In this document: in pieces, positions 1 to 64,000 of the stretch
Numbering within the stretch: position 1 is the first letter of the stretch
Layout: every line of letters begins with the position of its first letter
Source: an uncultured Poribacteria bacterium
GTDB taxonomy: Bacteria > Poribacteria > WGA-4E > WGA-3G
Direction of reading: 5' to 3'
NCBI GenBank assembly: GCA_951828515.1
Contig: OX639992.1
Location: forward strand, 4,070,217 to 4,134,216
DNA: 64,000 nt
Made by a program: the position numbers and the translations under genes
Notes under the pieces: generated by a model
What the model was told of the DNA's origin: nothing
Seen by the model: only the letters and a program-made list of their open reading frames with translations
Databases searched by the model: none

Positions 1-296
1 GTGAAAGACTTCGGCATCGGTTGCCCGTGGAGTTCTGCGAGTTGCGGCTTGTAGTCCAAAGTCTCTAAGTGCGACGGACCCCCCGCCATGCAGAGATGAA
101 TAATACGTTTCGCTTTCGGTGGCACATGTGGAGTGGTAACAATCCCCTGCCACCGATCAACCTCCGGCGCAGCATTGATAATAGACGGTGTTAGTAGGGA
201 AGCGAGCGCGAGTGATCCGACACCGCGCACAGTTTTCCCCAGAAATGTTCGCCGTGTAAGACGAAGTTCGGTTTCTTCATGAATATCTATAGCCAT
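1..296 (-). CDS. DUF1501 family protein (5' part only)
   Basis: The first 98 codons of a gene that runs off the left edge. The product starts MAIDIHEETELRLTRRTF and continues with a Tat-like signal (twin arginine, then a hydrophobic stretch GVGSLALASLLT), then the AKRIIHLCMAGGPSHLETLD segment typical of the start of the DUF1501 (sulfatase-like fold) domain. The ATG is preceded by GGAGG. DUF1501 proteins are known to be encoded next to PSD1/DUF1549/DUF1553 cytochrome-like proteins in planctomycetes and relatives, and one lies two genes upstream here, in the same direction. The function is unknown; the protein is inferred to be exported folded. The C-terminus is not in the window. Confidence 0.85.
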   Translation of the reverse strand, partial: MAIDIHEETELRLTRRTFLGKTVRGVGSLALASLLTPSIINAAPEVDRWQGIVTTPHVPPKAKRIIHLCMAGGPSHLETLDYKPQLAELHGQPMPKSF

Positions 297-322
297 ACCT
301 ATACCTCCTGTCCGTTTAGTTT

Positions 323-736
323 TCAGAGAATCCTTATCATCCAGGCCCCATCATGTGCAGGGTTATAGATCAATCCTTTTGTCATGTCAACACAGAGGTC
401 GAGAGTTTCCAAGATCATGTGTCCGACAAGAACGGGCATGCCTTCGGGAAGGTCTGTTACCCGGATGGTGTCGCTTCGTTCCAATACGGTATATTCTACT
501 TCTGAATAGATAACGCGTTCCACGATACCGTTTGCGGTTTCTGCTTGAATTTTCCTGAGAGGTGTAAGCCCGAGGCGTTTGATAAGTGGATCCGGTAAGC
601 AGAGCCCTGTCGCGCCGGTGTCAACGAGCGCGTCTTTGACGGTCAGTCGTCGGACATCTTCGGGCTTCATAACACCCGCTCTTACTAAAACCAGATCGTC
701 TTGATTCACGAGTTCGATTCGTGTTGTCTGTTCCAT
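323..736 (-). CDS. small retropepsin-like (clan AA) aspartic protease
   Basis: A 137-residue protein with one catalytic-type motif, LVDTGATGLCLP, near residue 38-49, and a second-half glycine-rich segment VLVGHMILETLDL that matches the hydrophobic-hydrophobic-glycine element of retropepsin-like folds. Single-domain enzymes of this size act as homodimers. There is no signal peptide, so it is probably cytoplasmic. It lies between the PSD1 protein and the DUF1501 gene on the same strand, with short spacers, so it is probably co-transcribed with them. A clear paralogue is encoded at 6024-6437, also at the end of a catabolic gene group. The substrate is unknown. The family is well supported; activity is inferred from the DTG motif alone. 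Confidence 0.75.
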   Translation of the reverse strand: MEQTTRIELVNQDDLVLVRAGVMKPEDVRRLTVKDALVDTGATGLCLPDPLIKRLGLTPLRKIQAETANGIVERVIYSEVEYTVLERSDTIRVTDLPEGMPVLVGHMILETLDLCVDMTKGLIYNPAHDGAWMIRIL

Positions 737-762
737 TGTGAATGCCTCTTGCTTTTTCGCAT

Positions 763-3700
763 TTAATATCGCATAATCGTCTCATGCAAGTTCAGTATTA
801 CCCGCGCCACAGAAGTCCACGCCGCCAATTCGTCGGGTTCAACGCCTTCTGTTATTGGTGCTTCACCCGTTGCAACCAACATGCCGGCAGCATCGAGATC
901 AGCAGTGTACTCGGCTTGATGCTTTTCATAGAGATTTGTTATAATCTCTAATTCCTTCGGCTGCGGCGGACGAGATAAAGTCCATTGGTACGCCCAATTG
1001 ATCCGCTCAGCGATGGATTCGCCACCCTCTTGGATAATCCGTGCCGCAAAGACGCGCGCCGCCTCAACGTAACTTGGGTCGTTGAGTAGCGTCAAAGCTT
1101 GCATCGGTGTATTAGAGGTCGCACGCTCAGCGGTACACTCCTGACGACTCGGCGCATCGAACGCCATCATACTCGGATGCAAGAAAGTGCGCTGCCAGTG
1201 TGTATAAAGTCCCCTGCGATATTGATTCTCTCCTGCATCGTGTACATAAACTCGCTTCGGGAAGTTTAGGTTTGAGTAATAACCCATCGGTTGGTAAGGT
1301 CTCACACTCGGACCACCAATTTTGGGGACAAGGAGCTCACTCAGCAACAACGCGTTATCGCGGACCACCTCTGCATCGAGTCTCCAGCGCGATTGGCGTG
1401 CCAGCAAACGGTTGTAGGCATCCTTTTCCACCAATACTTCGTTTGATTTCGAGGATTGACGATACGTATTCGAGGTGACGAGGCGTTTTACAACATGCTT
1501 AACGTTCCAACCGCTCTCCACAAATTCCACAGCGAGCCAGTCAAGTAGTTCAGGATGCACCGGCGATTCGCCTTGCGCACCGAGATCGTCTAAGACACCG
1601 GATAATCCTGTCCCGAAGTAGAGTGCCCAAAGTCGATTTACAAATGTACGCGCAGTCAATGGGTTGTCCTTTGACGCTATCCACTGTGCCAGCTCTAAAC
1701 GGGTCGGTCGACGGTTTTTGATACCGAGATCGCCGAGGAAAGTCGGTATCATCGGTTCGACGATCTCGCCCGAATCGTCCATCCAGTTGCCTCTCGGTAG
1801 CACGCGTGTTGTCCGAGGTAGCGTAGACTCGGTTGTGAGCGAGTAGGGAATTTGCGCTTCAATTTCGCCTTTCTGTTTCTGTAACTCCGCGATCTGGTTC
1901 CGGATACCGTCAAGCGCAGGTGTGATACGGCGATACTCCGCTGCGATCAGCTCACGCTGATGTGTCGTCCTGACAGAGGGATCGACCTGAATTGCTGCAA
2001 TGACCTGTTCCGTATGTGCGTGCTTCACCGCCGAGCCGCGAGTCGTTGCGATGCCAGCCATATCCCAATAAGCAGTGCCGCCAAACTGCACGAAAGCGAT
2101 TCCGTTCAAGACACCCTCCGGTTCCAACCCAACATCTGCCGGATCTACCTCGAGACGGACCCATTCACCTGCTGCCGGTAGAGGTCCCATCGGCTTGTGA
2201 GCAGGTGTGTCATTCCCAACTCCACCGAGGTCAATTTTATCCTCGCCCCAAAACGCTCGGTGATCCCAATTCCCGTCGTTCCACTGGAGCATGACTGTTT
2301 CTGGAGGCGATTCCGGGTCAATCCAGACATAGGCAAAGAGTTGGTCGTCCTCTGCTAAGGTGAATGTTCGATTTGCACCACGGAAAGCATGCTGGACTGT
2401 CTTTCCTTCTTCCGCTGTCTGCTTCCGTGAGTACAATTTGCTGAAAACAGGTGCCTCATTTTTACCGACGAATTCCCATGTACCCTCAGTTCTACCGCCG
2501 TTTGCTTGTGCGTCATCTATCCACGCGAAGTCGGTCAGTTCCGTTGACTTGAGAAGCGAAAGCACTTCGTTTTCCCACTCCGTCTGTTCCGCTTCCAATC
2601 CGGGGGATGACGCTTTAAACACCCGTTCCAATTGTGCCAATTCATCCTCAATATCCTGCAGTGCTGATTCTTGTGCAGGTGTCGGTAGCATTACGACGGG
2701 TTCCCATTTACTTCTACCGGGATATACCCCCGGTCCCTCTACATCCGCGAAAAATGCGGCGAAACTGTAAAAATCTTTCGCTGTATACGGATCAAACTTG
2801 TGGTCGTGGCACTGCGCGCAACCGAGTGTCGCGCCTAACCAGACGGACGCAGTCGTTCGCACTCGGTCAGCGGCATAGATCGCGAGATATTCTTTTGCTT
2901 GTGCACCCCCCTCTGAGGTGGTCTGATTCAAACGGTTATAACCGGCAGCGACTTTTTGGGCAGGTGTTGGACTCGGCAGGAGATCGCCTGCGAGATTCTC
3001 CAAGGTGAATTGATCAAACGGCATGTTGTCGTTAAACGCTTTTATCACATAGTCACGATAGGGCCAGATACTCACATTTTCGTCAGCATGGTAACCGCTC
3101 GTGTCTGCATAGCGTACCAGATCGAGCCAGTACATTGCCATCCGCTCGCCATATTGCGGTTCAGAGAGAAGCCTGTTGACAAGTGAATCATAGGCATCCG
3201 GGCTTTCATCTCTTAAGAATTGCTCTACTTCAGCAGGTGTAGGCAGCAGTCCAGTGAGATCGAAACTCAAACGACGAATAAGGGTTCGTTTATCCGCTTC
3301 CGTTGACGGCGTGAGACCCTCTGCCTCTAATCTCCCAAGTATGAAAGCATCAATGCGGTTATGGACCCATGCCGTGTTCTCAACAGTAGATGGTTCAACC
3401 CGTTCAGGTAGGCTGTAAACCCAGTGCTCTTCCCACTCCGCACCTTCAGCAATCCACTGAATGAGTGTATCGATCTGCTCTTGTGTCGGTTGCCGATTGG
3501 ATATCTGTGGCGGCATCCGCTCGTCAATGTTCTCGTGCGTTATGCGTAGGACCAATTCACTGTTTTCCGGTTCACCCGGCACGATAATCGGATAACCGCT
3601 TGGGGCAGAGAAGGCACCTTCCTTGATGTCAAGCCGCAGATTGGCTTGCCGGACCGCGGGGTCGGGACCGTGACACGCAAAGCATTTATCCGACAAGATC

Positions 3701-3846
3701 GGCAGAACATCACGGTCGAATTGAAGGTTCTCGGCATCGACAGGTTGTAAGGCAATAGTGAATCCCAATAGGAGTATTATAAGACTCACACAACAGGTAC
3801 GAAACCGTGTCGTAGTACCTAAACGTGATAACAATGTCTGTGGCAT
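763..3846 (-). CDS. PSD1 / DUF1549-DUF1553 planctomycete-type cytochrome C domain protein
   Basis: About 1,027 residues. After a signal peptide comes an N-terminal cytochrome-like domain with the heme motif CFACH in FDRDVLPILSDKCFACHG, then DUF1549 with a second CxxCH (CAQCHDHKFDP), a long middle insert with a sugar-binding-like beta region, and C-terminal DUF1553 (PTRLELAQWIAS, then FVNRLWALYFG). The reading frame is open 14 codons further upstream, but the ATG at 3846 is preceded by GGAGG at good spacing and begins the signal peptide, so it is preferred. Proteins of this type are predicted periplasmic or cell-surface redox proteins of polysaccharide-degrading planctomycetes; their role is not established. 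It is followed by the small protease and DUF1501 genes. Confidence 0.85.
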   Translation of the reverse strand: MPQTLLSRLGTTTRFRTCCVSLIILLLGFTIALQPVDAENLQFDRDVLPILSDKCFACHGPDPAVRQANLRLDIKEGAFSAPSGYPIIVPGEPENSELVLRITHENIDERMPPQISNRQPTQEQIDTLIQWIAEGAEWEEHWVYSLPERVEPSTVENTAWVHNRIDAFILGRLEAEGLTPSTEADKRTLIRRLSFDLTGLLPTPAEVEQFLRDESPDAYDSLVNRLLSEPQYGERMAMYWLDLVRYADTSGYHADENVSIWPYRDYVIKAFNDNMPFDQFTLENLAGDLLPSPTPAQKVAAGYNRLNQTTSEGGAQAKEYLAIYAADRVRTTASVWLGATLGCAQCHDHKFDPYTAKDFYSFAAFFADVEGPGVYPGRSKWEPVVMLPTPAQESALQDIEDELAQLERVFKASSPGLEAEQTEWENEVLSLLKSTELTDFAWIDDAQANGGRTEGTWEFVGKNEAPVFSKLYSRKQTAEEGKTVQHAFRGANRTFTLAEDDQLFAYVWIDPESPPETVMLQWNDGNWDHRAFWGEDKIDLGGVGNDTPAHKPMGPLPAAGEWVRLEVDPADVGLEPEGVLNGIAFVQFGGTAYWDMAGIATTRGSAVKHAHTEQVIAAIQVDPSVRTTHQRELIAAEYRRITPALDGIRNQIAELQKQKGEIEAQIPYSLTTESTLPRTTRVLPRGNWMDDSGEIVEPMIPTFLGDLGIKNRRPTRLELAQWIASKDNPLTARTFVNRLWALYFGTGLSGVLDDLGAQGESPVHPELLDWLAVEFVESGWNVKHVVKRLVTSNTYRQSSKSNEVLVEKDAYNRLLARQSRWRLDAEVVRDNALLLSELLVPKIGGPSVRPYQPMGYYSNLNFPKRVYVHDAGENQYRRGLYTHWQRTFLHPSMMAFDAPSRQECTAERATSNTPMQALTLLNDPSYVEAARVFAARIIQEGGESIAERINWAYQWTLSRPPQPKELEIITNLYEKHQAEYTADLDAAGMLVATGEAPITEGVEPDELAAWTSVARVILNLHETIMRY

Positions 3847-4003
3847 TATAGAATCTTTCCTCCATTTCTTCTGTGTGGGCGAGGTCAACTCGCAACGGGA
3901 ACGTAAGTTTTATCATCCTCGAAGTTGTTCAGTAGTATATCATTAAAGTAAAATATGTGCAAGCAATCCTGCGAACAGCAGATTCCATTTTTACGATTTT
4001 TAT

Positions 4004-4057
4004 TTGAATTTTAATTATACTTTAGAGTATAATACTTTAGAGTATAATACTTTAGAG
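4004..4057 (+). promoter_or_regulatory. tandem -10 promoter region upstream of the DUF234 ATPase
   Basis: A 15-bp unit ACTTTAGAGTATAAT is repeated from 4019: two full copies and a partial third. Each full copy contains TATAAT (4028-4033 and 4043-4048). TTGAAT at 4004-4009 lies 18 bp before the first -10. The coding start follows at 4079. Copy-number change of this repeat could alter promoter strength. Confidence 0.5.
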
Positions 4058-4078
4058 GACATTTAAGGTAAGAAATTT

Positions 4079-5482
4079 ATGTTTATCAATCGGTACCAAG
4101 AATTAGCGGCATTAGAACGAATGTTTCAGTCAGAAATAGCAGAATTTTTCGTGTTGTATGGCAGGAGACGGGTTGGGAAAACTGAACTCCTATCGCGGTT
4201 TTGTAAGGACAAAAGAAGTATCTATTTCCTCGCCAGTCAGTTGAAAGAGCAAGATCACCTCCAGCAGCTGACCGAGACCGCACGACATGTCATCAATGAT
4301 CCATTGCTGCAGAGCCTTGCCTTTAATGATTGGGAATCTGCCCTTATCTACTTCGCACAACAGGCACAAGAAGAAAGACTTGTTCTGGTACTTGACGAAT
4401 TTCAATATCTCTGTGAGGATAACGCTGCCCTCCCTTCATTGATTCAACGGTTCTGGGATCTACACGGAAAAAATAGTAAACTTTTCTTGATTCTGTGCGG
4501 ATCGCAAGTCAGTTTCATGGAGCGAGAGGTGTTAGCGGAACGCTCACCGTTATATGGGCGGCGTACTGGACAACTCCGTTTGATGTCTCTCTCCTACCGC
4601 GACAGTGGATATTTTTTTTCTCAATATCCTGCCAAACAAAAACTCATCGCTTACGGCATCCTCGGCGGTATTCCAGCGTATCTCAATCAATTTACGTTGC
4701 GTTCCTCAAACTATTCACAAAGTATGCTTGAACAGTGTATCAAAGACGAACTGCTCACGCCCCAAGGGTACTTGTTTGATGAGGTTAATTTCTTGTTACG
4801 CACGGAACTCAGAGAACCGAGAACGTATGCCAGTTTGTTGCATGCAATCGCTGGTGGAGCGACGCGATTAAATGAAATTTCTCAACGAATTGGCATTGAT
4901 TCAACGAGTGTAAATAAATATCTGAGCGTGCTTCGAGAACTGGGGTTAGTCAAACGCGAAACACCGATCACTGACCGCGCACCTCAAAAAAGCAGAAAAG
5001 GGCTTTATAAAATCTCGGACAACTACGTCAAATTCTGGTTCCGATTTGTGTTGCCCAATCGGAGTCTCATCGAATCTGGTAACACAGATTTGGTGTATGA
5101 GCAGATGATTGCTCCGAATCTCTCACACTATATGGGAGAAATTTTTGAAGACGTTTGTCGTCAATATATCAGTCTTTATTGGGATGAAAAATTAAAGGTC
5201 GCTCCCAAACGGGTCGGGGCACATTGGGAGTCCAATCTTGAACTCGACGTTTTAACGGAAAATGTTGACGAAAGTCACTGGTTTGGCGAGTGTAAATGGT
5301 GGAAGGCACCAGTCGGCGAAAACATTCTAAATCGTCTCATCGAAAAGGCTGCGCAAGTTCCCGACAGCTGGAAGCAGACCCCGCGATACATCCTATTCTC
5401 TGCCAATGGCTTCACTGAGGTGCTCAGAGAGAGAGCAGAAAAAGAACATATCTGCCTCATTGAAGTGAATGACCTCTTTTAG
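4079..5482 (+). CDS. AAA-type ATPase with C-terminal DUF234 nuclease-like domain
   Basis: A 467-residue protein of the archaeal-type STAND/AAA ATPase group. The Walker A motif GRRRVGKTEL is near residues 28-37 and Walker B LVLVLDEFQYL near 101-111. A winged-helix segment follows (ISQRIGIDSTSVNKYLSVLRELG), and the C-terminal DUF234 part holds ELDVL...ECKWW, which fits a PD-(D/E)xK nuclease-like core. Members are common in archaea and bacteria of sediments; some are suspected of involvement in mobile-element or defence functions, but no role is proven. It stands alone on the plus strand behind a repeated promoter and ends 12 bp before the Nudix region. Confidence 0.85.
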   Translation: MFINRYQELAALERMFQSEIAEFFVLYGRRRVGKTELLSRFCKDKRSIYFLASQLKEQDHLQQLTETARHVINDPLLQSLAFNDWESALIYFAQQAQEERLVLVLDEFQYLCEDNAALPSLIQRFWDLHGKNSKLFLILCGSQVSFMEREVLAERSPLYGRRTGQLRLMSLSYRDSGYFFSQYPAKQKLIAYGILGGIPAYLNQFTLRSSNYSQSMLEQCIKDELLTPQGYLFDEVNFLLRTELREPRTYASLLHAIAGGATRLNEISQRIGIDSTSVNKYLSVLRELGLVKRETPITDRAPQKSRKGLYKISDNYVKFWFRFVLPNRSLIESGNTDLVYEQMIAPNLSHYMGEIFEDVCRQYISLYWDEKLKVAPKRVGAHWESNLELDVLTENVDESHWFGECKWWKAPVGENILNRLIEKAAQVPDSWKQTPRYILFSANGFTEVLRERAEKEHICLIEVNDLF

Positions 5483-5533
5483 TCCGTCTATTGAGTGGAC
5501 GCATATTTTTCAATAACAACTGGAGACATGGAA

Positions 5534-6001
5534 ATGGCTAAAATTATTACAGGACATCGGATTGGGAAAAATGGCACAATCCGTGTTGGATGTTCAGCCG
5601 TTATTTTCGATCAGCATCGCAAAAAAATTCTATTGACGAGACGCGAGGATAATAGCCAATGGTGTTTGCCAAGTGGTGGGATGGAACCTGGGGAAAGTGC
5701 AAGTGAGGCGTGTATACGAGAGGTTGAAGAGGAAACAGGTTTACAGGTTGCAATAAAGTGCTTAATCGGCGTTTACACAACCCCGCACGAGCTAATCGTG
5801 TATCGAGACGGGAACAAAATCCAGTTGGTAGCTTTATGCTTTGAAGCAGAAATTGTGGCTGGTGAACTCCGGCTGAGTTGCGAAACAACCGAATATGGGT
5901 TCTTTTCCTATCAGGAAATACGGGAATTGGATTTGCTTTTGAACCACGCACAACGTATCAAAGATGCCTATAGTGGAAAAATGACGACTTTTATCAGGTA
6001 A
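5534..6001 (+). CDS. Nudix hydrolase
   Basis: A protein of about 155 residues with a full Nudix box: GGMEPGESASEACIREVEEE, then TGLQV, matching Gx5Ex7REUxEExGU. It is expected to hydrolyse a nucleoside diphosphate linked to another moiety, using a divalent metal held by the box glutamates; the substrate cannot be told. The frame is open back to a GTG at 5495. The ATG at 5534 is chosen because GGAG at 5522-5525 sits about 8 nt upstream. It follows the ATPase by about 50 bp and may share its promoter. Confidence 0.85.
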   Translation: MAKIITGHRIGKNGTIRVGCSAVIFDQHRKKILLTRREDNSQWCLPSGGMEPGESASEACIREVEEETGLQVAIKCLIGVYTTPHELIVYRDGNKIQLVALCFEAEIVAGELRLSCETTEYGFFSYQEIRELDLLLNHAQRIKDAYSGKMTTFIR

Positions 6002-6023
6002 TCAATCCTTTGGATGGAGGCAT

Positions 6024-6437
6024 CTAAAGGATCTCTGTCATCCACTCACCACCATGTGCAGGGTTATAAATCAGCCCCTTCTCTATGTCAAGACAGAGGT
6101 CAAGATCTTCTAAGATGATATGTCCGATAAGCACAGGCGTACCTTCAGGTAAGGCAGAGACAACAGTCATACCTTCTCGTTCTAAGATTGTAAAATGTAC
6201 TTGCGAATAAATAGGCAATTCGACGATGCCATTGACTGTTCGCATTCTTTCCACCCGAAGAGGTGTTAAGCCGAGATGTTCAATGAGCGATTGGGGCAGA
6301 CCGAGACGTGTTGAACCGGTATCAACGAGGGCATCTTCGACAGTAATTCGCCGAACGTCTTTGGGTTTCATAATGCCTAATTTCACCGCAACCAACTCGT
6401 CTTGATTCGCAAGTTCAATTTTTGCTGTATGTCTCAT
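6024..6437 (-). CDS. small retropepsin-like (clan AA) aspartic protease, paralogue of the one at 323-736
   Basis: A 137-residue protein with LVDTGSTRLGLP as the catalytic-type motif and VLIGHIILEDLDL in the second half. It aligns end to end with the protein at 323-736 (shared ELVNQDDL/ELANQDEL start, DVRRLTVKDALVDTG/DVRRITVEDALVDTG, and GLIYNPAHxGxWM end). The start MRHTAKIE at 6437 is chosen over further in-frame starts because AGGGGA precedes it and it matches the paralogue's start. It lies 58 bp after the sulfatase gene on the same strand, so co-transcription is likely. A dimeric protease is inferred; the target is unknown. Confidence 0.75.
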   Translation of the reverse strand: MRHTAKIELANQDELVAVKLGIMKPKDVRRITVEDALVDTGSTRLGLPQSLIEHLGLTPLRVERMRTVNGIVELPIYSQVHFTILEREGMTVVSALPEGTPVLIGHIILEDLDLCLDIEKGLIYNPAHGGEWMTEIL

Positions 6438-6495
6438 TTTCAATTCCCCTAAAAGAAGCAGGTTGTCAAAGAGGATGCCCTTCGCCATTCTATGC

Positions 6496-7917
6496 TCATT
6501 CACAGGAAATAGAACGATAGGGGTCAATGAACCTGTTATTCTCATCCTTCCGGCGTGGTGGAGGTAATGCGTCGGCTTTTGCGCGCAGTTTTGAGAGGAT
6601 GTCGGCGTAGGCTGGTGCGTCCATCAAGTTGTTTCGTTCATCTGGGTCTTCGGAGAGATCGAAAAGTTGTTCGGGCCACCCTTTATCGTTGTTGAATCTG
6701 AAATACTTCAAGTTGCCCTCTTTGACCATCACAGACGGTCCGTTTTGGGCGCGCCAAAGTTCGCTATAAACGGTATCATGCCAGTCGGTCCCGTTTCCAT
6801 CAATCAGCGGTAGGAACGAACGTCCATCAAGCTCGTCCGGTACGGGAATTTCCGCTAACTCACACACAGTCGGAAACAGATCGACCAACGAGACATTCTG
6901 CTCAACGATTCTCGGTTCTCGTCCAAACCGTTTCGGATACCAGATAGAAAGCGGCACTCTTGCGGAAGCCTCAAAGTAGCTCTGTTTTTCCCAGAGTCCC
7001 TTCGTGCCAAGCATTTCGCCGTGGTCGGAGAGGAAGACGATGATAAAATCGTCTAAGACGTTCAAATGTTCCAGTTTCTCGATAACCCGACCGAATTGTG
7101 CGTCCATCCATTCAATCATTCCATAGTACGCCGCTGTCGCCCGGTGTGCCTGACGATAGGTGACATCTTCGCCAACTCGAACCCTAAAAAAGTCGTCGTA
7201 TCCAAACTGCTCGTTCGGTTCTTCAACGATCGGTTCCACTCGCTGCATGTAGTAGTTAAACAGGTCCATTGGACACTGATACGGATAATGTGGTGCGATG
7301 AGACTCACTGCCATACAGAGTGGATTGAACTTGGGACGATCGTAAGAGGCATTGACGAAATATTCCTCAAGGAATAGTACCGCACCGTCCACATTGTACT
7401 GGTCATTGAGCATCCATTGTCCTAAACCGGGTTGTGCGTCGCGGACTTCCTGAATCACTTTGTTCTGCTTTGGACCCGTACCGGGTTCCGATTCAGTTCG
7501 TGCGTAGTGTTCATCCTTAACGGGAGGGTAAGGATAGCCGTTGTTCCCAATGATATCGCGTCCGATTCGTTCCCGCCAACCGTGCATCACATCAGTCCCA
7601 ACAAAGTGCATCTTACCAGCACAACAGGTATAGTACCCGTAATTTCCCAATTGTCCCGGAATCGTTCGGACCTCTGTCGGCATCGGATCACCGAAGTTGA
7701 GGCTCCCACAGTTTCGCGGATAGAGTCCTGAAAGAAAGCTTTGGCGTGCAGGGACACAAATCGGGGAGGGAGTGTAGGCGTTGCGGAAGTAGATTCCCTC
7801 GTCCATGAACCGCGAGAGCGTCGGTGTGCGGATAGCCGTGTCGCCTTCGATCGGCAACACATCGGGACGGTGTTCGTCGTTTATGAGGAATAGAATGTGT
7901 GGTTTATTTTGCGGCAT
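6496..7917 (-). CDS. sulfatase (formylglycine-type)
   Basis: About 473 residues. It opens with KPHILFLINDEHRPD (first metal-binding acid) and has the formylglycine motif CVPAR at about residues 54-58 (C-x-P-x-R), so it needs a formylglycine-generating enzyme encoded elsewhere. FLSDHGEMLG supplies a further metal-site DH. The C-terminal part (LFDLSEDPDERNNL) is standard for the family. No clear signal peptide is visible with the MPQNKPHI start, which suggests a cytoplasmic enzyme; a GTG 18 codons upstream is in frame but has no better ribosome site. It sits behind a PhyH gene by 74 bp, on the same strand. Substrate likely a sulfated sugar; this is inferred. Confidence 0.9.
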   Translation of the reverse strand: MPQNKPHILFLINDEHRPDVLPIEGDTAIRTPTLSRFMDEGIYFRNAYTPSPICVPARQSFLSGLYPRNCGSLNFGDPMPTEVRTIPGQLGNYGYYTCCAGKMHFVGTDVMHGWRERIGRDIIGNNGYPYPPVKDEHYARTESEPGTGPKQNKVIQEVRDAQPGLGQWMLNDQYNVDGAVLFLEEYFVNASYDRPKFNPLCMAVSLIAPHYPYQCPMDLFNYYMQRVEPIVEEPNEQFGYDDFFRVRVGEDVTYRQAHRATAAYYGMIEWMDAQFGRVIEKLEHLNVLDDFIIVFLSDHGEMLGTKGLWEKQSYFEASARVPLSIWYPKRFGREPRIVEQNVSLVDLFPTVCELAEIPVPDELDGRSFLPLIDGNGTDWHDTVYSELWRAQNGPSVMVKEGNLKYFRFNNDKGWPEQLFDLSEDPDERNNLMDAPAYADILSKLRAKADALPPPRRKDENNRFIDPYRSISCE

Positions 7918-7991
7918 GGCTATTTTAAGTTGTGGTCCGTGGAGCGTGTTTAATACTCTGGTGAACGGCACGGCGGAGCGTGCCTACTACT

Positions 7992-8780
7992 TTAATAAAG
8001 AGACATCAAGCCTTCTGCTCCGGGTATCGGTTTTTGCTCAAATTCGGGCGTAATCCAGCGGGCACCGGAGGGTTTTCCTGGGTTCCGATAAGCATAGACG
8101 ACGCACCACCGTGTATCGCTATCCGGTTTTCTCGGGTTAACTGCATGCGCAGCGTGCGTCCACATCAACGCCACTGTCCCTGATGGTACTGACAACGCCT
8201 GAATTTCAAGAGGCTCACCCGTTTCTGGATGCGTTTTCCCTGCCAACCAATTTTCTTGCAGGACCTCATCCGATTGTGCTTGAATTCTTGCGTCCCTATA
8301 CAGATGACTCCCCGGAACAGCTTTCAAACCACCGTCGTTCGGTTCAAATCCGTTGACATAGAAGAAGATGCGAACGAAACCCAGACTCGGATCATCATCG
8401 GAGTATCCGTGGCTGTGCCATCCAATGCCGCGATTGCCGCCTGGTCGATTGAGACTGACACAGTGATCGTATCGAATGTCTTCACCCAAGACCTGCCGTG
8501 CAAGTTCAAGCATCTGCGGATGTGCAATTAGACTTTCGAGATAACTGTCGTATTCTGCAGAAAATCGGTTCGGTTCATGCCCTTCTTTCGGTGTGCGCGA
8601 GAGTTCATGAATGTATGATAACGAACGTGTTAGGTTTTCCTGGGCATCCGGTGTGAGTAAGCCGGGAAAGACGAAATGCCCATCACTATCCAACGTTTTT
8701 CGTTCCTGTTCACCAAACGTGTAACCATGAAACAGTGAATCTCGCCTGTCGAGGCAGGTTTTCAGGGGGTTTTGTGACAT
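7992..8780 (-). CDS. phytanoyl-CoA dioxygenase (PhyH) family protein
   Basis: A 262-residue Fe(II)/2-oxoglutarate-dependent oxygenase fold: DSDGHFVFPGLL at the N-terminus, GIGWHSHGYSDDD at about 118-130, DGGLKAVPGSHL, and a distal THAAHAVNP. Typical members have HxD as two of the iron ligands; here the position reads HSH (H122, H124) with several aspartates after it, so the ligand set needs checking. The start ATG is preceded by AGGAGG. It is 74 bp upstream of the sulfatase and likely in the same transcript. Substrate unknown. Confidence 0.85.
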   Translation of the reverse strand: MSQNPLKTCLDRRDSLFHGYTFGEQERKTLDSDGHFVFPGLLTPDAQENLTRSLSYIHELSRTPKEGHEPNRFSAEYDSYLESLIAHPQMLELARQVLGEDIRYDHCVSLNRPGGNRGIGWHSHGYSDDDPSLGFVRIFFYVNGFEPNDGGLKAVPGSHLYRDARIQAQSDEVLQENWLAGKTHPETGEPLEIQALSVPSGTVALMWTHAAHAVNPRKPDSDTRWCVVYAYRNPGKPSGARWITPEFEQKPIPGAEGLMSLY

Positions 8781-8810
8781 AAAAAACTCCTCCTGTTTAG
8801 TTATACCTTT

Positions 8811-8854
8811 GACAAGACCGAGGATGTCAGTATTGACCCACGCTCGGTCTTGTC
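8811..8854 (-). promoter_or_regulatory. 12-bp perfect inverted repeat in the PhyH leader
   Basis: GACAAGACCGAG at 8811-8822 and its exact complement CTCGGTCTTGTC at 8843-8854 form a 12-bp stem with a 20-nt loop, 31 bp before the PhyH start. There is no T-tract on the transcript side, so it could be an operator or a leader hairpin rather than a terminator. The rest of 8855-9022 shows nothing recognisable. Confidence 0.45.
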
Positions 8855-9022
8855 ACCATCAAAATAGGGACGGATTGTAAAAAGCCGTCTGCTGTAGACA
8901 AACGCTCTCTTGCTCGCGGTTTGCCTGCCCTTCCTATCCATCCGGGTGGGAGAAAGGTGCAGGCTTATCCGCAGATATTGGAAAATTGCCAATCAACGCA
9001 ATCCTTAAGTTTGGGAGAACGG

Positions 9023-9820
9023 TTAATCGGCTTTAATGTCTGCCCAGGTCGTTGTAAGTTTACCTAAAGGTTCAATATCAGCGGCTGTTTTTAATCCGTC
9101 ATTCATGAGGGTTGCAATATCATCACCGTCTAACGCTACATTGAAAATAGCAACGTCGTCAATGATTGCACCGAGAAATTGACCCCACTGACCGTGTTGT
9201 CCAGTCGCTAAATAGATGCCTATTAAAAAAGGTTTGTCGGTTAAGGGATTTCTTCCTAAGTTTGGCGTCGTTACACCATCGCCAATCTGGTCAGCGTCGA
9301 GATATACGCCAAACCCGTCACCATCCCAGGTAACGGCGACATGATGCCAGTCTGTATCTGGATCCCAAGGTGCATCTATAAAATGAAGCGTACCACCTGG
9401 ATCATGCGTATGATGTCGGATTACACCGCCATCCCACCAAAATCCTGGTGCCCAATCATCTTTGGTCACAACACCCATGCCAGCCGCGGGAGGCTTATCT
9501 AATTTAACCCAAAGGGCAATCGTGTGTTCGCCACCAACGTTTAAAGAATCATCGTGCTCGATTTCCACGTAAGCGTCCGATCCATTCAGGCTTAAACCTT
9601 TTCCAAATTTGCCATCAACCCATTTTGCCCCGCCCTCAATTGAGCCGTCGTTGCCCGTTCCAGAGGAATCTTCGGCTTTTTTACCATTACCCTCATCAAA
9701 GAGCCACATTCCGACGCAATCTCCGAAGTCAACTTCAGCGAAGCTGGCACCTACAAACATCAGGCTCATCACCATTAAACTGACACATAATAATTTTAAC
9801 CTTGTAACTGTGGTCTGCAC
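9023..9820 (-). CDS. secreted LamG-domain protein with KLTTTWADIK tail
   Basis: A 265-residue protein. The start is GTG, with GGAGG 9 nt upstream. A signal peptide (MQTTVTRLKLLCVSLMVMSL, cleavage after ASFA) is followed by one LamG/concanavalin-like domain (GMWLFDEGNGKKAEDSSGTG, then WHHVAVTWDGDGFGVYLD, then IIDDVAIFNVAL). LamG domains bind or embrace carbohydrates. The last residues, IEPLGKLTTTWADIKAD, match the tail of four other exported proteins in this window (34.0, 42.9, 48.7, 52.4 kb) although some of their bodies are unrelated. The tail is inferred to be a sorting or attachment signal. Confidence 0.85.
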   Translation of the reverse strand: MQTTVTRLKLLCVSLMVMSLMFVGASFAEVDFGDCVGMWLFDEGNGKKAEDSSGTGNDGSIEGGAKWVDGKFGKGLSLNGSDAYVEIEHDDSLNVGGEHTIALWVKLDKPPAAGMGVVTKDDWAPGFWWDGGVIRHHTHDPGGTLHFIDAPWDPDTDWHHVAVTWDGDGFGVYLDADQIGDGVTTPNLGRNPLTDKPFLIGIYLATGQHGQWGQFLGAIIDDVAIFNVALDGDDIATLMNDGLKTAADIEPLGKLTTTWADIKAD

Positions 9821-10034
9821 CTTTTATTTCCTCCTTCATCATTTTCAAAGCCAGTGAAATATCTACTGGTCATTACTGAAAAATGAGTCTCGCCTTATTG
9901 GTATTGATTCCTGAGGTAGCAAGAATCATCTGGCATCCTCTGTATAATTGTGCCACACAATCAATTTTCTCTTGTATTAGTTTATCACGAGATACGATCT
10001 CTCGCAAATTAAATCTTGCTATATCGGAACACAA

Positions 10035-10874
10035 CTATTTCAGTTCAGGTCCCGGATTCCGATTCCATTTTAACGGTTCAACGTCGTTTTTACAGACTGG
10101 CGCGAGTTCGGCAATTCGCTCCCAATCCGCGTCCGACCAAGCCATACTTTGTCGAAGTCTCCCGATATGTGCTTGCATGTCTGTAGGTAACAGCGCGAAA
10201 AATGGATGATACCAGAGTGTAATCACAGTCCGACGCTCACCTGATTCATTGCCGTGTGAAGCGTGTAACAGTCGGGAATCGCCGATAACCAAATCCCCCG
10301 CTTTCACCGGTATGTCAGCTTCACCCGAAAAGTGTTGATAGGCAGGATGGTTAGCATCATTGACGCGTTGGAGTGATTCGCCGTGAGCACTGGGGAGTAT
10401 GTCATGCAGCTGATGCCGATTCAGGTGCGAACCTTTGATAACCCGGAGACACCCGTTATACGGTGTTGTGTCAACCAAATAATACATGAGGAACAGTTGC
10501 TGAGGCAGTGCCGTGTAGCTGCAAGGATCGTTCCAACCCCACCAGTCCTGGTGCCAAAATAGGGGTGGACTTTGAGGCGGTTTGCTGATGACATACCCCG
10601 ACGACCATTTTGGTCTCAAGAATCCCAAAGCTTCAAGAGCCAGCAGAGCGCGCGGATAAACGACGAGGTCCGCGAACAGTGAATGTGTATATACACTGAT
10701 CATACTACCAGAGGAGCGATGGGCGGCGCGCTCATCTTCCGTTTGTGCGTCAAGCAGTTCATCGGTTACTGAGCGAAGTTGCGTAAGCATTTCTTCTTTC
10801 AAAACATTTTCCACAACACAGTAACCGTCAGCGATCAATTGATCGTATTTTTCTTTCGGTTTTTCAACTTTCAT
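10035..10874 (-). CDS. phytanoyl-CoA dioxygenase (PhyH) family protein
   Basis: A 279-residue Fe(II)/2-oxoglutarate dioxygenase-like protein. The iron-binding HxD is clear in LFWHQDWWGW (H108, D110), and the distal histidine lies in GDSRLLHASHGNESG, followed by the arginine-containing RRTVITLWYHP. The ATG is preceded by AGGAG. It lies 13 bp after the methyltransferase gene on the same strand, which implies one operon and perhaps a joint modification of a small molecule (methylation plus hydroxylation). Substrate unknown. Confidence 0.88.
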   Translation of the reverse strand: MKVEKPKEKYDQLIADGYCVVENVLKEEMLTQLRSVTDELLDAQTEDERAAHRSSGSMISVYTHSLFADLVVYPRALLALEALGFLRPKWSSGYVISKPPQSPPLFWHQDWWGWNDPCSYTALPQQLFLMYYLVDTTPYNGCLRVIKGSHLNRHQLHDILPSAHGESLQRVNDANHPAYQHFSGEADIPVKAGDLVIGDSRLLHASHGNESGERRTVITLWYHPFFALLPTDMQAHIGRLRQSMAWSDADWERIAELAPVCKNDVEPLKWNRNPGPELK

Positions 10875-10887
10875 AGTGCTCCTATTT

Positions 10888-11661
10888 TTATCGCTTTTTA
10901 GCCACTACTGAAAATCCATCATCCTTTGGATGGAAGTCTTCCAGTCTACGTTTCTTGTAGAAATGGAAATCCATAAATCCGGCTTCCACAAGACAGTTCT
11001 TGAGTTCATCCGGAGAGAGACATTTAACAAAATAGTCGCATTTGTAATGTTTCTGTGTTTCTAAATCTATTTTAAGCCATGTGCATCTTGCCCCATCAAT
11101 GCTTTCGTCATATTCTTGATTTTGCAGGACAAACACGTTTTTCTTAACTTCACTCCAATGGGTCTCTGGAAATCGCATTTTTTTTATGGATTGATTTGAG
11201 TGAACGAAGTATAGTCTACCATTCGGTGTGAGTGCTTTATGGATGCGCTTTAAGAGCGACACCAATCCCTCTTTGGAACGATAGAAAAATGAGCCCTCGA
11301 AGAAAATGACAGAAAACTTTTCTTCAAAACGCATTTCATTATAATCACCGAGAATAAATTCAATTTCTAAATTCTCGCGTTGTGTGATCTTTTGTGCCTC
11401 AGCAAGAAAGTTCGGCGACAGGTCCATGCCAACAACGCGATAGCCGTGCCGTGCAAAGGCACGCGAATAACTTCCAATGCCACAACCCGCCTCTAATATT
11501 TTGTCATTTTTAGATAGCAGTAGCACCTTTTCATAGAAAGGAAAATGCTTTTCTACAAATTCTGGTGCCTCGAAATTGTGTCCGGCGTGCTCAAGATACC
11601 ATCCATCATATACCTCGTGCCCGAAATCAGTCCTAAGAAACTCGCCAGAAAGAGTGTTCAC
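10888..11661 (-). CDS. class I SAM-dependent methyltransferase
   Basis: A 257-residue protein. The SAM-binding motif I is ILEAGCGIGSYSRAFARHG at about 56-74, with motif II acidic residue in VVGMDLS, and a later FILGDYNEMRF. The start is GTG with AGGAGG 5 nt upstream. It is the first gene of a two-gene unit with the PhyH protein at 10035-10874. The methyl acceptor is unknown. Confidence 0.88.
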   Translation of the reverse strand: MNTLSGEFLRTDFGHEVYDGWYLEHAGHNFEAPEFVEKHFPFYEKVLLLSKNDKILEAGCGIGSYSRAFARHGYRVVGMDLSPNFLAEAQKITQRENLEIEFILGDYNEMRFEEKFSVIFFEGSFFYRSKEGLVSLLKRIHKALTPNGRLYFVHSNQSIKKMRFPETHWSEVKKNVFVLQNQEYDESIDGARCTWLKIDLETQKHYKCDYFVKCLSPDELKNCLVEAGFMDFHFYKKRRLEDFHPKDDGFSVVAKKR

Positions 11662-12310
11662 GTTTTCCTCCTAAAATAAGCAGCAAGTAATATAAGTTTT
11701 CAGTCAGAAGCTTTAGTAGCGTTGCTTGCGATAAATAACTATAGATATTCGGTTAGATAATTGGATAAAGTAAGCGCAATTAATGTGGTATGTGCCCCGC
11801 GCCGTTGTGTTTGACTTAATTTGAGGATATGAACAGAGGGTGTTCTTGGGCAAGTTCATCCTTATGTCCCACTAATTATACTATATTTACGAACAAATGT
11901 CAAGCGGATTTCGGAGCATTCGGTCGTCTCTTAAGGACAGGGTGTAACAGGAAGCGTGACCGACTTGAAGAAAATAGAAGGGCGGAGAAACCGGGGTAGG
12001 CACATTTATCAAAAAGGGTAGGGCGCGGTTAATGTCTGAAATTTGTAAGTGGACCTCGTTTCCAATTTACCCGTCTGTTTTTGAAAAAAAATCGCTGAAA
12101 TTCATGGAATTGTGCTTTTTTCGGGCAAGTTATACACATTTGATTTGACTTCTATGTCGGATTAGAGTATAATTTCATCTTAATAGGTCAATAAAAATAT
12201 ATTTTAGAATAATGTGAAAATAGACTTAACAGGACAGTAATATTTTCGCAGAGACGGAGACCTTGCTACTTTCTGCCGCTTGCTGTTCTGATGATATAAT
12301 TTAACTTTTA
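11662..12310. other. long spacer upstream of the modular array
   Basis: No gene is supported here. The segment 12055-12250 is a diverged copy of a block found again at about 20007-20215 and 26965-27170 (shared TTACCCGTCTGTTTTTGAAA and following bases). It carries the promoter listed separately. Nothing recognisable is seen in 11690-12050. Confidence 0.6.
12145..12173 (+). promoter_or_regulatory. sigma70-type promoter of the first array gene
   Basis: TTGACT (12145-12150), 17-bp spacer, TATAAT (12168-12173). The same promoter with the same surrounding sequence recurs at 20094 and 27046, upstream of other array genes, which supports its use. Confidence 0.7.
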
Positions 12311-12413
12311 TAGTAAAGCCCGAAAATATCTGCACACCCCCGGTAGGTGCGGTGTTTTTGCTGGGGTGTTTCCCGCACCGAATCTGGTGTAAAAGTAATT
12401 ACGGATTCTACTA
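12311..12413 (+). mobile_element. TA-flanked MITE (TAGTAAAGCCC family), copy 1
   Basis: Starts TAGTAAAGCCC, ends GGATTCTACTA, flanked by TA on both sides. The core is a GC-rich imperfect hairpin (GGTAGGTGCGG ... CCGCACC). It lies 33 bp before the first array gene and has a counterpart at the same site before the third A-type gene (23590-23679). Too short to encode a transposase. Confidence 0.75.
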
Positions 12414-12446
12414 TAAGTAAAGTGTCGTGAATAAGGAGTTGAAACA

Positions 12447-14222
12447 ATGCGGTGGTTTTACAGAGTTCTATTGATTTTCCTTACCCTGATTTATTATGTT
12501 TCATTATTAATTTCCCTCGTGAGTGCCCAAATTGCAGATACAACGCGTCCGACCGTCACAATTGAAGCAGACTCGCTTTTGAAGAATAAGGCGTTTGATA
12601 TTACGATTACGTTCTCGGAAGCGGTATCAGGATTTGTGCAGTCAGACGTTGTTCTTTCAGGGACGGCAACAGCATCTATAACAGCGTGGCGTGAGGATAC
12701 AACCGATACCGTCTATACTGCTACGATTACCCCCACAACAAGTGGAACTGTGATAATCACTATCGCCGCAGGTCTCGTAAAGGATGCAGCGAATAACTCT
12801 AACACCGCTGCGACGCTAACCGTCAATGTTGATCTTGACTCGCCGCAGGTAGTAGGTAGGAAGCCGGGAGGGGGTTACTTGGTTAACGGTTCTTTTTCGT
12901 TCGATTTTAGGTTCTCGGAAACGGTATCAGGATTTGTGCAGTCAGACGTTGTTCTTTCAGGGACAGCGACAGCATCTATAACAGCGTGGAAGGAGTGGGA
13001 GTGGGAAGACTATAAGTGGGGTGACGTTGTGCTTGAAGTCGTTCCTGTCTATACTGCTACGATTACCCCTACAACAAGTGGAACTGTGATAGTCAGTATC
13101 CCCTCCGATGCTGCGACCGATGCCGCAGGTAACGAACTTAGCGTCGAAGATTGGGTTTGGAAAATCGACGTAGACTTTGATCCGCCGACGGTAACGATTA
13201 CCACAGAGACAGACGGTGCTCAAATTTTGCCATTCACAGTGATTGTAACGTTTAGCGAAACGGTCAGAGGCTTCAATCCTTATACTAATCGTGGTTTTTA
13301 TGCGAGTAGTCAATTTGAGGAATTTAATGTAAAACCGGGTGGGTACTTATCCCTTACAGGATTAGATCCATCTCAATATATGTCGTCGTGGCAGCCGTAT
13401 GGGAGCCCAAAATATGGTGCTAATCTAGCACACTATAGTATCAATAAGGCTGAGTTTAGATATAGCTATACTGGAAGTGACGCACTTGAGTTTATCACAT
13501 TCAACATTGATGCTGATGTTGTGACCGATGCCGCAGGTAACGGCAACACCGCTGCCACTGAATTGACGGTTCGTGTAGCGACCGTTGATGTCAACGCAGA
13601 TGGAGATGTGGATATTGATGATGTACGACTAGTTGTGGTGGCACTCGGTCAGACTGGCGGTTCAATAACAGATACGAGGACAGATGTCAATGGTGATGGA
13701 ACAGTTGATAAAAACGATGTGTTACTTGTTATTGATAGTTTGGATAGTGGCACCAACGCACCTCAACACACTGACCTGTTCACAAATTTATCTCCGGACA
13801 CGTTTAATGCGTTGGATCCGATATTGTTGACAGAGACATTAGATGCTGTCCGTTTGGTGAGCGATGGTTCGTTGAAGTACCTGCATGCGATTGCGTTACT
13901 CGAACATCTGTTAGCGGCGACACGTCCAGAGAAAACGCAACTCCTTGCGAACTATCCCAACCCTTTCAACCCTGAAACGTGGATCCCGTATGAGTTGTCG
14001 GAGTCCAACGAAGTTCGGATCAGGATTTACGATGTTCGCGGGCGTGTGGTGAGAGACCTTCAACTTGGTCATCAACCTGCAGGCTACTACACAAGCCGAA
14101 GTCGTGCTGCTTATTGGGACGGTCGCAATGACATTAGTGAACGTGTTGCGAGTGGTATCTACTTCTATCAACTGCAAGCAGATAATACCTCTTCCCTGCG
14201 CAAAATGCTGATTTTGAAGTAG
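12447..14222 (+). CDS. array protein A1: secreted Ig-like/dockerin protein with FlgD/T9SS-like C-terminal domain
   Basis: A 591-residue protein. The A-type signal peptide MRWFYRVLLIFLTLIYYVSL is preceded by AAGGAG. Two clear bacterial Ig-like repeats (each with FVQSDVVLSGTATASITAW and TATITPTTSGTVII) and a degenerate third are followed by a dockerin-like EF-hand pair (DVNADGDVDIDD, DVNGDGTVDKND) and a C-terminal domain of about 90 residues (NYPNPFNPETWIPY, IYDVRGRVV, RAAYWDGRND, VASGIYFYQLQ, RKMLILK). That last domain resembles FlgD Ig-like and type A type-IX-secretion sorting domains. Unlike its paralogues it has no leucine-rich repeats. First of six tandem paralogues. Probably surface-displayed; ligand unknown. 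Confidence 0.85.
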   Translation: MRWFYRVLLIFLTLIYYVSLLISLVSAQIADTTRPTVTIEADSLLKNKAFDITITFSEAVSGFVQSDVVLSGTATASITAWREDTTDTVYTATITPTTSGTVIITIAAGLVKDAANNSNTAATLTVNVDLDSPQVVGRKPGGGYLVNGSFSFDFRFSETVSGFVQSDVVLSGTATASITAWKEWEWEDYKWGDVVLEVVPVYTATITPTTSGTVIVSIPSDAATDAAGNELSVEDWVWKIDVDFDPPTVTITTETDGAQILPFTVIVTFSETVRGFNPYTNRGFYASSQFEEFNVKPGGYLSLTGLDPSQYMSSWQPYGSPKYGANLAHYSINKAEFRYSYTGSDALEFITFNIDADVVTDAAGNGNTAATELTVRVATVDVNADGDVDIDDVRLVVVALGQTGGSITDTRTDVNGDGTVDKNDVLLVIDSLDSGTNAPQHTDLFTNLSPDTFNALDPILLTETLDAVRLVSDGSLKYLHAIALLEHLLAATRPEKTQLLANYPNPFNPETWIPYELSESNEVRIRIYDVRGRVVRDLQLGHQPAGYYTSRSRAAYWDGRNDISERVASGIYFYQLQADNTSSLRKMLILK

Positions 14223-14279
14223 GTTTGCTCCTATAGGCAGGATTTATTTGCTTGAGTGTTTCTTCAATCTCGGCACCCC

Positions 14280-14314
14280 CCGCCCCGGTAGGTGCGGTTT
14301 GCAACCGCACCGGG
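14280..14314 (+). terminator. hairpin downstream of A1
   Basis: GGTGCGGTT-TGC-AACCGCACC forms a perfect 9-bp stem with a 3-nt loop shortly after the A1 stop. No strong T-tract follows, so termination is uncertain. The sequence also matches the core of the TA-flanked MITEs and may be a MITE remnant. The rest of 14223-14497 shows nothing else recognisable. Confidence 0.4.
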
Positions 14315-14497
14315 CATCATAGGGTGTAACGGAAACCTATACCGACTTCAGCGGTTCGACTCACTGAAAAAACATCGGCTCTTTCCGAACTCGTTTTCTA
14401 CGAAGTTAACACCGTGCCTCTTTTGAGAAACAGAAGTATGTCGAAGAGATACGCGTTTGTAGTGAGGCGATTTATCGCCTGTTTGCGTAAATCCTAT

Positions 14498-14526
14498 TTG
14501 ACTTTTATCCCTATCTCTTGTATAAT
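14498..14526 (+). promoter_or_regulatory. sigma70-type promoter of array gene B1
   Basis: TTGACT (14498-14503), 17-bp spacer, TATAAT (14521-14526), about 150 bp before the B1 start at 14673. Its surroundings differ from the promoter block used by A1, B2 and B3. Confidence 0.65.
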
Positions 14527-14672
14527 TAATCTTGTTAAGACGATAATAATTTAATTCATAAATTATACTAAATTGACTTAATAAGATTTATGTGTTGACT
14601 CTGCGTTTTTTGCTGGGGGGTCAACTGAATGTCTGTGTTGGTTTTCACTATGTTTATGGGAGGAACTGAACT

Positions 14673-17579
14673 ATGAAACGGTTTTGGACGCTTTTTTTTA
14701 TTTTGTTTGCGGTGAGTGTATTCATTCCTATTGGATATGGACAATTTCAGCCCGAAGGTCCGCCCGAAGATCCGCCGGGAGTTCCGGATCGGTCGTTCCT
14801 GAATGTGACTATCAAGGTTCCCTCGAATGTGCAGAAGGGTGCGTTTACTGCGAGAATCAGCTTCCCAGAAGAGGTCGCAGATTTTGTGCAAAGCGATGTC
14901 ATATTGACTGGGACGGCAACGGCATCGATCACGGGATGGGTGTCTACAGAGGATCTCATCTTTAACGCCACGATCACGCCGGTAACAAGCGGCACAGTGA
15001 TCATTAGCGTGCCTGCGGATGTTGCGACAGATGTCACAGGTGCTCAGAATAACGCGGCGGTACCCCAGACGGTCACGGTTGATGTGGATGCTCCGTCGGT
15101 CGGTATTACCGTTCCGTCGGTGGCGCAGTCAGGTGCGTTTGAAGCGACGCTAACGTTCACGGAGTTGGTCTCCGGCTTTGAGCAATCAGACCTGACGCTT
15201 TCCGGGACAGCCACGGTGACTGTCACGGCGTGGGTGTCTACAGATGACACCGTCTTTACCGCCACAATCACGCCGACGACGGAAGGCGATGTGGTACTCA
15301 GCGTTGCGGCAAATGTTGCCACGGATGCGGCGAGTAACAACAATACGGCTTCGGAGACACAGACGGTCACCATAGATATGACTTCACCGGATGTCAGTCT
15401 TTCAGTGCCAGCAGATGCTCAGAACAGTGCGTTTGAAGCGACGATCACGTTCACGGAGGCAGTCTCCGACTTTGAGCAATCAGACCTGACGCTTTCCGGA
15501 ACAGCGACGACGAGCATCACAGCATGGGCAACGACAGACGACACAACTTACACCGCCACGCTCACACCCACGACGGGTGGCGAAGTGACACTCAGCGTTG
15601 CGGCAAATGTTGCCACGGATGCGGCGAGTAACAACAATACGGCTTCGGAGACACAGACGGTCACCATAGATATGACTTCACCGGGTGTCAGTCTTTCAGT
15701 GCCAGCAGATGCTCAGAACAGTGCGTTTGATGTAACCATCACCTTCACAGAAGCCGTCTCGGACTTTGAGCAATCAGACCTGACGCTTTCCGGGACAGCG
15801 ACGACGAGCATCACAGCATGGGCAACGACAGACGACACAACTTACACCGCCACGCTCACACCCACGACGGGTGGCGATGTGGTACTCAGCGTTGCGGCAA
15901 ATGTTGCTACGGATGCGGCAAGTAACAACAATACGGCTTCGGAGACACAGACGGTCACCGTAGATATGACTTCACCGGGTGTTAGCCTTTCTGTGCCAGC
16001 AGATGCTCAGAACAGTGCGTTTGAAGCGACGATCACGTTCACGGAGGCAGTCTCCGACTTTGAGCAATCAGACCTGACGCTTTCCGGGACAGCGACGGCG
16101 AGCATCACAGCATGGACAACGACAGACGACCCCATCTTTACCGCCACAATCACACCGACGGCGAGTGGGACCCTGACGCTGAGTATTGCCGCAGGTGCGG
16201 TAACCGATACTGCGGGGAACACAAATGTTCTCAGCACAGCACAGGTAAGCATCACTATGAATGTGCCTGACGACACGGAAGCATCCCTCCCTGTGTTCGT
16301 ATCGGTCTGTGATCGCACGCCTCAGGTCCGCGATGCGATCGTCGCTGCCGTCCCAAACGTAAGCGATTGTGCCAAGGTAACCGCGGCGCACCTCGCGGAG
16401 ATTAGGGCCCTTGACCTTCAAAGTAAGAACATCACCGCCCTAAAAGTGGGCGATTTCAACGGACTCACAACCTTGGAGTCGCTTAAGCTGCGGATCAACA
16501 ATTTGAGCAGTTTGTCGTCGGATATTTTTGAGGGGCTCGCCGCCTTGGAGTATCTCCTTCTGGACAGGAACGATTTGAGTTCATTGCCGGATGATATTTT
16601 TGAGGGGCTCACCTCCCTATTGGTTCTCGACCTGAGCAGTAACGATTTGAGTTCGGTGCCGGATGATATTTTTGAGGGGCTCACCTCCCTATGGACTATC
16701 GAGCTGCGGAATAACGATTTGAGTTCGGTGCCGGCTGGTGTTTTTGAGGGGCTCACCTCCCTGAATACGCTCAATCTGCGGAATAACGATTTGAGTTCGG
16801 TGCCGGCTGGTATTTTTGAGGGGCTCACCTCCCTATTGACTATCAATCTGCGGAATAACGATTTGAGTTCGGTGCCGGCTGGTATTTTTGAGGGGCTCAC
16901 CTCCCTATCGATTCTCGACCTGAGAGACAATACTGTTGATCCGATACCGCTGACGGTGTCACTTAAACAGATTGAGGAAGGTCAGTTCAAGGCAACGGCA
17001 CCTACCGGTGCTCCGTTTAATATGGCATTGTCGATCAGCGTTGTCAACGGGAGCATCACGGGTGGAACTGATAGTATCACGATACCCGTTGGCAAGATCG
17101 AAAGCGAGACCTTCACTGTGACACGCACGCCCGGCACGACGGGTGCTGTCTTGGTCGATATCAAAACGTTACCCTTACCATTAATCAGTGGTTATGAATT
17201 TGTCAAATCCACGGATTTGCCTCTCACGGTCATAGATGCGTTGGGAAATGCGGCACCGAGAAGGATCCCTGTCGACGCAGTCCCCAGCGAAACGGTGCTT
17301 TCGGCGAACTATCCCAACCCATTCAACCCAGAGACGTGGATCCCCTATCAGTTATCAAATACGAGTGATGTCAAGATTACGATCTATGATGTGCGGGGTC
17401 GGGTCGTTCGAGCGTTGGATCTCGGTCATCAACGTGCGGGTTACTACACGCGTCGTAGCCGTGCGGCGTATTGGGACGGCAAAAATCATAGGGGTGAACG
17501 TGTGGCGAGTGGTATCTATTTCTACCGGTTGGAGACGGATCATACATCTTTCCTGCGCAAAATGCTGATTTTGAAGTAG
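14673..17579 (+). CDS. array protein B1: five Ig-like repeats, LRR block, FlgD/T9SS-like C-terminal domain
   Basis: A 968-residue protein. The B-type signal peptide starts MKRFWTLFFILFAVSVFIPI, with GGAGG before the ATG. Five Ig-like repeats of about 98 residues follow (GTATxSITAW signature); repeats 3-5 are nearly identical at DNA level. A cysteine-containing cap (VSVCDRTPQVRDAIVAA, then VSDCAKV) leads into about six 24-residue leucine-rich repeats of the form LSSVPAGIFEGLTSLxTLNLRNND, similar in style to eukaryotic-like typical LRRs. A beta-rich domain and the NYPNPFNPETWIPY C-terminal domain close the protein; there is no dockerin pair. It is inferred to be a cell-surface binding protein; nothing shows enzymatic activity. 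Confidence 0.85.
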   Translation: MKRFWTLFFILFAVSVFIPIGYGQFQPEGPPEDPPGVPDRSFLNVTIKVPSNVQKGAFTARISFPEEVADFVQSDVILTGTATASITGWVSTEDLIFNATITPVTSGTVIISVPADVATDVTGAQNNAAVPQTVTVDVDAPSVGITVPSVAQSGAFEATLTFTELVSGFEQSDLTLSGTATVTVTAWVSTDDTVFTATITPTTEGDVVLSVAANVATDAASNNNTASETQTVTIDMTSPDVSLSVPADAQNSAFEATITFTEAVSDFEQSDLTLSGTATTSITAWATTDDTTYTATLTPTTGGEVTLSVAANVATDAASNNNTASETQTVTIDMTSPGVSLSVPADAQNSAFDVTITFTEAVSDFEQSDLTLSGTATTSITAWATTDDTTYTATLTPTTGGDVVLSVAANVATDAASNNNTASETQTVTVDMTSPGVSLSVPADAQNSAFEATITFTEAVSDFEQSDLTLSGTATASITAWTTTDDPIFTATITPTASGTLTLSIAAGAVTDTAGNTNVLSTAQVSITMNVPDDTEASLPVFVSVCDRTPQVRDAIVAAVPNVSDCAKVTAAHLAEIRALDLQSKNITALKVGDFNGLTTLESLKLRINNLSSLSSDIFEGLAALEYLLLDRNDLSSLPDDIFEGLTSLLVLDLSSNDLSSVPDDIFEGLTSLWTIELRNNDLSSVPAGVFEGLTSLNTLNLRNNDLSSVPAGIFEGLTSLLTINLRNNDLSSVPAGIFEGLTSLSILDLRDNTVDPIPLTVSLKQIEEGQFKATAPTGAPFNMALSISVVNGSITGGTDSITIPVGKIESETFTVTRTPGTTGAVLVDIKTLPLPLISGYEFVKSTDLPLTVIDALGNAAPRRIPVDAVPSETVLSANYPNPFNPETWIPYQLSNTSDVKITIYDVRGRVVRALDLGHQRAGYYTRRSRAAYWDGKNHRGERVASGIYFYRLETDHTSFLRKMLILK
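15381..16262 (+). repeat. tandem 294-bp Ig-domain-coding repeats in B1
   Basis: The unit beginning ACTTCACCGG occurs at 15381, 15675 and 15969, exactly 294 bp (98 codons) apart, with only scattered differences. Such DNA-level identity shows recent duplication or gene conversion within the coding sequence. Confidence 0.8.
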
Positions 17580-17657
17580 GTTTGCTTGTATAGGCGAGTT
17601 TTGCGAACCTCATCGACTTCTGCTGCGTGCCGTTCTAATGGTTTAATTTGACTTTTA

Positions 17658-17750
17658 ACAGGACTTACGCAAAATCAGTAAATCTCGTCTATTCGGACGT
17701 ATTCGGTGCGGTTAGGAAACCGCACCTACCGCGGAAGTGCGTAAGTCCTA
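17658..17750 (+). mobile_element. second MITE family (AGGACTTACGCA ends), copy upstream of A2
   Basis: A 93-bp element with inverted ends (ACAGGACTTACGC ... GCGTAAGTCCTA) and a GC-rich hairpin core, flanked by a 5-bp duplication TTTTA (17653-17657 and 17751-17755). It occupies the same position, relative to the coding start, as the unrelated TA-flanked MITE before A1 and A3. Confidence 0.75.
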
Positions 17751-17786
17751 TTTTAAGTAAGTCGTCGTCAATAAGGAGTTAAAACA

Positions 17787-19748
17787 ATGCGGTGTTTTTA
17801 CAGAGTTTTATTGATTTTCCTATCCTTGATGTATTGTGTTTCATTTGCTGCTGGACAAGATGTGGTGGATCCGGAGGTCAGTATTTCAGTGCCGACAGGC
17901 GTTCAGAACGATGCGTTTGATGCAACGATAACGTTTACGGAGGTCGTCTCCGGTTTCGAGCAATCGGATGTATCGGTCTCCGGGACGGCAACGGCGAGCA
18001 TTACAGCATTCTCTACGGATGATAACACCGTCTTTACTGCCACACTCACACCGACGATGAGTGGGGAGGTGGTGCTGAGTATCGCCGCGGGTGTCGCTAC
18101 CGATGCGGCAAACAATAACAATACTGCCTCCGAAACACACACCGTCACCGTAGTGTATATCCCAGATAGGAATTTAAAGGCGGTACTGCGCGATGCCTTG
18201 AAATTAAAAAATGATGCCCCTATTACAGCAGAAGCACTGCAGGGATTAACGGAACTTGATGCCGAATCGAGATCTATCGGGAATCTCACTGGATTGGAAC
18301 ATGCGACTGGACTGGAAACGTTATCTCTTGATAAAAACAGGGCCCTCAGCGACCTTACTCCTCTTCGTCAATTGACACAACTCACCGAGTTAAGTTTCTA
18401 TTACTGTATGTCTGTTAGCAACATCGAGCCCCTTGAGAACTTAACACAGCTCACCAAATTAGATCTCATGCTCACTGTTGTAGACGATATCGAACCCCTC
18501 TCTAAATTAACGCAGCTTACCGAGTTAGAGTTCAGTCGGTATTTTCCTTCTTCCGTTTCTTTCGATCTTACGCCGCTTGCCAATTTGACCGCACTCACGA
18601 AGTTACAGTTTAGTGGAGGTGCCTGCAGCAATCTCACCCCTTTGTCGAGCTTGACAGAACTCACCGAGTTGAACCTCTATCGCAACAACATTAGCGTTCT
18701 GACCCCTTTGTCGAGCTTGACACAACTCACTAAGTTAAACCTCCATCGCAATGAGGTTAGCGATCTCACCCCTTTGTCTGACTTGACACAACTCACTGAG
18801 TTAAACCTCCATCTCAATAAGGTTAGCGATCTCATTCCTTTGTCTGACTTGACACAACTCACATGGTTAAATCTTTGGTACAATAAAATTAGCGATCTCA
18901 CCCCTTTATCTACCCTCACACAACTCATTACTTTAGGGCTTCTGAAGAATGAAATTACGGATGTGAACCCATTATCGACTTTAGAGAATCTTCAATATTT
19001 AACACTCATATGGAATCCGCTTTTGGATACGTCTCCGCTTTGGGACCTCTTGTCGGAAAATGATGGCACCATTACGAGTATTGACATAAGTGTGTCTCAA
19101 TATGCACCGTGGGATGTCAATCAGGACGAAAATGTGGATGCCACAGATTCGGCACTCGTCACCGCCGCCTTAGGACAAAGTGGGGGTGGCATATTGAATT
19201 CCCGGACGGATGTCAACGGCGACGGCACTGTGGATAATGACGACCTGACATTGGTGACGGATAATCTTGACGCTGGAGACAATGCGCCTGCGATTGGAGG
19301 AATGTTTACTGTGTTGGATCCGGCAACGTTGGAGAAGTTGGATCCAACAACGCTTGAAGCACAACTGGACATCTTACGCGCTAAAAGCGACGGTTCTCTG
19401 AAATACCTACGTGCGATTGCGTTGCTTGAAAGCATGTTGGCTGCTTTGCGTCCAGCCGAGACGTTGCTATTAGCGAATTATCCGAATCCCTTCAACCCTG
19501 AGACGTGGCTCCCCTATCACTTAGCGAACGCCAGCGATGTGATCATCACAATCTATGATATGCGTGGCACTGTCGTGCGTCGGCTTGAGCTCGGACATCA
19601 GCGCGAAGGGTACTACACGAGCCGGAGTCGTGCGGCATATTGGGACGGCAGAAATCATACCGGTGAACGCGTGGCGAGTGGTATCTATTTCTATCAACTG
19701 CAGGCGGATCATACATCGCTTCTGCGCAAAATGGTCATCTTGCAGTAA
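17787..19748 (+). CDS. array protein A2: one Ig-like repeat, SDS22-like LRRs, dockerin pair, FlgD/T9SS-like domain
   Basis: A 653-residue protein with the A-type signal peptide (MRCFYRVLLIFLSLMYCVSF, cleavage near AAGQ) and AAGGAG before the ATG. One Ig-like repeat is followed by an internalin-like cap (YIPDRNLKAVLRDALKL) and about ten 22-residue SDS22-type leucine-rich repeats (LTPLSxLTQLTELNLHxNKVSD). A dockerin-like pair (DVNQDENVDATD, DVNGDGTVDNDD), a helical linker (AKSDGSLKYLRAIALLESML) and the NYPNPFNPETWLPY C-terminal domain follow. The 3' third is almost identical in DNA to A3 and B3. The protein lies about 200 bp behind B1 and may be co-transcribed with it. Confidence 0.85.
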   Translation: MRCFYRVLLIFLSLMYCVSFAAGQDVVDPEVSISVPTGVQNDAFDATITFTEVVSGFEQSDVSVSGTATASITAFSTDDNTVFTATLTPTMSGEVVLSIAAGVATDAANNNNTASETHTVTVVYIPDRNLKAVLRDALKLKNDAPITAEALQGLTELDAESRSIGNLTGLEHATGLETLSLDKNRALSDLTPLRQLTQLTELSFYYCMSVSNIEPLENLTQLTKLDLMLTVVDDIEPLSKLTQLTELEFSRYFPSSVSFDLTPLANLTALTKLQFSGGACSNLTPLSSLTELTELNLYRNNISVLTPLSSLTQLTKLNLHRNEVSDLTPLSDLTQLTELNLHLNKVSDLIPLSDLTQLTWLNLWYNKISDLTPLSTLTQLITLGLLKNEITDVNPLSTLENLQYLTLIWNPLLDTSPLWDLLSENDGTITSIDISVSQYAPWDVNQDENVDATDSALVTAALGQSGGGILNSRTDVNGDGTVDNDDLTLVTDNLDAGDNAPAIGGMFTVLDPATLEKLDPTTLEAQLDILRAKSDGSLKYLRAIALLESMLAALRPAETLLLANYPNPFNPETWLPYHLANASDVIITIYDMRGTVVRRLELGHQREGYYTSRSRAAYWDGRNHTGERVASGIYFYQLQADHTSLLRKMVILQ

Positions 19749-19783
19749 CGCTGTAGGAGTGATCTTCTAATAGCGGTTTCTCA

Positions 19784-19818
19784 GTGGCGCGGGCTCTCAC
19801 CACGCCCCTTCACTTTTT
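19784..19818 (+). terminator. terminator-like hairpin after A2 (decayed copy)
   Basis: GTGGCGCGGGCTCTCACCACGCCCC followed by a T-rich run ending CTTTTTTC. Pairing is imperfect compared with the copy after B3, where the same hairpin is a perfect 10-bp stem. Confidence 0.5.
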
Positions 19819-20093
19819 TCATACAAAGGCGAACATCTTTAGCAGTATCAAAGGCATTGACATTTTTCTTTGGCATTTTATTAACCATCTGACGCATAGG
19901 GATCCAGTTATAGATGCAGGTCCGAGAGACGTTGTCGGTAATGCTATATTTCCCCTGTAGCCAACGGCATAACGCTTTTTCAAACTTTTCCCGTCGCAGT
20001 GGACGTTGTTTCCAAATTACCCGTCTGTTTTTGAAAAAAATCGCTGAAATTCATGGAATTGTGCTTTCTTCGGGCAAGTTATACAAATTTGAT

Positions 20094-20122
20094 TTGACTT
20101 CTATGTCGGGTTAAAGTATAAT
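20094..20122 (+). promoter_or_regulatory. sigma70-type promoter of array gene B2
   Basis: TTGACT (20094-20099), 17-bp spacer, TATAAT (20117-20122), within the repeated block also found before A1 and B3. Confidence 0.7.
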
Positions 20123-20416
20123 TTTCTTATCTTTATAGGTCTATAAAAATATATTTTAGAATAATCATTAAAATAGACCTAACAGGACAGTGATATTTTT
20201 GCAGAGCCGGAGACCTTGACACGTCTGCTATATTTCACAAGAAGATTTGTGTGAGAGACACGTTTGGGTATCCCTGTTCACAAACCGACATCTTGTGTTG
20301 AAACATTATTTCTATTGTTGTCCGCTTTTTCAGACGCGGCTCACGAAATCAAATATAGGTTGGGTTGAACCACAGACGAGACCCAACGTTACCCTAAAAT
20401 GGAAGGAACTGAAATT

Positions 20417-23400
20417 ATGAAACGTTTTTCCACACTTTTATCTATTTTCTTTGCTGCGATCGTATTCAGTCCTGTTGGATATTCGCAATTTGTGCTTCCA
20501 GCTCCGGGCTTGGATGTGAGTATCACGGTTCCGTCGGATGTCCAGAATGGTGCGTTTACTGCGAGAATGAGATTCACAGAAGAGGTCTTAGATTTTGTGC
20601 AAAGCGATGTCATATTGACTGGGACGGCAACGGCATCGATCACGGCGTGGGCATCTACAGACGACACGGTCTTTACCGCCACGATCACGCCGGTAACAAG
20701 CGGCACAGTGATCATTAGCGTGCCTACGGATGTTGCGACAGATGGTGGAGGCACTCAGAATAACGCCGCGACCCCCCAGACAGTCAGAGTTGATGTGGAT
20801 GCTCCATCGGTAGGTATTACCGTTCCGTCGGTAGCGCAGTCAGGTGCATTTGAAGCGACGCTAACGTTCACGGAGTCGGTCTCCGACTTTGAGCAATCAG
20901 ACCTGACGCTTTCCGGGACAGCCACGGCGAGCATCACGGCGTGGGTATCTACAGACGACACCGTCTTTACGGCTACAATCACGCCGACGACGGAAGGCGA
21001 TGTGGTACTCAGCGTTGCGGCAAATGTTGCCACCGATGCGGCGAGTAACAACAATACGGCTTCGGAGACACAGACGGTCACCGTAGATATGACTTCACCG
21101 GGGGTTAGCCTTTCTGTGCCAGAAGGTGCCCAGAATGGTGCGTTTAATGTAACAATCATATTCTCAGAAGCCGTCTCCGACTTTGAGCAATCAGATCTGT
21201 CTGTCTCTGGGACAGCAACAGCGAGCATCACTGCGTGGCAGGGCATATATGACACGGTCTTTACCGCCACAATCACACCGACGACGAGTGGCACAGTGAT
21301 CTTGGGTATTGCTGAAGGCGTTGCCACGGATGCGGCGAGTAACAACAATACTGCCTCTAAGACACAGATTGTCAACATAGATATGGATGCGCCGGTTATC
21401 AGTATTACTGTGCCAATAGGTGTTCAAGACGAGGCGTTTGATGTAACGATTACCTTCACGGAGTCGGTCTTTGGCTTTGAGCAAGCAGATTTATCGGTTT
21501 CCGGGACGGCAACAGCATCTATCACAGCGTGGGCAACGACGGATAACACCGTCTTTACCGCCACAATCTCGCTGACAGCGAGTGGTGAGGTGGTACTGAG
21601 TGTTGCTGCAGATGTCGCCACGGATGCCGCAGGTAACAACAACCTGTCTTCCGTGACAGTGACTGTGAAAGTAACAGTGGAACCGGAAACTGTGCTCGTA
21701 TCGGTCTGTGATCGCACGCCTCAGGTTCGCGATGCGATCGTTGCTGCCCTCCCAAACGTAAGCGATTGCGCCAAGGTACCCGCGGCAGACCTCGCGACAA
21801 TTATGCGGATTGATATTCAAAGGGAGAACATCACCGCCCTAAAAGCGGGTGACTTCAACGGACTCACCGCCTTGAAAAATCTCGACCTAAGTTCTAACGA
21901 TTTGGGTTCTTTGCCGGCGGGTATTTTTGATGAGCTCACCGTCTTGGAGGCGCTCGACCTGGAGAACAATAGTTTGGATTCGTTGCCCGATGGCATCTTT
22001 GACAATCTCACCCAGCTGGACCGGCTTAGTCTGGAATCCAACGATTTGGGTTCTTTGCCGGCGGGTATTTTTGATGAGCTCACCGACCTGACGCGTCTCT
22101 ACTTGGACAACAACGATTTGGGTTCTTTGCCGGCGGGTATTTTTGATGAGCTCACCGCCTTGAAAGATATCGACTTGGGGGGCAACGATTTGAGTCATTT
22201 GCCGAGCAGTTTACCGTCGGGTATTTTTGATGAGCTCACCGCCTTGGAGACGCTCGACCTAAGCTTGAACGATTTAGATTCGTTGCCCGATGACATTTTT
22301 GACAATCTCACCGCCTTGGAGACGCTCGACCTAGAGGACAATAATTTGGATTCGTTGCCCGATGACATTTTTGATAACTTCACCGCCTTGGAGTGGCTCG
22401 ACCTAAGTTCTAATGATTTGGATTCGTTGCCCGATGACATTTTTGACAATCTCACCGCCTTGGAGACACTCAACCTAAATCACAATAGTTTAGATTCGTT
22501 GCCCGATGACATTTTTGACAGTCTCACCGCCTTGGAGACGCTCGACCTGGGCTTTAACGATTTAGATTCGTTGCCCGATGGCATCTTTAACAATCTCACC
22601 CAGCTGGAACAGCTTAGTCTGGAATCCAACAAACTGAGTAGTCTGCCGGATGGGATCTTTGTCGGACTCACGTCTTTAGAGCGTCTTGACACAGAGGAAA
22701 ACACAGTTGATCCACTACCGCTGACTGTTTCTCTGGAGAAGGTTGGAGAGAACCAAATCAAGGCTGTCGCACCCACGGGTGCCCCTTTTAATATCGTCTT
22801 TTCACCCACTATCACGAATGGAAGCCTTGAAAATGATGCGACGACCCTCACGATTTCCATAGGCAGTATAGAAAGCGATCCTGTCACAGTAATTCAAACC
22901 CCCGGCACCACTGACGCTGTCACTGTGGATATCAGCACCTTGCCGAGTCCACCTCACACCTGGCTCGGTGAGCATGATGGCTATGTTCTCTCGAAATCCG
23001 CTGACTTGCCGCTGGAGGTCGTTGGCGCTGGAAATGGTGCACCGGCATTGGGTATGACGCACCTGATAGATTCAGAAATCCTGAAATCGTTGGATCCAGT
23101 CGCAGTAGCGGCAGAACTTGCTACCTTACGTGCCAAAAGCGATGGCTCTCTGAAATATCAGCGTGCGATAGCATTGCTTGAAAGTGTGTTGGCATCCTTA
23201 CGTCCAGCCGAGACGTTGCTGTTGGCGAATTATCCCAATCCGTTCAATCCTGAAACCTGGATCCCCTATCACTTAGCGGATGCCAGCACTGTGGTCATCA
23301 CGATCTACGATATGCGTGGCACCGTTGTCCGTCGATTGGATCTTGGACATCAGCGTGAAGGCTACTACACGAGCCGGAGTCGTGCGGCGTATTGGGATGG

Positions 23401-23500
23401 CAGAAATAATAGGGGTGAACGTGTTGCGAGTGGCATTTATTTCTACCAGTTGGAAGCGGATCATACATCTTTCCTGCGGAAGATGCTGATTTTGAAGTAG
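20417..23500 (+). CDS. array protein B2: four Ig-like repeats, long LRR block, FlgD/T9SS-like domain
   Basis: About 1,027 residues. The start MKRFSTLLSIFFAAIVFSPV at 20417 is chosen by alignment with B1, where it carries the signal peptide; an in-frame ATG lies six codons earlier. Four Ig-like repeats, the cysteine-containing cap (VSVCDRTPQVRDAIVAALP), and about thirteen 24-residue leucine-rich repeats of the form LDSLPDDIFDNLTALETLDLxx follow. Then come a beta-rich domain shared with B1 (NTVDPLPLTVSLEKV), the helical linker and the NYPNPFNPETWIPY C-terminal domain. No dockerin pair. The fourth Ig unit is almost identical in DNA to one in B3. Probably a surface-displayed binding protein. Confidence 0.85.
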   Translation: MKRFSTLLSIFFAAIVFSPVGYSQFVLPAPGLDVSITVPSDVQNGAFTARMRFTEEVLDFVQSDVILTGTATASITAWASTDDTVFTATITPVTSGTVIISVPTDVATDGGGTQNNAATPQTVRVDVDAPSVGITVPSVAQSGAFEATLTFTESVSDFEQSDLTLSGTATASITAWVSTDDTVFTATITPTTEGDVVLSVAANVATDAASNNNTASETQTVTVDMTSPGVSLSVPEGAQNGAFNVTIIFSEAVSDFEQSDLSVSGTATASITAWQGIYDTVFTATITPTTSGTVILGIAEGVATDAASNNNTASKTQIVNIDMDAPVISITVPIGVQDEAFDVTITFTESVFGFEQADLSVSGTATASITAWATTDNTVFTATISLTASGEVVLSVAADVATDAAGNNNLSSVTVTVKVTVEPETVLVSVCDRTPQVRDAIVAALPNVSDCAKVPAADLATIMRIDIQRENITALKAGDFNGLTALKNLDLSSNDLGSLPAGIFDELTVLEALDLENNSLDSLPDGIFDNLTQLDRLSLESNDLGSLPAGIFDELTDLTRLYLDNNDLGSLPAGIFDELTALKDIDLGGNDLSHLPSSLPSGIFDELTALETLDLSLNDLDSLPDDIFDNLTALETLDLEDNNLDSLPDDIFDNFTALEWLDLSSNDLDSLPDDIFDNLTALETLNLNHNSLDSLPDDIFDSLTALETLDLGFNDLDSLPDGIFNNLTQLEQLSLESNKLSSLPDGIFVGLTSLERLDTEENTVDPLPLTVSLEKVGENQIKAVAPTGAPFNIVFSPTITNGSLENDATTLTISIGSIESDPVTVIQTPGTTDAVTVDISTLPSPPHTWLGEHDGYVLSKSADLPLEVVGAGNGAPALGMTHLIDSEILKSLDPVAVAAELATLRAKSDGSLKYQRAIALLESVLASLRPAETLLLANYPNPFNPETWIPYHLADASTVVITIYDMRGTVVRRLDLGHQREGYYTSRSRAAYWDGRNNRGERVASGIYFYQLEADHTSFLRKMLILK
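21890..22690 (+). repeat. tandem 72-bp LRR-coding repeats in B2
   Basis: Twenty-four-residue repeats coded by 72-bp units that are close to identical in DNA (for example TTGGATTCGTTGCCCGATGA recurs in most units, with GACAATCTCACCGCCTTGGA after it). One unit carries a five-residue insertion (LSHLPSSLPSGIF). Confidence 0.8.
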
Positions 23501-23589
23501 GTTTGCTTGTGTAGGCGGGGTGTTTTGCTTGGGCGTTTCTCTCGCCCCTATCTGCGGCTTGCTGTTCTAACGGTTTAATTTTACTTTTA

Positions 23590-23679
23590 TAGTAAAGCCA
23601 GAAAATATCTGCACACCGCCGGTAGGTGCGGTTTCTAACCGCACCGAGTTTGGTGTAAAATTAATTACAGAATCCACTA
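23590..23679 (+). mobile_element. TA-flanked MITE (TAGTAAAGCC family), copy upstream of A3
   Basis: Ninety bp, TAGTAAAGCCAGAAAATATC at one end and GAATCCACTA at the other, TA on both sides (23588-23589, 23680-23681). Core hairpin GGTGCGG-TTTCTAA-CCGCACC. It ends 33 bp before the A3 start, at the same site as copy 1 before A1. Confidence 0.8.
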
Positions 23680-23712
23680 TAAGTAAGTCTTCCTCAATAA
23701 GGAGTTAAAACA

Positions 23713-26700
23713 ATGCGTTGTTTTTACAGAGTTTTATTGATTTTCCTTACCCTGATTTATTGTGTTTCATTTGCCGTTGGACAGGATGTGGTGGATCCGG
23801 ATGTCAGTATTTCAGTGCCAGAAGATGCTCAAAACGGTGCGTTTAATGTGGTGATAACGTTTACGGAAGTCGTCTCAGACTTTGAGCAATCAGATCTGAC
23901 GCTCTCTGGAACGGCGACAGCATCTATAACAGCGTGGAGCACCACAGATAACACGGTCTTTACTGCCACGATCACGCCGACAACGAGTGGCACAGTGGTG
24001 CTGAGTATTGCCGCGGGTGTTGCGACGGATGCGGCAAACAATAACAATACTGCCGCCGACTCACAGACTGTCACCGTTGATATGGATGCGCCGGATGTCA
24101 GTATTTCAGTGCCAGAAGATGCTCAAAGCGGTGCGTTTAATGTGGTGATAACGTTTACGGAAGTCGTCTCAGACTTTGAGCAATCAGATCTGACGCTTTC
24201 AGGAACGGCAACTGCGAGTATCACGGCATGGACAACGACAGATAACACGGTCTTTACTGCCACGATCACGCCGACAACGAGTGGCACAGTGGTGCTGAGT
24301 ATTGCCGCGGGTGTTGCGACGGATGCGGCAAACAATAACAATACTGCCTCCGAAACACACACCGTCAGTGTGGATCTCTCTGCGACTTGGATGCCGGACG
24401 AAAATCTCAGAGGTGGGGTTCGAGAGGCACTGCAACTCGCCACAGGCGATACCCTTACAAAAGCACTCATGGCAAATCTCACTACGCTCACTGTTCGGTC
24501 AGCAGAAATCAGCAGCCTCACCGGATTGGAAAATGCGACAAACCTAACAGAGTTAAACCTTCGGTATAACAACGAAATCAGTGACATTAGTGATCTCGCA
24601 AGTTTGACAAATCTGACAACGTTATACCTTGATTACAATTCTATCAGTGACATTAGTGATCTCGCAAGTTTGACGAGTCTGACGTGGTTAAGTCTCAGTT
24701 ACAATTCTATCAGTGACATTAGTGATCTCGCAAGTTTGACGAGTCTGACGTGGTTAGATCTCAGTCACAATTCTATTAGCAATATTAGTGATCTCGCAAG
24801 TTTGACGAGTCTGACGTGGTTAGATCTTGGTAAAAATTCTATCAGTGACATTAGTGATCTCGCAAGTTTGACGAGTCTAACCAGTTTAATTCTCAACAAT
24901 AATTCTATCAGTGACATTAGTGATCTCGTAAGTTTGACGAGTCTGACGTCGTTAGAGCTTGGTGGAAATTCTATCAGTGACATTAGTGATCTCGTAAGTT
25001 TGACGAGTCTAACCAGTTTAATTCTCAACGATAATTCTATCGGTGACATTAGTGATCTCGCAAGTTTGACGAGTCTGAAGATATTAAACCTCAGAGACAA
25101 TAATACCCTAAGTGACATCAGTGATCTCGCAAGTTTGACAAATTTGGAGAATTTATTTCTTGCTGATTGTCAAATTAGCAGTGTAAGTGTCCTCGCGGAT
25201 TTATCAAACCTTAAACACTTAAGACTTCGTGGTAATCCGATTGAGGATGCCTCCTCGCTATTCGGTCTCGTAGATCAACTGACGTCTGTGGATATTCATA
25301 TACCAGACCCAGACGCGTTGATACCCGATCCCGGTTTAGAGACGTGGGTGCGAAACACATTGGAATTAACTAAGGATGCTGAGATCACAACACAGGTGAT
25401 GCTCAACTTAACGTCTCTGCAAGCTAACGGACATGGGCCGATAATCAATAATCTCACCGGCTTGGAACATGCAACAAACCTAACGGACTTACAGCTTCAT
25501 GGCTATGACCTCACCGACCTCAGTTCCCTTTCAGGCTTAACACAACTGACGGAGTTAGATCTGAGTGGCAATGAGATTAGCGACCTCAGTCACCTCTCCG
25601 GATTGACGAATCTGACGGAGTTACAACTCTATGGTAATAAGATTAGCGACCTCAGTCACCTCTCCGGATTGACGAATCTGACGGAGTTACAACTCTTTAA
25701 GTGTAATATCAGCAACCTAAGTCCTCTTTCTAATTTGACGAATCTGGTGGAGTTGAATCTTTCTAATAATAAGATTAGCGATCTCAGTCCGCTCAGCGGA
25801 TTGACACAACTCAGCGATTTATATCTTAATGACTGTGATATCAGTGACATCACCCACCTCGCGGATTTAGTCAATCTTTATAGGTTAACGCTTGATGACA
25901 ATGATATCGAAAATGTCACGCCCATCGAAAATTTAGTTAAACTTGGAGTGCTAAACCTCAAAGATAATCCGATTCAGGATACCTCTCCGCTTTATGATCT
26001 TTTGTCGGCAAATGGTGGCACAATTGTGACTATTGATATAGAAGTCTCTCAATATGCGCCGTGGGATGTCAATGAGGACGGGAGTGTGGATGCCAGCGAT
26101 TCCGCGCTTGTCACTGCTGCCTTAGGACAAAGTGGTACTGGCATATTGAATTCTCGGACGGATGTCAACAGCGACGGCACAGTGGATGCTGACGACCTGA
26201 CATTGGTGACGGATAACCTCGATGCTGGAGACAATGCGCCTGCGATTGGAGGAATGTTTACTGTGTTGGATCCGGCAACGTTGGAGAAGTTGGATCCAAC
26301 AACGCTTGAAGCACAACTGGACATTTTACGTGCCAAAAGTGATGGCTCATTGAAATATCAGCGTGCGATCGCGTTGCTTGAAAGCATGTTGGCTGCTTTG
26401 CGTCCAGCCGAGACACTGCTTCTCGCCAACTATCCAAATCCGTTCAACCCTGAAACCTGGATACCCTATCACTTGGCGGATGCCAGCACTGTGGTCATCA
26501 CGATCTACGATGTGCGTGGCACCGTCGTGCGGCGGTTGGAACTCGGACATCAGCGCGAAGGCTACTACACGAGCCGGAGTCGTGCAGCGTATTGGGATGG
26601 CAGAAATCATACCGGTGAACGCGTGGCGAGTGGTATCTATTTCTATCAACTGCAGGCGGATCATACATCGCTTCTGCGGAAGATGGTCATCTTGCAGTAA
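23713..26700 (+). CDS. array protein A3: two Ig-like repeats, two LRR blocks, dockerin pair, FlgD/T9SS-like domain
   Basis: A 995-residue protein with the A-type signal peptide and AAGGAG before the ATG. Two near-identical Ig-like repeats are followed by an internalin-like cap (WMPDENLRGGVREALQLA) and a run of 22-residue SDS22-type repeats whose core SISDISDLASLTSLTWLDLS is repeated almost unchanged. A second cap (IPDPGLETWVRNTLELT) then starts another LRR block (ISDLSHLSGLTNLTELQLYG). A dockerin-like pair (DVNEDGSVDASD, DVNSDGTVDADD), the helical linker and the NYPNPFNPETWIPY C-terminal domain complete it. Two caps and two LRR blocks suggest fusion of cassettes from different paralogues. Confidence 0.85.
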   Translation: MRCFYRVLLIFLTLIYCVSFAVGQDVVDPDVSISVPEDAQNGAFNVVITFTEVVSDFEQSDLTLSGTATASITAWSTTDNTVFTATITPTTSGTVVLSIAAGVATDAANNNNTAADSQTVTVDMDAPDVSISVPEDAQSGAFNVVITFTEVVSDFEQSDLTLSGTATASITAWTTTDNTVFTATITPTTSGTVVLSIAAGVATDAANNNNTASETHTVSVDLSATWMPDENLRGGVREALQLATGDTLTKALMANLTTLTVRSAEISSLTGLENATNLTELNLRYNNEISDISDLASLTNLTTLYLDYNSISDISDLASLTSLTWLSLSYNSISDISDLASLTSLTWLDLSHNSISNISDLASLTSLTWLDLGKNSISDISDLASLTSLTSLILNNNSISDISDLVSLTSLTSLELGGNSISDISDLVSLTSLTSLILNDNSIGDISDLASLTSLKILNLRDNNTLSDISDLASLTNLENLFLADCQISSVSVLADLSNLKHLRLRGNPIEDASSLFGLVDQLTSVDIHIPDPDALIPDPGLETWVRNTLELTKDAEITTQVMLNLTSLQANGHGPIINNLTGLEHATNLTDLQLHGYDLTDLSSLSGLTQLTELDLSGNEISDLSHLSGLTNLTELQLYGNKISDLSHLSGLTNLTELQLFKCNISNLSPLSNLTNLVELNLSNNKISDLSPLSGLTQLSDLYLNDCDISDITHLADLVNLYRLTLDDNDIENVTPIENLVKLGVLNLKDNPIQDTSPLYDLLSANGGTIVTIDIEVSQYAPWDVNEDGSVDASDSALVTAALGQSGTGILNSRTDVNSDGTVDADDLTLVTDNLDAGDNAPAIGGMFTVLDPATLEKLDPTTLEAQLDILRAKSDGSLKYQRAIALLESMLAALRPAETLLLANYPNPFNPETWIPYHLADASTVVITIYDVRGTVVRRLELGHQREGYYTSRSRAAYWDGRNHTGERVASGIYFYQLQADHTSLLRKMVILQ
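24560..25135 (+). repeat. tandem 66-bp LRR-coding repeats in A3
   Basis: A 66-bp unit containing AGTGACATTAGTGATCTCGC and AAGTTTGACGAGTCTGACG recurs about eight times with few changes. The DNA identity is far above what protein function would need, which indicates recent slippage or unequal crossing-over. Confidence 0.85.
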
Positions 26701-26735
26701 CACTGTAGGAGCGATCTTCTAATAGCGATTTCTCA

Positions 26736-26772
26736 GGGACGCGGTCTCTCACCGCGCCCCTTCACTTTTTTC
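26736..26772 (+). terminator. terminator-like hairpin after A3
   Basis: GGACGCGGT-CTCTC-ACCGCGCCCC followed by a T-rich run ending CTTTTTTC. One mismatch compared with the perfect stem after B3. Confidence 0.6.
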
Positions 26773-27045
26773 ATACAAAGGCGAACGTCTTTAGCAGTAT
26801 CAAAGGCATTGACATTTTTCTTTGGCATTTTATTAACCATCTGACGCACAGGGATCCAGTTATAGATGCAGGTCCGAGAGACGTTGTCGGTAATGCTATA
26901 TTTCCCCTGTAGCCAACGGCATAACGCTTTTTCAAACTTTTCCCGTCGCAGTGGACGTTGTTTCCAAATTACCCGTCTGTTTTTGAAAAAAATCGCTGAA
27001 ATTCATGGAATTGTGCTTTCTTCGGGCAAGTTATACAAATTTGAT

Positions 27046-27074
27046 TTGACTTCTATGTCGGGTTAAAGTATAAT
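27046..27074 (+). promoter_or_regulatory. sigma70-type promoter of array gene B3
   Basis: TTGACT (27046-27051), 17-bp spacer, TATAAT (27069-27074), in the same repeated block as the promoters at 12145 and 20094. Confidence 0.7.
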
Positions 27075-27368
27075 TTTCTTATCTTTATAGGTCTATAAAA
27101 ATATATTTTAGAATAATCATTAAAATAGACCTAACAGGACAGTTATATTTTTGCTTAGACAGAGACCTTGGCACGTCTGCTATATTTCACAAGAAGATTT
27201 GTGTGAGAGACACGTTTGAGTATCCCTGTTCACAAACCGACATCTTATGTTGAAACATCATCTCCACTGTTGTCCGCCTTTTCAGATGAGGCTGACGGAA
27301 TCAAATGTAGGTTGGGTTGCGCTACAATCGAAGCCCAACGTTACCCTAAAATGGAAGGAACTGAAACT

Positions 27369-30029
27369 ATGAAACGATTTTCCACACTTTTTTTTATTTT
27401 GTTTGCGGTGAGTGTATTCATTCCTATTGGATATGGGCAATTTCAGCCCGAAGGTCTGCCCGAAGGTCTGCCCGAAGTTCCGGATCGGTCGTTCCTGAAT
27501 GTGACTATCAAAGTTCCCTCGAATGTCCAGAAGGGTGCGTTTAACGCGAGAATCAGATTCGCAGAAGAGGTCGCAGATTTTGTTCAAAGCGATGTCATAT
27601 TGACTGGGACGGCAACGGCATCGATCACGGGATGGTCGTCTACAGATGATGTCATCTTTAACGCCACGATCACGCCGGTAACAAGCGGCACAGTGATCAT
27701 TGGTGTGCCTGCGGATGTTGCGACAGATGTCACAGGCGCTCAGAATAACGCCGCGACCCCCCAGACGGTCAGGGTTGATGTGGATGCTCCATCGGTAAGT
27801 ATTACCGTTCCGTCGGTAGCGCAGTCAGGTGCATTTGAAGCGACGATCACGTTCACGGAGTCGGTCTCCGACTTTGAGCAAGCAGACCTGTCGGTCTCTG
27901 GGACAGCCGCGGCATCGATCACGGCATGGACTATAACAGATAATACGGTCTTTACCGCTACAATCACACCGACAACGAGTGGCACAGTAACACTCAGCGT
28001 TGCTGCAGATGTCGCCACGGATACCGCAGGCAACAATAATACTGCCTCTGAGACACAGATTGTCAACATAGATATGGATGCGCCGGTTATCAGTATTACT
28101 GTGCCAATAGGTGTTCAAGACGAGGCGTTTGATGTAACGATTACCTTCACGGAGTCGGTCTTTGGCTTTGAGCAAGCAGATTTATCGGTTTCCGGGACGG
28201 CAACAGCATCTATCACAGCGTGGGCAACGACGGATAACACCGTCTTTACCGCCACAATCTCGCTGACAGCGAGTGGTGAGGTGGTGCTGAGTGTTGCTGC
28301 AGATGTCGCCACGGATGCCGCAGGTAACAACAACTTGTCTTCCGTGACAGTGACTGTGAAAGTAACAGTGGAACCGGAAACAGTATGGATACCGGATGCT
28401 AACCTCAGGAGTGCTGTCCGGAATAAACTCGGGCTCGCGGTCGATGAGGCACTCACCAAGACGAAAATGCTAGAACTCGCGTTCCTATCTGCTATAAAAA
28501 GCGAGATAGCGGATCTCACGGGGTTAGAGCATGCCACGAACTTTACGTCGTTATGGCTGAATGACAACTCAATAAGCGATATTAAACCGCTTAAAGACTT
28601 GACGAACCTTACGACGTTATGGCTGAATGACAACTCAATAAGCGATATTAAACCGCTTGAAGACTTGACGAACCTTACGACGTTATGGCTGAACGACAAC
28701 TCAATAAGCGACGTGAGTCATCTTAAAGGCTTGACGAGCCTTACGGTGTTATATCTGAGTGACAACAGATCAATAAGCGATATTAAGCCGCTTGAAAACT
28801 TGACGAGCCTAACGAGCTTATATTTGGGTAACAACTCAATAATCGACGTGAGTGGTCTTTCTGGTTTGACGAGCCTAACGGACTTAGGGCTTAAAAAAAA
28901 TTCGATAGTCAACGTAAGTTCGTTAGAAGAGTTGACGAGCCTAACGACGTTAGATCTGTATCGCAATTCAATAATCGACGTGAGTGGTCTTTCTGGTTTG
29001 ACGAGCCTAACGAGCTTATATTTGGGTAACAACTCAATAATCGACGTGAGTGGTCTTTCTGGTTTGACCAGCCTAACGAGCTTATCTCTTGGAGACAACT
29101 CAATAATCGACGTGAGTGGTCTTTCTGATTTGACCAGCCTAACGAGCTTATCTCTGGAACTGAATTCGATAATCGACGTGAGTCATCTTAAAGGCTTGAC
29201 GAGCCTTACGAGCTTATATCTGCATGACAATTCGATAATCGACGTGAGTCATCTTTCTGACTTGACGAGTCTGACGCATTTATCTCTTAAGAACAATCCG
29301 ATTTCGGATACCTCCCCGCTTTACGACCTCTTGTCAGCAAACGAGGGCAGTATTGTGAATATTGACATAGATGTATCTAAATATGCGCGGTGGGATGTCA
29401 ATAAGGACGGGAATGTGGATGCCAGCGATGTCGCACTCGTCACCGCTGCCTTAGGACAAAGTGGGGGTGGCATATTGAATTCTCGGACGGATGTCAACGG
29501 CGACGGCACTGTGGATAATGACGACCTGACATTGGTGACGGATAACCTCGATGCTGGAGACAATGCGCCTGCGATTGGAGGAATGTTTACTGTGTTGGAT
29601 CCGGCAACGTTGGAGAAGTTGGATCCAACAACGCTTGAAGCACAACTGGACATCTTACGCGCTAAAAGCGACGGTTCTCTGAAATACCTACGTGCGATTG
29701 CGTTGCTTGAAAGCATGTTGGCTGCTTTGCGTCCAGCCGAGACGTTGCTATTGGCGAATTATCCGAATCCCTTCAACCCTGAAACCTGGATCCCCTATCA
29801 CTTAGCGGATGCCAGCACTGTGGTCATCACGATCTACGATGTGCGTGGCAGCGTCGTCCGACGACTGGATCTCGGACATCAGCGTGAAGGCTATTACACC
29901 AGCCGGAGTCGTGCGGCGTATTGGGATGGCAAAAATAATGTCGGTGAACGCGTGGCGAGTGGTATCTATTTCTATCAACTGCAGGCGGATCATACATCGC
30001 TTCTGCGGAAGATGGTCATCTTGCAGTAA
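27369..30029 (+). CDS. array protein B3: three Ig-like repeats, SDS22-like LRRs, dockerin pair, FlgD/T9SS-like domain
   Basis: About 886 residues from the start MKRFSTLFFILFAVSVFIPI at 27369. The frame is open 51 codons further upstream, but that part lies in the repeated promoter spacer, and the B-type paralogues begin at MKRF. Three Ig-like repeats, an internalin-like cap (WIPDANLRSAVRNKLGLA), about eleven 22-residue LRRs (SIIDVSGLSGLTSLTSLYLG), a dockerin-like pair (DVNKDGNVDASD, DVNGDGTVDNDD), the helical linker and the NYPNPFNPETWIPY C-terminal domain follow. The 5' half is B-type and the 3' end matches A2 and A3, so this gene is a chimera of the two types. Confidence 0.85.
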   Translation: MKRFSTLFFILFAVSVFIPIGYGQFQPEGLPEGLPEVPDRSFLNVTIKVPSNVQKGAFNARIRFAEEVADFVQSDVILTGTATASITGWSSTDDVIFNATITPVTSGTVIIGVPADVATDVTGAQNNAATPQTVRVDVDAPSVSITVPSVAQSGAFEATITFTESVSDFEQADLSVSGTAAASITAWTITDNTVFTATITPTTSGTVTLSVAADVATDTAGNNNTASETQIVNIDMDAPVISITVPIGVQDEAFDVTITFTESVFGFEQADLSVSGTATASITAWATTDNTVFTATISLTASGEVVLSVAADVATDAAGNNNLSSVTVTVKVTVEPETVWIPDANLRSAVRNKLGLAVDEALTKTKMLELAFLSAIKSEIADLTGLEHATNFTSLWLNDNSISDIKPLKDLTNLTTLWLNDNSISDIKPLEDLTNLTTLWLNDNSISDVSHLKGLTSLTVLYLSDNRSISDIKPLENLTSLTSLYLGNNSIIDVSGLSGLTSLTDLGLKKNSIVNVSSLEELTSLTTLDLYRNSIIDVSGLSGLTSLTSLYLGNNSIIDVSGLSGLTSLTSLSLGDNSIIDVSGLSDLTSLTSLSLELNSIIDVSHLKGLTSLTSLYLHDNSIIDVSHLSDLTSLTHLSLKNNPISDTSPLYDLLSANEGSIVNIDIDVSKYARWDVNKDGNVDASDVALVTAALGQSGGGILNSRTDVNGDGTVDNDDLTLVTDNLDAGDNAPAIGGMFTVLDPATLEKLDPTTLEAQLDILRAKSDGSLKYLRAIALLESMLAALRPAETLLLANYPNPFNPETWIPYHLADASTVVITIYDVRGSVVRRLDLGHQREGYYTSRSRAAYWDGKNNVGERVASGIYFYQLQADHTSLLRKMVILQ
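28545..29290 (+). repeat. tandem 66-bp LRR-coding repeats in B3
   Basis: Twenty-two-residue LRRs coded by 66-bp units. GACAACTCAATAAGCGATAT and GTGAGTGGTCTTTCTGGTTT each recur in several units with little change. Confidence 0.8.
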
Positions 30030-30064
30030 CGCTGTAGGAGCGATCTTCTAATAGCGATTTCTCA

Positions 30065-30100
30065 GGGGCGCGGTCTCTCACCGCGCCCCTTTACTTTTTT
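30065..30100 (+). terminator. rho-independent terminator after B3
   Basis: GGGGCGCGGT-CTCTC-ACCGCGCCCC is a perfect 10-bp stem with a 5-nt loop, followed by TTTACTTTTTT, 36 bp after the B3 stop. It is the best preserved of the three copies. Confidence 0.75.
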
Positions 30101-30161
30101 CATACAAAGGCGAACGTCTTTAGCAGTATCAAAGGCATTGACATTTTTCTTTGGCATTTTA

Positions 30162-30354
30162 TAGTAGAACCCGTAATTACTTATACACCGACAGAGAGGC
30201 GAGGTTAGAAACCTCGCCAGCGAAACAAAACCCATAATTAAGTTTACACTCTGTAATGCGGCGAGGTTAGGAGGAAACGCCCTATCAAAAACACCTCGCC
30301 AGCAATGTGGGTTTTGTGTTTTCAAGAGCGTGCAAGTATTTTCGGGCTTTACTA
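30162..30354 (+). mobile_element. TA-flanked MITE, 193-bp variant
   Basis: Starts TAGTAGAACCC and ends CGGGCTTTACTA, flanked by TA (30160-30161 and 30355-30356). It splits a repeat that is intact at about 19875-19905 and 26827-26857: GGCATTTTATTAACC there becomes GGCATTTTA-element-TATTAACC here. It contains two GC-rich hairpins (GGCGAGGTTAGAAACCTCGCC and a longer one), as if two elements had joined; the right part matches the element at 38664-38795. Confidence 0.85.
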
Positions 30355-30355
30355 T

Positions 30356-30500
30356 ATTAACCATCTGACGCACAGGGATCCAGTTATAGATACAGGTCCG
30401 AGAGACGTTGTCGGTGCGTGAGGCTTCCGCTTTACTATCACCCGTGTTAACAAAATCAAGCACGCGTTTGCGTAAATGCCCCTGCCGTCTAATACCCCTA
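30356..30500 (-). pseudogene. IS630-type transposase helix-turn-helix remnant
   Basis: The minus strand reads HLRKRVLDFVNTGDSKAEAS, then RTDNVSRTCIYNWIP, which looks like the N-terminal helix-turn-helix of IS630/Tc1-type transposases. It then runs into the MITE at 30162-30354. Shorter copies of the NVSRTCIYNW part lie in the two duplicated spacers. No catalytic DDE domain is present. IS630-type transposases target TA, which fits the TA duplications of the MITEs here, but a direct link is inference. Confidence 0.5.
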
Positions 30501-30503
30501 ATC

Positions 30504-30531
30504 TTGACTTTTTTCCCAGATATGCTATCAT
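30504..30531 (+). promoter_or_regulatory. promoter of the CurA-like oxidoreductase
   Basis: TTGACT (30504-30509), 16-bp spacer, TATCAT (30526-30531), about 50 bp before the start codon at 30583, which has AGGAGG upstream. Confidence 0.55.
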
Positions 30532-30582
30532 TGCATCTATGGTAATTAAATCAATCAAATTGTAAGCCAATAGGAGGAGAAA

Positions 30583-31569
30583 ATGCCGAACACTGTAAGC
30601 CGACAAATTCGTCTTAAGAACCGAATCGTCGGTATGCCCAAAGAAAGTGATTTTGAAATCGTTGAGGCGACACTCCCTGAACTCGTAGCAGGAGAGGTGT
30701 TAGTTGAGAACCTTTACACGTCAGTAGACCCGTATATGCGTGGCGGTATGCGGTCGGCTGAACTCGGTAAACCGTTAGAAGGTAGGTGCGCCGGTCGGGT
30801 AGTGGAATCGAACAGTGACCAGTTTCAAGTTGGGGATTATGTAACGGGTATGCAGGGGTGGCGAGACCATTACATCGCGTCGGTAGAAAGCGTTACCGCT
30901 GTAGATCTTACGATTGCGCCGCTCCAGTCGTTTTTGGGGGCTGTCGGTATGCCCGGACGTACCGCCTACTTCGGGTTTCTGGAGATAGGCCAACCCAAAG
31001 CGGGAGAAACAGTTTTCGTTTCCGCAGCAGCAGGCGCGGTGGGTTCAATTGTATGCCAGATCGCCAAAATCAGAGGGTGCCGAGTCGTCGCGAGTGCTGG
31101 GTCCGATCAGAAAGTCGCGTGGCTACTGGAAACAGCAGGTGTTGATGCGGCTTTTAACTATAAAAATGTCGATGACTTGGAGGCTGAACTCAGGGAACAC
31201 TGTCCCGATGGACTTGACATCTACTTTGAAAACGTCGGAGGTAGACATCTACAAGCCGCACTCGCAGTGATGAATATGCACGGACGTATCCCACTGTGTG
31301 GGATGATCTCCCAATACAACGATGTTGAACCGACCCCAGGTCCAACAAACCTCAGCTCTGCTATCGGTAAACGGATCAGATTACAAGGATTTATTGTCAC
31401 CGACTTCATGGAGCGGAATCCTGAATTTTACAGCGATATGCGGCAATGGATATCCGAAGGCAAGATACAGTGGGAAGAGACGATTGTGGAAGGTTTAGAG
31501 AATGCACCCAAGGCGTTTATCGCGCTTTTTACAGGCGAAAAACTCGGCAAGATCATCGTCAAAGTTTAG
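30583..31569 (+). CDS. NADP-dependent MDR oxidoreductase (prostaglandin reductase/CurA-like)
   Basis: A 328-residue medium-chain reductase without catalytic zinc ligands. Diagnostic features are VENLYTSVDPYMRG near the N-terminus, GMPGRTAYFGFLEIGQP, the nucleotide loop AAAGAVGSIVCQIAKIRGC, and FENVGGRHL. Members reduce alpha,beta-unsaturated ketones or aldehydes with NADPH. The ATG has AGGAGG upstream and an own promoter. A zinc-type dehydrogenase follows 126 bp later. The true substrate is unknown. Confidence 0.9.
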   Translation: MPNTVSRQIRLKNRIVGMPKESDFEIVEATLPELVAGEVLVENLYTSVDPYMRGGMRSAELGKPLEGRCAGRVVESNSDQFQVGDYVTGMQGWRDHYIASVESVTAVDLTIAPLQSFLGAVGMPGRTAYFGFLEIGQPKAGETVFVSAAAGAVGSIVCQIAKIRGCRVVASAGSDQKVAWLLETAGVDAAFNYKNVDDLEAELREHCPDGLDIYFENVGGRHLQAALAVMNMHGRIPLCGMISQYNDVEPTPGPTNLSSAIGKRIRLQGFIVTDFMERNPEFYSDMRQWISEGKIQWEETIVEGLENAPKAFIALFTGEKLGKIIVKV

Positions 31570-31695
31570 CAGTTTGTTGAGAATACATTGGCAGAATGGC
31601 AGTCGGTGGTCAGCAAAGAGATTGCCACTAAACGAGAATTTCTTAACTGATGGCTGATGGCTGATTGCCGATAGCCGCAAAAAAGGAGTTTCGTA

Positions 31696-32748
31696 ATGGG
31701 AACCAGAACAGCACGCGCCACCGTGATGAGTGGCAAAGATTTTGAAATTCGAGAGTATCCGATAGTCGATCCTGAACCCGGTACAGTGCTCGTACGTCAG
31801 GAGTTAGGTGGCATTTGTGGTACCGACCTTCACAACTGGGAATATCAGCGTATCAACCACGACATTATCCTCGGACACGAGAATGTTGGTGTGATTGAGA
31901 CTTTAGGTGAAGGGGTCGAAACAGACTATCTCGGCAACCCGGTCAAGATAGGCGACAGGATCGCGCTGTCCCCCAGTGGAGGACTCGGTTTTTCTCCATC
32001 GGAAGAAGCACCATATCTGCGCGGTGGCTTCAGTGAGTACATCTACCTGTCAAACCCATCAACAAATATGTTTATTAAAACCGATTTGCCACCGGAAGTC
32101 GCTGTGCTTGCGGAGCCTGCTTCTTGTGCCGCACACTGTGTGTCACGCGGCAAAATCGAATTCGGGGACACGGTGGTGATTCAAGGAACCGGTCCCATCG
32201 GTTTGCTTGCGCTTAATTGGGCAAGAGTCTCTGGTGCTGGTAGACTTATCGTCGTCGGTGGTCCCCCCGGCAGGCTTGAGATGGCAAAAAGGTTGGGCGC
32301 AGATCTTACAATTGACATCGCTGAAGTGCCGGATCCAGAAGAACGGAAGCAGATTGTCCGAGAAAATACACCACAAGGCAACGGTGCGGATGTTGTCTAC
32401 GAATGCACCGGTTTCCTCGCCGCTATCCCTGAAGGGTTGGATTATATCAGGCATAGCGGAGCCTATGTAGTATATGGACACTTTGTGGACGTTGGCTCTT
32501 TTGACTGCAATCCGAACCAGATGTTAATGCGTAAGAATCTCCGACTGGAAGCCGGATGGGGATTTGAGAGGAAGCATTTTATCCGCGCCATACCGATGCT
32601 TGAGAAACACGTCTCACTCTTTGAAGGGTTTGTCAGCCACATTCTGCCTTTAGAAGATGTATCCAAAGGTTTCGACGCGCTTCACGGCAGTTACCACTTA
32701 GACGGAAAAGACGCGATTAAGATCGCTGTCAAAGGCAGTGCCGCCTAA
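31696..32748 (+). CDS. zinc-binding MDR dehydrogenase
   Basis: A 350-residue alcohol/sugar-alcohol dehydrogenase-like protein. The catalytic zinc ligands fit ICGTDLHNWE (Cys) and LGHENVG (His-Glu). The loop that normally holds the four structural-zinc cysteines (here ALSPSGGLGFSPSEEAPYLR) has none, so structural zinc is absent. The coenzyme loop is GTGPIGLLALNWAR. An AAGGAG ribosome site precedes the ATG. It probably oxidises a polyol or sugar; neighbours include Gfo/Idh/MocA and GH32 genes. Confidence 0.88.
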   Translation: MGTRTARATVMSGKDFEIREYPIVDPEPGTVLVRQELGGICGTDLHNWEYQRINHDIILGHENVGVIETLGEGVETDYLGNPVKIGDRIALSPSGGLGFSPSEEAPYLRGGFSEYIYLSNPSTNMFIKTDLPPEVAVLAEPASCAAHCVSRGKIEFGDTVVIQGTGPIGLLALNWARVSGAGRLIVVGGPPGRLEMAKRLGADLTIDIAEVPDPEERKQIVRENTPQGNGADVVYECTGFLAAIPEGLDYIRHSGAYVVYGHFVDVGSFDCNPNQMLMRKNLRLEAGWGFERKHFIRAIPMLEKHVSLFEGFVSHILPLEDVSKGFDALHGSYHLDGKDAIKIAVKGSAA

Positions 32749-32770
32749 AACGTAATACTATTGGTTGAGA

Positions 32771-32806
32771 TATAGGCGCGGTTTTCAACCGCGCCTATAA
32801 TTTCTT
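32771..32806 (+). terminator. terminator after the zinc dehydrogenase
   Basis: TATAGGCGCGGTT-TTC-AACCGCGCCTATA is a perfect 13-bp stem with a 3-nt loop, then ATTTCTTT. It lies 22 bp after the stop codon. Confidence 0.65.
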
Positions 32807-32809
32807 TAG

Positions 32810-32963
32810 CAGGACTTACGCAAAATGGGCTTTCATGCCAAAATTGAGCGGATATTCCCGAAGAAAGCGCAATAATGCACGTCGCATTTGGGCGAGTACG
32901 CCGCAAAATTGCGCTACTACGAACCAAAGATCGCACGAAAACGGGTCAACTGCGTAAGTCCTA
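32810..32963 (+). mobile_element. second MITE family (AGGACTTACGCA ends), 154-bp copy
   Basis: CAGGACTTACGCA at the left, TGCGTAAGTCCTA at the right, flanked by the 5-bp duplication TTTAG (32805-32809, 32964-32968). The right duplication contains the stop codon of the minus-strand oxidoreductase, so the insertion landed on that gene's stop and kept it. Confidence 0.75.
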
Positions 32964-32964
32964 T

Positions 32965-33945
32965 TTAGGCAGTTGCTTCTTCTTCAACATCTTTCAAAAA
33001 TACGCGGGCGTTGTTCTGCAAGGCAGACCTGTGGACAGCCGCCTCAAACAGCAACTCATTCCATGCCGCCTCACCATCCGCGGGGAAGGGTGTATCGGCA
33101 TGCATTGCCTTAATCACACCATCAGCCATTCTTTTGAAGGACTCTGGCATCTCTGGAGTGTCATCCTCGGCTTCCCAGACTTCCTCTATTTCAGAATTAT
33201 TCGCTTTTCGCCGGGAATACGAACCCTCCAGCCCTTTTGCTTCAGCATAAAATTCATCGCCAAGGACCTTCACTCGAAGCGGATGATCGTCGTAGCCCCA
33301 TAAGTTTGTGCCACTCAGGGAACCGATGACACCATTTTCCCAACCGATATGAATTAAGCGTCCCCAACCACCCGCTTCATTGGGATCTCCGACAACACTC
33401 ACCCATTCCGGTCTACCTACCGTCCAGAGAATCTGGTCGATAACATGCGACCAACAGTTAAAATGTGCACGCGCGTGTACCATCCGAATCTCACCCAAAC
33501 GATTTTCGGCAACATCATCATGAAGTTTACGGAAGTGGTGCATGAATCGGTAGTTGAAATCGATCCCGAACTTAAGGTTAGAATCGCGCCATGTTGCTAT
33601 AGCAGGTGCCGCGATTCGGAGGTCTTTTTCACGCAACCGAGCTTGGCCCTCCAATCCACAGAGGGGTTTCTCTGTGAATACATTTCGTCCGGCTTCAAGC
33701 AGTTGTCGCAACGGCGGGATGCGCCGGGTCTCGTTGACAATGAGAAGTACAAGTTCCGCATCACAATTTGCTAAGAGATCCTCAATGGTTGAATACCCAG
33801 GTGCTCCAAATTGCGCCTCTGCTTTCGCAAGGAGTTCCGGATCCATATCGCACACGGCGACCACTTCCGCGTCTGGGTGGCTGTGGAAGTTTCCTCCGTG
33901 CATCAACCCCATACCTCTACCACTGATAAGTGCACATTTTTGCAT
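32965..33945 (-). CDS. Gfo/Idh/MocA family oxidoreductase
   Basis: About 326 residues. N-terminal Rossmann domain (CALISGRGMGLMHGGNFHSH, AVCDMDPELL), the FTEKPLCG motif expected of the family, then the alpha/beta C-terminal domain. MQKCALIS at 33945 is preferred to an in-frame TTG 8 codons upstream because AAGGAT lies 7 nt before it. It probably oxidises or epimerises a sugar or inositol-type substrate with NAD(P). The upstream gene on the same strand overlaps the frame start region, so the two form an operon. Its stop codon lies in the target duplication of a MITE. Confidence 0.88.
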   Translation of the reverse strand: MQKCALISGRGMGLMHGGNFHSHPDAEVVAVCDMDPELLAKAEAQFGAPGYSTIEDLLANCDAELVLLIVNETRRIPPLRQLLEAGRNVFTEKPLCGLEGQARLREKDLRIAAPAIATWRDSNLKFGIDFNYRFMHHFRKLHDDVAENRLGEIRMVHARAHFNCWSHVIDQILWTVGRPEWVSVVGDPNEAGGWGRLIHIGWENGVIGSLSGTNLWGYDDHPLRVKVLGDEFYAEAKGLEGSYSRRKANNSEIEEVWEAEDDTPEMPESFKRMADGVIKAMHADTPFPADGEAAWNELLFEAAVHRSALQNNARVFLKDVEEEATA

Positions 33946-33962
33946 AACTAAATCCTTTTTGT

Positions 33963-34718
33963 TCACCAATCCTTCGATTTAAGGTTTGCCCATGTCGTCG
34001 CTAACTTCCCTTCAGGTTGGACGGCAAGACCGTGCGGATCAAAATTTTCCGCGAAGATCTCTTCTTCATGTTCAGGCGTAGCAACGATCACATTATCAAC
34101 ACCATAAATACCAAATTTCCAGCAATCAAAACTAATGTTTCCTGACTTGTAAGTGTCGTCCTTGATTTCCCACTCAGCGACCTGTATCTTTTTTTTCTCA
34201 GTGACATCCCATATATGAATGGTCACCCGCTTTTCCTGCGTCATTAGCGCTGCTTTGAGTATGAAATGGTCAGATGTCGCATTGTAATTAGACGATGCTG
34301 GTCCACCCTTGGCTGGAAAAGGTTGCCAAGCATTGACGGGCCCATCTTTATTGGTCGTTACTTTGACACTGTTGCGCCCCCACCAGCGCATCCAATAAGA
34401 ACCATCTGGTGTCTGCCGGAGTGCACCGCCACCATCGCCCTGTCCACTCCATTCAATGATGAACCATTCGTAATAGATGATGACATCGCTGAAAGCTGCA
34501 AAAGATCGGAGACTCACGTAGTCTCCACCGGATTTCTTCTGGTTTAAATAGAGGATACCGTCTTTTGGGTAGACAAATTTCGGATGACCCGTCTGCCATT
34601 TAGTAGTCAAGTCCAGTTCGCCCTCAAAATCTTCCTGCAACAAGATTTCCCCTGCGGTATCAGAGGCACCAAAAACAAGTATCGTCAGAATCAAGGCACA
34701 TCCAATTAGGTGTGTCAT
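33963..34718 (-). CDS. secreted concanavalin-like protein with KLATTWANLK tail
   Basis: A 251-residue protein with AGGAG before the ATG and a signal peptide (MTHLIGCALILTILVFGASD). The body (LLQEDFEGELDLTTKWQTGH, then SYWMRWWGRNSVKV, then DCWKFGIYGVDNVIV) looks like a concanavalin-type jelly roll related to LamG or 3-keto-disaccharide hydrolase-like domains. It ends LAVQPEGKLATTWANLKSKDW, the same tail as four other exported proteins in the window. It precedes the Gfo/Idh/MocA gene on the same strand. Confidence 0.8.
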   Translation of the reverse strand: MTHLIGCALILTILVFGASDTAGEILLQEDFEGELDLTTKWQTGHPKFVYPKDGILYLNQKKSGGDYVSLRSFAAFSDVIIYYEWFIIEWSGQGDGGGALRQTPDGSYWMRWWGRNSVKVTTNKDGPVNAWQPFPAKGGPASSNYNATSDHFILKAALMTQEKRVTIHIWDVTEKKKIQVAEWEIKDDTYKSGNISFDCWKFGIYGVDNVIVATPEHEEEIFAENFDPHGLAVQPEGKLATTWANLKSKDW

Positions 34719-34888
34719 TCTTTAAACTCCTTTGTTACGATCCATCAGAATTACTGAGACGAGGCGAAATTCACTGACCTAAGTGATGTTAAAACCAATC
34801 AAGCCAGTATACCAGACAGTATAAAATACCTCAAGGAAAAAAGTCGCTATAGACACACTAAAATCGGTTTGATGTATCCCGATTTCTC

Positions 34889-34917
34889 TTGCCACTTCTC
34901 TCCTAACCTGCTATACT
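34889..34917 (+). promoter_or_regulatory. promoter of the GH32 gene
   Basis: TTGCCA (34889-34894), 17-bp spacer, TATACT (34912-34917), about 70 bp before the GH32 start. Confidence 0.55.
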
Positions 34918-34987
34918 CTGATACCGTATTCTACGCTTGAAACAACGAACTTTTGAGTAGTAAGTTTTCAAGGAGTGCTCACAGCAA

Positions 34988-36502
34988 ATGGACCCAGCAA
35001 TCACAATTGAAAATCTTCATGAACATATCGGGAACGCGCGTGAATTGCGAGAGTATTTCTCGGCGGATCCCCACCGTCCACGCTATCATCTACTCCCTCC
35101 TGATGGGTTTTTTAATGATGCAAACTGCACTATTTATTGGAACGGACGGTATCATGTCTTCTACCTTGGACGAATGCCAAACCCAAATGCAGATGAGTGG
35201 CTACCAGTGCTCGATCACTCCTCCAGTTGTGATTTGGTGCATTGGATACATCATCCACCGGCGATAAAACCCGCTACTGACGGATCAATGCCGCGCGGCA
35301 TATATAGCGGAGACGCTATTGAGAACGCACCGCTTCCAACCTTCATCTATCACGTGCCGAATCAAGGGACCTGCATCGCAACCAGCGAAGACGACGATTT
35401 GATTCACTGGACCCCTTCACCAGCAAATCCTGTCATTCCAATACCAGACGAACCACAAGAGTACCACGTTTTTGATCCGTGTGCATGGTATGAAAACGGC
35501 ACCTACTATGCACTCATAGGCAACAAAAACAGCCGATCGGGATACGAAGGCGACGCGACCAGTCTTTTCCGTTCCGACGACTGTATCCAGTGGGAATACC
35601 TCGGTCCCTTCTACAAGTCTTCGCGGCGTTGGACAGATGAAGTTGAAGATTGCGCCTGTCCCGATTTCTTCCCACTCGGCGATAAATATATGCTTCTGAT
35701 GCACGGGCACCGCCCCTACGGTATGTCACACTACTATCTTGGACGTTACGCAGACGAGCGGTTCTATCCTGAAACACATGGACGTATGAACTGGCAAGGT
35801 GGTCAACTCTCTGGACCCGAAACGCTCCTCGACGACAAAGGAAGACGTATCTTTTTCGGTTGGGTTCGTGAAGCTCGTCCGTGGGAAGAATACGGCTGGG
35901 CTTCCGTGATGACGTTGCCGCGGGTCTTAGCATTAAATGGAGACGGAAACCTCTGTATTGAACCCGTTCCAGAGCTCGAAAGGCTGCGTACTAAGCATCA
36001 CCATCAAAAAACAACCCAACTCAAGGCAGATACGGAGATCCAGATTGAAGATGTAAACGGCGATTGTCTTGAAATACAGGTGGAAATTGATCCGAGGGAT
36101 GCTACAGAATTCGGTGTGAAGGTTCGCCGTTCCCCAGACGGCGAGGAAGAAACTACCATTGTCTATTCGCCATTCGACGAATTCCTTAAGATCGATCTCA
36201 CGAAATCAACTTTGGATGACAAAGTAAAATATCCGCGCCTAACGCCGCAGGACGAAGACGGTGGAGATCGTTATACAACTTCGCAGGAGGCACCCTTTAA
36301 ACTGATTAGCGAGGAACCCCTGAAACTCCATATCTTTTTAGACCGATCGGTGCTGGAAGTTTTTGCTAACAGTCGGTTGTGCCTGACCCAACGCATCTAC
36401 CCAACGCGAACGGACAGTCTCGGTATCTCAATTTTCACACACGGTGGTGAGGCAATTTTAGTCAGTTTAGACGCATGGACAATGACACCAACGGTAGGCT
36501 AA
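34988..36502 (+). CDS. glycoside hydrolase family 32-like protein
   Basis: A 504-residue protein with the five-bladed propeller motifs of GH32 in order: FFNDANCTIYWNGRYHVFYL (nucleophile Asp in the WMNDPNG position), FDPCAWYENGTYYALIG (the RDP position, here FDP), and EDCACPDFFPLG (the EC position). The C-terminal beta-sandwich ends with PLKLHIFLDRSVLEVFANSR, typical of the family. No signal peptide is seen. GH32 enzymes hydrolyse fructosides such as sucrose, levan or inulin. The altered motifs mean the specificity may differ. AGGAG lies 12 nt before the ATG. Confidence 0.88.
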   Translation: MDPAITIENLHEHIGNARELREYFSADPHRPRYHLLPPDGFFNDANCTIYWNGRYHVFYLGRMPNPNADEWLPVLDHSSSCDLVHWIHHPPAIKPATDGSMPRGIYSGDAIENAPLPTFIYHVPNQGTCIATSEDDDLIHWTPSPANPVIPIPDEPQEYHVFDPCAWYENGTYYALIGNKNSRSGYEGDATSLFRSDDCIQWEYLGPFYKSSRRWTDEVEDCACPDFFPLGDKYMLLMHGHRPYGMSHYYLGRYADERFYPETHGRMNWQGGQLSGPETLLDDKGRRIFFGWVREARPWEEYGWASVMTLPRVLALNGDGNLCIEPVPELERLRTKHHHQKTTQLKADTEIQIEDVNGDCLEIQVEIDPRDATEFGVKVRRSPDGEEETTIVYSPFDEFLKIDLTKSTLDDKVKYPRLTPQDEDGGDRYTTSQEAPFKLISEEPLKLHIFLDRSVLEVFANSRLCLTQRIYPTRTDSLGISIFTHGGEAILVSLDAWTMTPTVG

Positions 36503-36662
36503 TCGTTTTTTACGGACCCTTGGGCTGCTTTCCATTTTGTTACGAGCAAGTTTCTGGTTAAGTCGACTGAAGTAATACCATTTCTGAATAAACGCTCCTC
36601 ATTAACGAAAACCCGGTTTGTAGTAGCGCAATTCATTGCGCTCTTGCGTGCGGAAACTTTTA

Positions 36663-36752
36663 TAGTGGATCCTGCAATTACTTTTACACCAAACTCGGTG
36701 CGGTTAGAAACCGCACCTACCGGGGGTGTGCAGATATTTTCGGGCTTTACTA
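36663..36752 (-). mobile_element. TA-flanked MITE, 90-bp copy
   Basis: TAGTGGATCCTGC ... CGGGCTTTACTA with TA on both sides and the hairpin GGTGCGG-TTAGAAA-CCGCACC. Identical in layout to the copy at 51410-51499, and the reverse of 23590-23679. Confidence 0.85.
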
Positions 36753-36830
36753 TAATGCGTTTCAAAACCACTGAAATGCGAATTTATTTTTCAGATTTGG
36801 TATAAGATATGTGCGGCATAGCATCAAAAC

Positions 36831-36900
36831 CTGTAGCACGTAATGAAATTAGGTTTCCTTAAATGTCATAATTTGTCTTTGCTTTACATTTGGAGTGCGG
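36831..36900 (+). repeat. dispersed 65-70-bp repeat, copy 1
   Basis: Shares TAATGAAATT, CTTAAATG-CATAATTTG and GCTTTACATTTGG-GTGC with 63574-63635. Function unknown; both copies lie in spacers. Confidence 0.6.
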
Positions 36901-36931
36901 ATCTGAGAAACGCACTCAGGAGTTTAAACGC

Positions 36932-37843
36932 ATGAAATTTAACCGAAAGGAAAAATTAAAAATCCCCAGAATCGGTTTTATTGGACTCGGAAACATGGGT
37001 GGACGGATGGCGAGGAATCTTCACAACGCCGGGTACCCACTCATCGGATATGATATTGATGCCGCAAAATGCACAGCACTCGCTGCGGCAGGGGCAACTG
37101 CGGGTCAAGATGCCGCCGAGGTCGTCAAAAATAGCGATGTCGTCATGACCAGTTTGCGTTCCTCTGATATTTTTTGCAGGGTCGCAGAACAACATCTAAT
37201 CCCTAACGCTCGCGACGGTCACATCTTCATTGACTTGGGCACAACGGAAGTCGAGAAAACGCGGGATATGGCGACAGTGTTTGCTGAAAAAGGAGCCACC
37301 CTTGTAGATGCCCCGGTAAGCGGCGGACCACAAGGATCGGAAACGGGGACACTCCGTATTTTTGTTGGCGGTGATGCAGCGACTGTCGAAAAATGCCGCC
37401 CAATTTTAGAAGTCCTTGGGGAACCGAAATACGTTGTATACTGCGGTCCGAGCGGTTGTGGGCAGATCGTCAAAGGCGTGAATCAATTGGCGATGGGACT
37501 CGGTGATGCAGCATTCATGGAGGCAATGGCGTTTGGCGTGTGTGCAGGCGTGGATCCAACCGCGATTCGCGAAGCGGTCGGTATGGGTGAGGGTTGGCGT
37601 GGACAGTTTGATAGAATTGCTAAGCGCATCATTGATGGAGAAGGTGGGACACTTGTCGTTAAATACCCAGAATTGCCCTATTTCCTTGCTGCTGCGGAAG
37701 CCTCTGGATTTGAAATTCCATTGACGGAGGCGCTCTACGAATTCTGTAAAAAAGAGAATTACGAGATGTTTGACAACATGAACCGTCCGTCACGTTCATT
37801 TTGGCGGACACTGACAAAGCATTCCGACTCAGAACAGGATTAG
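36932..37843 (+). CDS. 3-hydroxyisobutyrate dehydrogenase-like NAD(P)-dependent oxidoreductase
   Basis: About 303 residues of the beta-hydroxyacid dehydrogenase family. The nucleotide loop is GFIGLGNMGGRMARNLHNAG, the substrate loop DAPVSGGPQGSETGT, and the catalytic lysine lies in GCGQIVKGVNQL. The ATG at 36932 is chosen because AGGAG lies 9 nt upstream; the frame is open to a TTG 14 codons earlier. Likely substrates are tartronate semialdehyde or related hydroxy acids, which fits the sugar-acid genes nearby. Its stop overlaps the converging ABC gene by 4 bp. Confidence 0.9.
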   Translation: MKFNRKEKLKIPRIGFIGLGNMGGRMARNLHNAGYPLIGYDIDAAKCTALAAAGATAGQDAAEVVKNSDVVMTSLRSSDIFCRVAEQHLIPNARDGHIFIDLGTTEVEKTRDMATVFAEKGATLVDAPVSGGPQGSETGTLRIFVGGDAATVEKCRPILEVLGEPKYVVYCGPSGCGQIVKGVNQLAMGLGDAAFMEAMAFGVCAGVDPTAIREAVGMGEGWRGQFDRIAKRIIDGEGGTLVVKYPELPYFLAAAEASGFEIPLTEALYEFCKKENYEMFDNMNRPSRSFWRTLTKHSDSEQD

Positions 37844-38616
37844 CCTGCGCCTGTATCAAACACCTTTGACATTTCGACCTGTAATAACGCTAACAGTTCC
37901 TTTTTCAAGCCAATGAGGGAGGCATCCGTGATGTTCCGAGGGCGAGACAACGGAACAGGAACCTCTGCTTTTAGGGTCGCAGGTCTGGCTGTCAGGACGT
38001 AGATCTTGTCCGCGAGTAGAAGTGCCTCCTCAACGTCGTGGGTGATAAGGAGGACGGTTTGTCTGTCTTCTGCCCAGATGTCGAGTAGTATAGACTGCAT
38101 GACGGTGCGCGTCATGGCATCCAGTGCGCCGAAGGGCTCATCTAAAAGTAGGATTTCCTTCCGAAACAGAAGTGTCCGGACGAGTGCGACGCGTTGTCGC
38201 ATGCCTCCCGAAAGCTGCATCGGGTAACTATTTTCAAATCCACCCAATCCGAGTTGTGCTAAACGGTGATGTGCTTCTGCCTTTGCGGAGTCAAGCGGTT
38301 CGTCATGAATTTCTGGACCGACGAGTACGTTCCTGATAACTGTCCGCCACGGTAAAAGGAGATCCTTTTGCTGCATATAGGCGAAATCCCCTGTGTTTCC
38401 GTAGATACGCTCGCCGTTGAGATAAATTTCCCCAGTGTCTGGTGCAACAAGGCCAGAGATGATATTAAAAAGCGTGCTTTTGCCGCACCCAGAGGGACCC
38501 AGTAAAGCGACAAACTGCCCGTCATCAACAGAGAGATTCAAGCCGTCCAGTACCCGTAATGGGGTATCCTTCTGATCAAAGGTTTGTGTTAAATTCTTTA
38601 CCTCTAATCTGCTCAT
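37840..38616 (-). CDS. ABC transporter ATP-binding protein (nitrate/sulfonate/taurine type)
   Basis: About 258 residues. Walker A is GPSGCGKSTL, the signature is LSGGMRQRVAL, Walker B is EILLLDEPFGALDA, and the H-loop is LLITHDVEEALLLAD. The closest families are SsuB/TauB/NrtD-like ATPases. The usual permease and binding-protein genes are not adjacent, so its partners must be elsewhere. An open frame extends far upstream, but that part is the MITE at 38664-38795; MSRLEVKNLTQTF at 38616 is the natural start. Confidence 0.85.
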   Translation of the reverse strand: MSRLEVKNLTQTFDQKDTPLRVLDGLNLSVDDGQFVALLGPSGCGKSTLFNIISGLVAPDTGEIYLNGERIYGNTGDFAYMQQKDLLLPWRTVIRNVLVGPEIHDEPLDSAKAEAHHRLAQLGLGGFENSYPMQLSGGMRQRVALVRTLLFRKEILLLDEPFGALDAMTRTVMQSILLDIWAEDRQTVLLITHDVEEALLLADKIYVLTARPATLKAEVPVPLSRPRNITDASLIGLKKELLALLQVEMSKVFDTGAG

Positions 38617-38663
38617 AAGCCTACAAATTCTCCCCATCACTGCTGTCTTTAGATAGAATTCTA

Positions 38664-38795
38664 TAGTAAAACCCATAATTAAGTTTACACTCTGTAATGC
38701 GGCGAGGTTAGGGGGAAACGCCCTATCAAAAACACCTCGCCAGCAATGTGGGTTTTGTGTTTTCAAGAGCGTGCAAGTATTTTCGGGCTTTACTA
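38664..38795 (-). mobile_element. TA-flanked MITE, 132-bp variant
   Basis: TAGTAAAACCC ... CGGGCTTTACTA flanked by TA (38662-38663, 38796-38797). Nearly identical to the right part of 30162-30354. Read on the minus strand it is open and gives a spurious N-terminal extension to the ABC gene. Confidence 0.85.
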
Positions 38796-38823
38796 TAAAG
38801 CAACCGGTAGCACGGATAATCAA

Positions 38824-39702
38824 TTAAAGACGTCGGGAGGCACGCTGGCGGAAAAATTGGATAAGTGGTTTTATGTATGGTTCATCTGTTCGGATATGAA
38901 TAGCATCGACTTGATTTGCCCGGAAAATTTGCCGACGTTCCGCATCTGCACGCTGATTAAGTTCTATATAGAGGTGCCGTGCTTCCTCAGACCGTGTATC
39001 AACAATGACTGTTTCTCCGCTCTCAGCATCCTCCAATTCTATGAGTCCGACATCCGGTAATTCCACCTCGCGCCTGTCCTGTAAGGTAATAGCAATAAGC
39101 GAATGCCGCTTACTGCTTAAGCGTAACTGCTTTTCATACCCCGTATCCTTGAAATCTGAGATGAGAAACACAGTGCTGTGCGGTTTGAGAACACGATCGA
39201 CGAACGCTAACGTCGCTTCAATATTTGTCCCGGACTGTTTCGGCTGAAAATGGAGAATATCTCGAACGACGCGTAAGACGTGCCTTTTCCCCTTACGTGG
39301 CGCGACGAAATGCTCAACGGTATCAGTGAAACAGATAAGCCCAACTTTGTCGTTGTTTTTGATGGCAGAGAAGGCGAGCAGTGCCGCAATCTCGGCAGCG
39401 ATCTCTGCCTTCGTCTCGGCGATACTACCGAAGCTGGTCGAGGCACTCATATCCACAACCAACATCATGACGAGTTCACGCTCTTCCACGTACTGCTTGA
39501 TGTAGGCTTGCCCCATGCGTGCGGTGACGTTCCAATCGATCGTACGGATCTCGTCACCTACCTGATACTCCCGAACCTCATCGAAGGTAATTCCCTGTCC
39601 TTTGAAGACGCTTTCATACTCCCCAGCAAAGACAGTGTTAACGAGACGATTGGTAAATATTTCAATGCGTTGGATTTTTTTCAGTATCTCTTTTTCGTTC
39701 AT
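38824..39702 (-). CDS. DUF58 domain-containing protein
   Basis: A 292-residue protein with the DUF58 hallmark FDEVREYQVGDEIRTIDWNVTARMG near residues 41-65 and a von Willebrand A-like segment (LVVDMSASTSFG, then VFLISDFKDTG) with a MIDAS-like DxSxS. In other genomes DUF58 genes usually follow a MoxR-type AAA ATPase; none is seen here. It is upstream of the ABC gene on the same strand, but a MITE lies between. Role unknown, perhaps a chaperone-type assembly function. Confidence 0.88.
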   Translation of the reverse strand: MNEKEILKKIQRIEIFTNRLVNTVFAGEYESVFKGQGITFDEVREYQVGDEIRTIDWNVTARMGQAYIKQYVEERELVMMLVVDMSASTSFGSIAETKAEIAAEIAALLAFSAIKNNDKVGLICFTDTVEHFVAPRKGKRHVLRVVRDILHFQPKQSGTNIEATLAFVDRVLKPHSTVFLISDFKDTGYEKQLRLSSKRHSLIAITLQDRREVELPDVGLIELEDAESGETVIVDTRSEEARHLYIELNQRADAERRQIFRANQVDAIHIRTDEPYIKPLIQFFRQRASRRL

Positions 39703-39711
39703 TAAATGATT

Positions 39712-39990
39712 ATCGGTTTTCGGTCATTGGTTAAGACGGATAGGCGGAACTAAACGCGCAACGTAGCCTGCAACAACGGCGCAGGCGACTCTCGAGGATA
39801 AACCGTCAAGGTTTGAACCCACGTCATTTCTCCGCAAGGTAAAATTAAAAATCGGTTTTCAGTCATTGGTTAAGACGGATGCGCGGAACTAAAGGCGCAA
39901 ACGAAGCCTGCAACAACGGCGCAGGCGACTCTCGAGGATAAACCGTCAAGGTTTGAACCCACGTCATTTCTCCGCAAGGTAAAATTAAAA
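39712..39990 (+). repeat. two tandem copies of a 139/140-bp spacer repeat
   Basis: Copies at 39712-39850 and 39851-39990 differ at a few positions. Each holds a hairpin-like CCTGCAACAACGGCGCAGG and ends CTCCGCAAGGTAAAATTAAA. Related single copies lie directly before start codons at 50060-50151 and 63427-63518. The remaining spacer up to 40188 contains a short run of CAGCAGTCAG repeats and no gene. Confidence 0.75.
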
Positions 39991-40188
39991 AAGGAAAGTG
40001 CTTGCTTAACTCACCTAACGCTATTATACTATCGAAAAAGAACACAGATCAATATCTTTTTGATGGCTGTCAGCAGTCAGCAGTCAGCGATCCGTTTCTA
40101 AAACGTAGTATCCACTTGAATGTGGGTGCTGATATATCAACTTCTGAAAGCCTCCAACTGGCAATCGACAACTATAACACCAATAATT

Positions 40189-41037
40189 ATGGAACACCTT
40201 TTTTTAGACAACACCGCAATTGAAATCCACCGTGAAATTCAAACCGGAAATATCCGTCATGTTGTCTTCGATTTCGACGGAACAATCTCCCTCATCCGAG
40301 ACGGTTGGCAGAATGTGATGGTCCCACTGATGATTGAATGCCTTCAAACAGAGACGGATACTACTGAGACGCAGGAACAACTCGAGACAATCGTCGTTGA
40401 CTTTGTGGACAGATTGACTGGCAAACAGACAATCTATCAAATGATGCAACTCAGTGAGGAGATCGAGAAACGCGGTGGGACACCGAAGGAACCACTTGCT
40501 TATAAAGACGAATACAACCGTCGATTGCTGCCTGTTGTTGAGGAACGGATTGCTGGACTCGCGGCGGGAACACTGTCTGCTGATCCGCTCCGCGTGCCGA
40601 TGTCACTCGAATTTCTTCAAAGCCTGCGCGGGATGGAGATAAGTTGCTATCTCGCCAGCGGGACAGACGTTGAATTCGTCAAAAATGAGGCATCACTCCT
40701 CGGTGTTGCAGAATACTTTAACGGCGGCATCTTCGGGGCATTACGGGAATATAAGAAGTTTTCCAAAGCCATGATCATCGAAAAAATCATCACGGATATC
40801 GCGAGCACAGCTCGCTCCTACAGTGGAAGCGAATTGCTGATTGTTGGGGACGGCTATGTAGAGATCGAAAACGCCAAAGAGGTGGGAGCAATCGCTGTTG
40901 GTGTCGCATCTGTAGAAGGCAATGTGTACAATATGAATGCCGACAAACGAGAACGTCTGATTCGTGCCGGGGCGGACATTATCATCCGTGATTTCCGCGA
41001 AGGCACGCAGCTGATAAACTATCTGTTCAATCTGTAG
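40189..41037 (+). CDS. HAD-superfamily hydrolase
   Basis: About 282 residues. The nucleophile motif is VVFDFDGTISLIRDGW and the acidic motif IV is LIVGDGYVEIENAKEVGAIA; a lysine is available in KFSKAMIIEKI. HAD enzymes of this type are phosphatases acting on small molecules. The start MEHLFLDNTAIEI is chosen because the upstream open frame lacks family similarity, although no strong ribosome site is visible. Substrate unknown. Confidence 0.8.
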   Translation: MEHLFLDNTAIEIHREIQTGNIRHVVFDFDGTISLIRDGWQNVMVPLMIECLQTETDTTETQEQLETIVVDFVDRLTGKQTIYQMMQLSEEIEKRGGTPKEPLAYKDEYNRRLLPVVEERIAGLAAGTLSADPLRVPMSLEFLQSLRGMEISCYLASGTDVEFVKNEASLLGVAEYFNGGIFGALREYKKFSKAMIIEKIITDIASTARSYSGSELLIVGDGYVEIENAKEVGAIAVGVASVEGNVYNMNADKRERLIRAGADIIIRDFREGTQLINYLFNL

Positions 41038-41109
41038 AGTTATTTCACGGAATTTTTGCGCCCCAAATTGTCGGGTTACGGAACGCCAGACGCAATCTTA
41101 CCTAATTTT

Positions 41110-41138
41110 TTGCAATAAACCCGAAGAGGATGTATAAT
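41110..41138 (+). promoter_or_regulatory. promoter of the hicAB operon
   Basis: TTGCAA (41110-41115), 17-bp spacer, TATAAT (41133-41138), with the HicA start 17 bp after the -10. Confidence 0.65.
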
Positions 41139-41154
41139 TGGAAGTGAAGGTAGA

Positions 41155-41343
41155 ATGAAGTATAGACAGATTGTTAAAATGATTCAAGATGACGGATGGT
41201 ACCTGGACCGGACGCGAGGCAGTCATAAACAGTTTAAACATCCAACAAAACCCGGAATCGTGACAATCGCAGGAAAGCCGAACGAAGATGTCTCCAAGGG
41301 AACACTCAATAATATTCTAAAGCAAGCGGATCTTAAGAATTGA
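41155..41343 (+). CDS. hicA: HicA-type toxin (mRNA interferase)
   Basis: A 62-residue double-stranded-RNA-binding-like protein. The family signature is seen in IVKMIQDDGWYLDRTRGSHK, with the catalytic histidine in GSHKQFKHP, and GTLNNILKQADL at the end. HicA cleaves mRNA when free of its antitoxin. The gene is followed after 12 bp by a HicB-type antitoxin, in the usual toxin-first order. AAGG lies before the ATG. Confidence 0.9.
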   Translation: MKYRQIVKMIQDDGWYLDRTRGSHKQFKHPTKPGIVTIAGKPNEDVSKGTLNNILKQADLKN

Positions 41344-41355
41344 CGGGAAAGTTTT

Positions 41356-41598
41356 ATGAAATATGTTGCCATTTTTGAAAAATGTGGAAACAACTATGGT
41401 GCCTATGTCCCCGACCTTCCAGGATGCGCCGTTGTCGGTGAGACAATGGAAGAAGTACGGAAATTGATCGCTGAAGCGATTGATTTTCATATCGAAGGAC
41501 TACAAGAAGCTGGTTATGATGTTCCATTGCCATCGTTTACGTTATCCGTTCAAACCCAGCAAGATGTGTCATCCGAATTAATCGAGGCGCGGATTTAG
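41356..41598 (+). CDS. hicB: HicB-type antitoxin
   Basis: An 80-residue protein with the partial RNase H-like HicB fold: YGAYVPDLPGCAVVGETMEE, then VRKLIAEAIDFHIEGLQEAG. No DNA-binding domain is visible beyond it, so operon autoregulation would need another route. It is expected to neutralise the HicA encoded 12 bp upstream. It ends 79 bp before the chosen start of the oligogalacturonate lyase-like gene. Confidence 0.88.
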   Translation: MKYVAIFEKCGNNYGAYVPDLPGCAVVGETMEEVRKLIAEAIDFHIEGLQEAGYDVPLPSFTLSVQTQQDVSSELIEARI

Positions 41599-41677
41599 TG
41601 GTGGGAACGGGATGCTTAGCACTGTGGTGGAAAAACAATATTCAGCTTGTGGTCCCCTATACGCAATGGAGAACACT

Positions 41678-42805
41678 ATGCCAAACTACGCCAAAGCGTC
41701 CGCTCATCCTTCAGAACTACGTGAATTCCAAGACGACCAAACGGGCGCGCATATCTATCAACTCACAAACGATACCTCTATCAACCATAACCTCTATTTC
41801 CTGACATCTTCGTTTACTCCCGACCAAGGACATCTCATTTTTACCTCCTACCGTTCAGGAACACCCAACTTTTTCAAACTGGAATTCCCCAGTGGGGACA
41901 TTGTACAGTTGACGGATGCCGACGACATTCACGGCTACTCCGGTGTGATTTCCAAAGACGGCACCGAACTCTTTTACACGCAAGCAGATGCCATCAAAGC
42001 GATCCACCTTAATACCCTCGAAGAACGTGTGCTTGCAGAATTCCCCGGTGGAGGTCTCGGCGAGTGCAGCGTCAGCGCAGATGAACGGTATATCGTGACA
42101 GCGATGAAGCGCGACGACAAATCGCACATCACCGTAACCGCTACTGATGGCAGCGGTGGCGATGTTATTTATACCTCTCCAGATCAGACGATTATCCATC
42201 CGCAGTTTCACCCGAAACATCCCGACCTCATCGCGTATTCCGGCGATCCTGCACCTCGGATGTGGACTATTAAACGGGACGGCACAGAGAACCTGTCACT
42301 CTACCAACACGACAATTACGAATTTCTTGTCCATGAAACTTTCCTCGGCGCGTTGGATGAACTGATTGTGACACATTGGCCATACTCACTTCGACGGATG
42401 TCTTTGGAAACCCTACAGATGCAGACGATTGCTGATTTCAACGCGTGGCACATTGCCAGCAATCGCGACGGAACGAAGGTGTTGTGTGATACTGTCCATC
42501 CTGATATCGGTTTACGTTTGGTTGACGTGGAGACAGGCGAACATACCCCGATCTGTTATCCGAAGAGTTCATCCAGTGGGAGTCAATGGGAAACCGACCG
42601 GTATGCACTCGCTGAGGATTGGGCGGCAGCACAACAATCCGGTGATCGGGAGAAATCCCTGAGTTGGATGGAGATGAAGGTGGATACGGTTTACGGACCG
42701 CAGTGGACACACCCGCATCCCTCCTTTAGCCCAGACGAGACTGCTGTTGTGTATACATCGGATGTTTCCGGGCATTCGCAGGTTTATGTCGCTGTGATTC
42801 CGTAA
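41678..42805 (+). CDS. oligogalacturonate lyase-like (PL22) protein
   Basis: About 375 residues forming WD40/PD40-like propeller repeats: QDDQTGAHIYQLTNDTSINH, LTSSFTPDQGHLIFTSYRSG, ECSVSADERYIVTAMKRDD, and HPHPSFSPDETAVVYTSDVS at the end. This pattern matches oligogalacturonide lyases of PL22, which work in the cytoplasm on unsaturated pectin fragments. The start MPNYAKAS has GGAG 9 nt upstream; the frame is open 22 codons further. Next to dehydrogenase and hydroxyacid genes, it supports a sugar-acid route. The exact substrate is inferred. Confidence 0.8.
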   Translation: MPNYAKASAHPSELREFQDDQTGAHIYQLTNDTSINHNLYFLTSSFTPDQGHLIFTSYRSGTPNFFKLEFPSGDIVQLTDADDIHGYSGVISKDGTELFYTQADAIKAIHLNTLEERVLAEFPGGGLGECSVSADERYIVTAMKRDDKSHITVTATDGSGGDVIYTSPDQTIIHPQFHPKHPDLIAYSGDPAPRMWTIKRDGTENLSLYQHDNYEFLVHETFLGALDELIVTHWPYSLRRMSLETLQMQTIADFNAWHIASNRDGTKVLCDTVHPDIGLRLVDVETGEHTPICYPKSSSSGSQWETDRYALAEDWAAAQQSGDREKSLSWMEMKVDTVYGPQWTHPHPSFSPDETAVVYTSDVSGHSQVYVAVIP

Positions 42806-42850
42806 GGTGCGGCTATAGATGCTGTCCTGCGTTTTCGGGTATTGCCAACG

Positions 42851-43627
42851 TCAATTCTGAGTCTTGAGCATGCCCCAAGTTACCGCCAGTTTTTCAGTGG
42901 GTTCAACCGCCAACGCCAGTGTGTGCAATCTCCTCACCTCGGTGTCACTTAACGCCCCTTCAAAAATAGCAACTTCGTCAATGCCACCGGCGTACCAGAT
43001 ACCGCCTAAGTGTTGTGTGTAGGCGATTGTTGGTTTGTGCGCGGCACCGTAAGCGATGCTGATTGGGTCTGGTGCCGGGGTGCTCTTTTTTAATTCACCG
43101 TCCAGATAGATTCGGACGGACTTTTTGTTCTCAACAACCCCAACGACATGATGCCATTCGCCATCAGTCGGAAACGGCACATAAGCGGAGGGCCAATGCT
43201 TTGCCGCGTTTGCGGTGTCTGCTCGAATCCAGATGCCAACATTATTGTTATCGAGCAGTTGAATGCCGTAGTTGTATTTGTCATAAATCGGATTTCGTGT
43301 GCCAAGGGTCGGCTTGATAATCGCCTCCATTGTCACAGAAGGGAAAAAGATGTCTTCACCCATTCGTATCAAATCAACAGCCCCATCAAAATCAAGAGCT
43401 TCACTGCGAAATCCGTCGATTTGATCGGGTTTGCCAGTGATCGTTCCGCTGTTCTTTCCGAAAACATCTTCAACTTTTTTCGCTTGAACGGTATCTTTGT
43501 CAAAGGTCCAAAGTGCCGCAAGCCCCATTTTTTCTCTGGGGTCCCCGGCTTCTGCAGACTGGATCACCGTGATAGAAATTACGAAACCGACTAAAAGCAG
43601 AACAGAGATAGACAATTGCGTCTTCAT
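42851..43627 (-). CDS. secreted LamG-domain protein with KLAVTWGMLK tail
   Basis: A 258-residue protein with a signal peptide (MKTQLSISVLLLVGFVISIT, cleavage near AEA). One LamG domain is visible: AALWTFDKDTVQAKKVEDVF, WHHVVGVVENKKSVRIYLDG, GGIDEVAIFEGALSD. The tail LAVEPTEKLAVTWGMLKTQN belongs to the group of five. It is probably surface-associated and carbohydrate-binding. Confidence 0.85.
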   Translation of the reverse strand: MKTQLSISVLLLVGFVISITVIQSAEAGDPREKMGLAALWTFDKDTVQAKKVEDVFGKNSGTITGKPDQIDGFRSEALDFDGAVDLIRMGEDIFFPSVTMEAIIKPTLGTRNPIYDKYNYGIQLLDNNNVGIWIRADTANAAKHWPSAYVPFPTDGEWHHVVGVVENKKSVRIYLDGELKKSTPAPDPISIAYGAAHKPTIAYTQHLGGIWYAGGIDEVAIFEGALSDTEVRRLHTLALAVEPTEKLAVTWGMLKTQN

Positions 43628-43802
43628 GAATCAGTCCCCCTTAGGTTCTGATCTCCTTCTAAGCAATTTAAAGTACGTACTTAAATTCCAGTGCCTTCAC
43701 CGAAAAAAAGTTGAACAAATAGGGCAAATGTCCTAAAATTATGGAAAAACCGAACTATATAGTCTGTCACATCTAAACTAACAGGGGCTCTTGCCCGATT
43801 TT

Positions 43803-43834
43803 GTCGGGTTTCACTTTGTTCTACCCGACCTACA
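43803..43834 (+). repeat. short inverted repeat GTCGGGTTT-CTACCCGAC
   Basis: GTCGGGTTTCACTTTGTTCTACCCGACC is repeated in similar form at 53311-53345. It is a small hairpin seen in spacers, possibly a REP-like element or terminator. The remainder of 43628-43899 holds no gene. Confidence 0.5.
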
Positions 43835-43899
43835 AAGAGTCAAAATAATGTTGACAGAACAATAGCTTAGAAAAGATACTAACCGATAAAGGGAAAATA

Positions 43900-45453
43900 A
43901 TGAAACAGATTTTTTTGTTATGCTTGTGTTTTCTTATCGTGTGCGGTGTTGCATCGGCACAAGAGGAGTGGATTCCGGATCCGAATTTGCGATGGGCAGT
44001 GCGGAAAGCCCTCGGTTTGCCCGATGGTCTACCACTCACCCAACCAGTAATGAATCAATTGAGGGGACTGAAGGCTGTTGAGAGTCAGATAATGGATTTG
44101 ACTGGATTAGAGCATGCCACGAACCTTCAGTGGCTTACCCTTGGTTCTAACGAGGTTCAAGACCTTTCGCCCTTAGCTGAATTGACCCATTTAAAAGGGT
44201 TATGGATTTATCTCAATCCTATCTCGGATATTGGACCATTAGAGGGTTTGGTGAATTTAGAGACCCTTGATGTAGCCGCTTGTCAACTTTCGGATGTTCG
44301 ATCCCTTGAGAACTTGACGCGATTAGAGAGTCTGCGTCTACATGTCAACGCGATTCGAGATATTAGCCCTTTAAGGCATCTGAAACTTCTTCGGGAGTTA
44401 TGGCTACAGTATAATGAGATTGTCGATATTACCCCGCTGGTGGGATTAACAGTTTTACAGGAATTACGAATTGAGGGCAATCCAATCATAGACTGGACAC
44501 CCCTGGATCAACTGAAAATCGAAAAACTAACGTTTGACGAGATTTGTCAATTTCCGAGGTTACCGATCTGGGAACGGTTAGAAAATCGGAGTTTTCCGTC
44601 TACTTTCCAAGCGTGGCAACCTACTTTCAGTTTCCCTGAACTTCCGTTAGAGACTCGCGAAGCATATCACGATTTGATTTGGAGTCCTCGGTTTAATCTA
44701 CAGCCCCGTGAGATAGGTGGACGCATCGAACTTGTAGGTCCCTGTCTGGGAGTAGAGCAAGCGCGCACGGTTCGGATCAATCAGAACCCGAACATGATTT
44801 TTATTAAGCATATTTTTATGCGTGACGCGCCTATAGATGAGTATCCTGACGATTGGCCGTATTGGTTACGGGATGCTGCTGGCAATCGTGTTTATGAGGA
44901 TAGATGGAAAACATATCTCATAGACTTCACGATGCCTGGGGCACAGGATTGGATTGTTGAAAATGTGTTAGCCGTCGCGAGAACGGGTTTATATGATGGT
45001 ATTCTGCTCGACTGGTGGAAATGGTGGTTCGACGAAGATCTGCCGATGCTGTCTTCCCCGCCGAATATCTATCGAACCCTCGAAGCCGAGCATGTTGCGA
45101 AGGACGCGATTCTCAAACGGATTCGTGAAGTGGTCGGCGACGATTTTCTGATACTCGTAAATCCGAATCGCCACAAAGTGCCAGAACATGCCGCCTACAT
45201 CAATGGGCTTTTCTTAGAAACGCTGCCAGACACCCAAGGCGGCAACATCCATGACGGGCTTTTCTTAGAAACGCTGCCAGACGCCAAGAGTGTTTATTCC
45301 TATGAAGGACTCATCCAGATCGAAGGCACACTCCTATGGGCAGAGAAAAATCTGCGTGAGCCACAGATAAGGTGTAGAAAGTGGACTGCAAAATACATTT
45401 CACATTCTGCCCGATTTGGACGGCGAAATTTACCTGAAGAGAACGACCGATAG
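43900..45453 (+). CDS. secreted LRR plus glycosidase-like protein, frameshifted before its dockerin
   Basis: A 517-residue frame with a signal peptide (MKQIFLLCLCFLIVCGVASA), an internalin-like cap (WIPDPNLRWAVRKALGLPDG), about seven SDS22-type LRRs, and a TIM-barrel-like domain (YPDDWPYWLRDAAGNRVYED, GLYDGILLDWWKWWF) resembling putative glycoside hydrolases. An in-frame 51-bp duplication gives NGLFLETLPD twice (45205 and 45256). The frame ends in nonsense-like sequence (CRKWTAKYISHSARFGRRN), while the +1 frame there reads HILPDLDGEIYLKRTTDSHD and continues into a dockerin pair. One base gained, or two lost, near 45370-45400 would explain this. The protein may still be made, without its dockerin. 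Confidence 0.7.
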   Translation: MKQIFLLCLCFLIVCGVASAQEEWIPDPNLRWAVRKALGLPDGLPLTQPVMNQLRGLKAVESQIMDLTGLEHATNLQWLTLGSNEVQDLSPLAELTHLKGLWIYLNPISDIGPLEGLVNLETLDVAACQLSDVRSLENLTRLESLRLHVNAIRDISPLRHLKLLRELWLQYNEIVDITPLVGLTVLQELRIEGNPIIDWTPLDQLKIEKLTFDEICQFPRLPIWERLENRSFPSTFQAWQPTFSFPELPLETREAYHDLIWSPRFNLQPREIGGRIELVGPCLGVEQARTVRINQNPNMIFIKHIFMRDAPIDEYPDDWPYWLRDAAGNRVYEDRWKTYLIDFTMPGAQDWIVENVLAVARTGLYDGILLDWWKWWFDEDLPMLSSPPNIYRTLEAEHVAKDAILKRIREVVGDDFLILVNPNRHKVPEHAAYINGLFLETLPDTQGGNIHDGLFLETLPDAKSVYSYEGLIQIEGTLLWAEKNLREPQIRCRKWTAKYISHSARFGRRNLPEENDR

Positions 45454-45601
45454 TCACGATGTCAATGCGGACGGTATAGTTAATATTCTGGATTTGGTTG
45501 CGGTTGCCAATGGGTTCGGCAAAAATGCACCGGATGTAAATGGCGATGGCGTTGTCAATGTTTTGGACTTGGTCGCTGTGGCAAATGCGTTCGGGCAGTA
45601 G
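45416..45601 (+). pseudogene. dockerin-type C-terminus cut off by a frameshift
   Basis: Reads SHDVNADGIVNILDLVAVAN, then GFGKNAPDVNGDGVVNVLDL, then VAVANAFGQ and stop: two calcium-binding dockerin type I repeats. It is in the +1 frame relative to the preceding LRR gene and has no convincing start of its own. It was probably the original end of that gene. Confidence 0.65.
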
Positions 45602-45640
45602 GAATATTAGGAACTACCAGAAAACCAACAGACTCCTCTT

Positions 45641-46050
45641 GTGATGCACTCCCACAGCTAAAGCAGTGGGCTTCTTACGAAGATCCGCCTCCACAAGACA
45701 TACGAGCAGCGTTTTATCGCTTATAGCGACTCCAAAGGTATATGTTCCCAAAGGGTAACAATGAAACCTAAGTCACGTAGACAATGCAAGTGTCTACGAC
45801 ACGCACCACTTATGCAACTACAGGGTGAGTTTTGAATGTGGAACACCCTGATACTTGACGCAATCACGGTTGCTGTCAATGAGAATCTGTCCCGTCAGTA
45901 TTCTTGTTTTCTTTGTTTAGGCTACACGCGTCCTCATGGCGGTGTAGTTATCTAAATCGGGTTCTGTTCCAAGCAACAAGCAGAGTCCTCTATGCTATTT
46001 GGACGGGGAGTCACTTCGCAAAAGGTTCGCGAAGATAGCATTGACTCCCA
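45641..46050 (-). mobile_element. IS200/IS605-like end-only element (PATE-like)
   Basis: One end is the hairpin CCCACAGCTAAAGCAGTGGG (45651-45670), of the type found at IS605 right ends. The other end is GGGAGTCA...TGACTCCC (46006-46049) enclosing CTTCGC/GCGAAG, followed by CACTGCTTGATA. Between them no frame is open over a useful length, but there are further hairpins such as CGTAGACA-ATGCAAG-TGTCTACG (45776-45798). It looks like both ends of an IS200/IS605 element without tnpA or tnpB. Such ends can encode the guide (omega) RNA used by TnpB; expression here is not shown. Confidence 0.5.
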
Positions 46051-46134
46051 CTGCTTGATACTCTAATTATAGCATAAAAATTGACAATATGTCAACCCTT
46101 TTTTGCACAGAAGCACGAGCATTACGAGGTTCGA

Positions 46135-46154
46135 CCCAACGCTAAAGCATTGGG
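46135..46154 (-). other. second IS605-type end hairpin
   Basis: CCCAACGCTAAAGCATTGGG has the same layout as the hairpin at 45651-45670 (GC-TAAA-GC loop region flanked by CCCA/TGGG). It may be the end of another decayed element of the same family. Confidence 0.4.
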
Positions 46155-46184
46155 ATTGTTAGAGAATTCCCTTCAAATTCGATT

Positions 46185-46213
46185 TTGCCATCTAAACTTT
46201 GGTATGGTATAAT
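46185..46213 (+). promoter_or_regulatory. promoter before the HigB-like remnant
   Basis: TTGCCA (46185-46190), 17-bp spacer, TATAAT (46208-46213); a second GGTATAAT follows 14 bp later in a short tandem repeat (GATGGTATAATA). Confidence 0.5.
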
Positions 46214-46321
46214 AGATGGTATAATAGATAGCGTTGCGATTAAGCTTCCTGCGCCATTGAGTGAAGAACTAAGCACGCGTGGATAATAACAAAGTACCAA
46301 CGCGGACTTCATACATATTCG

Positions 46322-46660
46322 ATGCATATTAGAAATCAAGAAAAACTGGCTGAATTTTCACAGAAACATCCGAATTCTAAATCGGCAATTGATAGGTGGC
46401 TTGAATTGATGGAGCGAGAAAATTTCGGTTCGATCATTGAGTTACGAGAAATATTTCCGCATGCTGACCCGGTCTGAGTAAAAGTGCAGAGGAGGCAATC
46501 TGTTGGCGTTCACGTGAGTATAGAAGCGATCGCGACAGTTTTCAACATTGGCGGCAACAAAGCGCGTCTTATCGTATCCATACAGTACCAATTGCAACGT
46601 GTTACCGTTCATAAGGTTCTAACGCACGCAGAATATGATAAGTGGGACAGGAGGATTTAA
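46322..46660 (+). pseudogene. HigB-like toxin interrupted by an in-frame TGA
   Basis: The frame reads MHIRNQEKLAEFSQKHPNSK, with SAIDRWLELMERENFGSIIE and LREIFPHADPV, then TGA at 46475. It stays open in the same frame through VFNIGGNKARLIVSIQYQ and VHKVLTHAEYDKWD to TAA at 46658. Both parts match the HigB (RelE-type mRNA interferase) family in the right order. About 15 extra residues lie between TGA and VFNIGGNK, so decay is more likely than selenocysteine use. The next gene, 6 bp on, starts with an antitoxin-like region. Confidence 0.6.
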
Positions 46661-46666
46661 AAAATA

Positions 46667-47569
46667 ATGTCAACTAGTACACAAACAACAAAAAATGTAT
46701 TGCCCTTATTGGTGCCTCCGCCCCCTACGAAGCCGAGTCTGCTTGAATCCCAGAAACAAGCTCTTTTTATAACACAACCGGCTCCACTTCTCGAAGCTGT
46801 GAAGTCTGCCCCCCGTTCAGAAAGTGACTATCGCTGGCTTGCATACGTACTGGAGTTGCTAATTGAGATTGGGAATCGAGACGAAAGCCTTAGTTTCAAC
46901 ACTGTATTGAGGCGTGACTACAAGCAGCTTTCATTCCTGCTGGAAGAGTTAGTTCTGACAGTAGGCGAAAATGTACACCATCCTGCTACCTCCCTGATGA
47001 TGCTTGTTGGGTTTCTCGTTGAAAGGTATGAGACCGAGAACATTCCAAAGTTGTCAGATCTCCCACCAGAACCGATAGAAGCGGATCTCGTTGAACAAGA
47101 CGACGAATGGGAAATCTTAGAGATACGGGACCTCACACCAGAAGAGATGCAGGAACTTGAAAAAAACCATCCCCCTGCTGCTATCTTAGAGTGGAGCAAA
47201 ACGGAGGTAGCTATCCACGCCTTCTTCTCAATGGGTAATATCCTTTCGGAGGGTGGTTGGGTAAGAGAAGCCATCTCTGCCTACGATATGGCACTCCGTT
47301 TGAAACCGGATTACGCCGAAGCTTACTACAATCGTGGCACAGCGAAAACGTTGATTGGCGAACACCAACTTGGCATCACTGATTTTGACGAAGCCATCCG
47401 CCTGAAACCTCAATTTGTAGAGGCACACTACAATCGCGGCGCGGCAAAACTTGCCCTCAACCAGGGTGTCGCGGCGCGTCCTGATTTTCAAACGGCGTTA
47501 AAATTGATGGAACAGCAGGGACGTGAAGATATCAAAACCAACATCACCCAATACCTTGGAGAAACTTAA
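46667..47569 (+). CDS. antitoxin-like N-terminal region fused to TPR repeats
   Basis: A 300-residue protein, probably cytoplasmic. Residues of about 40-120 (SESDYRWLAYVLELLIEIGN, LSFLLEELVLTVGENV, MMLVGFLVERYETENIPKLS) resemble the helical N-terminal part of COG5499-type HigA antitoxins, but no helix-turn-helix follows. Instead there is an acidic linker and two to three TPR units (AISAYDMALRLKPDYAEAYY, then NRGTAKTLIGEHQLGITDFD). It sits where a higA gene would be expected, 6 bp after the HigB-like remnant, so it may be a toxin partner that has gained a TPR tail. The antitoxin similarity is weak; the TPR part is clear. Confidence 0.65.
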   Translation: MSTSTQTTKNVLPLLVPPPPTKPSLLESQKQALFITQPAPLLEAVKSAPRSESDYRWLAYVLELLIEIGNRDESLSFNTVLRRDYKQLSFLLEELVLTVGENVHHPATSLMMLVGFLVERYETENIPKLSDLPPEPIEADLVEQDDEWEILEIRDLTPEEMQELEKNHPPAAILEWSKTEVAIHAFFSMGNILSEGGWVREAISAYDMALRLKPDYAEAYYNRGTAKTLIGEHQLGITDFDEAIRLKPQFVEAHYNRGAAKLALNQGVAARPDFQTALKLMEQQGREDIKTNITQYLGET

Positions 47570-47582
47570 AGAGGAAGTGATG

Positions 47583-47804
47583 ATCTGAGAAGGACAATTG
47601 ACAGACACGATGTCAATGGGGATGGTATTGTCAACATTTTGGATTTATGGTAAACCAGAAAAATAAGCAGACATTCTCCCCTCCCCGGGTAGGCGAGGTT
47701 TCTAACCTCGCCGGTGCAGAGTGTACAATTAATTCTAAAGTTTACCATAGTTGCTGTGGCAAATGCGTTTGGTAAAAGTGCGCCAGATGTGAACGGAGAT
47801 GGTT
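47583..47804 (+). pseudogene. dockerin remnant split by a MITE
   Basis: Left part DLRRTIDRHDVNGDGIVNIL ends at GATTTA, right part VAVANAFGKSAPDVNGDG follows the MITE. Removing the MITE and one TA restores the dockerin frame seen intact at 45452-45600. The rest of the host gene is missing. The spacer up to 47880 shows nothing else. Confidence 0.7.
47648..47747 (+). mobile_element. TA-flanked MITE (TGGTAAAC ends) inserted in dockerin remnant
   Basis: A 100-bp element with perfect inverted ends TGGTAAAC/GTTTACCA and core hairpin GGCGAGGTT-TCT-AACCTCGCC, flanked by TA at 47646-47647 and 47748-47749. The empty site is visible in the intact dockerin paralogue. Confidence 0.8.
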
Positions 47805-47884
47805 AGGAGACATCTACAAGACGTAGCCTCAACGCTATGTCTTCCGTGACTATCAATATTTTCAGGTTCTTTAAGCTCGTGGAA

Positions 47885-47899
47885 ACACGTATTACGTGT
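47885..47899 (+). promoter_or_regulatory. 15-bp palindrome before the ribosome site at 47900
   Basis: ACACGTA-T-TACGTGT is a perfect palindrome directly before AAGGAG of the secreted protein gene at 47914. It could be an operator or a small translational hairpin. Confidence 0.35.
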
Positions 47900-47913
47900 A
47901 AGGAGATTAACTT

Positions 47914-48690
47914 ATGTTTTCTCATTTGTTTGCATGGCTCTGTATTATGACTCTCGTTTTGAGTGTAATTCCTGTAGAAGCTGCTAAAATTGCTGTTATT
48001 GATTTTGCCGACGAGTGGACAAAAGTTGATGCGTTACGTCAGACCCTGGATGAATTCAAAGTTGAGTACGATGATCTGACAAAGGCACTTGAAGGTGGTA
48101 AATTACCTCTTAAAGCAGAAAATAAAATTTTTTTAATTGGTAGCATGCTGACCAACAATGCTGGATTGCATCAAAATCTTGACAAGAATGCAAAAGTGAT
48201 TCAGGATTTCGTCGAAAATGGGGGTCTCGTCTGGGAACCGACCCAAGCTGATCAAAACGAGGCGAATGTGGATTGGTTGCCGTCTGGATTGAGTTGTGTT
48301 CGGAGTGACCGCGATAGTCCAGTTTTTGAAATACTGCAAGCCGACCATCAACTCTTTAACGAACCAAACCGTATGGATCAAAAAACGTTTGAAGGTTGGG
48401 GACATCAGGGTTGGCCTACTGTCTGGGAAGTCATCGCTTCTCAAAAGGGCTTTGACGTGCTGATGGAAAGTTTAGGGCAACCTGTCATTATGGAAGCGGA
48501 ATTTGGGAAAGGTAAGTTCCTGATGATGGCAATCGCTCCTGATAAATACTATATCGCGGGTAACGATGACAACACGAAGGACATGGCAAAACTTTTCATG
48601 GAGAATTTGCTGTTCCATGTCGAAGAATTTGCCGCTATCGAGGCAGATGGTAAACTCACAACAATGTGGGCGAATCTGAAAATGTGGTAG
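47914..48690 (+). CDS. secreted glutamine-amidotransferase-like-fold protein with KLTTMWANLK tail
   Basis: A 258-residue protein, AAGGAG before the ATG, signal peptide MFSHLFAWLCIMTLVLSVIP, cleavage near VEA. The body (KIAVIDFADEWTKVDALRQT, then IFLIGSMLTNNAGL, FVENGGLVWEPTQ, and FGKGKFLMMAIAPDKYY) fits a class I glutamine amidotransferase-like or DUF4350/ThuA-like fold with no obvious catalytic cysteine. It ends AAIEADGKLTTMWANLKMW, the shared tail of five exported proteins, although it has no LamG domain. This is the strongest case that the tail is an independent module. Confidence 0.75.
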   Translation: MFSHLFAWLCIMTLVLSVIPVEAAKIAVIDFADEWTKVDALRQTLDEFKVEYDDLTKALEGGKLPLKAENKIFLIGSMLTNNAGLHQNLDKNAKVIQDFVENGGLVWEPTQADQNEANVDWLPSGLSCVRSDRDSPVFEILQADHQLFNEPNRMDQKTFEGWGHQGWPTVWEVIASQKGFDVLMESLGQPVIMEAEFGKGKFLMMAIAPDKYYIAGNDDNTKDMAKLFMENLLFHVEEFAAIEADGKLTTMWANLKMW

Positions 48691-48799
48691 ATGCGATATT
48701 AGGCATTATTGTAACCTCCAGGTTTTCAACGATCTGCCGGACGCTACAACTTATTTGAGGTAGGGCGGATATGGGGATCCGCCCTTACAAACAAAATCC

Positions 48800-50059
48800 C
48801 TAACTCCACAACCTATCGTGAGAACGTTCAGAATCCCATTCTATCGTCGGCGCGAAGTAATCCATCTCTTCTGGATGCAGATGTTCCCGAATGATCTCTT
48901 CGTTAAGCTCGATGCCTAACCCCGGTGTCTCTGGCACATTGATATAACCGTCTTGGATGATCGGGTTCGGTAAGCCCGTTACCATCTCATCCCACCATGG
49001 ATTATCAACGGAGTGATTTTCCAGCACCATGAAATTCGAGGTCGCTGCGGCACAGTGGACGCTCGCCATTGCGCAGACGGGGGTACCTGCCATGTGGAGT
49101 GCCATCGCAATACCGTGATCTTCCGCCAAATCACCAATCTTTTTCGTCTCCAATATCCCGCCCGATGTCGCAATATCTGGATGCGCTACAGCGATTCCTC
49201 GACTCTCGAACAGCGGCATAAAGTCCTCTTTACAGTAGATGTCCTCGCCTGTGCAGATGGGGGTCGCACACGAATTCGAGAGGCGCACGTACTGGTCAGT
49301 ATACTGCCACGGCACCATATCCTCCAACCACGCGAGATTGTATTTCTCCAATGCCCTCGCGATGCGAATACAATCCTCAATACCGATATGCCCAAAATGA
49401 TCCACTGAAAGTGGAATCTCATAACCGATAATACCTCGGACAGTTTCCACATATTCACACAATATAGCAATACCTTTTTCGGTCAGGCGGATCCCCGTGA
49501 AGGGGTGCATCAGGTTAGATGTTTCTAAATTTCCCGCAGGTGCAGAGAGTGTGCCGGGGGTTCCCCGAAGCAACCCAACACCGATGTCCATCTTCAGGAA
49601 GGTGAATCCTCTGTCTATACGTTCTTGGAGAATCTTACCCATCTCTTCGGGATCTTTGAGGGAAGGGGTATCGCTATAACATCGAATTTTGTCTCGGAAT
49701 TTGCCACCAGCAAGTTGATAGCACGGCACCCCGTACGCCTTGCCAGCAAGGTCCATCAGTGCCATTTCAATCCCGCAGATACCGCCACCTTGCCGCGCGT
49801 GATGACCGAACTGCTTAATCTGTCGAAAGATTTTATCGACGTTACACGGATTTTCGCCGATAATACGGCTTTTCAGCATCAGGGCATACGTTGGACTCGC
49901 ACCATCGCGGACCTCACCGAGACCATGAATCCCTTGGTTCGTATCCAGTTTCAAGATGGGACCGCCTGTCTGCGTCCGAACGATGCGCATGTCGGTGATT
50001 TTCAGTGCCGAAGGCTGCGAAGCAGTATTGACGTTTGATAGTACCTGTTGATCTTCCAT
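48800..50059 (-). CDS. enolase-superfamily enzyme (mandelate racemase/muconate lactonizing type)
   Basis: A 419-residue protein. The N-terminal capping domain is followed by the barrel with FTFLKMDIG (catalytic Lys region), metal ligands in SVDHFGHIG, AWLEDMVPW and CTGEDIYCKED, a base in AVAHPDIATSGG and ALHMAG. Members dehydrate or epimerise acid sugars. The ATG is placed directly after a leader repeat (50060-50151) that supplies CAAGG. It fits the sugar-acid genes elsewhere in the window. Exact substrate unknown. Confidence 0.9.
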   Translation of the reverse strand: MEDQQVLSNVNTASQPSALKITDMRIVRTQTGGPILKLDTNQGIHGLGEVRDGASPTYALMLKSRIIGENPCNVDKIFRQIKQFGHHARQGGGICGIEMALMDLAGKAYGVPCYQLAGGKFRDKIRCYSDTPSLKDPEEMGKILQERIDRGFTFLKMDIGVGLLRGTPGTLSAPAGNLETSNLMHPFTGIRLTEKGIAILCEYVETVRGIIGYEIPLSVDHFGHIGIEDCIRIARALEKYNLAWLEDMVPWQYTDQYVRLSNSCATPICTGEDIYCKEDFMPLFESRGIAVAHPDIATSGGILETKKIGDLAEDHGIAMALHMAGTPVCAMASVHCAAATSNFMVLENHSVDNPWWDEMVTGLPNPIIQDGYINVPETPGLGIELNEEIIREHLHPEEMDYFAPTIEWDSERSHDRLWS

Positions 50060-50151
50060 TTTTTAATTATTCCTTGCGGGGTGATAAAGTGGACTTCATG
50101 TTTGATGTCCCTTTCTCTTGATCCGCCCGCGCCGTTGTTGCGGGCTGCTTT
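50060..50151 (-). repeat. 5' leader repeat next to the enolase-superfamily start codon
   Basis: On the minus strand: hairpin-like CCCGCAACAACGGCGCGGG, then CCCCGCAAGGAATAATTAAAAA directly before ATG in two pieces. It matches the repeat units at 39712-39990 and 63427-63518. Confidence 0.6.
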
Positions 50152-50181
50152 CTTAAGTTGATTTCATTCTGGACAGACAAA

Positions 50182-50907
50182 CTATGCGTCACTTTCTGAT
50201 ATGATTTTGAGCGCGGTATCCAGTATCGTCAGATGGAGTGCTGCCCGTTGTTCAAGTTCCCAGACTGTTGGTGTCTCAGAGATGATAACATGTTCACTAT
50301 GAAAATGCAATAGGTAAGGTGCCAAGCCTTGCGTTCCCCAAGAATTAGCGACTTTGTAAACACCCTCAGCGAGATCGGGAGCATCTTCGCCCGGATCATC
50401 GGGATCTATTGAACCAATCGCCTTGGCGGCGACAGCGAGTTTAGGACCGATGTATTTCTCGTTCTGTTTGCCTTCATAGAGGTAAAATCCGGTTGCATCG
50501 TAGTCTTCATGGAAGTCTATCGTAAGCGAGAATTGAGTCTTACCGAGGGCTTTTTTGACGATAGCGGCTTCGGCAACATCCTCCGTTTCAAAAGCGCGAT
50601 TGATGTCTATGCCATCACGGGTTTCGCGTGTGTTATGAACGTAACCGTAGGGGTTTATACACGGAATGATTAGGAACGAGAATTTATTTAGGCGTGAGGT
50701 ATTGTCCCGTTCAAGGAACTGTAAAACTGCCTCAACACCAGCGGGTTCGTCGCCGTGCATACCACCCGTGATAAGAACTCGCTGGGGCGTATGTGCGGAT
50801 GACGCTAAATGAATTTGATATATCGGGTAATTGTGGGCGGTGCCGAGTCGTTCTATTGGTACATCTAAGTTTTTTAACCGTTCTGTAACTTCAGTGTAAT
50901 TGCGCAA
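50182..50907 (-). CDS. M14-type metallocarboxypeptidase / deacylase-like protein
   Basis: A 241-residue protein with zinc-binding HxxE in ITGGMHGDEPAGVEAVLQFL, INRAF for substrate binding and TIDFHEDYDATGFYLYE with a further His and Glu. It is shorter than full M14 carboxypeptidases and resembles succinylglutamate desuccinylase/aspartoacylase-like or M14-like deacylases. The start is TTG with GGAG 9 nt upstream. Substrate unknown. It is upstream of the enolase-superfamily gene on the same strand. Confidence 0.8.
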   Translation of the reverse strand: MRNYTEVTERLKNLDVPIERLGTAHNYPIYQIHLASSAHTPQRVLITGGMHGDEPAGVEAVLQFLERDNTSRLNKFSFLIIPCINPYGYVHNTRETRDGIDINRAFETEDVAEAAIVKKALGKTQFSLTIDFHEDYDATGFYLYEGKQNEKYIGPKLAVAAKAIGSIDPDDPGEDAPDLAEGVYKVANSWGTQGLAPYLLHFHSEHVIISETPTVWELEQRAALHLTILDTALKIISESDA

Positions 50908-51007
50908 ACTTCAGAACTCCTCAATAAATTTAACAAACAAAAGATATACGCATAGCATATCGCAAAACGACTCAGTATGCAATCGTTTTTGCAGGGCTAT
51001 TTTATGT

Positions 51008-51036
51008 TTGACAATTACGGGCTTTTTTGATAAAAT
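51008..51036 (+). promoter_or_regulatory. promoter of the small TPR gene
   Basis: TTGACA (51008-51013), 17-bp spacer, TAAAAT (51031-51036), 33 bp before the start codon. Confidence 0.65.
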
Positions 51037-51069
51037 TCTGTTAAACTTTCACCTCAAAGGACACAAAAG

Positions 51070-51402
51070 ATGCCGACTGAAGCGGAACTTTACGACACCG
51101 CACTCACCCATTTTGCTGAAAACGACCTCGAAGCGGCTGTTAATGTTTTTAAAGAATTGATTGAAACTTACCCAGATTACATCGAAGGGTTCCTTGGGCT
51201 CGGACACGCCTATGAACGGATGAGTCTATACGATGAAGCCATTGAAGCGATCCAGAAGGCGATAGAAATTAACCCGAAGGATCCACTTGTATACACCAGT
51301 TTGTCTATGTGTTACCAACGAAAAGGGATGATCCAAGAAGCAGAAGATGCGATGGCAAAGTCGCAACAATTGCAGATAGAAGCATCCCGTTCATCTACAT
51401 GA
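51070..51402 (+). CDS. small TPR-repeat protein
   Basis: A 110-residue protein made of about three tetratricopeptide units: DLEAAVNVFKELIETYPDYI, then FLGLGHAYERMSLYDEAIEA, then VYTSLSMCYQRKGMIQEAED. TPRs mediate protein contacts. A CAAAGGA ribosome site lies upstream. It is cut off from the following gene by a MITE that begins 8 bp after its stop. Confidence 0.8.
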   Translation: MPTEAELYDTALTHFAENDLEAAVNVFKELIETYPDYIEGFLGLGHAYERMSLYDEAIEAIQKAIEINPKDPLVYTSLSMCYQRKGMIQEAEDAMAKSQQLQIEASRSST

Positions 51403-51409
51403 TATCTTA

Positions 51410-51499
51410 TAGTGGATCCTGCAATTACTTTTACACCAAACTCGGTGCGGTTAGAAACCGCACCTACCGGGGGTGTGCAGATATTTTCGGGCTTTACTA
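51410..51499 (-). mobile_element. TA-flanked MITE, 90-bp copy between TPR and selenoprotein genes
   Basis: TAGTGGATCCTGC ... CGGGCTTTACTA with TA flanks (51408-51409, 51500-51501). It is practically identical to 36663-36752, which implies recent movement. On the plus strand it is open and extends the next gene's frame upstream, but the extension is not protein-like. Confidence 0.85.
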
Positions 51500-51555
51500 T
51501 AAAGGATTGGCGAGATTCCAAACCTCGCCAGCAAGAGAATACTGAGGTTTTCATA

Positions 51556-52092
51556 ATGCCAAATACGACTTTACTCGATCCTACCTCTCAAGGCGATGCC
51601 TCTGCGAAATTTCTCTCGCCACGGCTTGATAGCTTTGATGGAAAAGTGATGGGCTTGTTGAATATCACGAAAAACGGTAGTGATATTTTCCTTGACCGCA
51701 TTGCTGAATTAATGAAGGAACGATTTGATCTTGCCGAAGTAATTCACGTTAAAAAACCGACGTTCACGCGTCCCGCGCCGACGGAACTGCTCGTCGAACT
51801 GGCGGAGCAAGTAGATTTCGTTATTGAAGGGCTTGCCGACTGAGGGTCCTGTATATCGTGCAGTATGCACGATGGAAGTGCTTTAGAGGAACGCGGGGTG
51901 CCAAGTGTCGCTGTTTGTACGGAAGTTTTCTTCGCTGCTGGCAAAGTGCAGGCACGTGTACTCGGTCATAGCGAATTGGAACCGCTCACCGTTCCGCATC
52001 CTATCCAGAGCCTGACACCAGATCAGATTCGGAAGAGGGCAGAGGGGGCTGTTGAAGAGATCGTTGCCCGGTTGACAAATGACGGTGAATAA
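51556..52092 (+). CDS. UGSC-family selenoprotein (in-frame TGA read as selenocysteine)
   Basis: Read through TGA at 51841 the protein has 178 residues: MPNTTLLDPTSQGDASAKFL at the start, IGLL-like MGLLNITKNGSDIFLDRIAE, the conserved KPTFTRPAPTELLVELAEQ, then VIEGLAD-U-GSCISCSMHDG, and VPSVAVCTEVFF. The U-GSC motif defines the UGSC (seleno)protein family, in which Cys homologues have CGSC. Both halves lie in one frame, and a hairpin with a perfect 7-bp stem follows the TGA. Conventional gene callers would report a truncated 95-residue protein and a second fragment starting at 51865. Function is unknown; the family is assumed to be redox-active. No sel genes are in the window, so the machinery must be elsewhere. 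Confidence 0.85.
51841..51874 (+). promoter_or_regulatory. SECIS-like element at the UGSC TGA
   Basis: TGA (51841-51843), then after 11 nt a hairpin ATCGTGC-AGTAT-GCACGAT (51855-51873) with one more wobble pair. Bacterial SECIS elements lie just 3' of the UGA inside the coding region with a small apical loop; the position fits, and the loop has one G. Confidence 0.65.
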
Positions 52093-52179
52093 AGAGAATA
52101 GTTATCAGTTATCAGTCACAAGAGACTTTTGTTGAACGAAAACCTCTTAACTGATAACTGACAACTCCCTAACGACGTT

Positions 52180-52400
52180 TCACATTTTAAACCGCAATGC
52201 CATCGATTCTCCCGGTGGCAGATCACGCCATCGTCCCAACAATGCGCGCAATTTCTTTCGCAGCACTCCCAGTTGTTCGTCTGTAACGCCTACTGGTAGG
52301 GACACACTATGGTCCCGAAACGGATAACCATTCTTAATTATTCCTTGCAGGTAAACGACATGGTTTTGAACTTTTAGGGTATTGATATCGAGTTGGCTTC
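52180..52400 (-). pseudogene. 3' fragment of an unrecognised gene
   Basis: The minus strand is open and protein-like over about 70 codons without a usual start codon: VQNHVVYLQGIIKNGYPFRD, then DEQLGVLRKKLRALLGRWRD, then LPPGESMALRFKM and stop. I do not recognise it. It lies between the selenoprotein gene and a LamG gene. The remainder of 52093-52180 is a run of ATCAGTTATCAGTCA-type short repeats. Confidence 0.3.
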
Positions 52401-52431
52401 ATTCGTATCGGATTGATTTTCGCTACAGGCT

Positions 52432-53223
52432 CTATTTGGCAAGCTTCAACCTTCCCCACGTCGTCGCGAGTTTATCACGCGCTTGGACATCGAGAGTGTT
52501 CTCAACCAAATTGTTAATCTCTTTTTTGCTGAGAGCCGCGTTGTAGATTCTCGCATCTTCCACGCGAGCGACGACCCAACCGTAGGCGGTACCACCGATC
52601 AGAGCACGCGGTCCAAAGAGTGCTTCCACATCACCGGCTTCCCAAGATACGATCGGTCCCATCGTATAACCACCGATACGATCACCGTTCCTATATATCG
52701 TAATCTTGGCGTTTCCACCCTCATCTTCATACGCAATTGCCAATTGGATTAACTTCCCTGTCTCTTTTTCCTCAAATCCAGGAATTGCATCCTGTGTACG
52801 TCTAAAGTGGCTGCTACCAGCCATCCAACGTTTCGGCTGACGTTCTGCATAGACGATCGCGTCAAAGGTATCCGCACTGCTTTTATTGACCGCCAGCGTG
52901 GCACCTCTTGTGACGTTCAGATCATCTAAGTAGAGCCACGTTACCAATGTTTTATCGGGACCGATGTCAGGTCCTTTATAGCCTGTGGTCATCGCCCATT
53001 CATTGCTGCCGATGTGCAATTTTCCGTCCTTTACATCGGCACCTAATAAATCAATCTCGCTAAAATGTCCCGTCAGATCTTCCAATTCGGCACCTTTCTC
53101 AAAGGTCCAATGCCCAATCAGATCTTCCTTTTTTTCTCCCTGCCCTAACGCTGGCATTACGAGACTTCCGAGCAGAAGTATTACAGAAAAACTGAATATG
53201 AAATAGCGTCCTAAGCGTATCAT
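52432..53223 (-). CDS. secreted LamG-like protein with KLATTWGRLK tail
   Basis: About 263 residues from MIRLGRYFIFSFSVILLLGS at 53223 (GGAGGA upstream); the frame is open 46 codons further but without a signal peptide. The LamG-like body shows IGHWTFEKGAELEDLTGHFS, KTLVTWLYLDDLNVTRGATL, and ARVEDARIYNAALSKKEI. It ends LDVQARDKLATTWGRLKLAK, one of the five shared tails. It follows the PSD1-type gene in the same direction. Confidence 0.85.
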   Translation of the reverse strand: MIRLGRYFIFSFSVILLLGSLVMPALGQGEKKEDLIGHWTFEKGAELEDLTGHFSEIDLLGADVKDGKLHIGSNEWAMTTGYKGPDIGPDKTLVTWLYLDDLNVTRGATLAVNKSSADTFDAIVYAERQPKRWMAGSSHFRRTQDAIPGFEEKETGKLIQLAIAYEDEGGNAKITIYRNGDRIGGYTMGPIVSWEAGDVEALFGPRALIGGTAYGWVVARVEDARIYNAALSKKEINNLVENTLDVQARDKLATTWGRLKLAK

Positions 53224-53393
53224 CGATGTTTCCTCCGTTGTTGATTCTAGCAGTCGTTCAATGTTGAGTTTGAGAGTGGGTCTTAGGATTCCATGGAGAA
53301 TGCCTGAAGATGTCGGGTTTCGCTGACGCTCTACCCGACCTACGGTTTCCCATAAAGTCAAAGTTGAAGCAATACTAGTTGCGGGTTACACGA

Positions 53394-55700
53394 TCACTGG
53401 ATAAAAAGAAATGCTCTTGATGAGATGAGTGCCCATAGGAGATCTTCAGACCCTGAACGACGCTCCGGACTCTCTGCGATGTATGCCTCAGCTGTTTCAA
53501 GTTCCGTATCTGTCGGTAACCGACCTAACGTGCTGAGGTACAAGTCGGTAACAAGCTCTTGATCATCAGATGCTGTCTGGAGCAAACGGCTGAGCGATCC
53601 ATTCGAGCTCTTTAATTTTTTATGGACATAATTGGAGTTAATCATGTGGAGTGCTTGGGCGAGTGTCGGTTCCAACTTCGGGTCCAAATCGCCGAGAAAT
53701 TCACGAGAAGAACGTCCATAGAGCGATAAGAAACGCGAACTCACCGGTAGCGGCAGTTCCACGGAACGTGTCCCAATTGGATAACGCCCATACTTTTCTC
53801 TGGTACCGGTAACGTCGTTTAAGACATCTAACAACACCTGTGCTACCATCGGGCGAGGATAGAAGCGTGAGAAAAATCGGTCATCCAACTGATTCGTCTC
53901 ATTCGGCTCTGCAGAGAGTTGATAGGTGCGCGAATTGAGAATTCGTCGAATGATGTGTTTCGTATCGAACCCGCTTTGCACAAAATCTGTTGCCAATGCT
54001 CCTAAAAGCCCTTCAACGCTCGACGGAGTTGTCGCACGCATATCGTCAACAGGATCAACGATCCCTCTCCCGAAATACTGGTTCCAGATACGATTCACAG
54101 TCGCCTTCGCGAAATATGGATTTGTTGAGGAGGTCATCCAGTCTGCCAGTACTTGTAGCACATCACCTTGATAATTCGGAACGAGCGACTCACCACCAAG
54201 GAAAGTCGGCACTGCCACTTCGCCGCGGTTGCCTTGCACGGATTGATTGATAACGCGCCCTGTTGGATTATAGTAGATAACCTGTTCGTTGTAAAGTTCA
54301 CCGCCTCGGACACCTACCTTTCCAGTGAAGGCGGCAAAATTCCAATAGTCGTCAGTCGTCCACTGGTCAAATGGATGCTTATGGCATCTCGCACAACTCA
54401 GACGGATACCGAGAAACACCTGTGCAGTCGTTTCTGCTCTACCCGCTGGTTGCTGTTCGATACGGTAGTAGTTCGTGGGACCGTGCTGATAAGTGCTTCC
54501 CCGTGCAGTGATGAGTTCTCGGACGACTTCGTCGTACGGTTTATTTTCTCTAACAGCCTCACGTACCCACTCGTGAAAAAGAGTCGCCCCGCGTTCACCG
54601 AATGCGCCATTCCCTAACCTACGCGGATGAATGCGCAACATATCGGCTAATTTCAGCGTTCGCAGGTCTACCCATTCCTGCATGTCAAGAAGCGTGTCAA
54701 TGAGATTCGTGCGTTTGTCGGGATGCGTATCCGAAAGGAACGTTTTTACCTCATCAGGCGTTGGAAGCCGACCGATAGTGTCCAAATAGACGCGACGCAT
54801 AAATGTATCATCGGATGTCAGCGCAGAGGGACGAATATTCAATTTCTTGAGTTTGGCAAAGACAAACTCATCGATAAAGTTGTTGGGTATAAATGCCTCG
54901 CGCTGTGAAACGTCAACCACGGATGCTACGCGCGGAATAGTTACAAATGATGCGGTGACAGTACCCAAGAATCGCGCAATGATGGCAGTTCCTCCCCAAC
55001 GAACGCTCGTCACTTCGCCGGTAGATGATACTTCAGCGACAGGTGCGTCCTTGGATTCATAGACGGCTTTTTCGGTTACTTCTTCAACGGATCCGTCAGA
55101 AAAATAGGCGAGGACTTTCAGTTGTGCTGTCTCTCCGACATCGGGAAGAACAAAAGAACTCGGCTGGACCTCAAGTTTCCTGAGGCGTGGTTCGTTGTTA
55201 GAGAAAGTAGCCCCGGCTTCGATCCAACGGAGAATCGTTAAGGCTTCATCTGAACTTGGATCAAACCGCAAACCACCCTCATGCGCTATCTGTCCGGTGG
55301 GTTTCAGAAAAAAGAGACTCTGATCTGGTTCCAGGAGGTTGATACGCCTACCGCGACTGTAGTGGACGATCGGTTCATAATCCGATTCTGGGTTTAAGGT
55401 TAACAGAGAGAGATTTAGCCCACCCTGTCCGCCAAATTTTCCATGGCACATACCTGCTGAGCACCCATGCTTGTCAAGTATAGGGGCGACATCTTTCAAA
55501 AACCTAACAGTAGGTTCTGATTCGTCATCTTCATCAGTTTCGGAGGATGCAGTTGTAGGCGCGGTATGTGCGTTGTTGATCGTGTTTGCCTGAGCCGTGA
55601 ATGGTATTACAAACAAAAAGGTGATAGCGAGTGTAGTCAACCGACGGACGAGGCGCGACCCAGGTTGACCACGCGCTGTGTTCCTCAATATGCGTCTCAT
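53394..55700 (-). CDS. PSD1 / DUF1549-DUF1553 protein with Ig-like domain
   Basis: A 768-residue exported protein. After the signal peptide comes a cytochrome-like segment whose heme-type motif is CSAGMCHG (C-x4-CH instead of CxxCH; this is usual for one subgroup). A Big_2-like Ig domain follows (VLAYFSDGSVEEVTEKAVYE), then DUF1549 with CARCHKHPFDQWT and DUF1553 (ATVNRIWNQYFGRG). Its ATG overlaps the stop of lon by 4 bp (ATGA), so they are translationally coupled, an unexpected pairing. Role not established. Confidence 0.85.
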   Translation of the reverse strand: MRRILRNTARGQPGSRLVRRLTTLAITFLFVIPFTAQANTINNAHTAPTTASSETDEDDESEPTVRFLKDVAPILDKHGCSAGMCHGKFGGQGGLNLSLLTLNPESDYEPIVHYSRGRRINLLEPDQSLFFLKPTGQIAHEGGLRFDPSSDEALTILRWIEAGATFSNNEPRLRKLEVQPSSFVLPDVGETAQLKVLAYFSDGSVEEVTEKAVYESKDAPVAEVSSTGEVTSVRWGGTAIIARFLGTVTASFVTIPRVASVVDVSQREAFIPNNFIDEFVFAKLKKLNIRPSALTSDDTFMRRVYLDTIGRLPTPDEVKTFLSDTHPDKRTNLIDTLLDMQEWVDLRTLKLADMLRIHPRRLGNGAFGERGATLFHEWVREAVRENKPYDEVVRELITARGSTYQHGPTNYYRIEQQPAGRAETTAQVFLGIRLSCARCHKHPFDQWTTDDYWNFAAFTGKVGVRGGELYNEQVIYYNPTGRVINQSVQGNRGEVAVPTFLGGESLVPNYQGDVLQVLADWMTSSTNPYFAKATVNRIWNQYFGRGIVDPVDDMRATTPSSVEGLLGALATDFVQSGFDTKHIIRRILNSRTYQLSAEPNETNQLDDRFFSRFYPRPMVAQVLLDVLNDVTGTREKYGRYPIGTRSVELPLPVSSRFLSLYGRSSREFLGDLDPKLEPTLAQALHMINSNYVHKKLKSSNGSLSRLLQTASDDQELVTDLYLSTLGRLPTDTELETAEAYIAESPERRSGSEDLLWALISSRAFLFIQ

Positions 55701-58120
55701 GAGAATACCTCCGTGAAAACTTCGGTTACATGTTCCACAAATAGAAACTCAACACCGGATTGAATGTCTTTCGGGACTTCAATAAAGTGTTTTTTGTTGC
55801 CTTCTGGCATGATGACTTTTTTGATGCCCGCTTGCTTCGCTGCAAGAATTTTTTCCTTCACACCGCCAATAGGTAACACCCTTCCCCTGAGCGTAAGCTC
55901 ACCCGTCATAGCGATTTCAGGACTGATCTGTTGCTGTGTAGCAACTGAAGCAAGGGCAGTCGCGATGGTGATACCTGCGGAAGGACCGTCCTTAGGGATT
56001 GCTCCCGCTGGCACATGAATATGGATGTCGTTTTCTAATACACTCGGATCAAACTTGAGTTTCTTCGCCTGAGATTTGACATAACTGAGGGCGGCTTGTG
56101 CGGATTCCTGCATGATCTCGCCAATCTGACCGGTAATACGAAGTTCCGTACGGGTGTTAACCTTTTTCGTAGAGGCTACCTCAATAAAGAGGATCTCACC
56201 ACCCGCAGGTGTGACAGATAGCCCCGTCGCAACACCGACATCGGCTTTACGACTCGCGATTTCAGAATCGAACTTCGCGGGTCCTAAATAACCTTGAATG
56301 TCCTTTGTTGCGATGGTTGTTGGGTCGGTATTCCCCTCAGCAACACGGCGTGCAACTTTTCGGCAGACGGTACCGAGTTCGCGCTCTAAATTTCGCACAC
56401 CCGCCTCGCGAGTATATTCGCTGATTACTTTGTCAATCGCTTTGTCCTTAATGTCAATCAATTCATCATTCAATCCATTCTCTTTCAATTGACGCGGTAT
56501 CAGATACTGCTTGGCGATGATTTGTTTCTCGTTGGCAGTGTAACCCGGAAGTTCTATGGTCTCCATCCGGTCGCGTAAAGGCGGTGGAATGGTGTGGAGT
56601 TGATTTGCTGTCGTGACAAACATCACTTTTGAAAGATCGAACGGGACATCAAGGTAGTTGTCCGTAAATGAATGGTTCTGTTCCGGATCGAGGACTTCCA
56701 GAAGTGCGGAAGCCGGGTCACCCCGAAAATCAGATCCGAGTTTATCAATCTCATCGAGCATAAAGACCGGATTGTTCGATTCAGCTTGACGGAGTCCTTT
56801 GACGATTCGTCCCGGCATTGAACCGATATAAGTCCTCCGATGTCCGCGGATTTCGGCTTCATCGTGCATACCCCCTAACGAGATACGCACAAATTTTCGG
56901 TTCATCGAGCGGGCGATAGACCTGCCGAGAGACGTTTTTCCGACGCCCGGGGGACCAACGAAACAGAAGATAGGTCCCTTCATATCGGTTTTGAGCATGC
57001 GAACAGCAAGATATTCCAAAATCCGCTCTTTGACCTTTTCCAAATCGTAGTGATCCTCATTGAGAATTTCTTGCGCCACGGTGAGATCTAAAGCATCTTC
57101 CGTACTGACACACCATGGAAGATTTAACAGCCAGTCCAAATAGTTTCGAGAAACTGTTGATTCAGGCGAGAAAGACTGCATCTTAGTGAGTCGTTTCAGT
57201 TCCTTTTCTGCGGCTTGTTTCGCTTTGTCGGGCATTTCAGTTTCGCTCAACTGCTCCCGCATTTCATCAATTTCAAGTCCAAGGTCATCCGATTCACCAA
57301 GTTCAGTCTGAATGGCTTTGAGCTGTTCTCTGAGATAATATTCACGCTGCCCTTTGTTAATGACGGCTTGTGCGTTATTTTGGATTTTGCTTTCTAATTC
57401 ATGGAGGTCGAGTTCTTTAGCGAGTATGACAGCGAGTGTATTCAAACGTTCATGGATAGATACCGCCTCCAAAACGCGCTGCTTATCGTGCGGCTTTAAG
57501 TCCAACATAGCGGCGATATAGTCGGCAAGACGACCGGGTTCATCGGTCATTGTTTTCGTTAGGCTGCCGTATTCCTCTTGGTAGCGCGATGACATCTGAA
57601 CAATGCGCTGGAACATTTCATCATTGCTGCGGACGAGTGCTTCCACTTCCAAATCCACCTCTGAGTTACCAATAGGATCTTCATTATCACTGCTAAGGAT
57701 ATTAACCCGTACCTTGACGAATGGTTCTGTATGCAGAATCTCCTCGATTTGGACGCGTTCGCGTCCATGTGCGAGAAACAGCACATCTTCATCGTCAGTT
57801 TTATATCGAAGGATGTGTATTAAACTTCCGATTGGACTGAGATTACTCTTTTTAAGGTTCTTGATATCCTCTTTAGAGAGGTCCTTTTTCGGGCGAAAAA
57901 TGCAAAGTACCCTCTCATTCTCCATAGCATGTTCAACAGCCATAGTTGCCATCTTTCCGGTGAGTGCGACGTGATGTGGCGGGAATGGTGGCACCGGCGG
58001 CATGTACGGAAAAACGACAAGATCGTCCAAAGGAAGGAGCGGGATCTCCTGTATGAGTTCTTCTTCCTCTTCTTCAGTGATATTTTCGTCTATGTTTTCT
58101 TCTATCTCTTTGGTTTCCAT
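55697..58120 (-). CDS. lon: ATP-dependent Lon protease
   Basis: About 807 residues, the usual Lon length. The N-terminal LON domain is followed by the AAA module with Walker A GPPGVGKTSLGRSIA and Walker B VFMLDEIDKLG, then the Ser-Lys protease domain: PKDGPSAGIT (catalytic Ser) and GGVKEKILAAKQAG (catalytic Lys). It degrades damaged and regulatory proteins in the cytoplasm. The ATG at 58120 has GGAG upstream; an open extension of 42 codons lies in the spacer. The gene is followed with a 4-bp overlap by the PSD1-type gene. Confidence 0.97.
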   Translation of the reverse strand: METKEIEENIDENITEEEEEELIQEIPLLPLDDLVVFPYMPPVPPFPPHHVALTGKMATMAVEHAMENERVLCIFRPKKDLSKEDIKNLKKSNLSPIGSLIHILRYKTDDEDVLFLAHGRERVQIEEILHTEPFVKVRVNILSSDNEDPIGNSEVDLEVEALVRSNDEMFQRIVQMSSRYQEEYGSLTKTMTDEPGRLADYIAAMLDLKPHDKQRVLEAVSIHERLNTLAVILAKELDLHELESKIQNNAQAVINKGQREYYLREQLKAIQTELGESDDLGLEIDEMREQLSETEMPDKAKQAAEKELKRLTKMQSFSPESTVSRNYLDWLLNLPWCVSTEDALDLTVAQEILNEDHYDLEKVKERILEYLAVRMLKTDMKGPIFCFVGPPGVGKTSLGRSIARSMNRKFVRISLGGMHDEAEIRGHRRTYIGSMPGRIVKGLRQAESNNPVFMLDEIDKLGSDFRGDPASALLEVLDPEQNHSFTDNYLDVPFDLSKVMFVTTANQLHTIPPPLRDRMETIELPGYTANEKQIIAKQYLIPRQLKENGLNDELIDIKDKAIDKVISEYTREAGVRNLERELGTVCRKVARRVAEGNTDPTTIATKDIQGYLGPAKFDSEIASRKADVGVATGLSVTPAGGEILFIEVASTKKVNTRTELRITGQIGEIMQESAQAALSYVKSQAKKLKFDPSVLENDIHIHVPAGAIPKDGPSAGITIATALASVATQQQISPEIAMTGELTLRGRVLPIGGVKEKILAAKQAGIKKVIMPEGNKKHFIEVPKDIQSGVEFLFVEHVTEVFTEVFS

Positions 58121-58181
58121 GTTTTTCTCCTTTCTAAAAATAGACGTAAGGAACAGATAACGGAGCAAAGTCGGAGACACA

Positions 58182-60140
58182 TCAGGGCCAGAATTGATAT
58201 AATGTTGTGTTTGCAAGGATGCTACCGATGCTCCACAGGCTTCCACTTATGTAGTCTCCGAGAGCAAGTCCAAGAAAAAAAGGCACCATCCGTCTGTAAG
58301 CTTTGAGTCCTCCTTGATGCAATACAACTGCCTTTGCTACCCATGCGACGAAGAGACAACTCCAGAGGTTGTACATGCCCCAACTGTTTGCCATAGCATA
58401 GCCGAGTGGGTGCAGGGGCCACCAAAGGAAACGGGTTCGCAATACCATGAGTCCGAGAGCGACACCTGCACCACCTCCCATAAAGGCAAGTGCGGGGACA
58501 TCTGTGCCTTGCGGATAATTTAACCAGTTTTCAAGTTGTCGATAAACACCTCTGCCGAACCCTAATGCCCAAGGACCGTAATAACCCGTCTCGGCACCGT
58601 GTCTGTAGTAACTGTCCAAAAGTAGCCAGAATATAACAATCGCCCCGATAAGGGTTGCGATAAGAATGGCAGCGGCGGTGTGCTGTGGGCGGATCTGCCG
58701 CCGTTCTGAAATTTTCAACGCCTCCAATTCTTGAGGCATCGGATGCGCCCGATATGCTCGGTTAAAGAACATGTACAACGAAAAGACCGTCTTGGTACTC
58801 GTCGTCAGACGCTGGGTACCGAATGCCGTCACGATTAATCCGTGTGGATCGACTCTGTGCAAATCATGAACTAAGAACCCCAATTCTGCCCGGAGTCGTG
58901 CAATCATCGTCGCCAGCAGAAAATAAAGCCCGAAGAAAATCGGAATTACCCAAAGGGACATTCCTGCCTTATAGGAGAACACGGTCAAGAACAGCATCCC
59001 AGTCACAATGCCGAGGAGAGCGATGTGATACGGCATCGGTTCGCGCTGCATCTCTATTTGAGACGTGCCTCGGAATCCATCTATGACCCCAGTAAAAATT
59101 CGTTTGATGTGTGTTCTGCCAACCCATCCAGCGGTTCCGAGAAGCACCATATATGCCCCGAAGCTCTGTGCATCCGCGTAAGGAAAGCCCGGTAGATTCC
59201 GTATACCAAGAATACTACCTGCCATTAACTCAAATTTGTACACCCAATAGAACGCCCAACACGAAAAAAGTAGGTCCAGTGGAATCAGAAAACTAATTCC
59301 AATGGCGAAGGGATAGAACGAGAGACGCACACCCCCCATCGCATTCCAAGGACGACCGGTGAAGTACTGATGGATGTTTTGTCGTTTAACAGGCAAATAC
59401 GGGACTGCCGGATAAATCGAATTCAGTAGGTTTAGAATGCTAATGGCTGCGGCAATACTGAAGCCCAACCACATCAACTTATTTTTGAAAAAACTTGTAT
59501 TCGGCTCCGTCATCGCGAGCGGGAGTTGAATAATTGGATAAGTCAACCGTTCTCGCTCAGTCCATTGGATACGGAGCAGTGTGTTGATGCACAGCATAAC
59601 AAACATCAACACAAGGATAAAAACTGTCCACCACACCACAGGAGCCGCCCAAGCGGTAAGGTGCGCTTCTCGGTAAAGACTGGATTGCCCCTCATAATAC
59701 CCCGACAAGACACTGGTGTCTTGAACGGTTAGCCATGTCGGAAGTTCCTTCCAAAAAAGCTGTTGCCATTCATTCTCGGATGTCGCAAACCGAAACGGAT
59801 GTCCGAGGATAGTGACAAGGATTTCCATCATATCGTGCGAACAGAGCGAAGAAACGATGCACAACATGACGTAGACTGTGAGCAACTCCGCCGGTGTCAA
59901 CCGCAGTTTTGGAGATAATTTTCCCAACACTGCGCTGAACATCATCAGCCAAAAGATTATGAAGATGACATTGGACAACGGGTGAATCAGCGTCGGATGT
60001 GTATAACGGACAACCTCCAACTCGATAATCCAGAAAACGTTAAGAGGAATCAGAAGCATTGCGATAAGAAATGCTTTAGGTGTTAACCCACGTTCACCTC
60101 TGACCAAGCTACTCGCTATATCCCCCGTGTTGTCTGTCAT
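58182..60140 (-). CDS. multi-pass membrane protein, DUF6785-like
   Basis: A 652-residue protein with about 12-14 predicted membrane helices (for example FLIAMLLIPLNVFWIIEL, VVWWTVFILVLMFVMLCINT, and AAAILIATLIGAIVIFWLLL) and a conserved charged loop IQWTERERLTYPIIQLPLAM. This layout and loop match the DUF6785/DUF6784 family, found in planctomycetes and relatives, with a likely transport role. The ATG is preceded by GCAAGGTATAAT, as at other leader-repeat genes. It lies 61 bp upstream of lon. Confidence 0.75.
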   Translation of the reverse strand: MTDNTGDIASSLVRGERGLTPKAFLIAMLLIPLNVFWIIELEVVRYTHPTLIHPLSNVIFIIFWLMMFSAVLGKLSPKLRLTPAELLTVYVMLCIVSSLCSHDMMEILVTILGHPFRFATSENEWQQLFWKELPTWLTVQDTSVLSGYYEGQSSLYREAHLTAWAAPVVWWTVFILVLMFVMLCINTLLRIQWTERERLTYPIIQLPLAMTEPNTSFFKNKLMWLGFSIAAAISILNLLNSIYPAVPYLPVKRQNIHQYFTGRPWNAMGGVRLSFYPFAIGISFLIPLDLLFSCWAFYWVYKFELMAGSILGIRNLPGFPYADAQSFGAYMVLLGTAGWVGRTHIKRIFTGVIDGFRGTSQIEMQREPMPYHIALLGIVTGMLFLTVFSYKAGMSLWVIPIFFGLYFLLATMIARLRAELGFLVHDLHRVDPHGLIVTAFGTQRLTTSTKTVFSLYMFFNRAYRAHPMPQELEALKISERRQIRPQHTAAAILIATLIGAIVIFWLLLDSYYRHGAETGYYGPWALGFGRGVYRQLENWLNYPQGTDVPALAFMGGGAGVALGLMVLRTRFLWWPLHPLGYAMANSWGMYNLWSCLFVAWVAKAVVLHQGGLKAYRRMVPFFLGLALGDYISGSLWSIGSILANTTLYQFWP

Positions 60141-60341
60141 ATATTTTTATTATACCTTGCGGATAAGTGTCAGTCTCTTGTATTTTCGTGTTTTTCGCGT
60201 TCGGGTCCCTCTCCATTCCATTATGGGCTTGCGGTTGCGCGTTAAAAAACGTACAGGTGTCGAAATCCAGTCTCAGTTTAAGCAAACCTATGTCCCCATA
60301 TCTCCCTTTACAAAGGGAATAGTGGAGCGCATCGCAAAAAC

Positions 60342-61448
60342 CTAATTATTAAAAGATCGAATCCACCCGCGTTCGTCTTCTATGAACACCTCCGTTTTCA
60401 ATTTTGCGCAACGTCGTTGATAGTCCTGTAAAGTGTCTATCGCTGCCTCTCCGGTTAGGATGCTCGGAAACTGATTCGCAACTTCAGGGGTCACTGAGGT
60501 TTCCGCAGGTTTCCCCGGTCGAACCGAGGTCTTCGGCGGGTCGGTCAAAATCGGAATTAACTCAATTGACTTCAAAACCTTAGCGTCAAACGTTGCCTTC
60601 GGAATAACTATGTGCGAGTGCTGTTTATCGTAAGCATCATAGATGAAATCTGAGAGACTGTAAACAATTGGTTTGCCCTGATACACCTCAATACCACCAA
60701 ACGTGTGTAGTTGCTGGCATACTACCATGTCCGCTCCTGCGTCGATGAGGGCATGGGCAAAAATCTGTTGTCGTCCGATTGCCTCATCCATGGAAAGACT
60801 TCTGCTCCCCCAGTGTAACCAGACAACCACGAGTGCCGCTTTCGTCCGTATCTGCTTGACAGCATTTGTCATTTCACTATAAACGGCATAAGCAAGGGGA
60901 TCCTCGGTGTGTTGTGCGAATTCATTTACACGGTAATACGCTAACAACGCAACCTGGGCAGTCTCGGTTTCACTGAGTTTGACTGGTACCCATACCGGTA
61001 GTTTCGCGATTTCCGCGCTCGTACCAGCACCGATCGGTTTGACATCGTACCATTCCAGTTCGGTGATTGTATCCTCCAACGCCTCAAAACCGAAGTCCAT
61101 TATATGTGGAGTAGCTAAGGAAACAGCGTCAAATCCGGCATTTGCGATGGCTCTGCCGAGTCCCGGTGCCGCCCGAAAAGGGTGCTCAATGCCGTACCGC
61201 GGCTCGCCTCTTTCCGATATGCTCGCGTTCAGGGACGCGGTCGCCACATCCGCTGATCGAATCAGGTCAGTAGTTCCCTGAAAAAACACACCAGCACCTT
61301 CGCTTTCAATCAACGGTGTCATTCGGCTGCCGATAGTAATATCACCGACAGCAAGCACTGAAATCTCGCCCGAGGAAACTGGTTCATCTGCTGCGATTTG
61401 CCCAGTAATTCCACCGAGGATTGCCAGAAGAATGGAGGCCACCAGCAT
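60342..61448 (-). CDS. CapA-family protein (poly-gamma-glutamate synthesis-like)
   Basis: About 368 residues. The CapA metallophosphatase-like fold is seen in ISVLAVGDITIGSRMTPLIE, SADVATASLNASISERG, SLATPHIMDFGFEAL, VVVWLHWGSRSL and YSLSDFIYDAYD. A signal peptide starts at MLVASILLAILGGITGQIAA; the frame is open to 61640, but that part is a low-complexity run (GGAAGGATGG-type) with no family match, so the later start is preferred. In Bacillus CapA takes part in capsule export; in most other bacteria the role is unknown. Confidence 0.75.
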   Translation of the reverse strand: MLVASILLAILGGITGQIAADEPVSSGEISVLAVGDITIGSRMTPLIESEGAGVFFQGTTDLIRSADVATASLNASISERGEPRYGIEHPFRAAPGLGRAIANAGFDAVSLATPHIMDFGFEALEDTITELEWYDVKPIGAGTSAEIAKLPVWVPVKLSETETAQVALLAYYRVNEFAQHTEDPLAYAVYSEMTNAVKQIRTKAALVVVWLHWGSRSLSMDEAIGRQQIFAHALIDAGADMVVCQQLHTFGGIEVYQGKPIVYSLSDFIYDAYDKQHSHIVIPKATFDAKVLKSIELIPILTDPPKTSVRPGKPAETSVTPEVANQFPSILTGEAAIDTLQDYQRRCAKLKTEVFIEDERGWIRSFNN

Positions 61449-61611
61449 TTGGATGGAAATATGGAAGGCGTGCGGATGGAAGATTGGAACACTGGAAAAT
61501 TGGGAGCTCCATCCTTCCCGTCTTCCATCCTTCCCGTCTTTTCTTCCGCTCTTCCCTGCCAGTCTTTTGCTGATAGCCGACCGCGGACCGCTGACCGCTA
61601 TAACAGCGTGC

Positions 61612-62283
61612 TTAACTTTCGTCATTGTCCGAGTTCCCATCTAAGACTTCATCGAGGTCCAGATTTATTCCGAACTCATCCAGCAAGTTATCGTCTTTCA
61701 GTTTCATCCCGAGCATAATAAGGGTTTCGGCTAAGGTTAACCGATCGACTTTAGTCATTTCAAGTGTTTCGGTTTCAGAAACTAACTCTGTGCGTAGAGA
61801 CTCCTGATTCCGACGCGCTTGCTCTCGCAGTAGTTTCACTTCGTTGGTGAGCCGATCAATCTGTTTCTGGAACTCACTGGCGAAATCGTTTATGAGGGTT
61901 GACAATTTCTGGAGGTCCGCCTCGCCGCGCGCGGTAATCCCATCGAGTCTCGCATCGAGTTTCGCGTCGATGAGTCCCTCAATTTTTTCCAACGTTAACC
62001 CTAAGTCTTCGCCCCCAATCTGGTCGGACAGCGTCCGAATCTCGGTTTTGACCTCTGCTGTGTCCTTCGTAACGCGTCGATCTACACGCGTGAGTTTGTC
62101 ATCAACCTGCTGTCGTATGTCCTCCAATTCTTGGTTGAGCGTGCGCAGGCGCTTGTTATAACTCCTGATATATCTACCGACGATGCTGTCACGGAGGTGT
62201 GCCTCCAGTTGATCTCGCGCTGGATCTTCTTCAGTTTCCACGCTGTTGTGCTCCAAGCCTTGGACATCTATCGGATCTCGCAT
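61612..62283 (-). CDS. coiled-coil protein of unknown function
   Basis: A 223-residue, highly charged helical protein (YNKRLRTLNQELEDIRQQVD, FQKQIDRLTNEVKLLREQAR) with long heptad patterns. No signal peptide or membrane helix is seen. GGAGGG precedes the ATG. It ends SDNDES and overlaps the region upstream of the CapA-like gene on the same strand. No known family is recognised; similar proteins in other genomes are DNA- or cytoskeleton-associated scaffolds, but this is not evidence here. Confidence 0.7.
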   Translation of the reverse strand: MRDPIDVQGLEHNSVETEEDPARDQLEAHLRDSIVGRYIRSYNKRLRTLNQELEDIRQQVDDKLTRVDRRVTKDTAEVKTEIRTLSDQIGGEDLGLTLEKIEGLIDAKLDARLDGITARGEADLQKLSTLINDFASEFQKQIDRLTNEVKLLREQARRNQESLRTELVSETETLEMTKVDRLTLAETLIMLGMKLKDDNLLDEFGINLDLDEVLDGNSDNDES

Positions 62284-62373
62284 GTATGTTGTCCCTCCGT
62301 TTTCAAGAAAGAATACACCAGTTCTGTCTACTTCACTGTTGAAGCGGGTGTGTGCCTTGCTACGAAAATAAAC

Positions 62374-63426
62374 TTATGGATAATTATAGACGTTGTCAGA
62401 TTGTCTCGGTGTATCGGCATCCTCAAAACCAATATCTGGTTGGGTAGATGTCTCACGATTCGCATTAAATTCGCGTAAGATGCAACTGACTATTTCCTCT
62501 GTATAGGCTTGGGCATCAACACGTTGTTGATTTGCTTCCCATGCCATCCTTGCTGCGGCTTCAAAATATTCTGCGTGTTTGTAAGCGTCGAGGAGATCTT
62601 TACCGCGCGAAAACGTTCCGTGACCCACCCAATAAAGAATATGCCGCTCCGCATGCCCACCATTCTGGAAAAGCCGTAAACTCTCATAAGATAACTCTGG
62701 GATACCTGGTGCCTTCTCTTCCACGAATCCGATGCCGCTGGATTCATCGTATATGATAGGCGTTTCCGGTTCATATCCTCTCAGGAAATTGTAAAATCGA
62801 TCAGGCGCGCCGTGTTCTGTCCGAGAAATTAAATTTAAAAACTTTGGTTGCAAGTGCACAAGGGCATTAAACCCGAGACCTTCCAACTGCTCAAAAATAA
62901 GAAGATAGTGGAACATCTCGCTTGTGGGTGCTGGCGGCGCGATACCCTCTCGATTTAAATCTATGGTCGCCTGGTCCGGCGTGCCGAAGCGCATACGATA
63001 ATGTACGCCATCGGGTTCAACTTCAATGAGTGTTAAATTAAGAGCAGGATGTTCAATACCAATCATATCCAAACGTGAACCTGACTTTGTGAGCAGGACG
63101 TGTCGTCCAGCCAGACCTTTAACGATAATCTGCGATGGTAATTGATAACGCGGCGATGCATTGTAGGGGATGAGACAGACATCCTGAACCGTTTCAGCTA
63201 AAACTGCACCCATATTGCCAGCAGTCGCCCACAAATATTCGTGAGCATGGGCATGCGCACCGACCCAGCCCATCTCTCCTATCAGCATCCCACATTCGCC
63301 GTCCGGTGAAATTGGACGCAGGTCGGGATGGTACCCGCGTTCTCGCCAGCGTTCGTAGCGGTAGCTTTGCGGTGGTGGTGCTGCTAAAGCATTTGTCAGA
63401 TACGGATTGGCTAATGTTGAATCCAT
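62374..63426 (-). CDS. class II aldolase/adducin-like protein
   Basis: A 350-residue protein. The C-terminal half shows the class II aldolase pattern: GLGFNALVHLQPKFLNLIS (the H-x-H-P region), GGHAERHILYWVGHGTFSRG with histidines for the metal, then LLDAYKHAEYFEAAARMAWE. The N-terminal half has HAHAHEYLWATAGNMG. Rhamnulose-1-phosphate and fuculose-1-phosphate aldolases are the closest known kinds. It is placed directly after a leader repeat. It would fit the deoxy-sugar or sugar-acid catabolism suggested elsewhere in the window; assignment is moderate. Confidence 0.6.
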   Translation of the reverse strand: MDSTLANPYLTNALAAPPPQSYRYERWRERGYHPDLRPISPDGECGMLIGEMGWVGAHAHAHEYLWATAGNMGAVLAETVQDVCLIPYNASPRYQLPSQIIVKGLAGRHVLLTKSGSRLDMIGIEHPALNLTLIEVEPDGVHYRMRFGTPDQATIDLNREGIAPPAPTSEMFHYLLIFEQLEGLGFNALVHLQPKFLNLISRTEHGAPDRFYNFLRGYEPETPIIYDESSGIGFVEEKAPGIPELSYESLRLFQNGGHAERHILYWVGHGTFSRGKDLLDAYKHAEYFEAAARMAWEANQQRVDAQAYTEEIVSCILREFNANRETSTQPDIGFEDADTPRQSDNVYNYP

Positions 63427-63518
63427 TTTTAAAATTATACCTTGCGGAGAAATTACGGTCGTTATATCTTTGAGAGACGTTTCTCAAATCCGTCTGCGCT
63501 GTTGTTGCAGGCTACCTA
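63427..63518 (-). repeat. 5' leader repeat next to the aldolase-like start codon
   Basis: On the minus strand: GTAGCCTGCAACAACAGCGC, then after about 55 bp CTCCGCAAGGTATAATTTTA directly before AAAATG. It is the third location of the family seen at 39712-39990 and 50060-50151. Confidence 0.65.
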
Positions 63519-63573
63519 CTTCGTTTAACGTTCCCATCAAAGCCCTCAAACATAATTGAGATGTACCAGAGAC

Positions 63574-63635
63574 CTGTGCATAATGAAATTCTGCCTTAAA
63601 TGGCATAATTTGCCTTGCTTTACATTTGGGGTGCA
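63574..63635 (+). repeat. dispersed 65-70-bp repeat, copy 2
   Basis: Matches 36831-36900 with several substitutions. No gene is supported in 63519-64000. Confidence 0.6.
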
Positions 63636-63809
63636 GCCCAAGAGCAATCAATTGAAAAACCTCAACGATTTATTTATCTTTTAACTATACCATGTCTAAA
63701 ACGAAATAGCAAATTTTTAGCGGACTAATGAGTTTTCCCTACCGTTGCTTTTTGACAACTTGGTTTTTATATGGTATAATAGTTGGGCGAATCACATGAC
63801 GTAACTAAC

Positions 63810-63960
63810 TATGGTGAAATATACAATTACCTATACACCAGAAGATTGGCGAGGCGTTTTTGCTGGGAGTTCCTCAAGGAAATTGGGTCTTTAAATAGAC
63901 TTAAATCCATTCCTTGTATTCCATTCCTCGCCAGCGGGAGTGGCGGGTTTTCGCTTCTTA
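63810..63960 (+). other. possible decayed MITE near the right edge
   Basis: TATGGTGAAATATACAATTA, CTATACACCAGAAGA and two copies of a GGCGAGG/CCTCGCC motif resemble the TA-flanked MITEs (compare TAATTACTTATACACCGA at 30174). The right end is not clear. Confidence 0.35.
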
Positions 63961-64000
63961 TGCTAATCGAGGAACAGCAAAGGTTCAACTCGGTAGTATT

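Follow-up and report, generated by a model that had tools for sequence, protein, structure and literature searches.

A predicted UGSC-family selenoprotein in a Poribacterial genome and a candidate partner protein

Introduction

The UGSC selenoproteins, a family of unknown function, have been described as abundant in aquatic samples; the GOS data contain 255 of them, which puts the family among the more abundant aquatic selenoproteins (PMC2398784). A Trx-like fold was suggested for it in 2008, and Fig. S1A of the same paper reports a UGSC/Unknown_1 fusion (PMC2398784). A 2026 review lists the model NF041046 for the family; it also sets out the bacterial SECIS model, in which the apical loop has 3-9 nt, the upper stem has 4-16 bp, a G falls in the first two loop positions, the distance from UGA to loop is 16-37 nt, and the MFE is -7.5 or lower (PMC13188914).

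The gene considered here lies in a window of 64,000 nucleotides, the whole stretch of DNA that was analysed, from an uncultured member of the Poribacteria. It is an ordinary member of this already known selenoprotein family and not a new kind. What is added beyond the known family is a conserved partner gene, a set of associations with CxxC domains and thioredoxin genes, and a flavodoxin-like structural model.

The gene and its surroundings

Poribacteria are sponge symbionts, and the genome that carries the gene is a single contig of 5.85 Mb. The frame begins at the ATG at 51556 and stays open to the TAA ending at 52092, save for one TGA; joined across that codon it reads ...EGLAD-U-GSCISCSMHDG... 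(Table 1). The sequence-only reading had spliced two fragments of one frame into GLAD-U-GSCISCS and assigned the product to UGSC; its coordinates are exact, and its warning that gene callers would split the gene is borne out by the mechanical ORF list, which offers 51412-51843 and 51865-52092 instead. The joined 178-aa product lies above the curated cut-offs of both family models, with 168.6 bits against PF24696 (cut-off 25; residues 6-174, 1.8e-49) and 159.7 bits against NF041046 (NCBIfam UGSC_fam; cut-off 125). Its motif is U96-G97-S98-C99, and across 37 aligned UGSC rows, with U read as C at site 96, all four positions are invariant. Searching PDB sequences with the family profile gave no meaningful match.

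Table 1. Features of the UGSC locus (window coordinates)
Feature	Position	Strand	Description	Support
Predicted UGSC-family selenoprotein gene	51556..52092	+	178 aa, Sec = residue 96, TAA stop 52090-52092	PF24696, NF041046, 61 co-linear copies in Poribacteria, this one counted
In-frame TGA, putatively read as selenocysteine (U of UGSC)	51841..51843	+		TGA invariance; Cys at the site in other homologues
Bacterial SECIS-type hairpin	51855..51873	+	stem of 7 bp; AGUAU loop lying 18 nt past the TGA	conservation, synonymous-diversity minimum
MITE-like repeat	51408..51501	+	94 bp with ends TATAGT...ACTATA; lies upstream of the UGSC gene and outside it	

The repeat immediately upstream had been called a fresh MITE, and the comparison bears this out: the genome holds four identical copies and several more full-length ones at 95% or above, and the matching site in a relative (L068) is empty of the element. 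Within the window it also occurs at 36660-36755 and 23586-23683, two of the window's copies being identical. Just past the UGSC stop is an imperfect inverted repeat of about 67 nt (52100-52166; GTTATCAGTTATCAG...CTGATAACTGACAAC), single in the window, which is possibly a terminator or a small mobile repeat.

Proposed decoding of the TGA

UGSC was found in 63 of 85 genomes of the phylum, and each match that spans the site has exactly one TGA; two partial matches in this survey fall short of it. Counting the window's own, 61 Poribacterial copies were recovered, and all carry the TGA (60/60 relatives). Codon differences from the window copy pile up at third positions on both sides of the codon (738, 398 and 2328 at first, second and third positions before it; 490, 245 and 2155 after it), which indicates selection at the protein level on both halves. 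Scanning genome contigs yielded 80 UGSC loci, and TGA is present in 28/28 of those outside Poribacteria, drawn from Rokubacteria, Binatota, Acidobacteria, Entotheonella, Actinomycetospora, Chloroflexi and Proteobacteria. Copies on Paracoccus and Acidovorax plasmids also retain it, with selB near the Paracoccus copy. Cys stands at the site in the haloarchaea Natrinema, Halorientalis and Halalkalicoccus, in Arthrobacter, Roseovarius and Embleya, and in a Variovorax fusion; homologues thus run through the codon, as TGA or as Cys. The Arthrobacter protein (L172:5989-6804) has a C-terminal NifU-like domain at 27.2 bits, against a cut-off of 27.

The hairpin proposed downstream has exactly the stem and loop first read from the letters: arms ATCGTGC (51855-51861) and GCACGAT (51867-51873), loop AGTAT (51862-51866), beginning 11 nt past the TGA. 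The segment 51844-51882 folds at -14.4 kcal/mol (z -2.59; 3/200 shuffles as good), the MFE structure having 9 bp and a 3-nt loop where the sequence gives 7 bp and a 5-nt loop. The four criteria stated for the bacterial SECIS consensus (PMC13188914) are all shared, with no difference in this copy, and the loop AGUAU fits the favoured N-G-U-N-N form. Among 60 Poribacterial genes, mean synonymous diversity is 0.477 at conserved residues versus 0.044 at codons +4 to +9; these codons are the hairpin and form the lowest stretch of the gene, with 0/100,000 random draws as low. In 89/89 sequences the five inner pairs form and the loop keeps its G; outside Poribacteria the outer pairs are often unformed. 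Direct covariation support is thin, with a single case of double compensation and five replacements of G-C by G-U, because the hairpin codons are nearly invariant. An Rfam scan of 51400-52400 returned only sub-threshold miRNA/snoRNA chance matches.

The reading had been made to depend on a genome equipped for selenocysteine, and the equipment is present in full: SelA (518 bits), SelB (347.5 bits; 5686787-5688682), tRNA-Sec (78.1 bits; 5688865-5688954, about 180 nt downstream of selB) and SelD (359 bits), and the selD gene has a TGA of its own, in frame and close to the start (KCAG-U-ASKL; L020:1531-1533).

Another gene of this genome also holds an in-frame TGA. It encodes a PrdB-like protein (L204:4722-5474, minus strand; G000:C1 near 725,700-726,500), in which the TGA follows FLTPV and the frame stays open through CNQS. 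The protein scores 160.5 bits against TIGR04483, below the cut-off of 300, and is kept in most Poribacteria searched; judged from sequence, it is likely a second selenoprotein alongside UGSC.

Two other accounts of the TGA can be weighed against this background. Were it a true stop, the locus would be a decayed pseudogene, or two ORFs with reinitiation at the ATG at 51865; ORF calling does break there and that ATG lies 21 nt downstream, but the relatives keep frame, length and TGA, third-position and synonymous changes predominate on both sides, Cys homologues continue past the site and the Sec machinery is complete, so that we give this account almost no weight. Decoding by a suppressor tRNA or a reassigned code (Trp or Gly, for example) is just as improbable: no supporting point was found for it, and it sits badly with a dedicated tRNA-Sec and SelB, with Cys at the site in other homologues and with a conserved SECIS-type hairpin. 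The locus therefore almost certainly encodes, as far as comparative sequence can tell, a genuine UGSC-family selenoprotein. By homology, the hairpin would recruit SelB carrying Sec-tRNA-Sec, and because of this the ribosome would read the UGA as selenocysteine.

A candidate partner protein

In annotated Cys-type loci UGSC adjoins a gene for a hypothetical protein of roughly 330-370 aa; the two genes are neighbours in haloarchaea, Roseovarius, Arthrobacter and Paracoccus. This partner, called 'TDGLP' here (about 340 aa), matched no Pfam or NCBIfam family. In 26/28 distant Sec-type loci a profile search found the partner gene immediately 5' of UGSC and in the same orientation; among the few ORFs scanned there, no other neighbour recurred. 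The two are fused in Variovorax (L177), and conservation of the pair extends from Poribacteria, Rokubacteria and Binatota to haloarchaea, where UGSC has the Cys form. Within the Poribacteria phylum the genes are side by side in three more distant genomes (G024, G026 and G005); in most genomes of the phylum they lie apart, and the copy in the window's own genome (G000:C1:234784-235593) is about 2 Mb or more from UGSC. Directly upstream of that copy is a tandem repeat array with repetitive ORFs on both strands (L198:8541-8948).

Presence of UGSC and partner agrees in 80/83 genomes (60 with both, 20 with neither, 1 and 2 discordant; Fisher 6e-16, uncorrected for kinship, the genomes being related and the test therefore non-independent). 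In one discordant genome, G031, UGSC is present but no partner was detected. Six genomes (G032, G034, G035, G039, G043 and G046) have neither gene yet carry the PrdB-like one; joint absence is therefore not a by-product of Sec loss.

Eight partners have an N-terminal CxxC domain that is thioredoxin-like (best Thioredoxin_2 match 26.4 bits, just under the Pfam cut-off of 27), and trxB or trxA stands alongside Cys-type UGSC in Arthrobacter and Roseovarius. The gene travelling with UGSC probably encodes its partner in a redox reaction. The partner model has a mean pLDDT of 77, and a structure search with it gave no match at E<=0.001; the best, a fumarate hydratase at E 0.019 and TM 0.20, is not believed.

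Predicted fold and proposed mechanism

The AlphaFold2 model of the UGSC protein (mean pLDDT 90.5) has five alternating strand-helix units and puts Sec in the stretch linking strand 88-94 to helix 97-112; it predicts a flavodoxin-like alternating alpha/beta fold. The best natural matches by VIA-align have flavodoxin-like or similar alpha/beta folds: CheY-like receivers, PurE, lumazine synthase and AerR, at Z ~9-10, a level that can reflect merely a common arrangement. In the model, Sec96 follows the third strand and sits at a helix N-terminus with Cys99 and Cys102 (UxxCxxC), where it would probably form a selenenylsulfide. Gene order, fusion and co-occurrence suggest that UGSC most likely works with the 'TDGLP' partner in a two-protein enzyme, supplying its catalytic redox component, and that electrons may come from thioredoxin and thioredoxin reductase. 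The catabolic and transport genes beside Cys versions hint that a small organic acid might be reductively processed.

We lean, by a modest degree, towards a thioredoxin-driven selenoenzyme of two components, of a type not described before, in which a Sec subunit of flavodoxin fold pairs with the 'TDGLP' partner. It is less probable, at perhaps a minority share worth keeping in mind, that UGSC is a general oxidoreductase of peroxide or disulfide type working by itself, the link to the partner being no more than shared operon history: this would suit the mostly unlinked Poribacterial copies and the partnerless G031, but it leaves unaccounted for the fusion, the near-universal adjacency in several phyla and the joint absence from Poribacterial genomes that retain another selenoprotein. 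Descent from the GrdB/PrdB selenoprotein domain of glycine and D-proline reductase, with UGSC as a divergent homologue, is more doubtful again. By eye the order of strand, U, xxC, helix and 'GI-T' strand is similar, and the redox context is linked; against this, hhalign of the family alignments gives a probability of 0.8 of 100 (E 0.069), and no Pfam GRDB (PF07355) match occurs among 37 UGSC members (0/37). On those results homology to GrdB/PrdB was rejected.

Comparison with known systems

UGSC proteins are abundant in aquatic data yet without known function, and automatic annotation would split the gene in this window. The conserved partner, the CxxC-domain fusions and the nearby thioredoxin genes make that function testable; of the results given here, the relation between UGSC and its partner might be the part for specialist follow-up.

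Among described systems, D-proline reductase (PrdB/GrdB) resembles UGSC in its UxxC active site and as a reductase in a catabolic setting; it differs in that neither hhalign nor PF07355 detects sequence homology. The Variovorax protein is like the UGSC/Unknown_1 fusion of Fig. S1A (PMC2398784), both joining UGSC to a conserved domain whose function is unassigned, a likeness by description only. The Trx-like fold suggested in 2008 (PMC2398784) differs from the flavodoxin-like model obtained here, whose predicted strand-helix order would argue against it. With the family itself (PF24696/NF041046; PMC2398784) the window protein shares a full-length match, the UGSC motif, and Sec with rare Cys homologues; nothing marks it off from that family, and like most Poribacterial copies its gene is unlinked from that of the partner.
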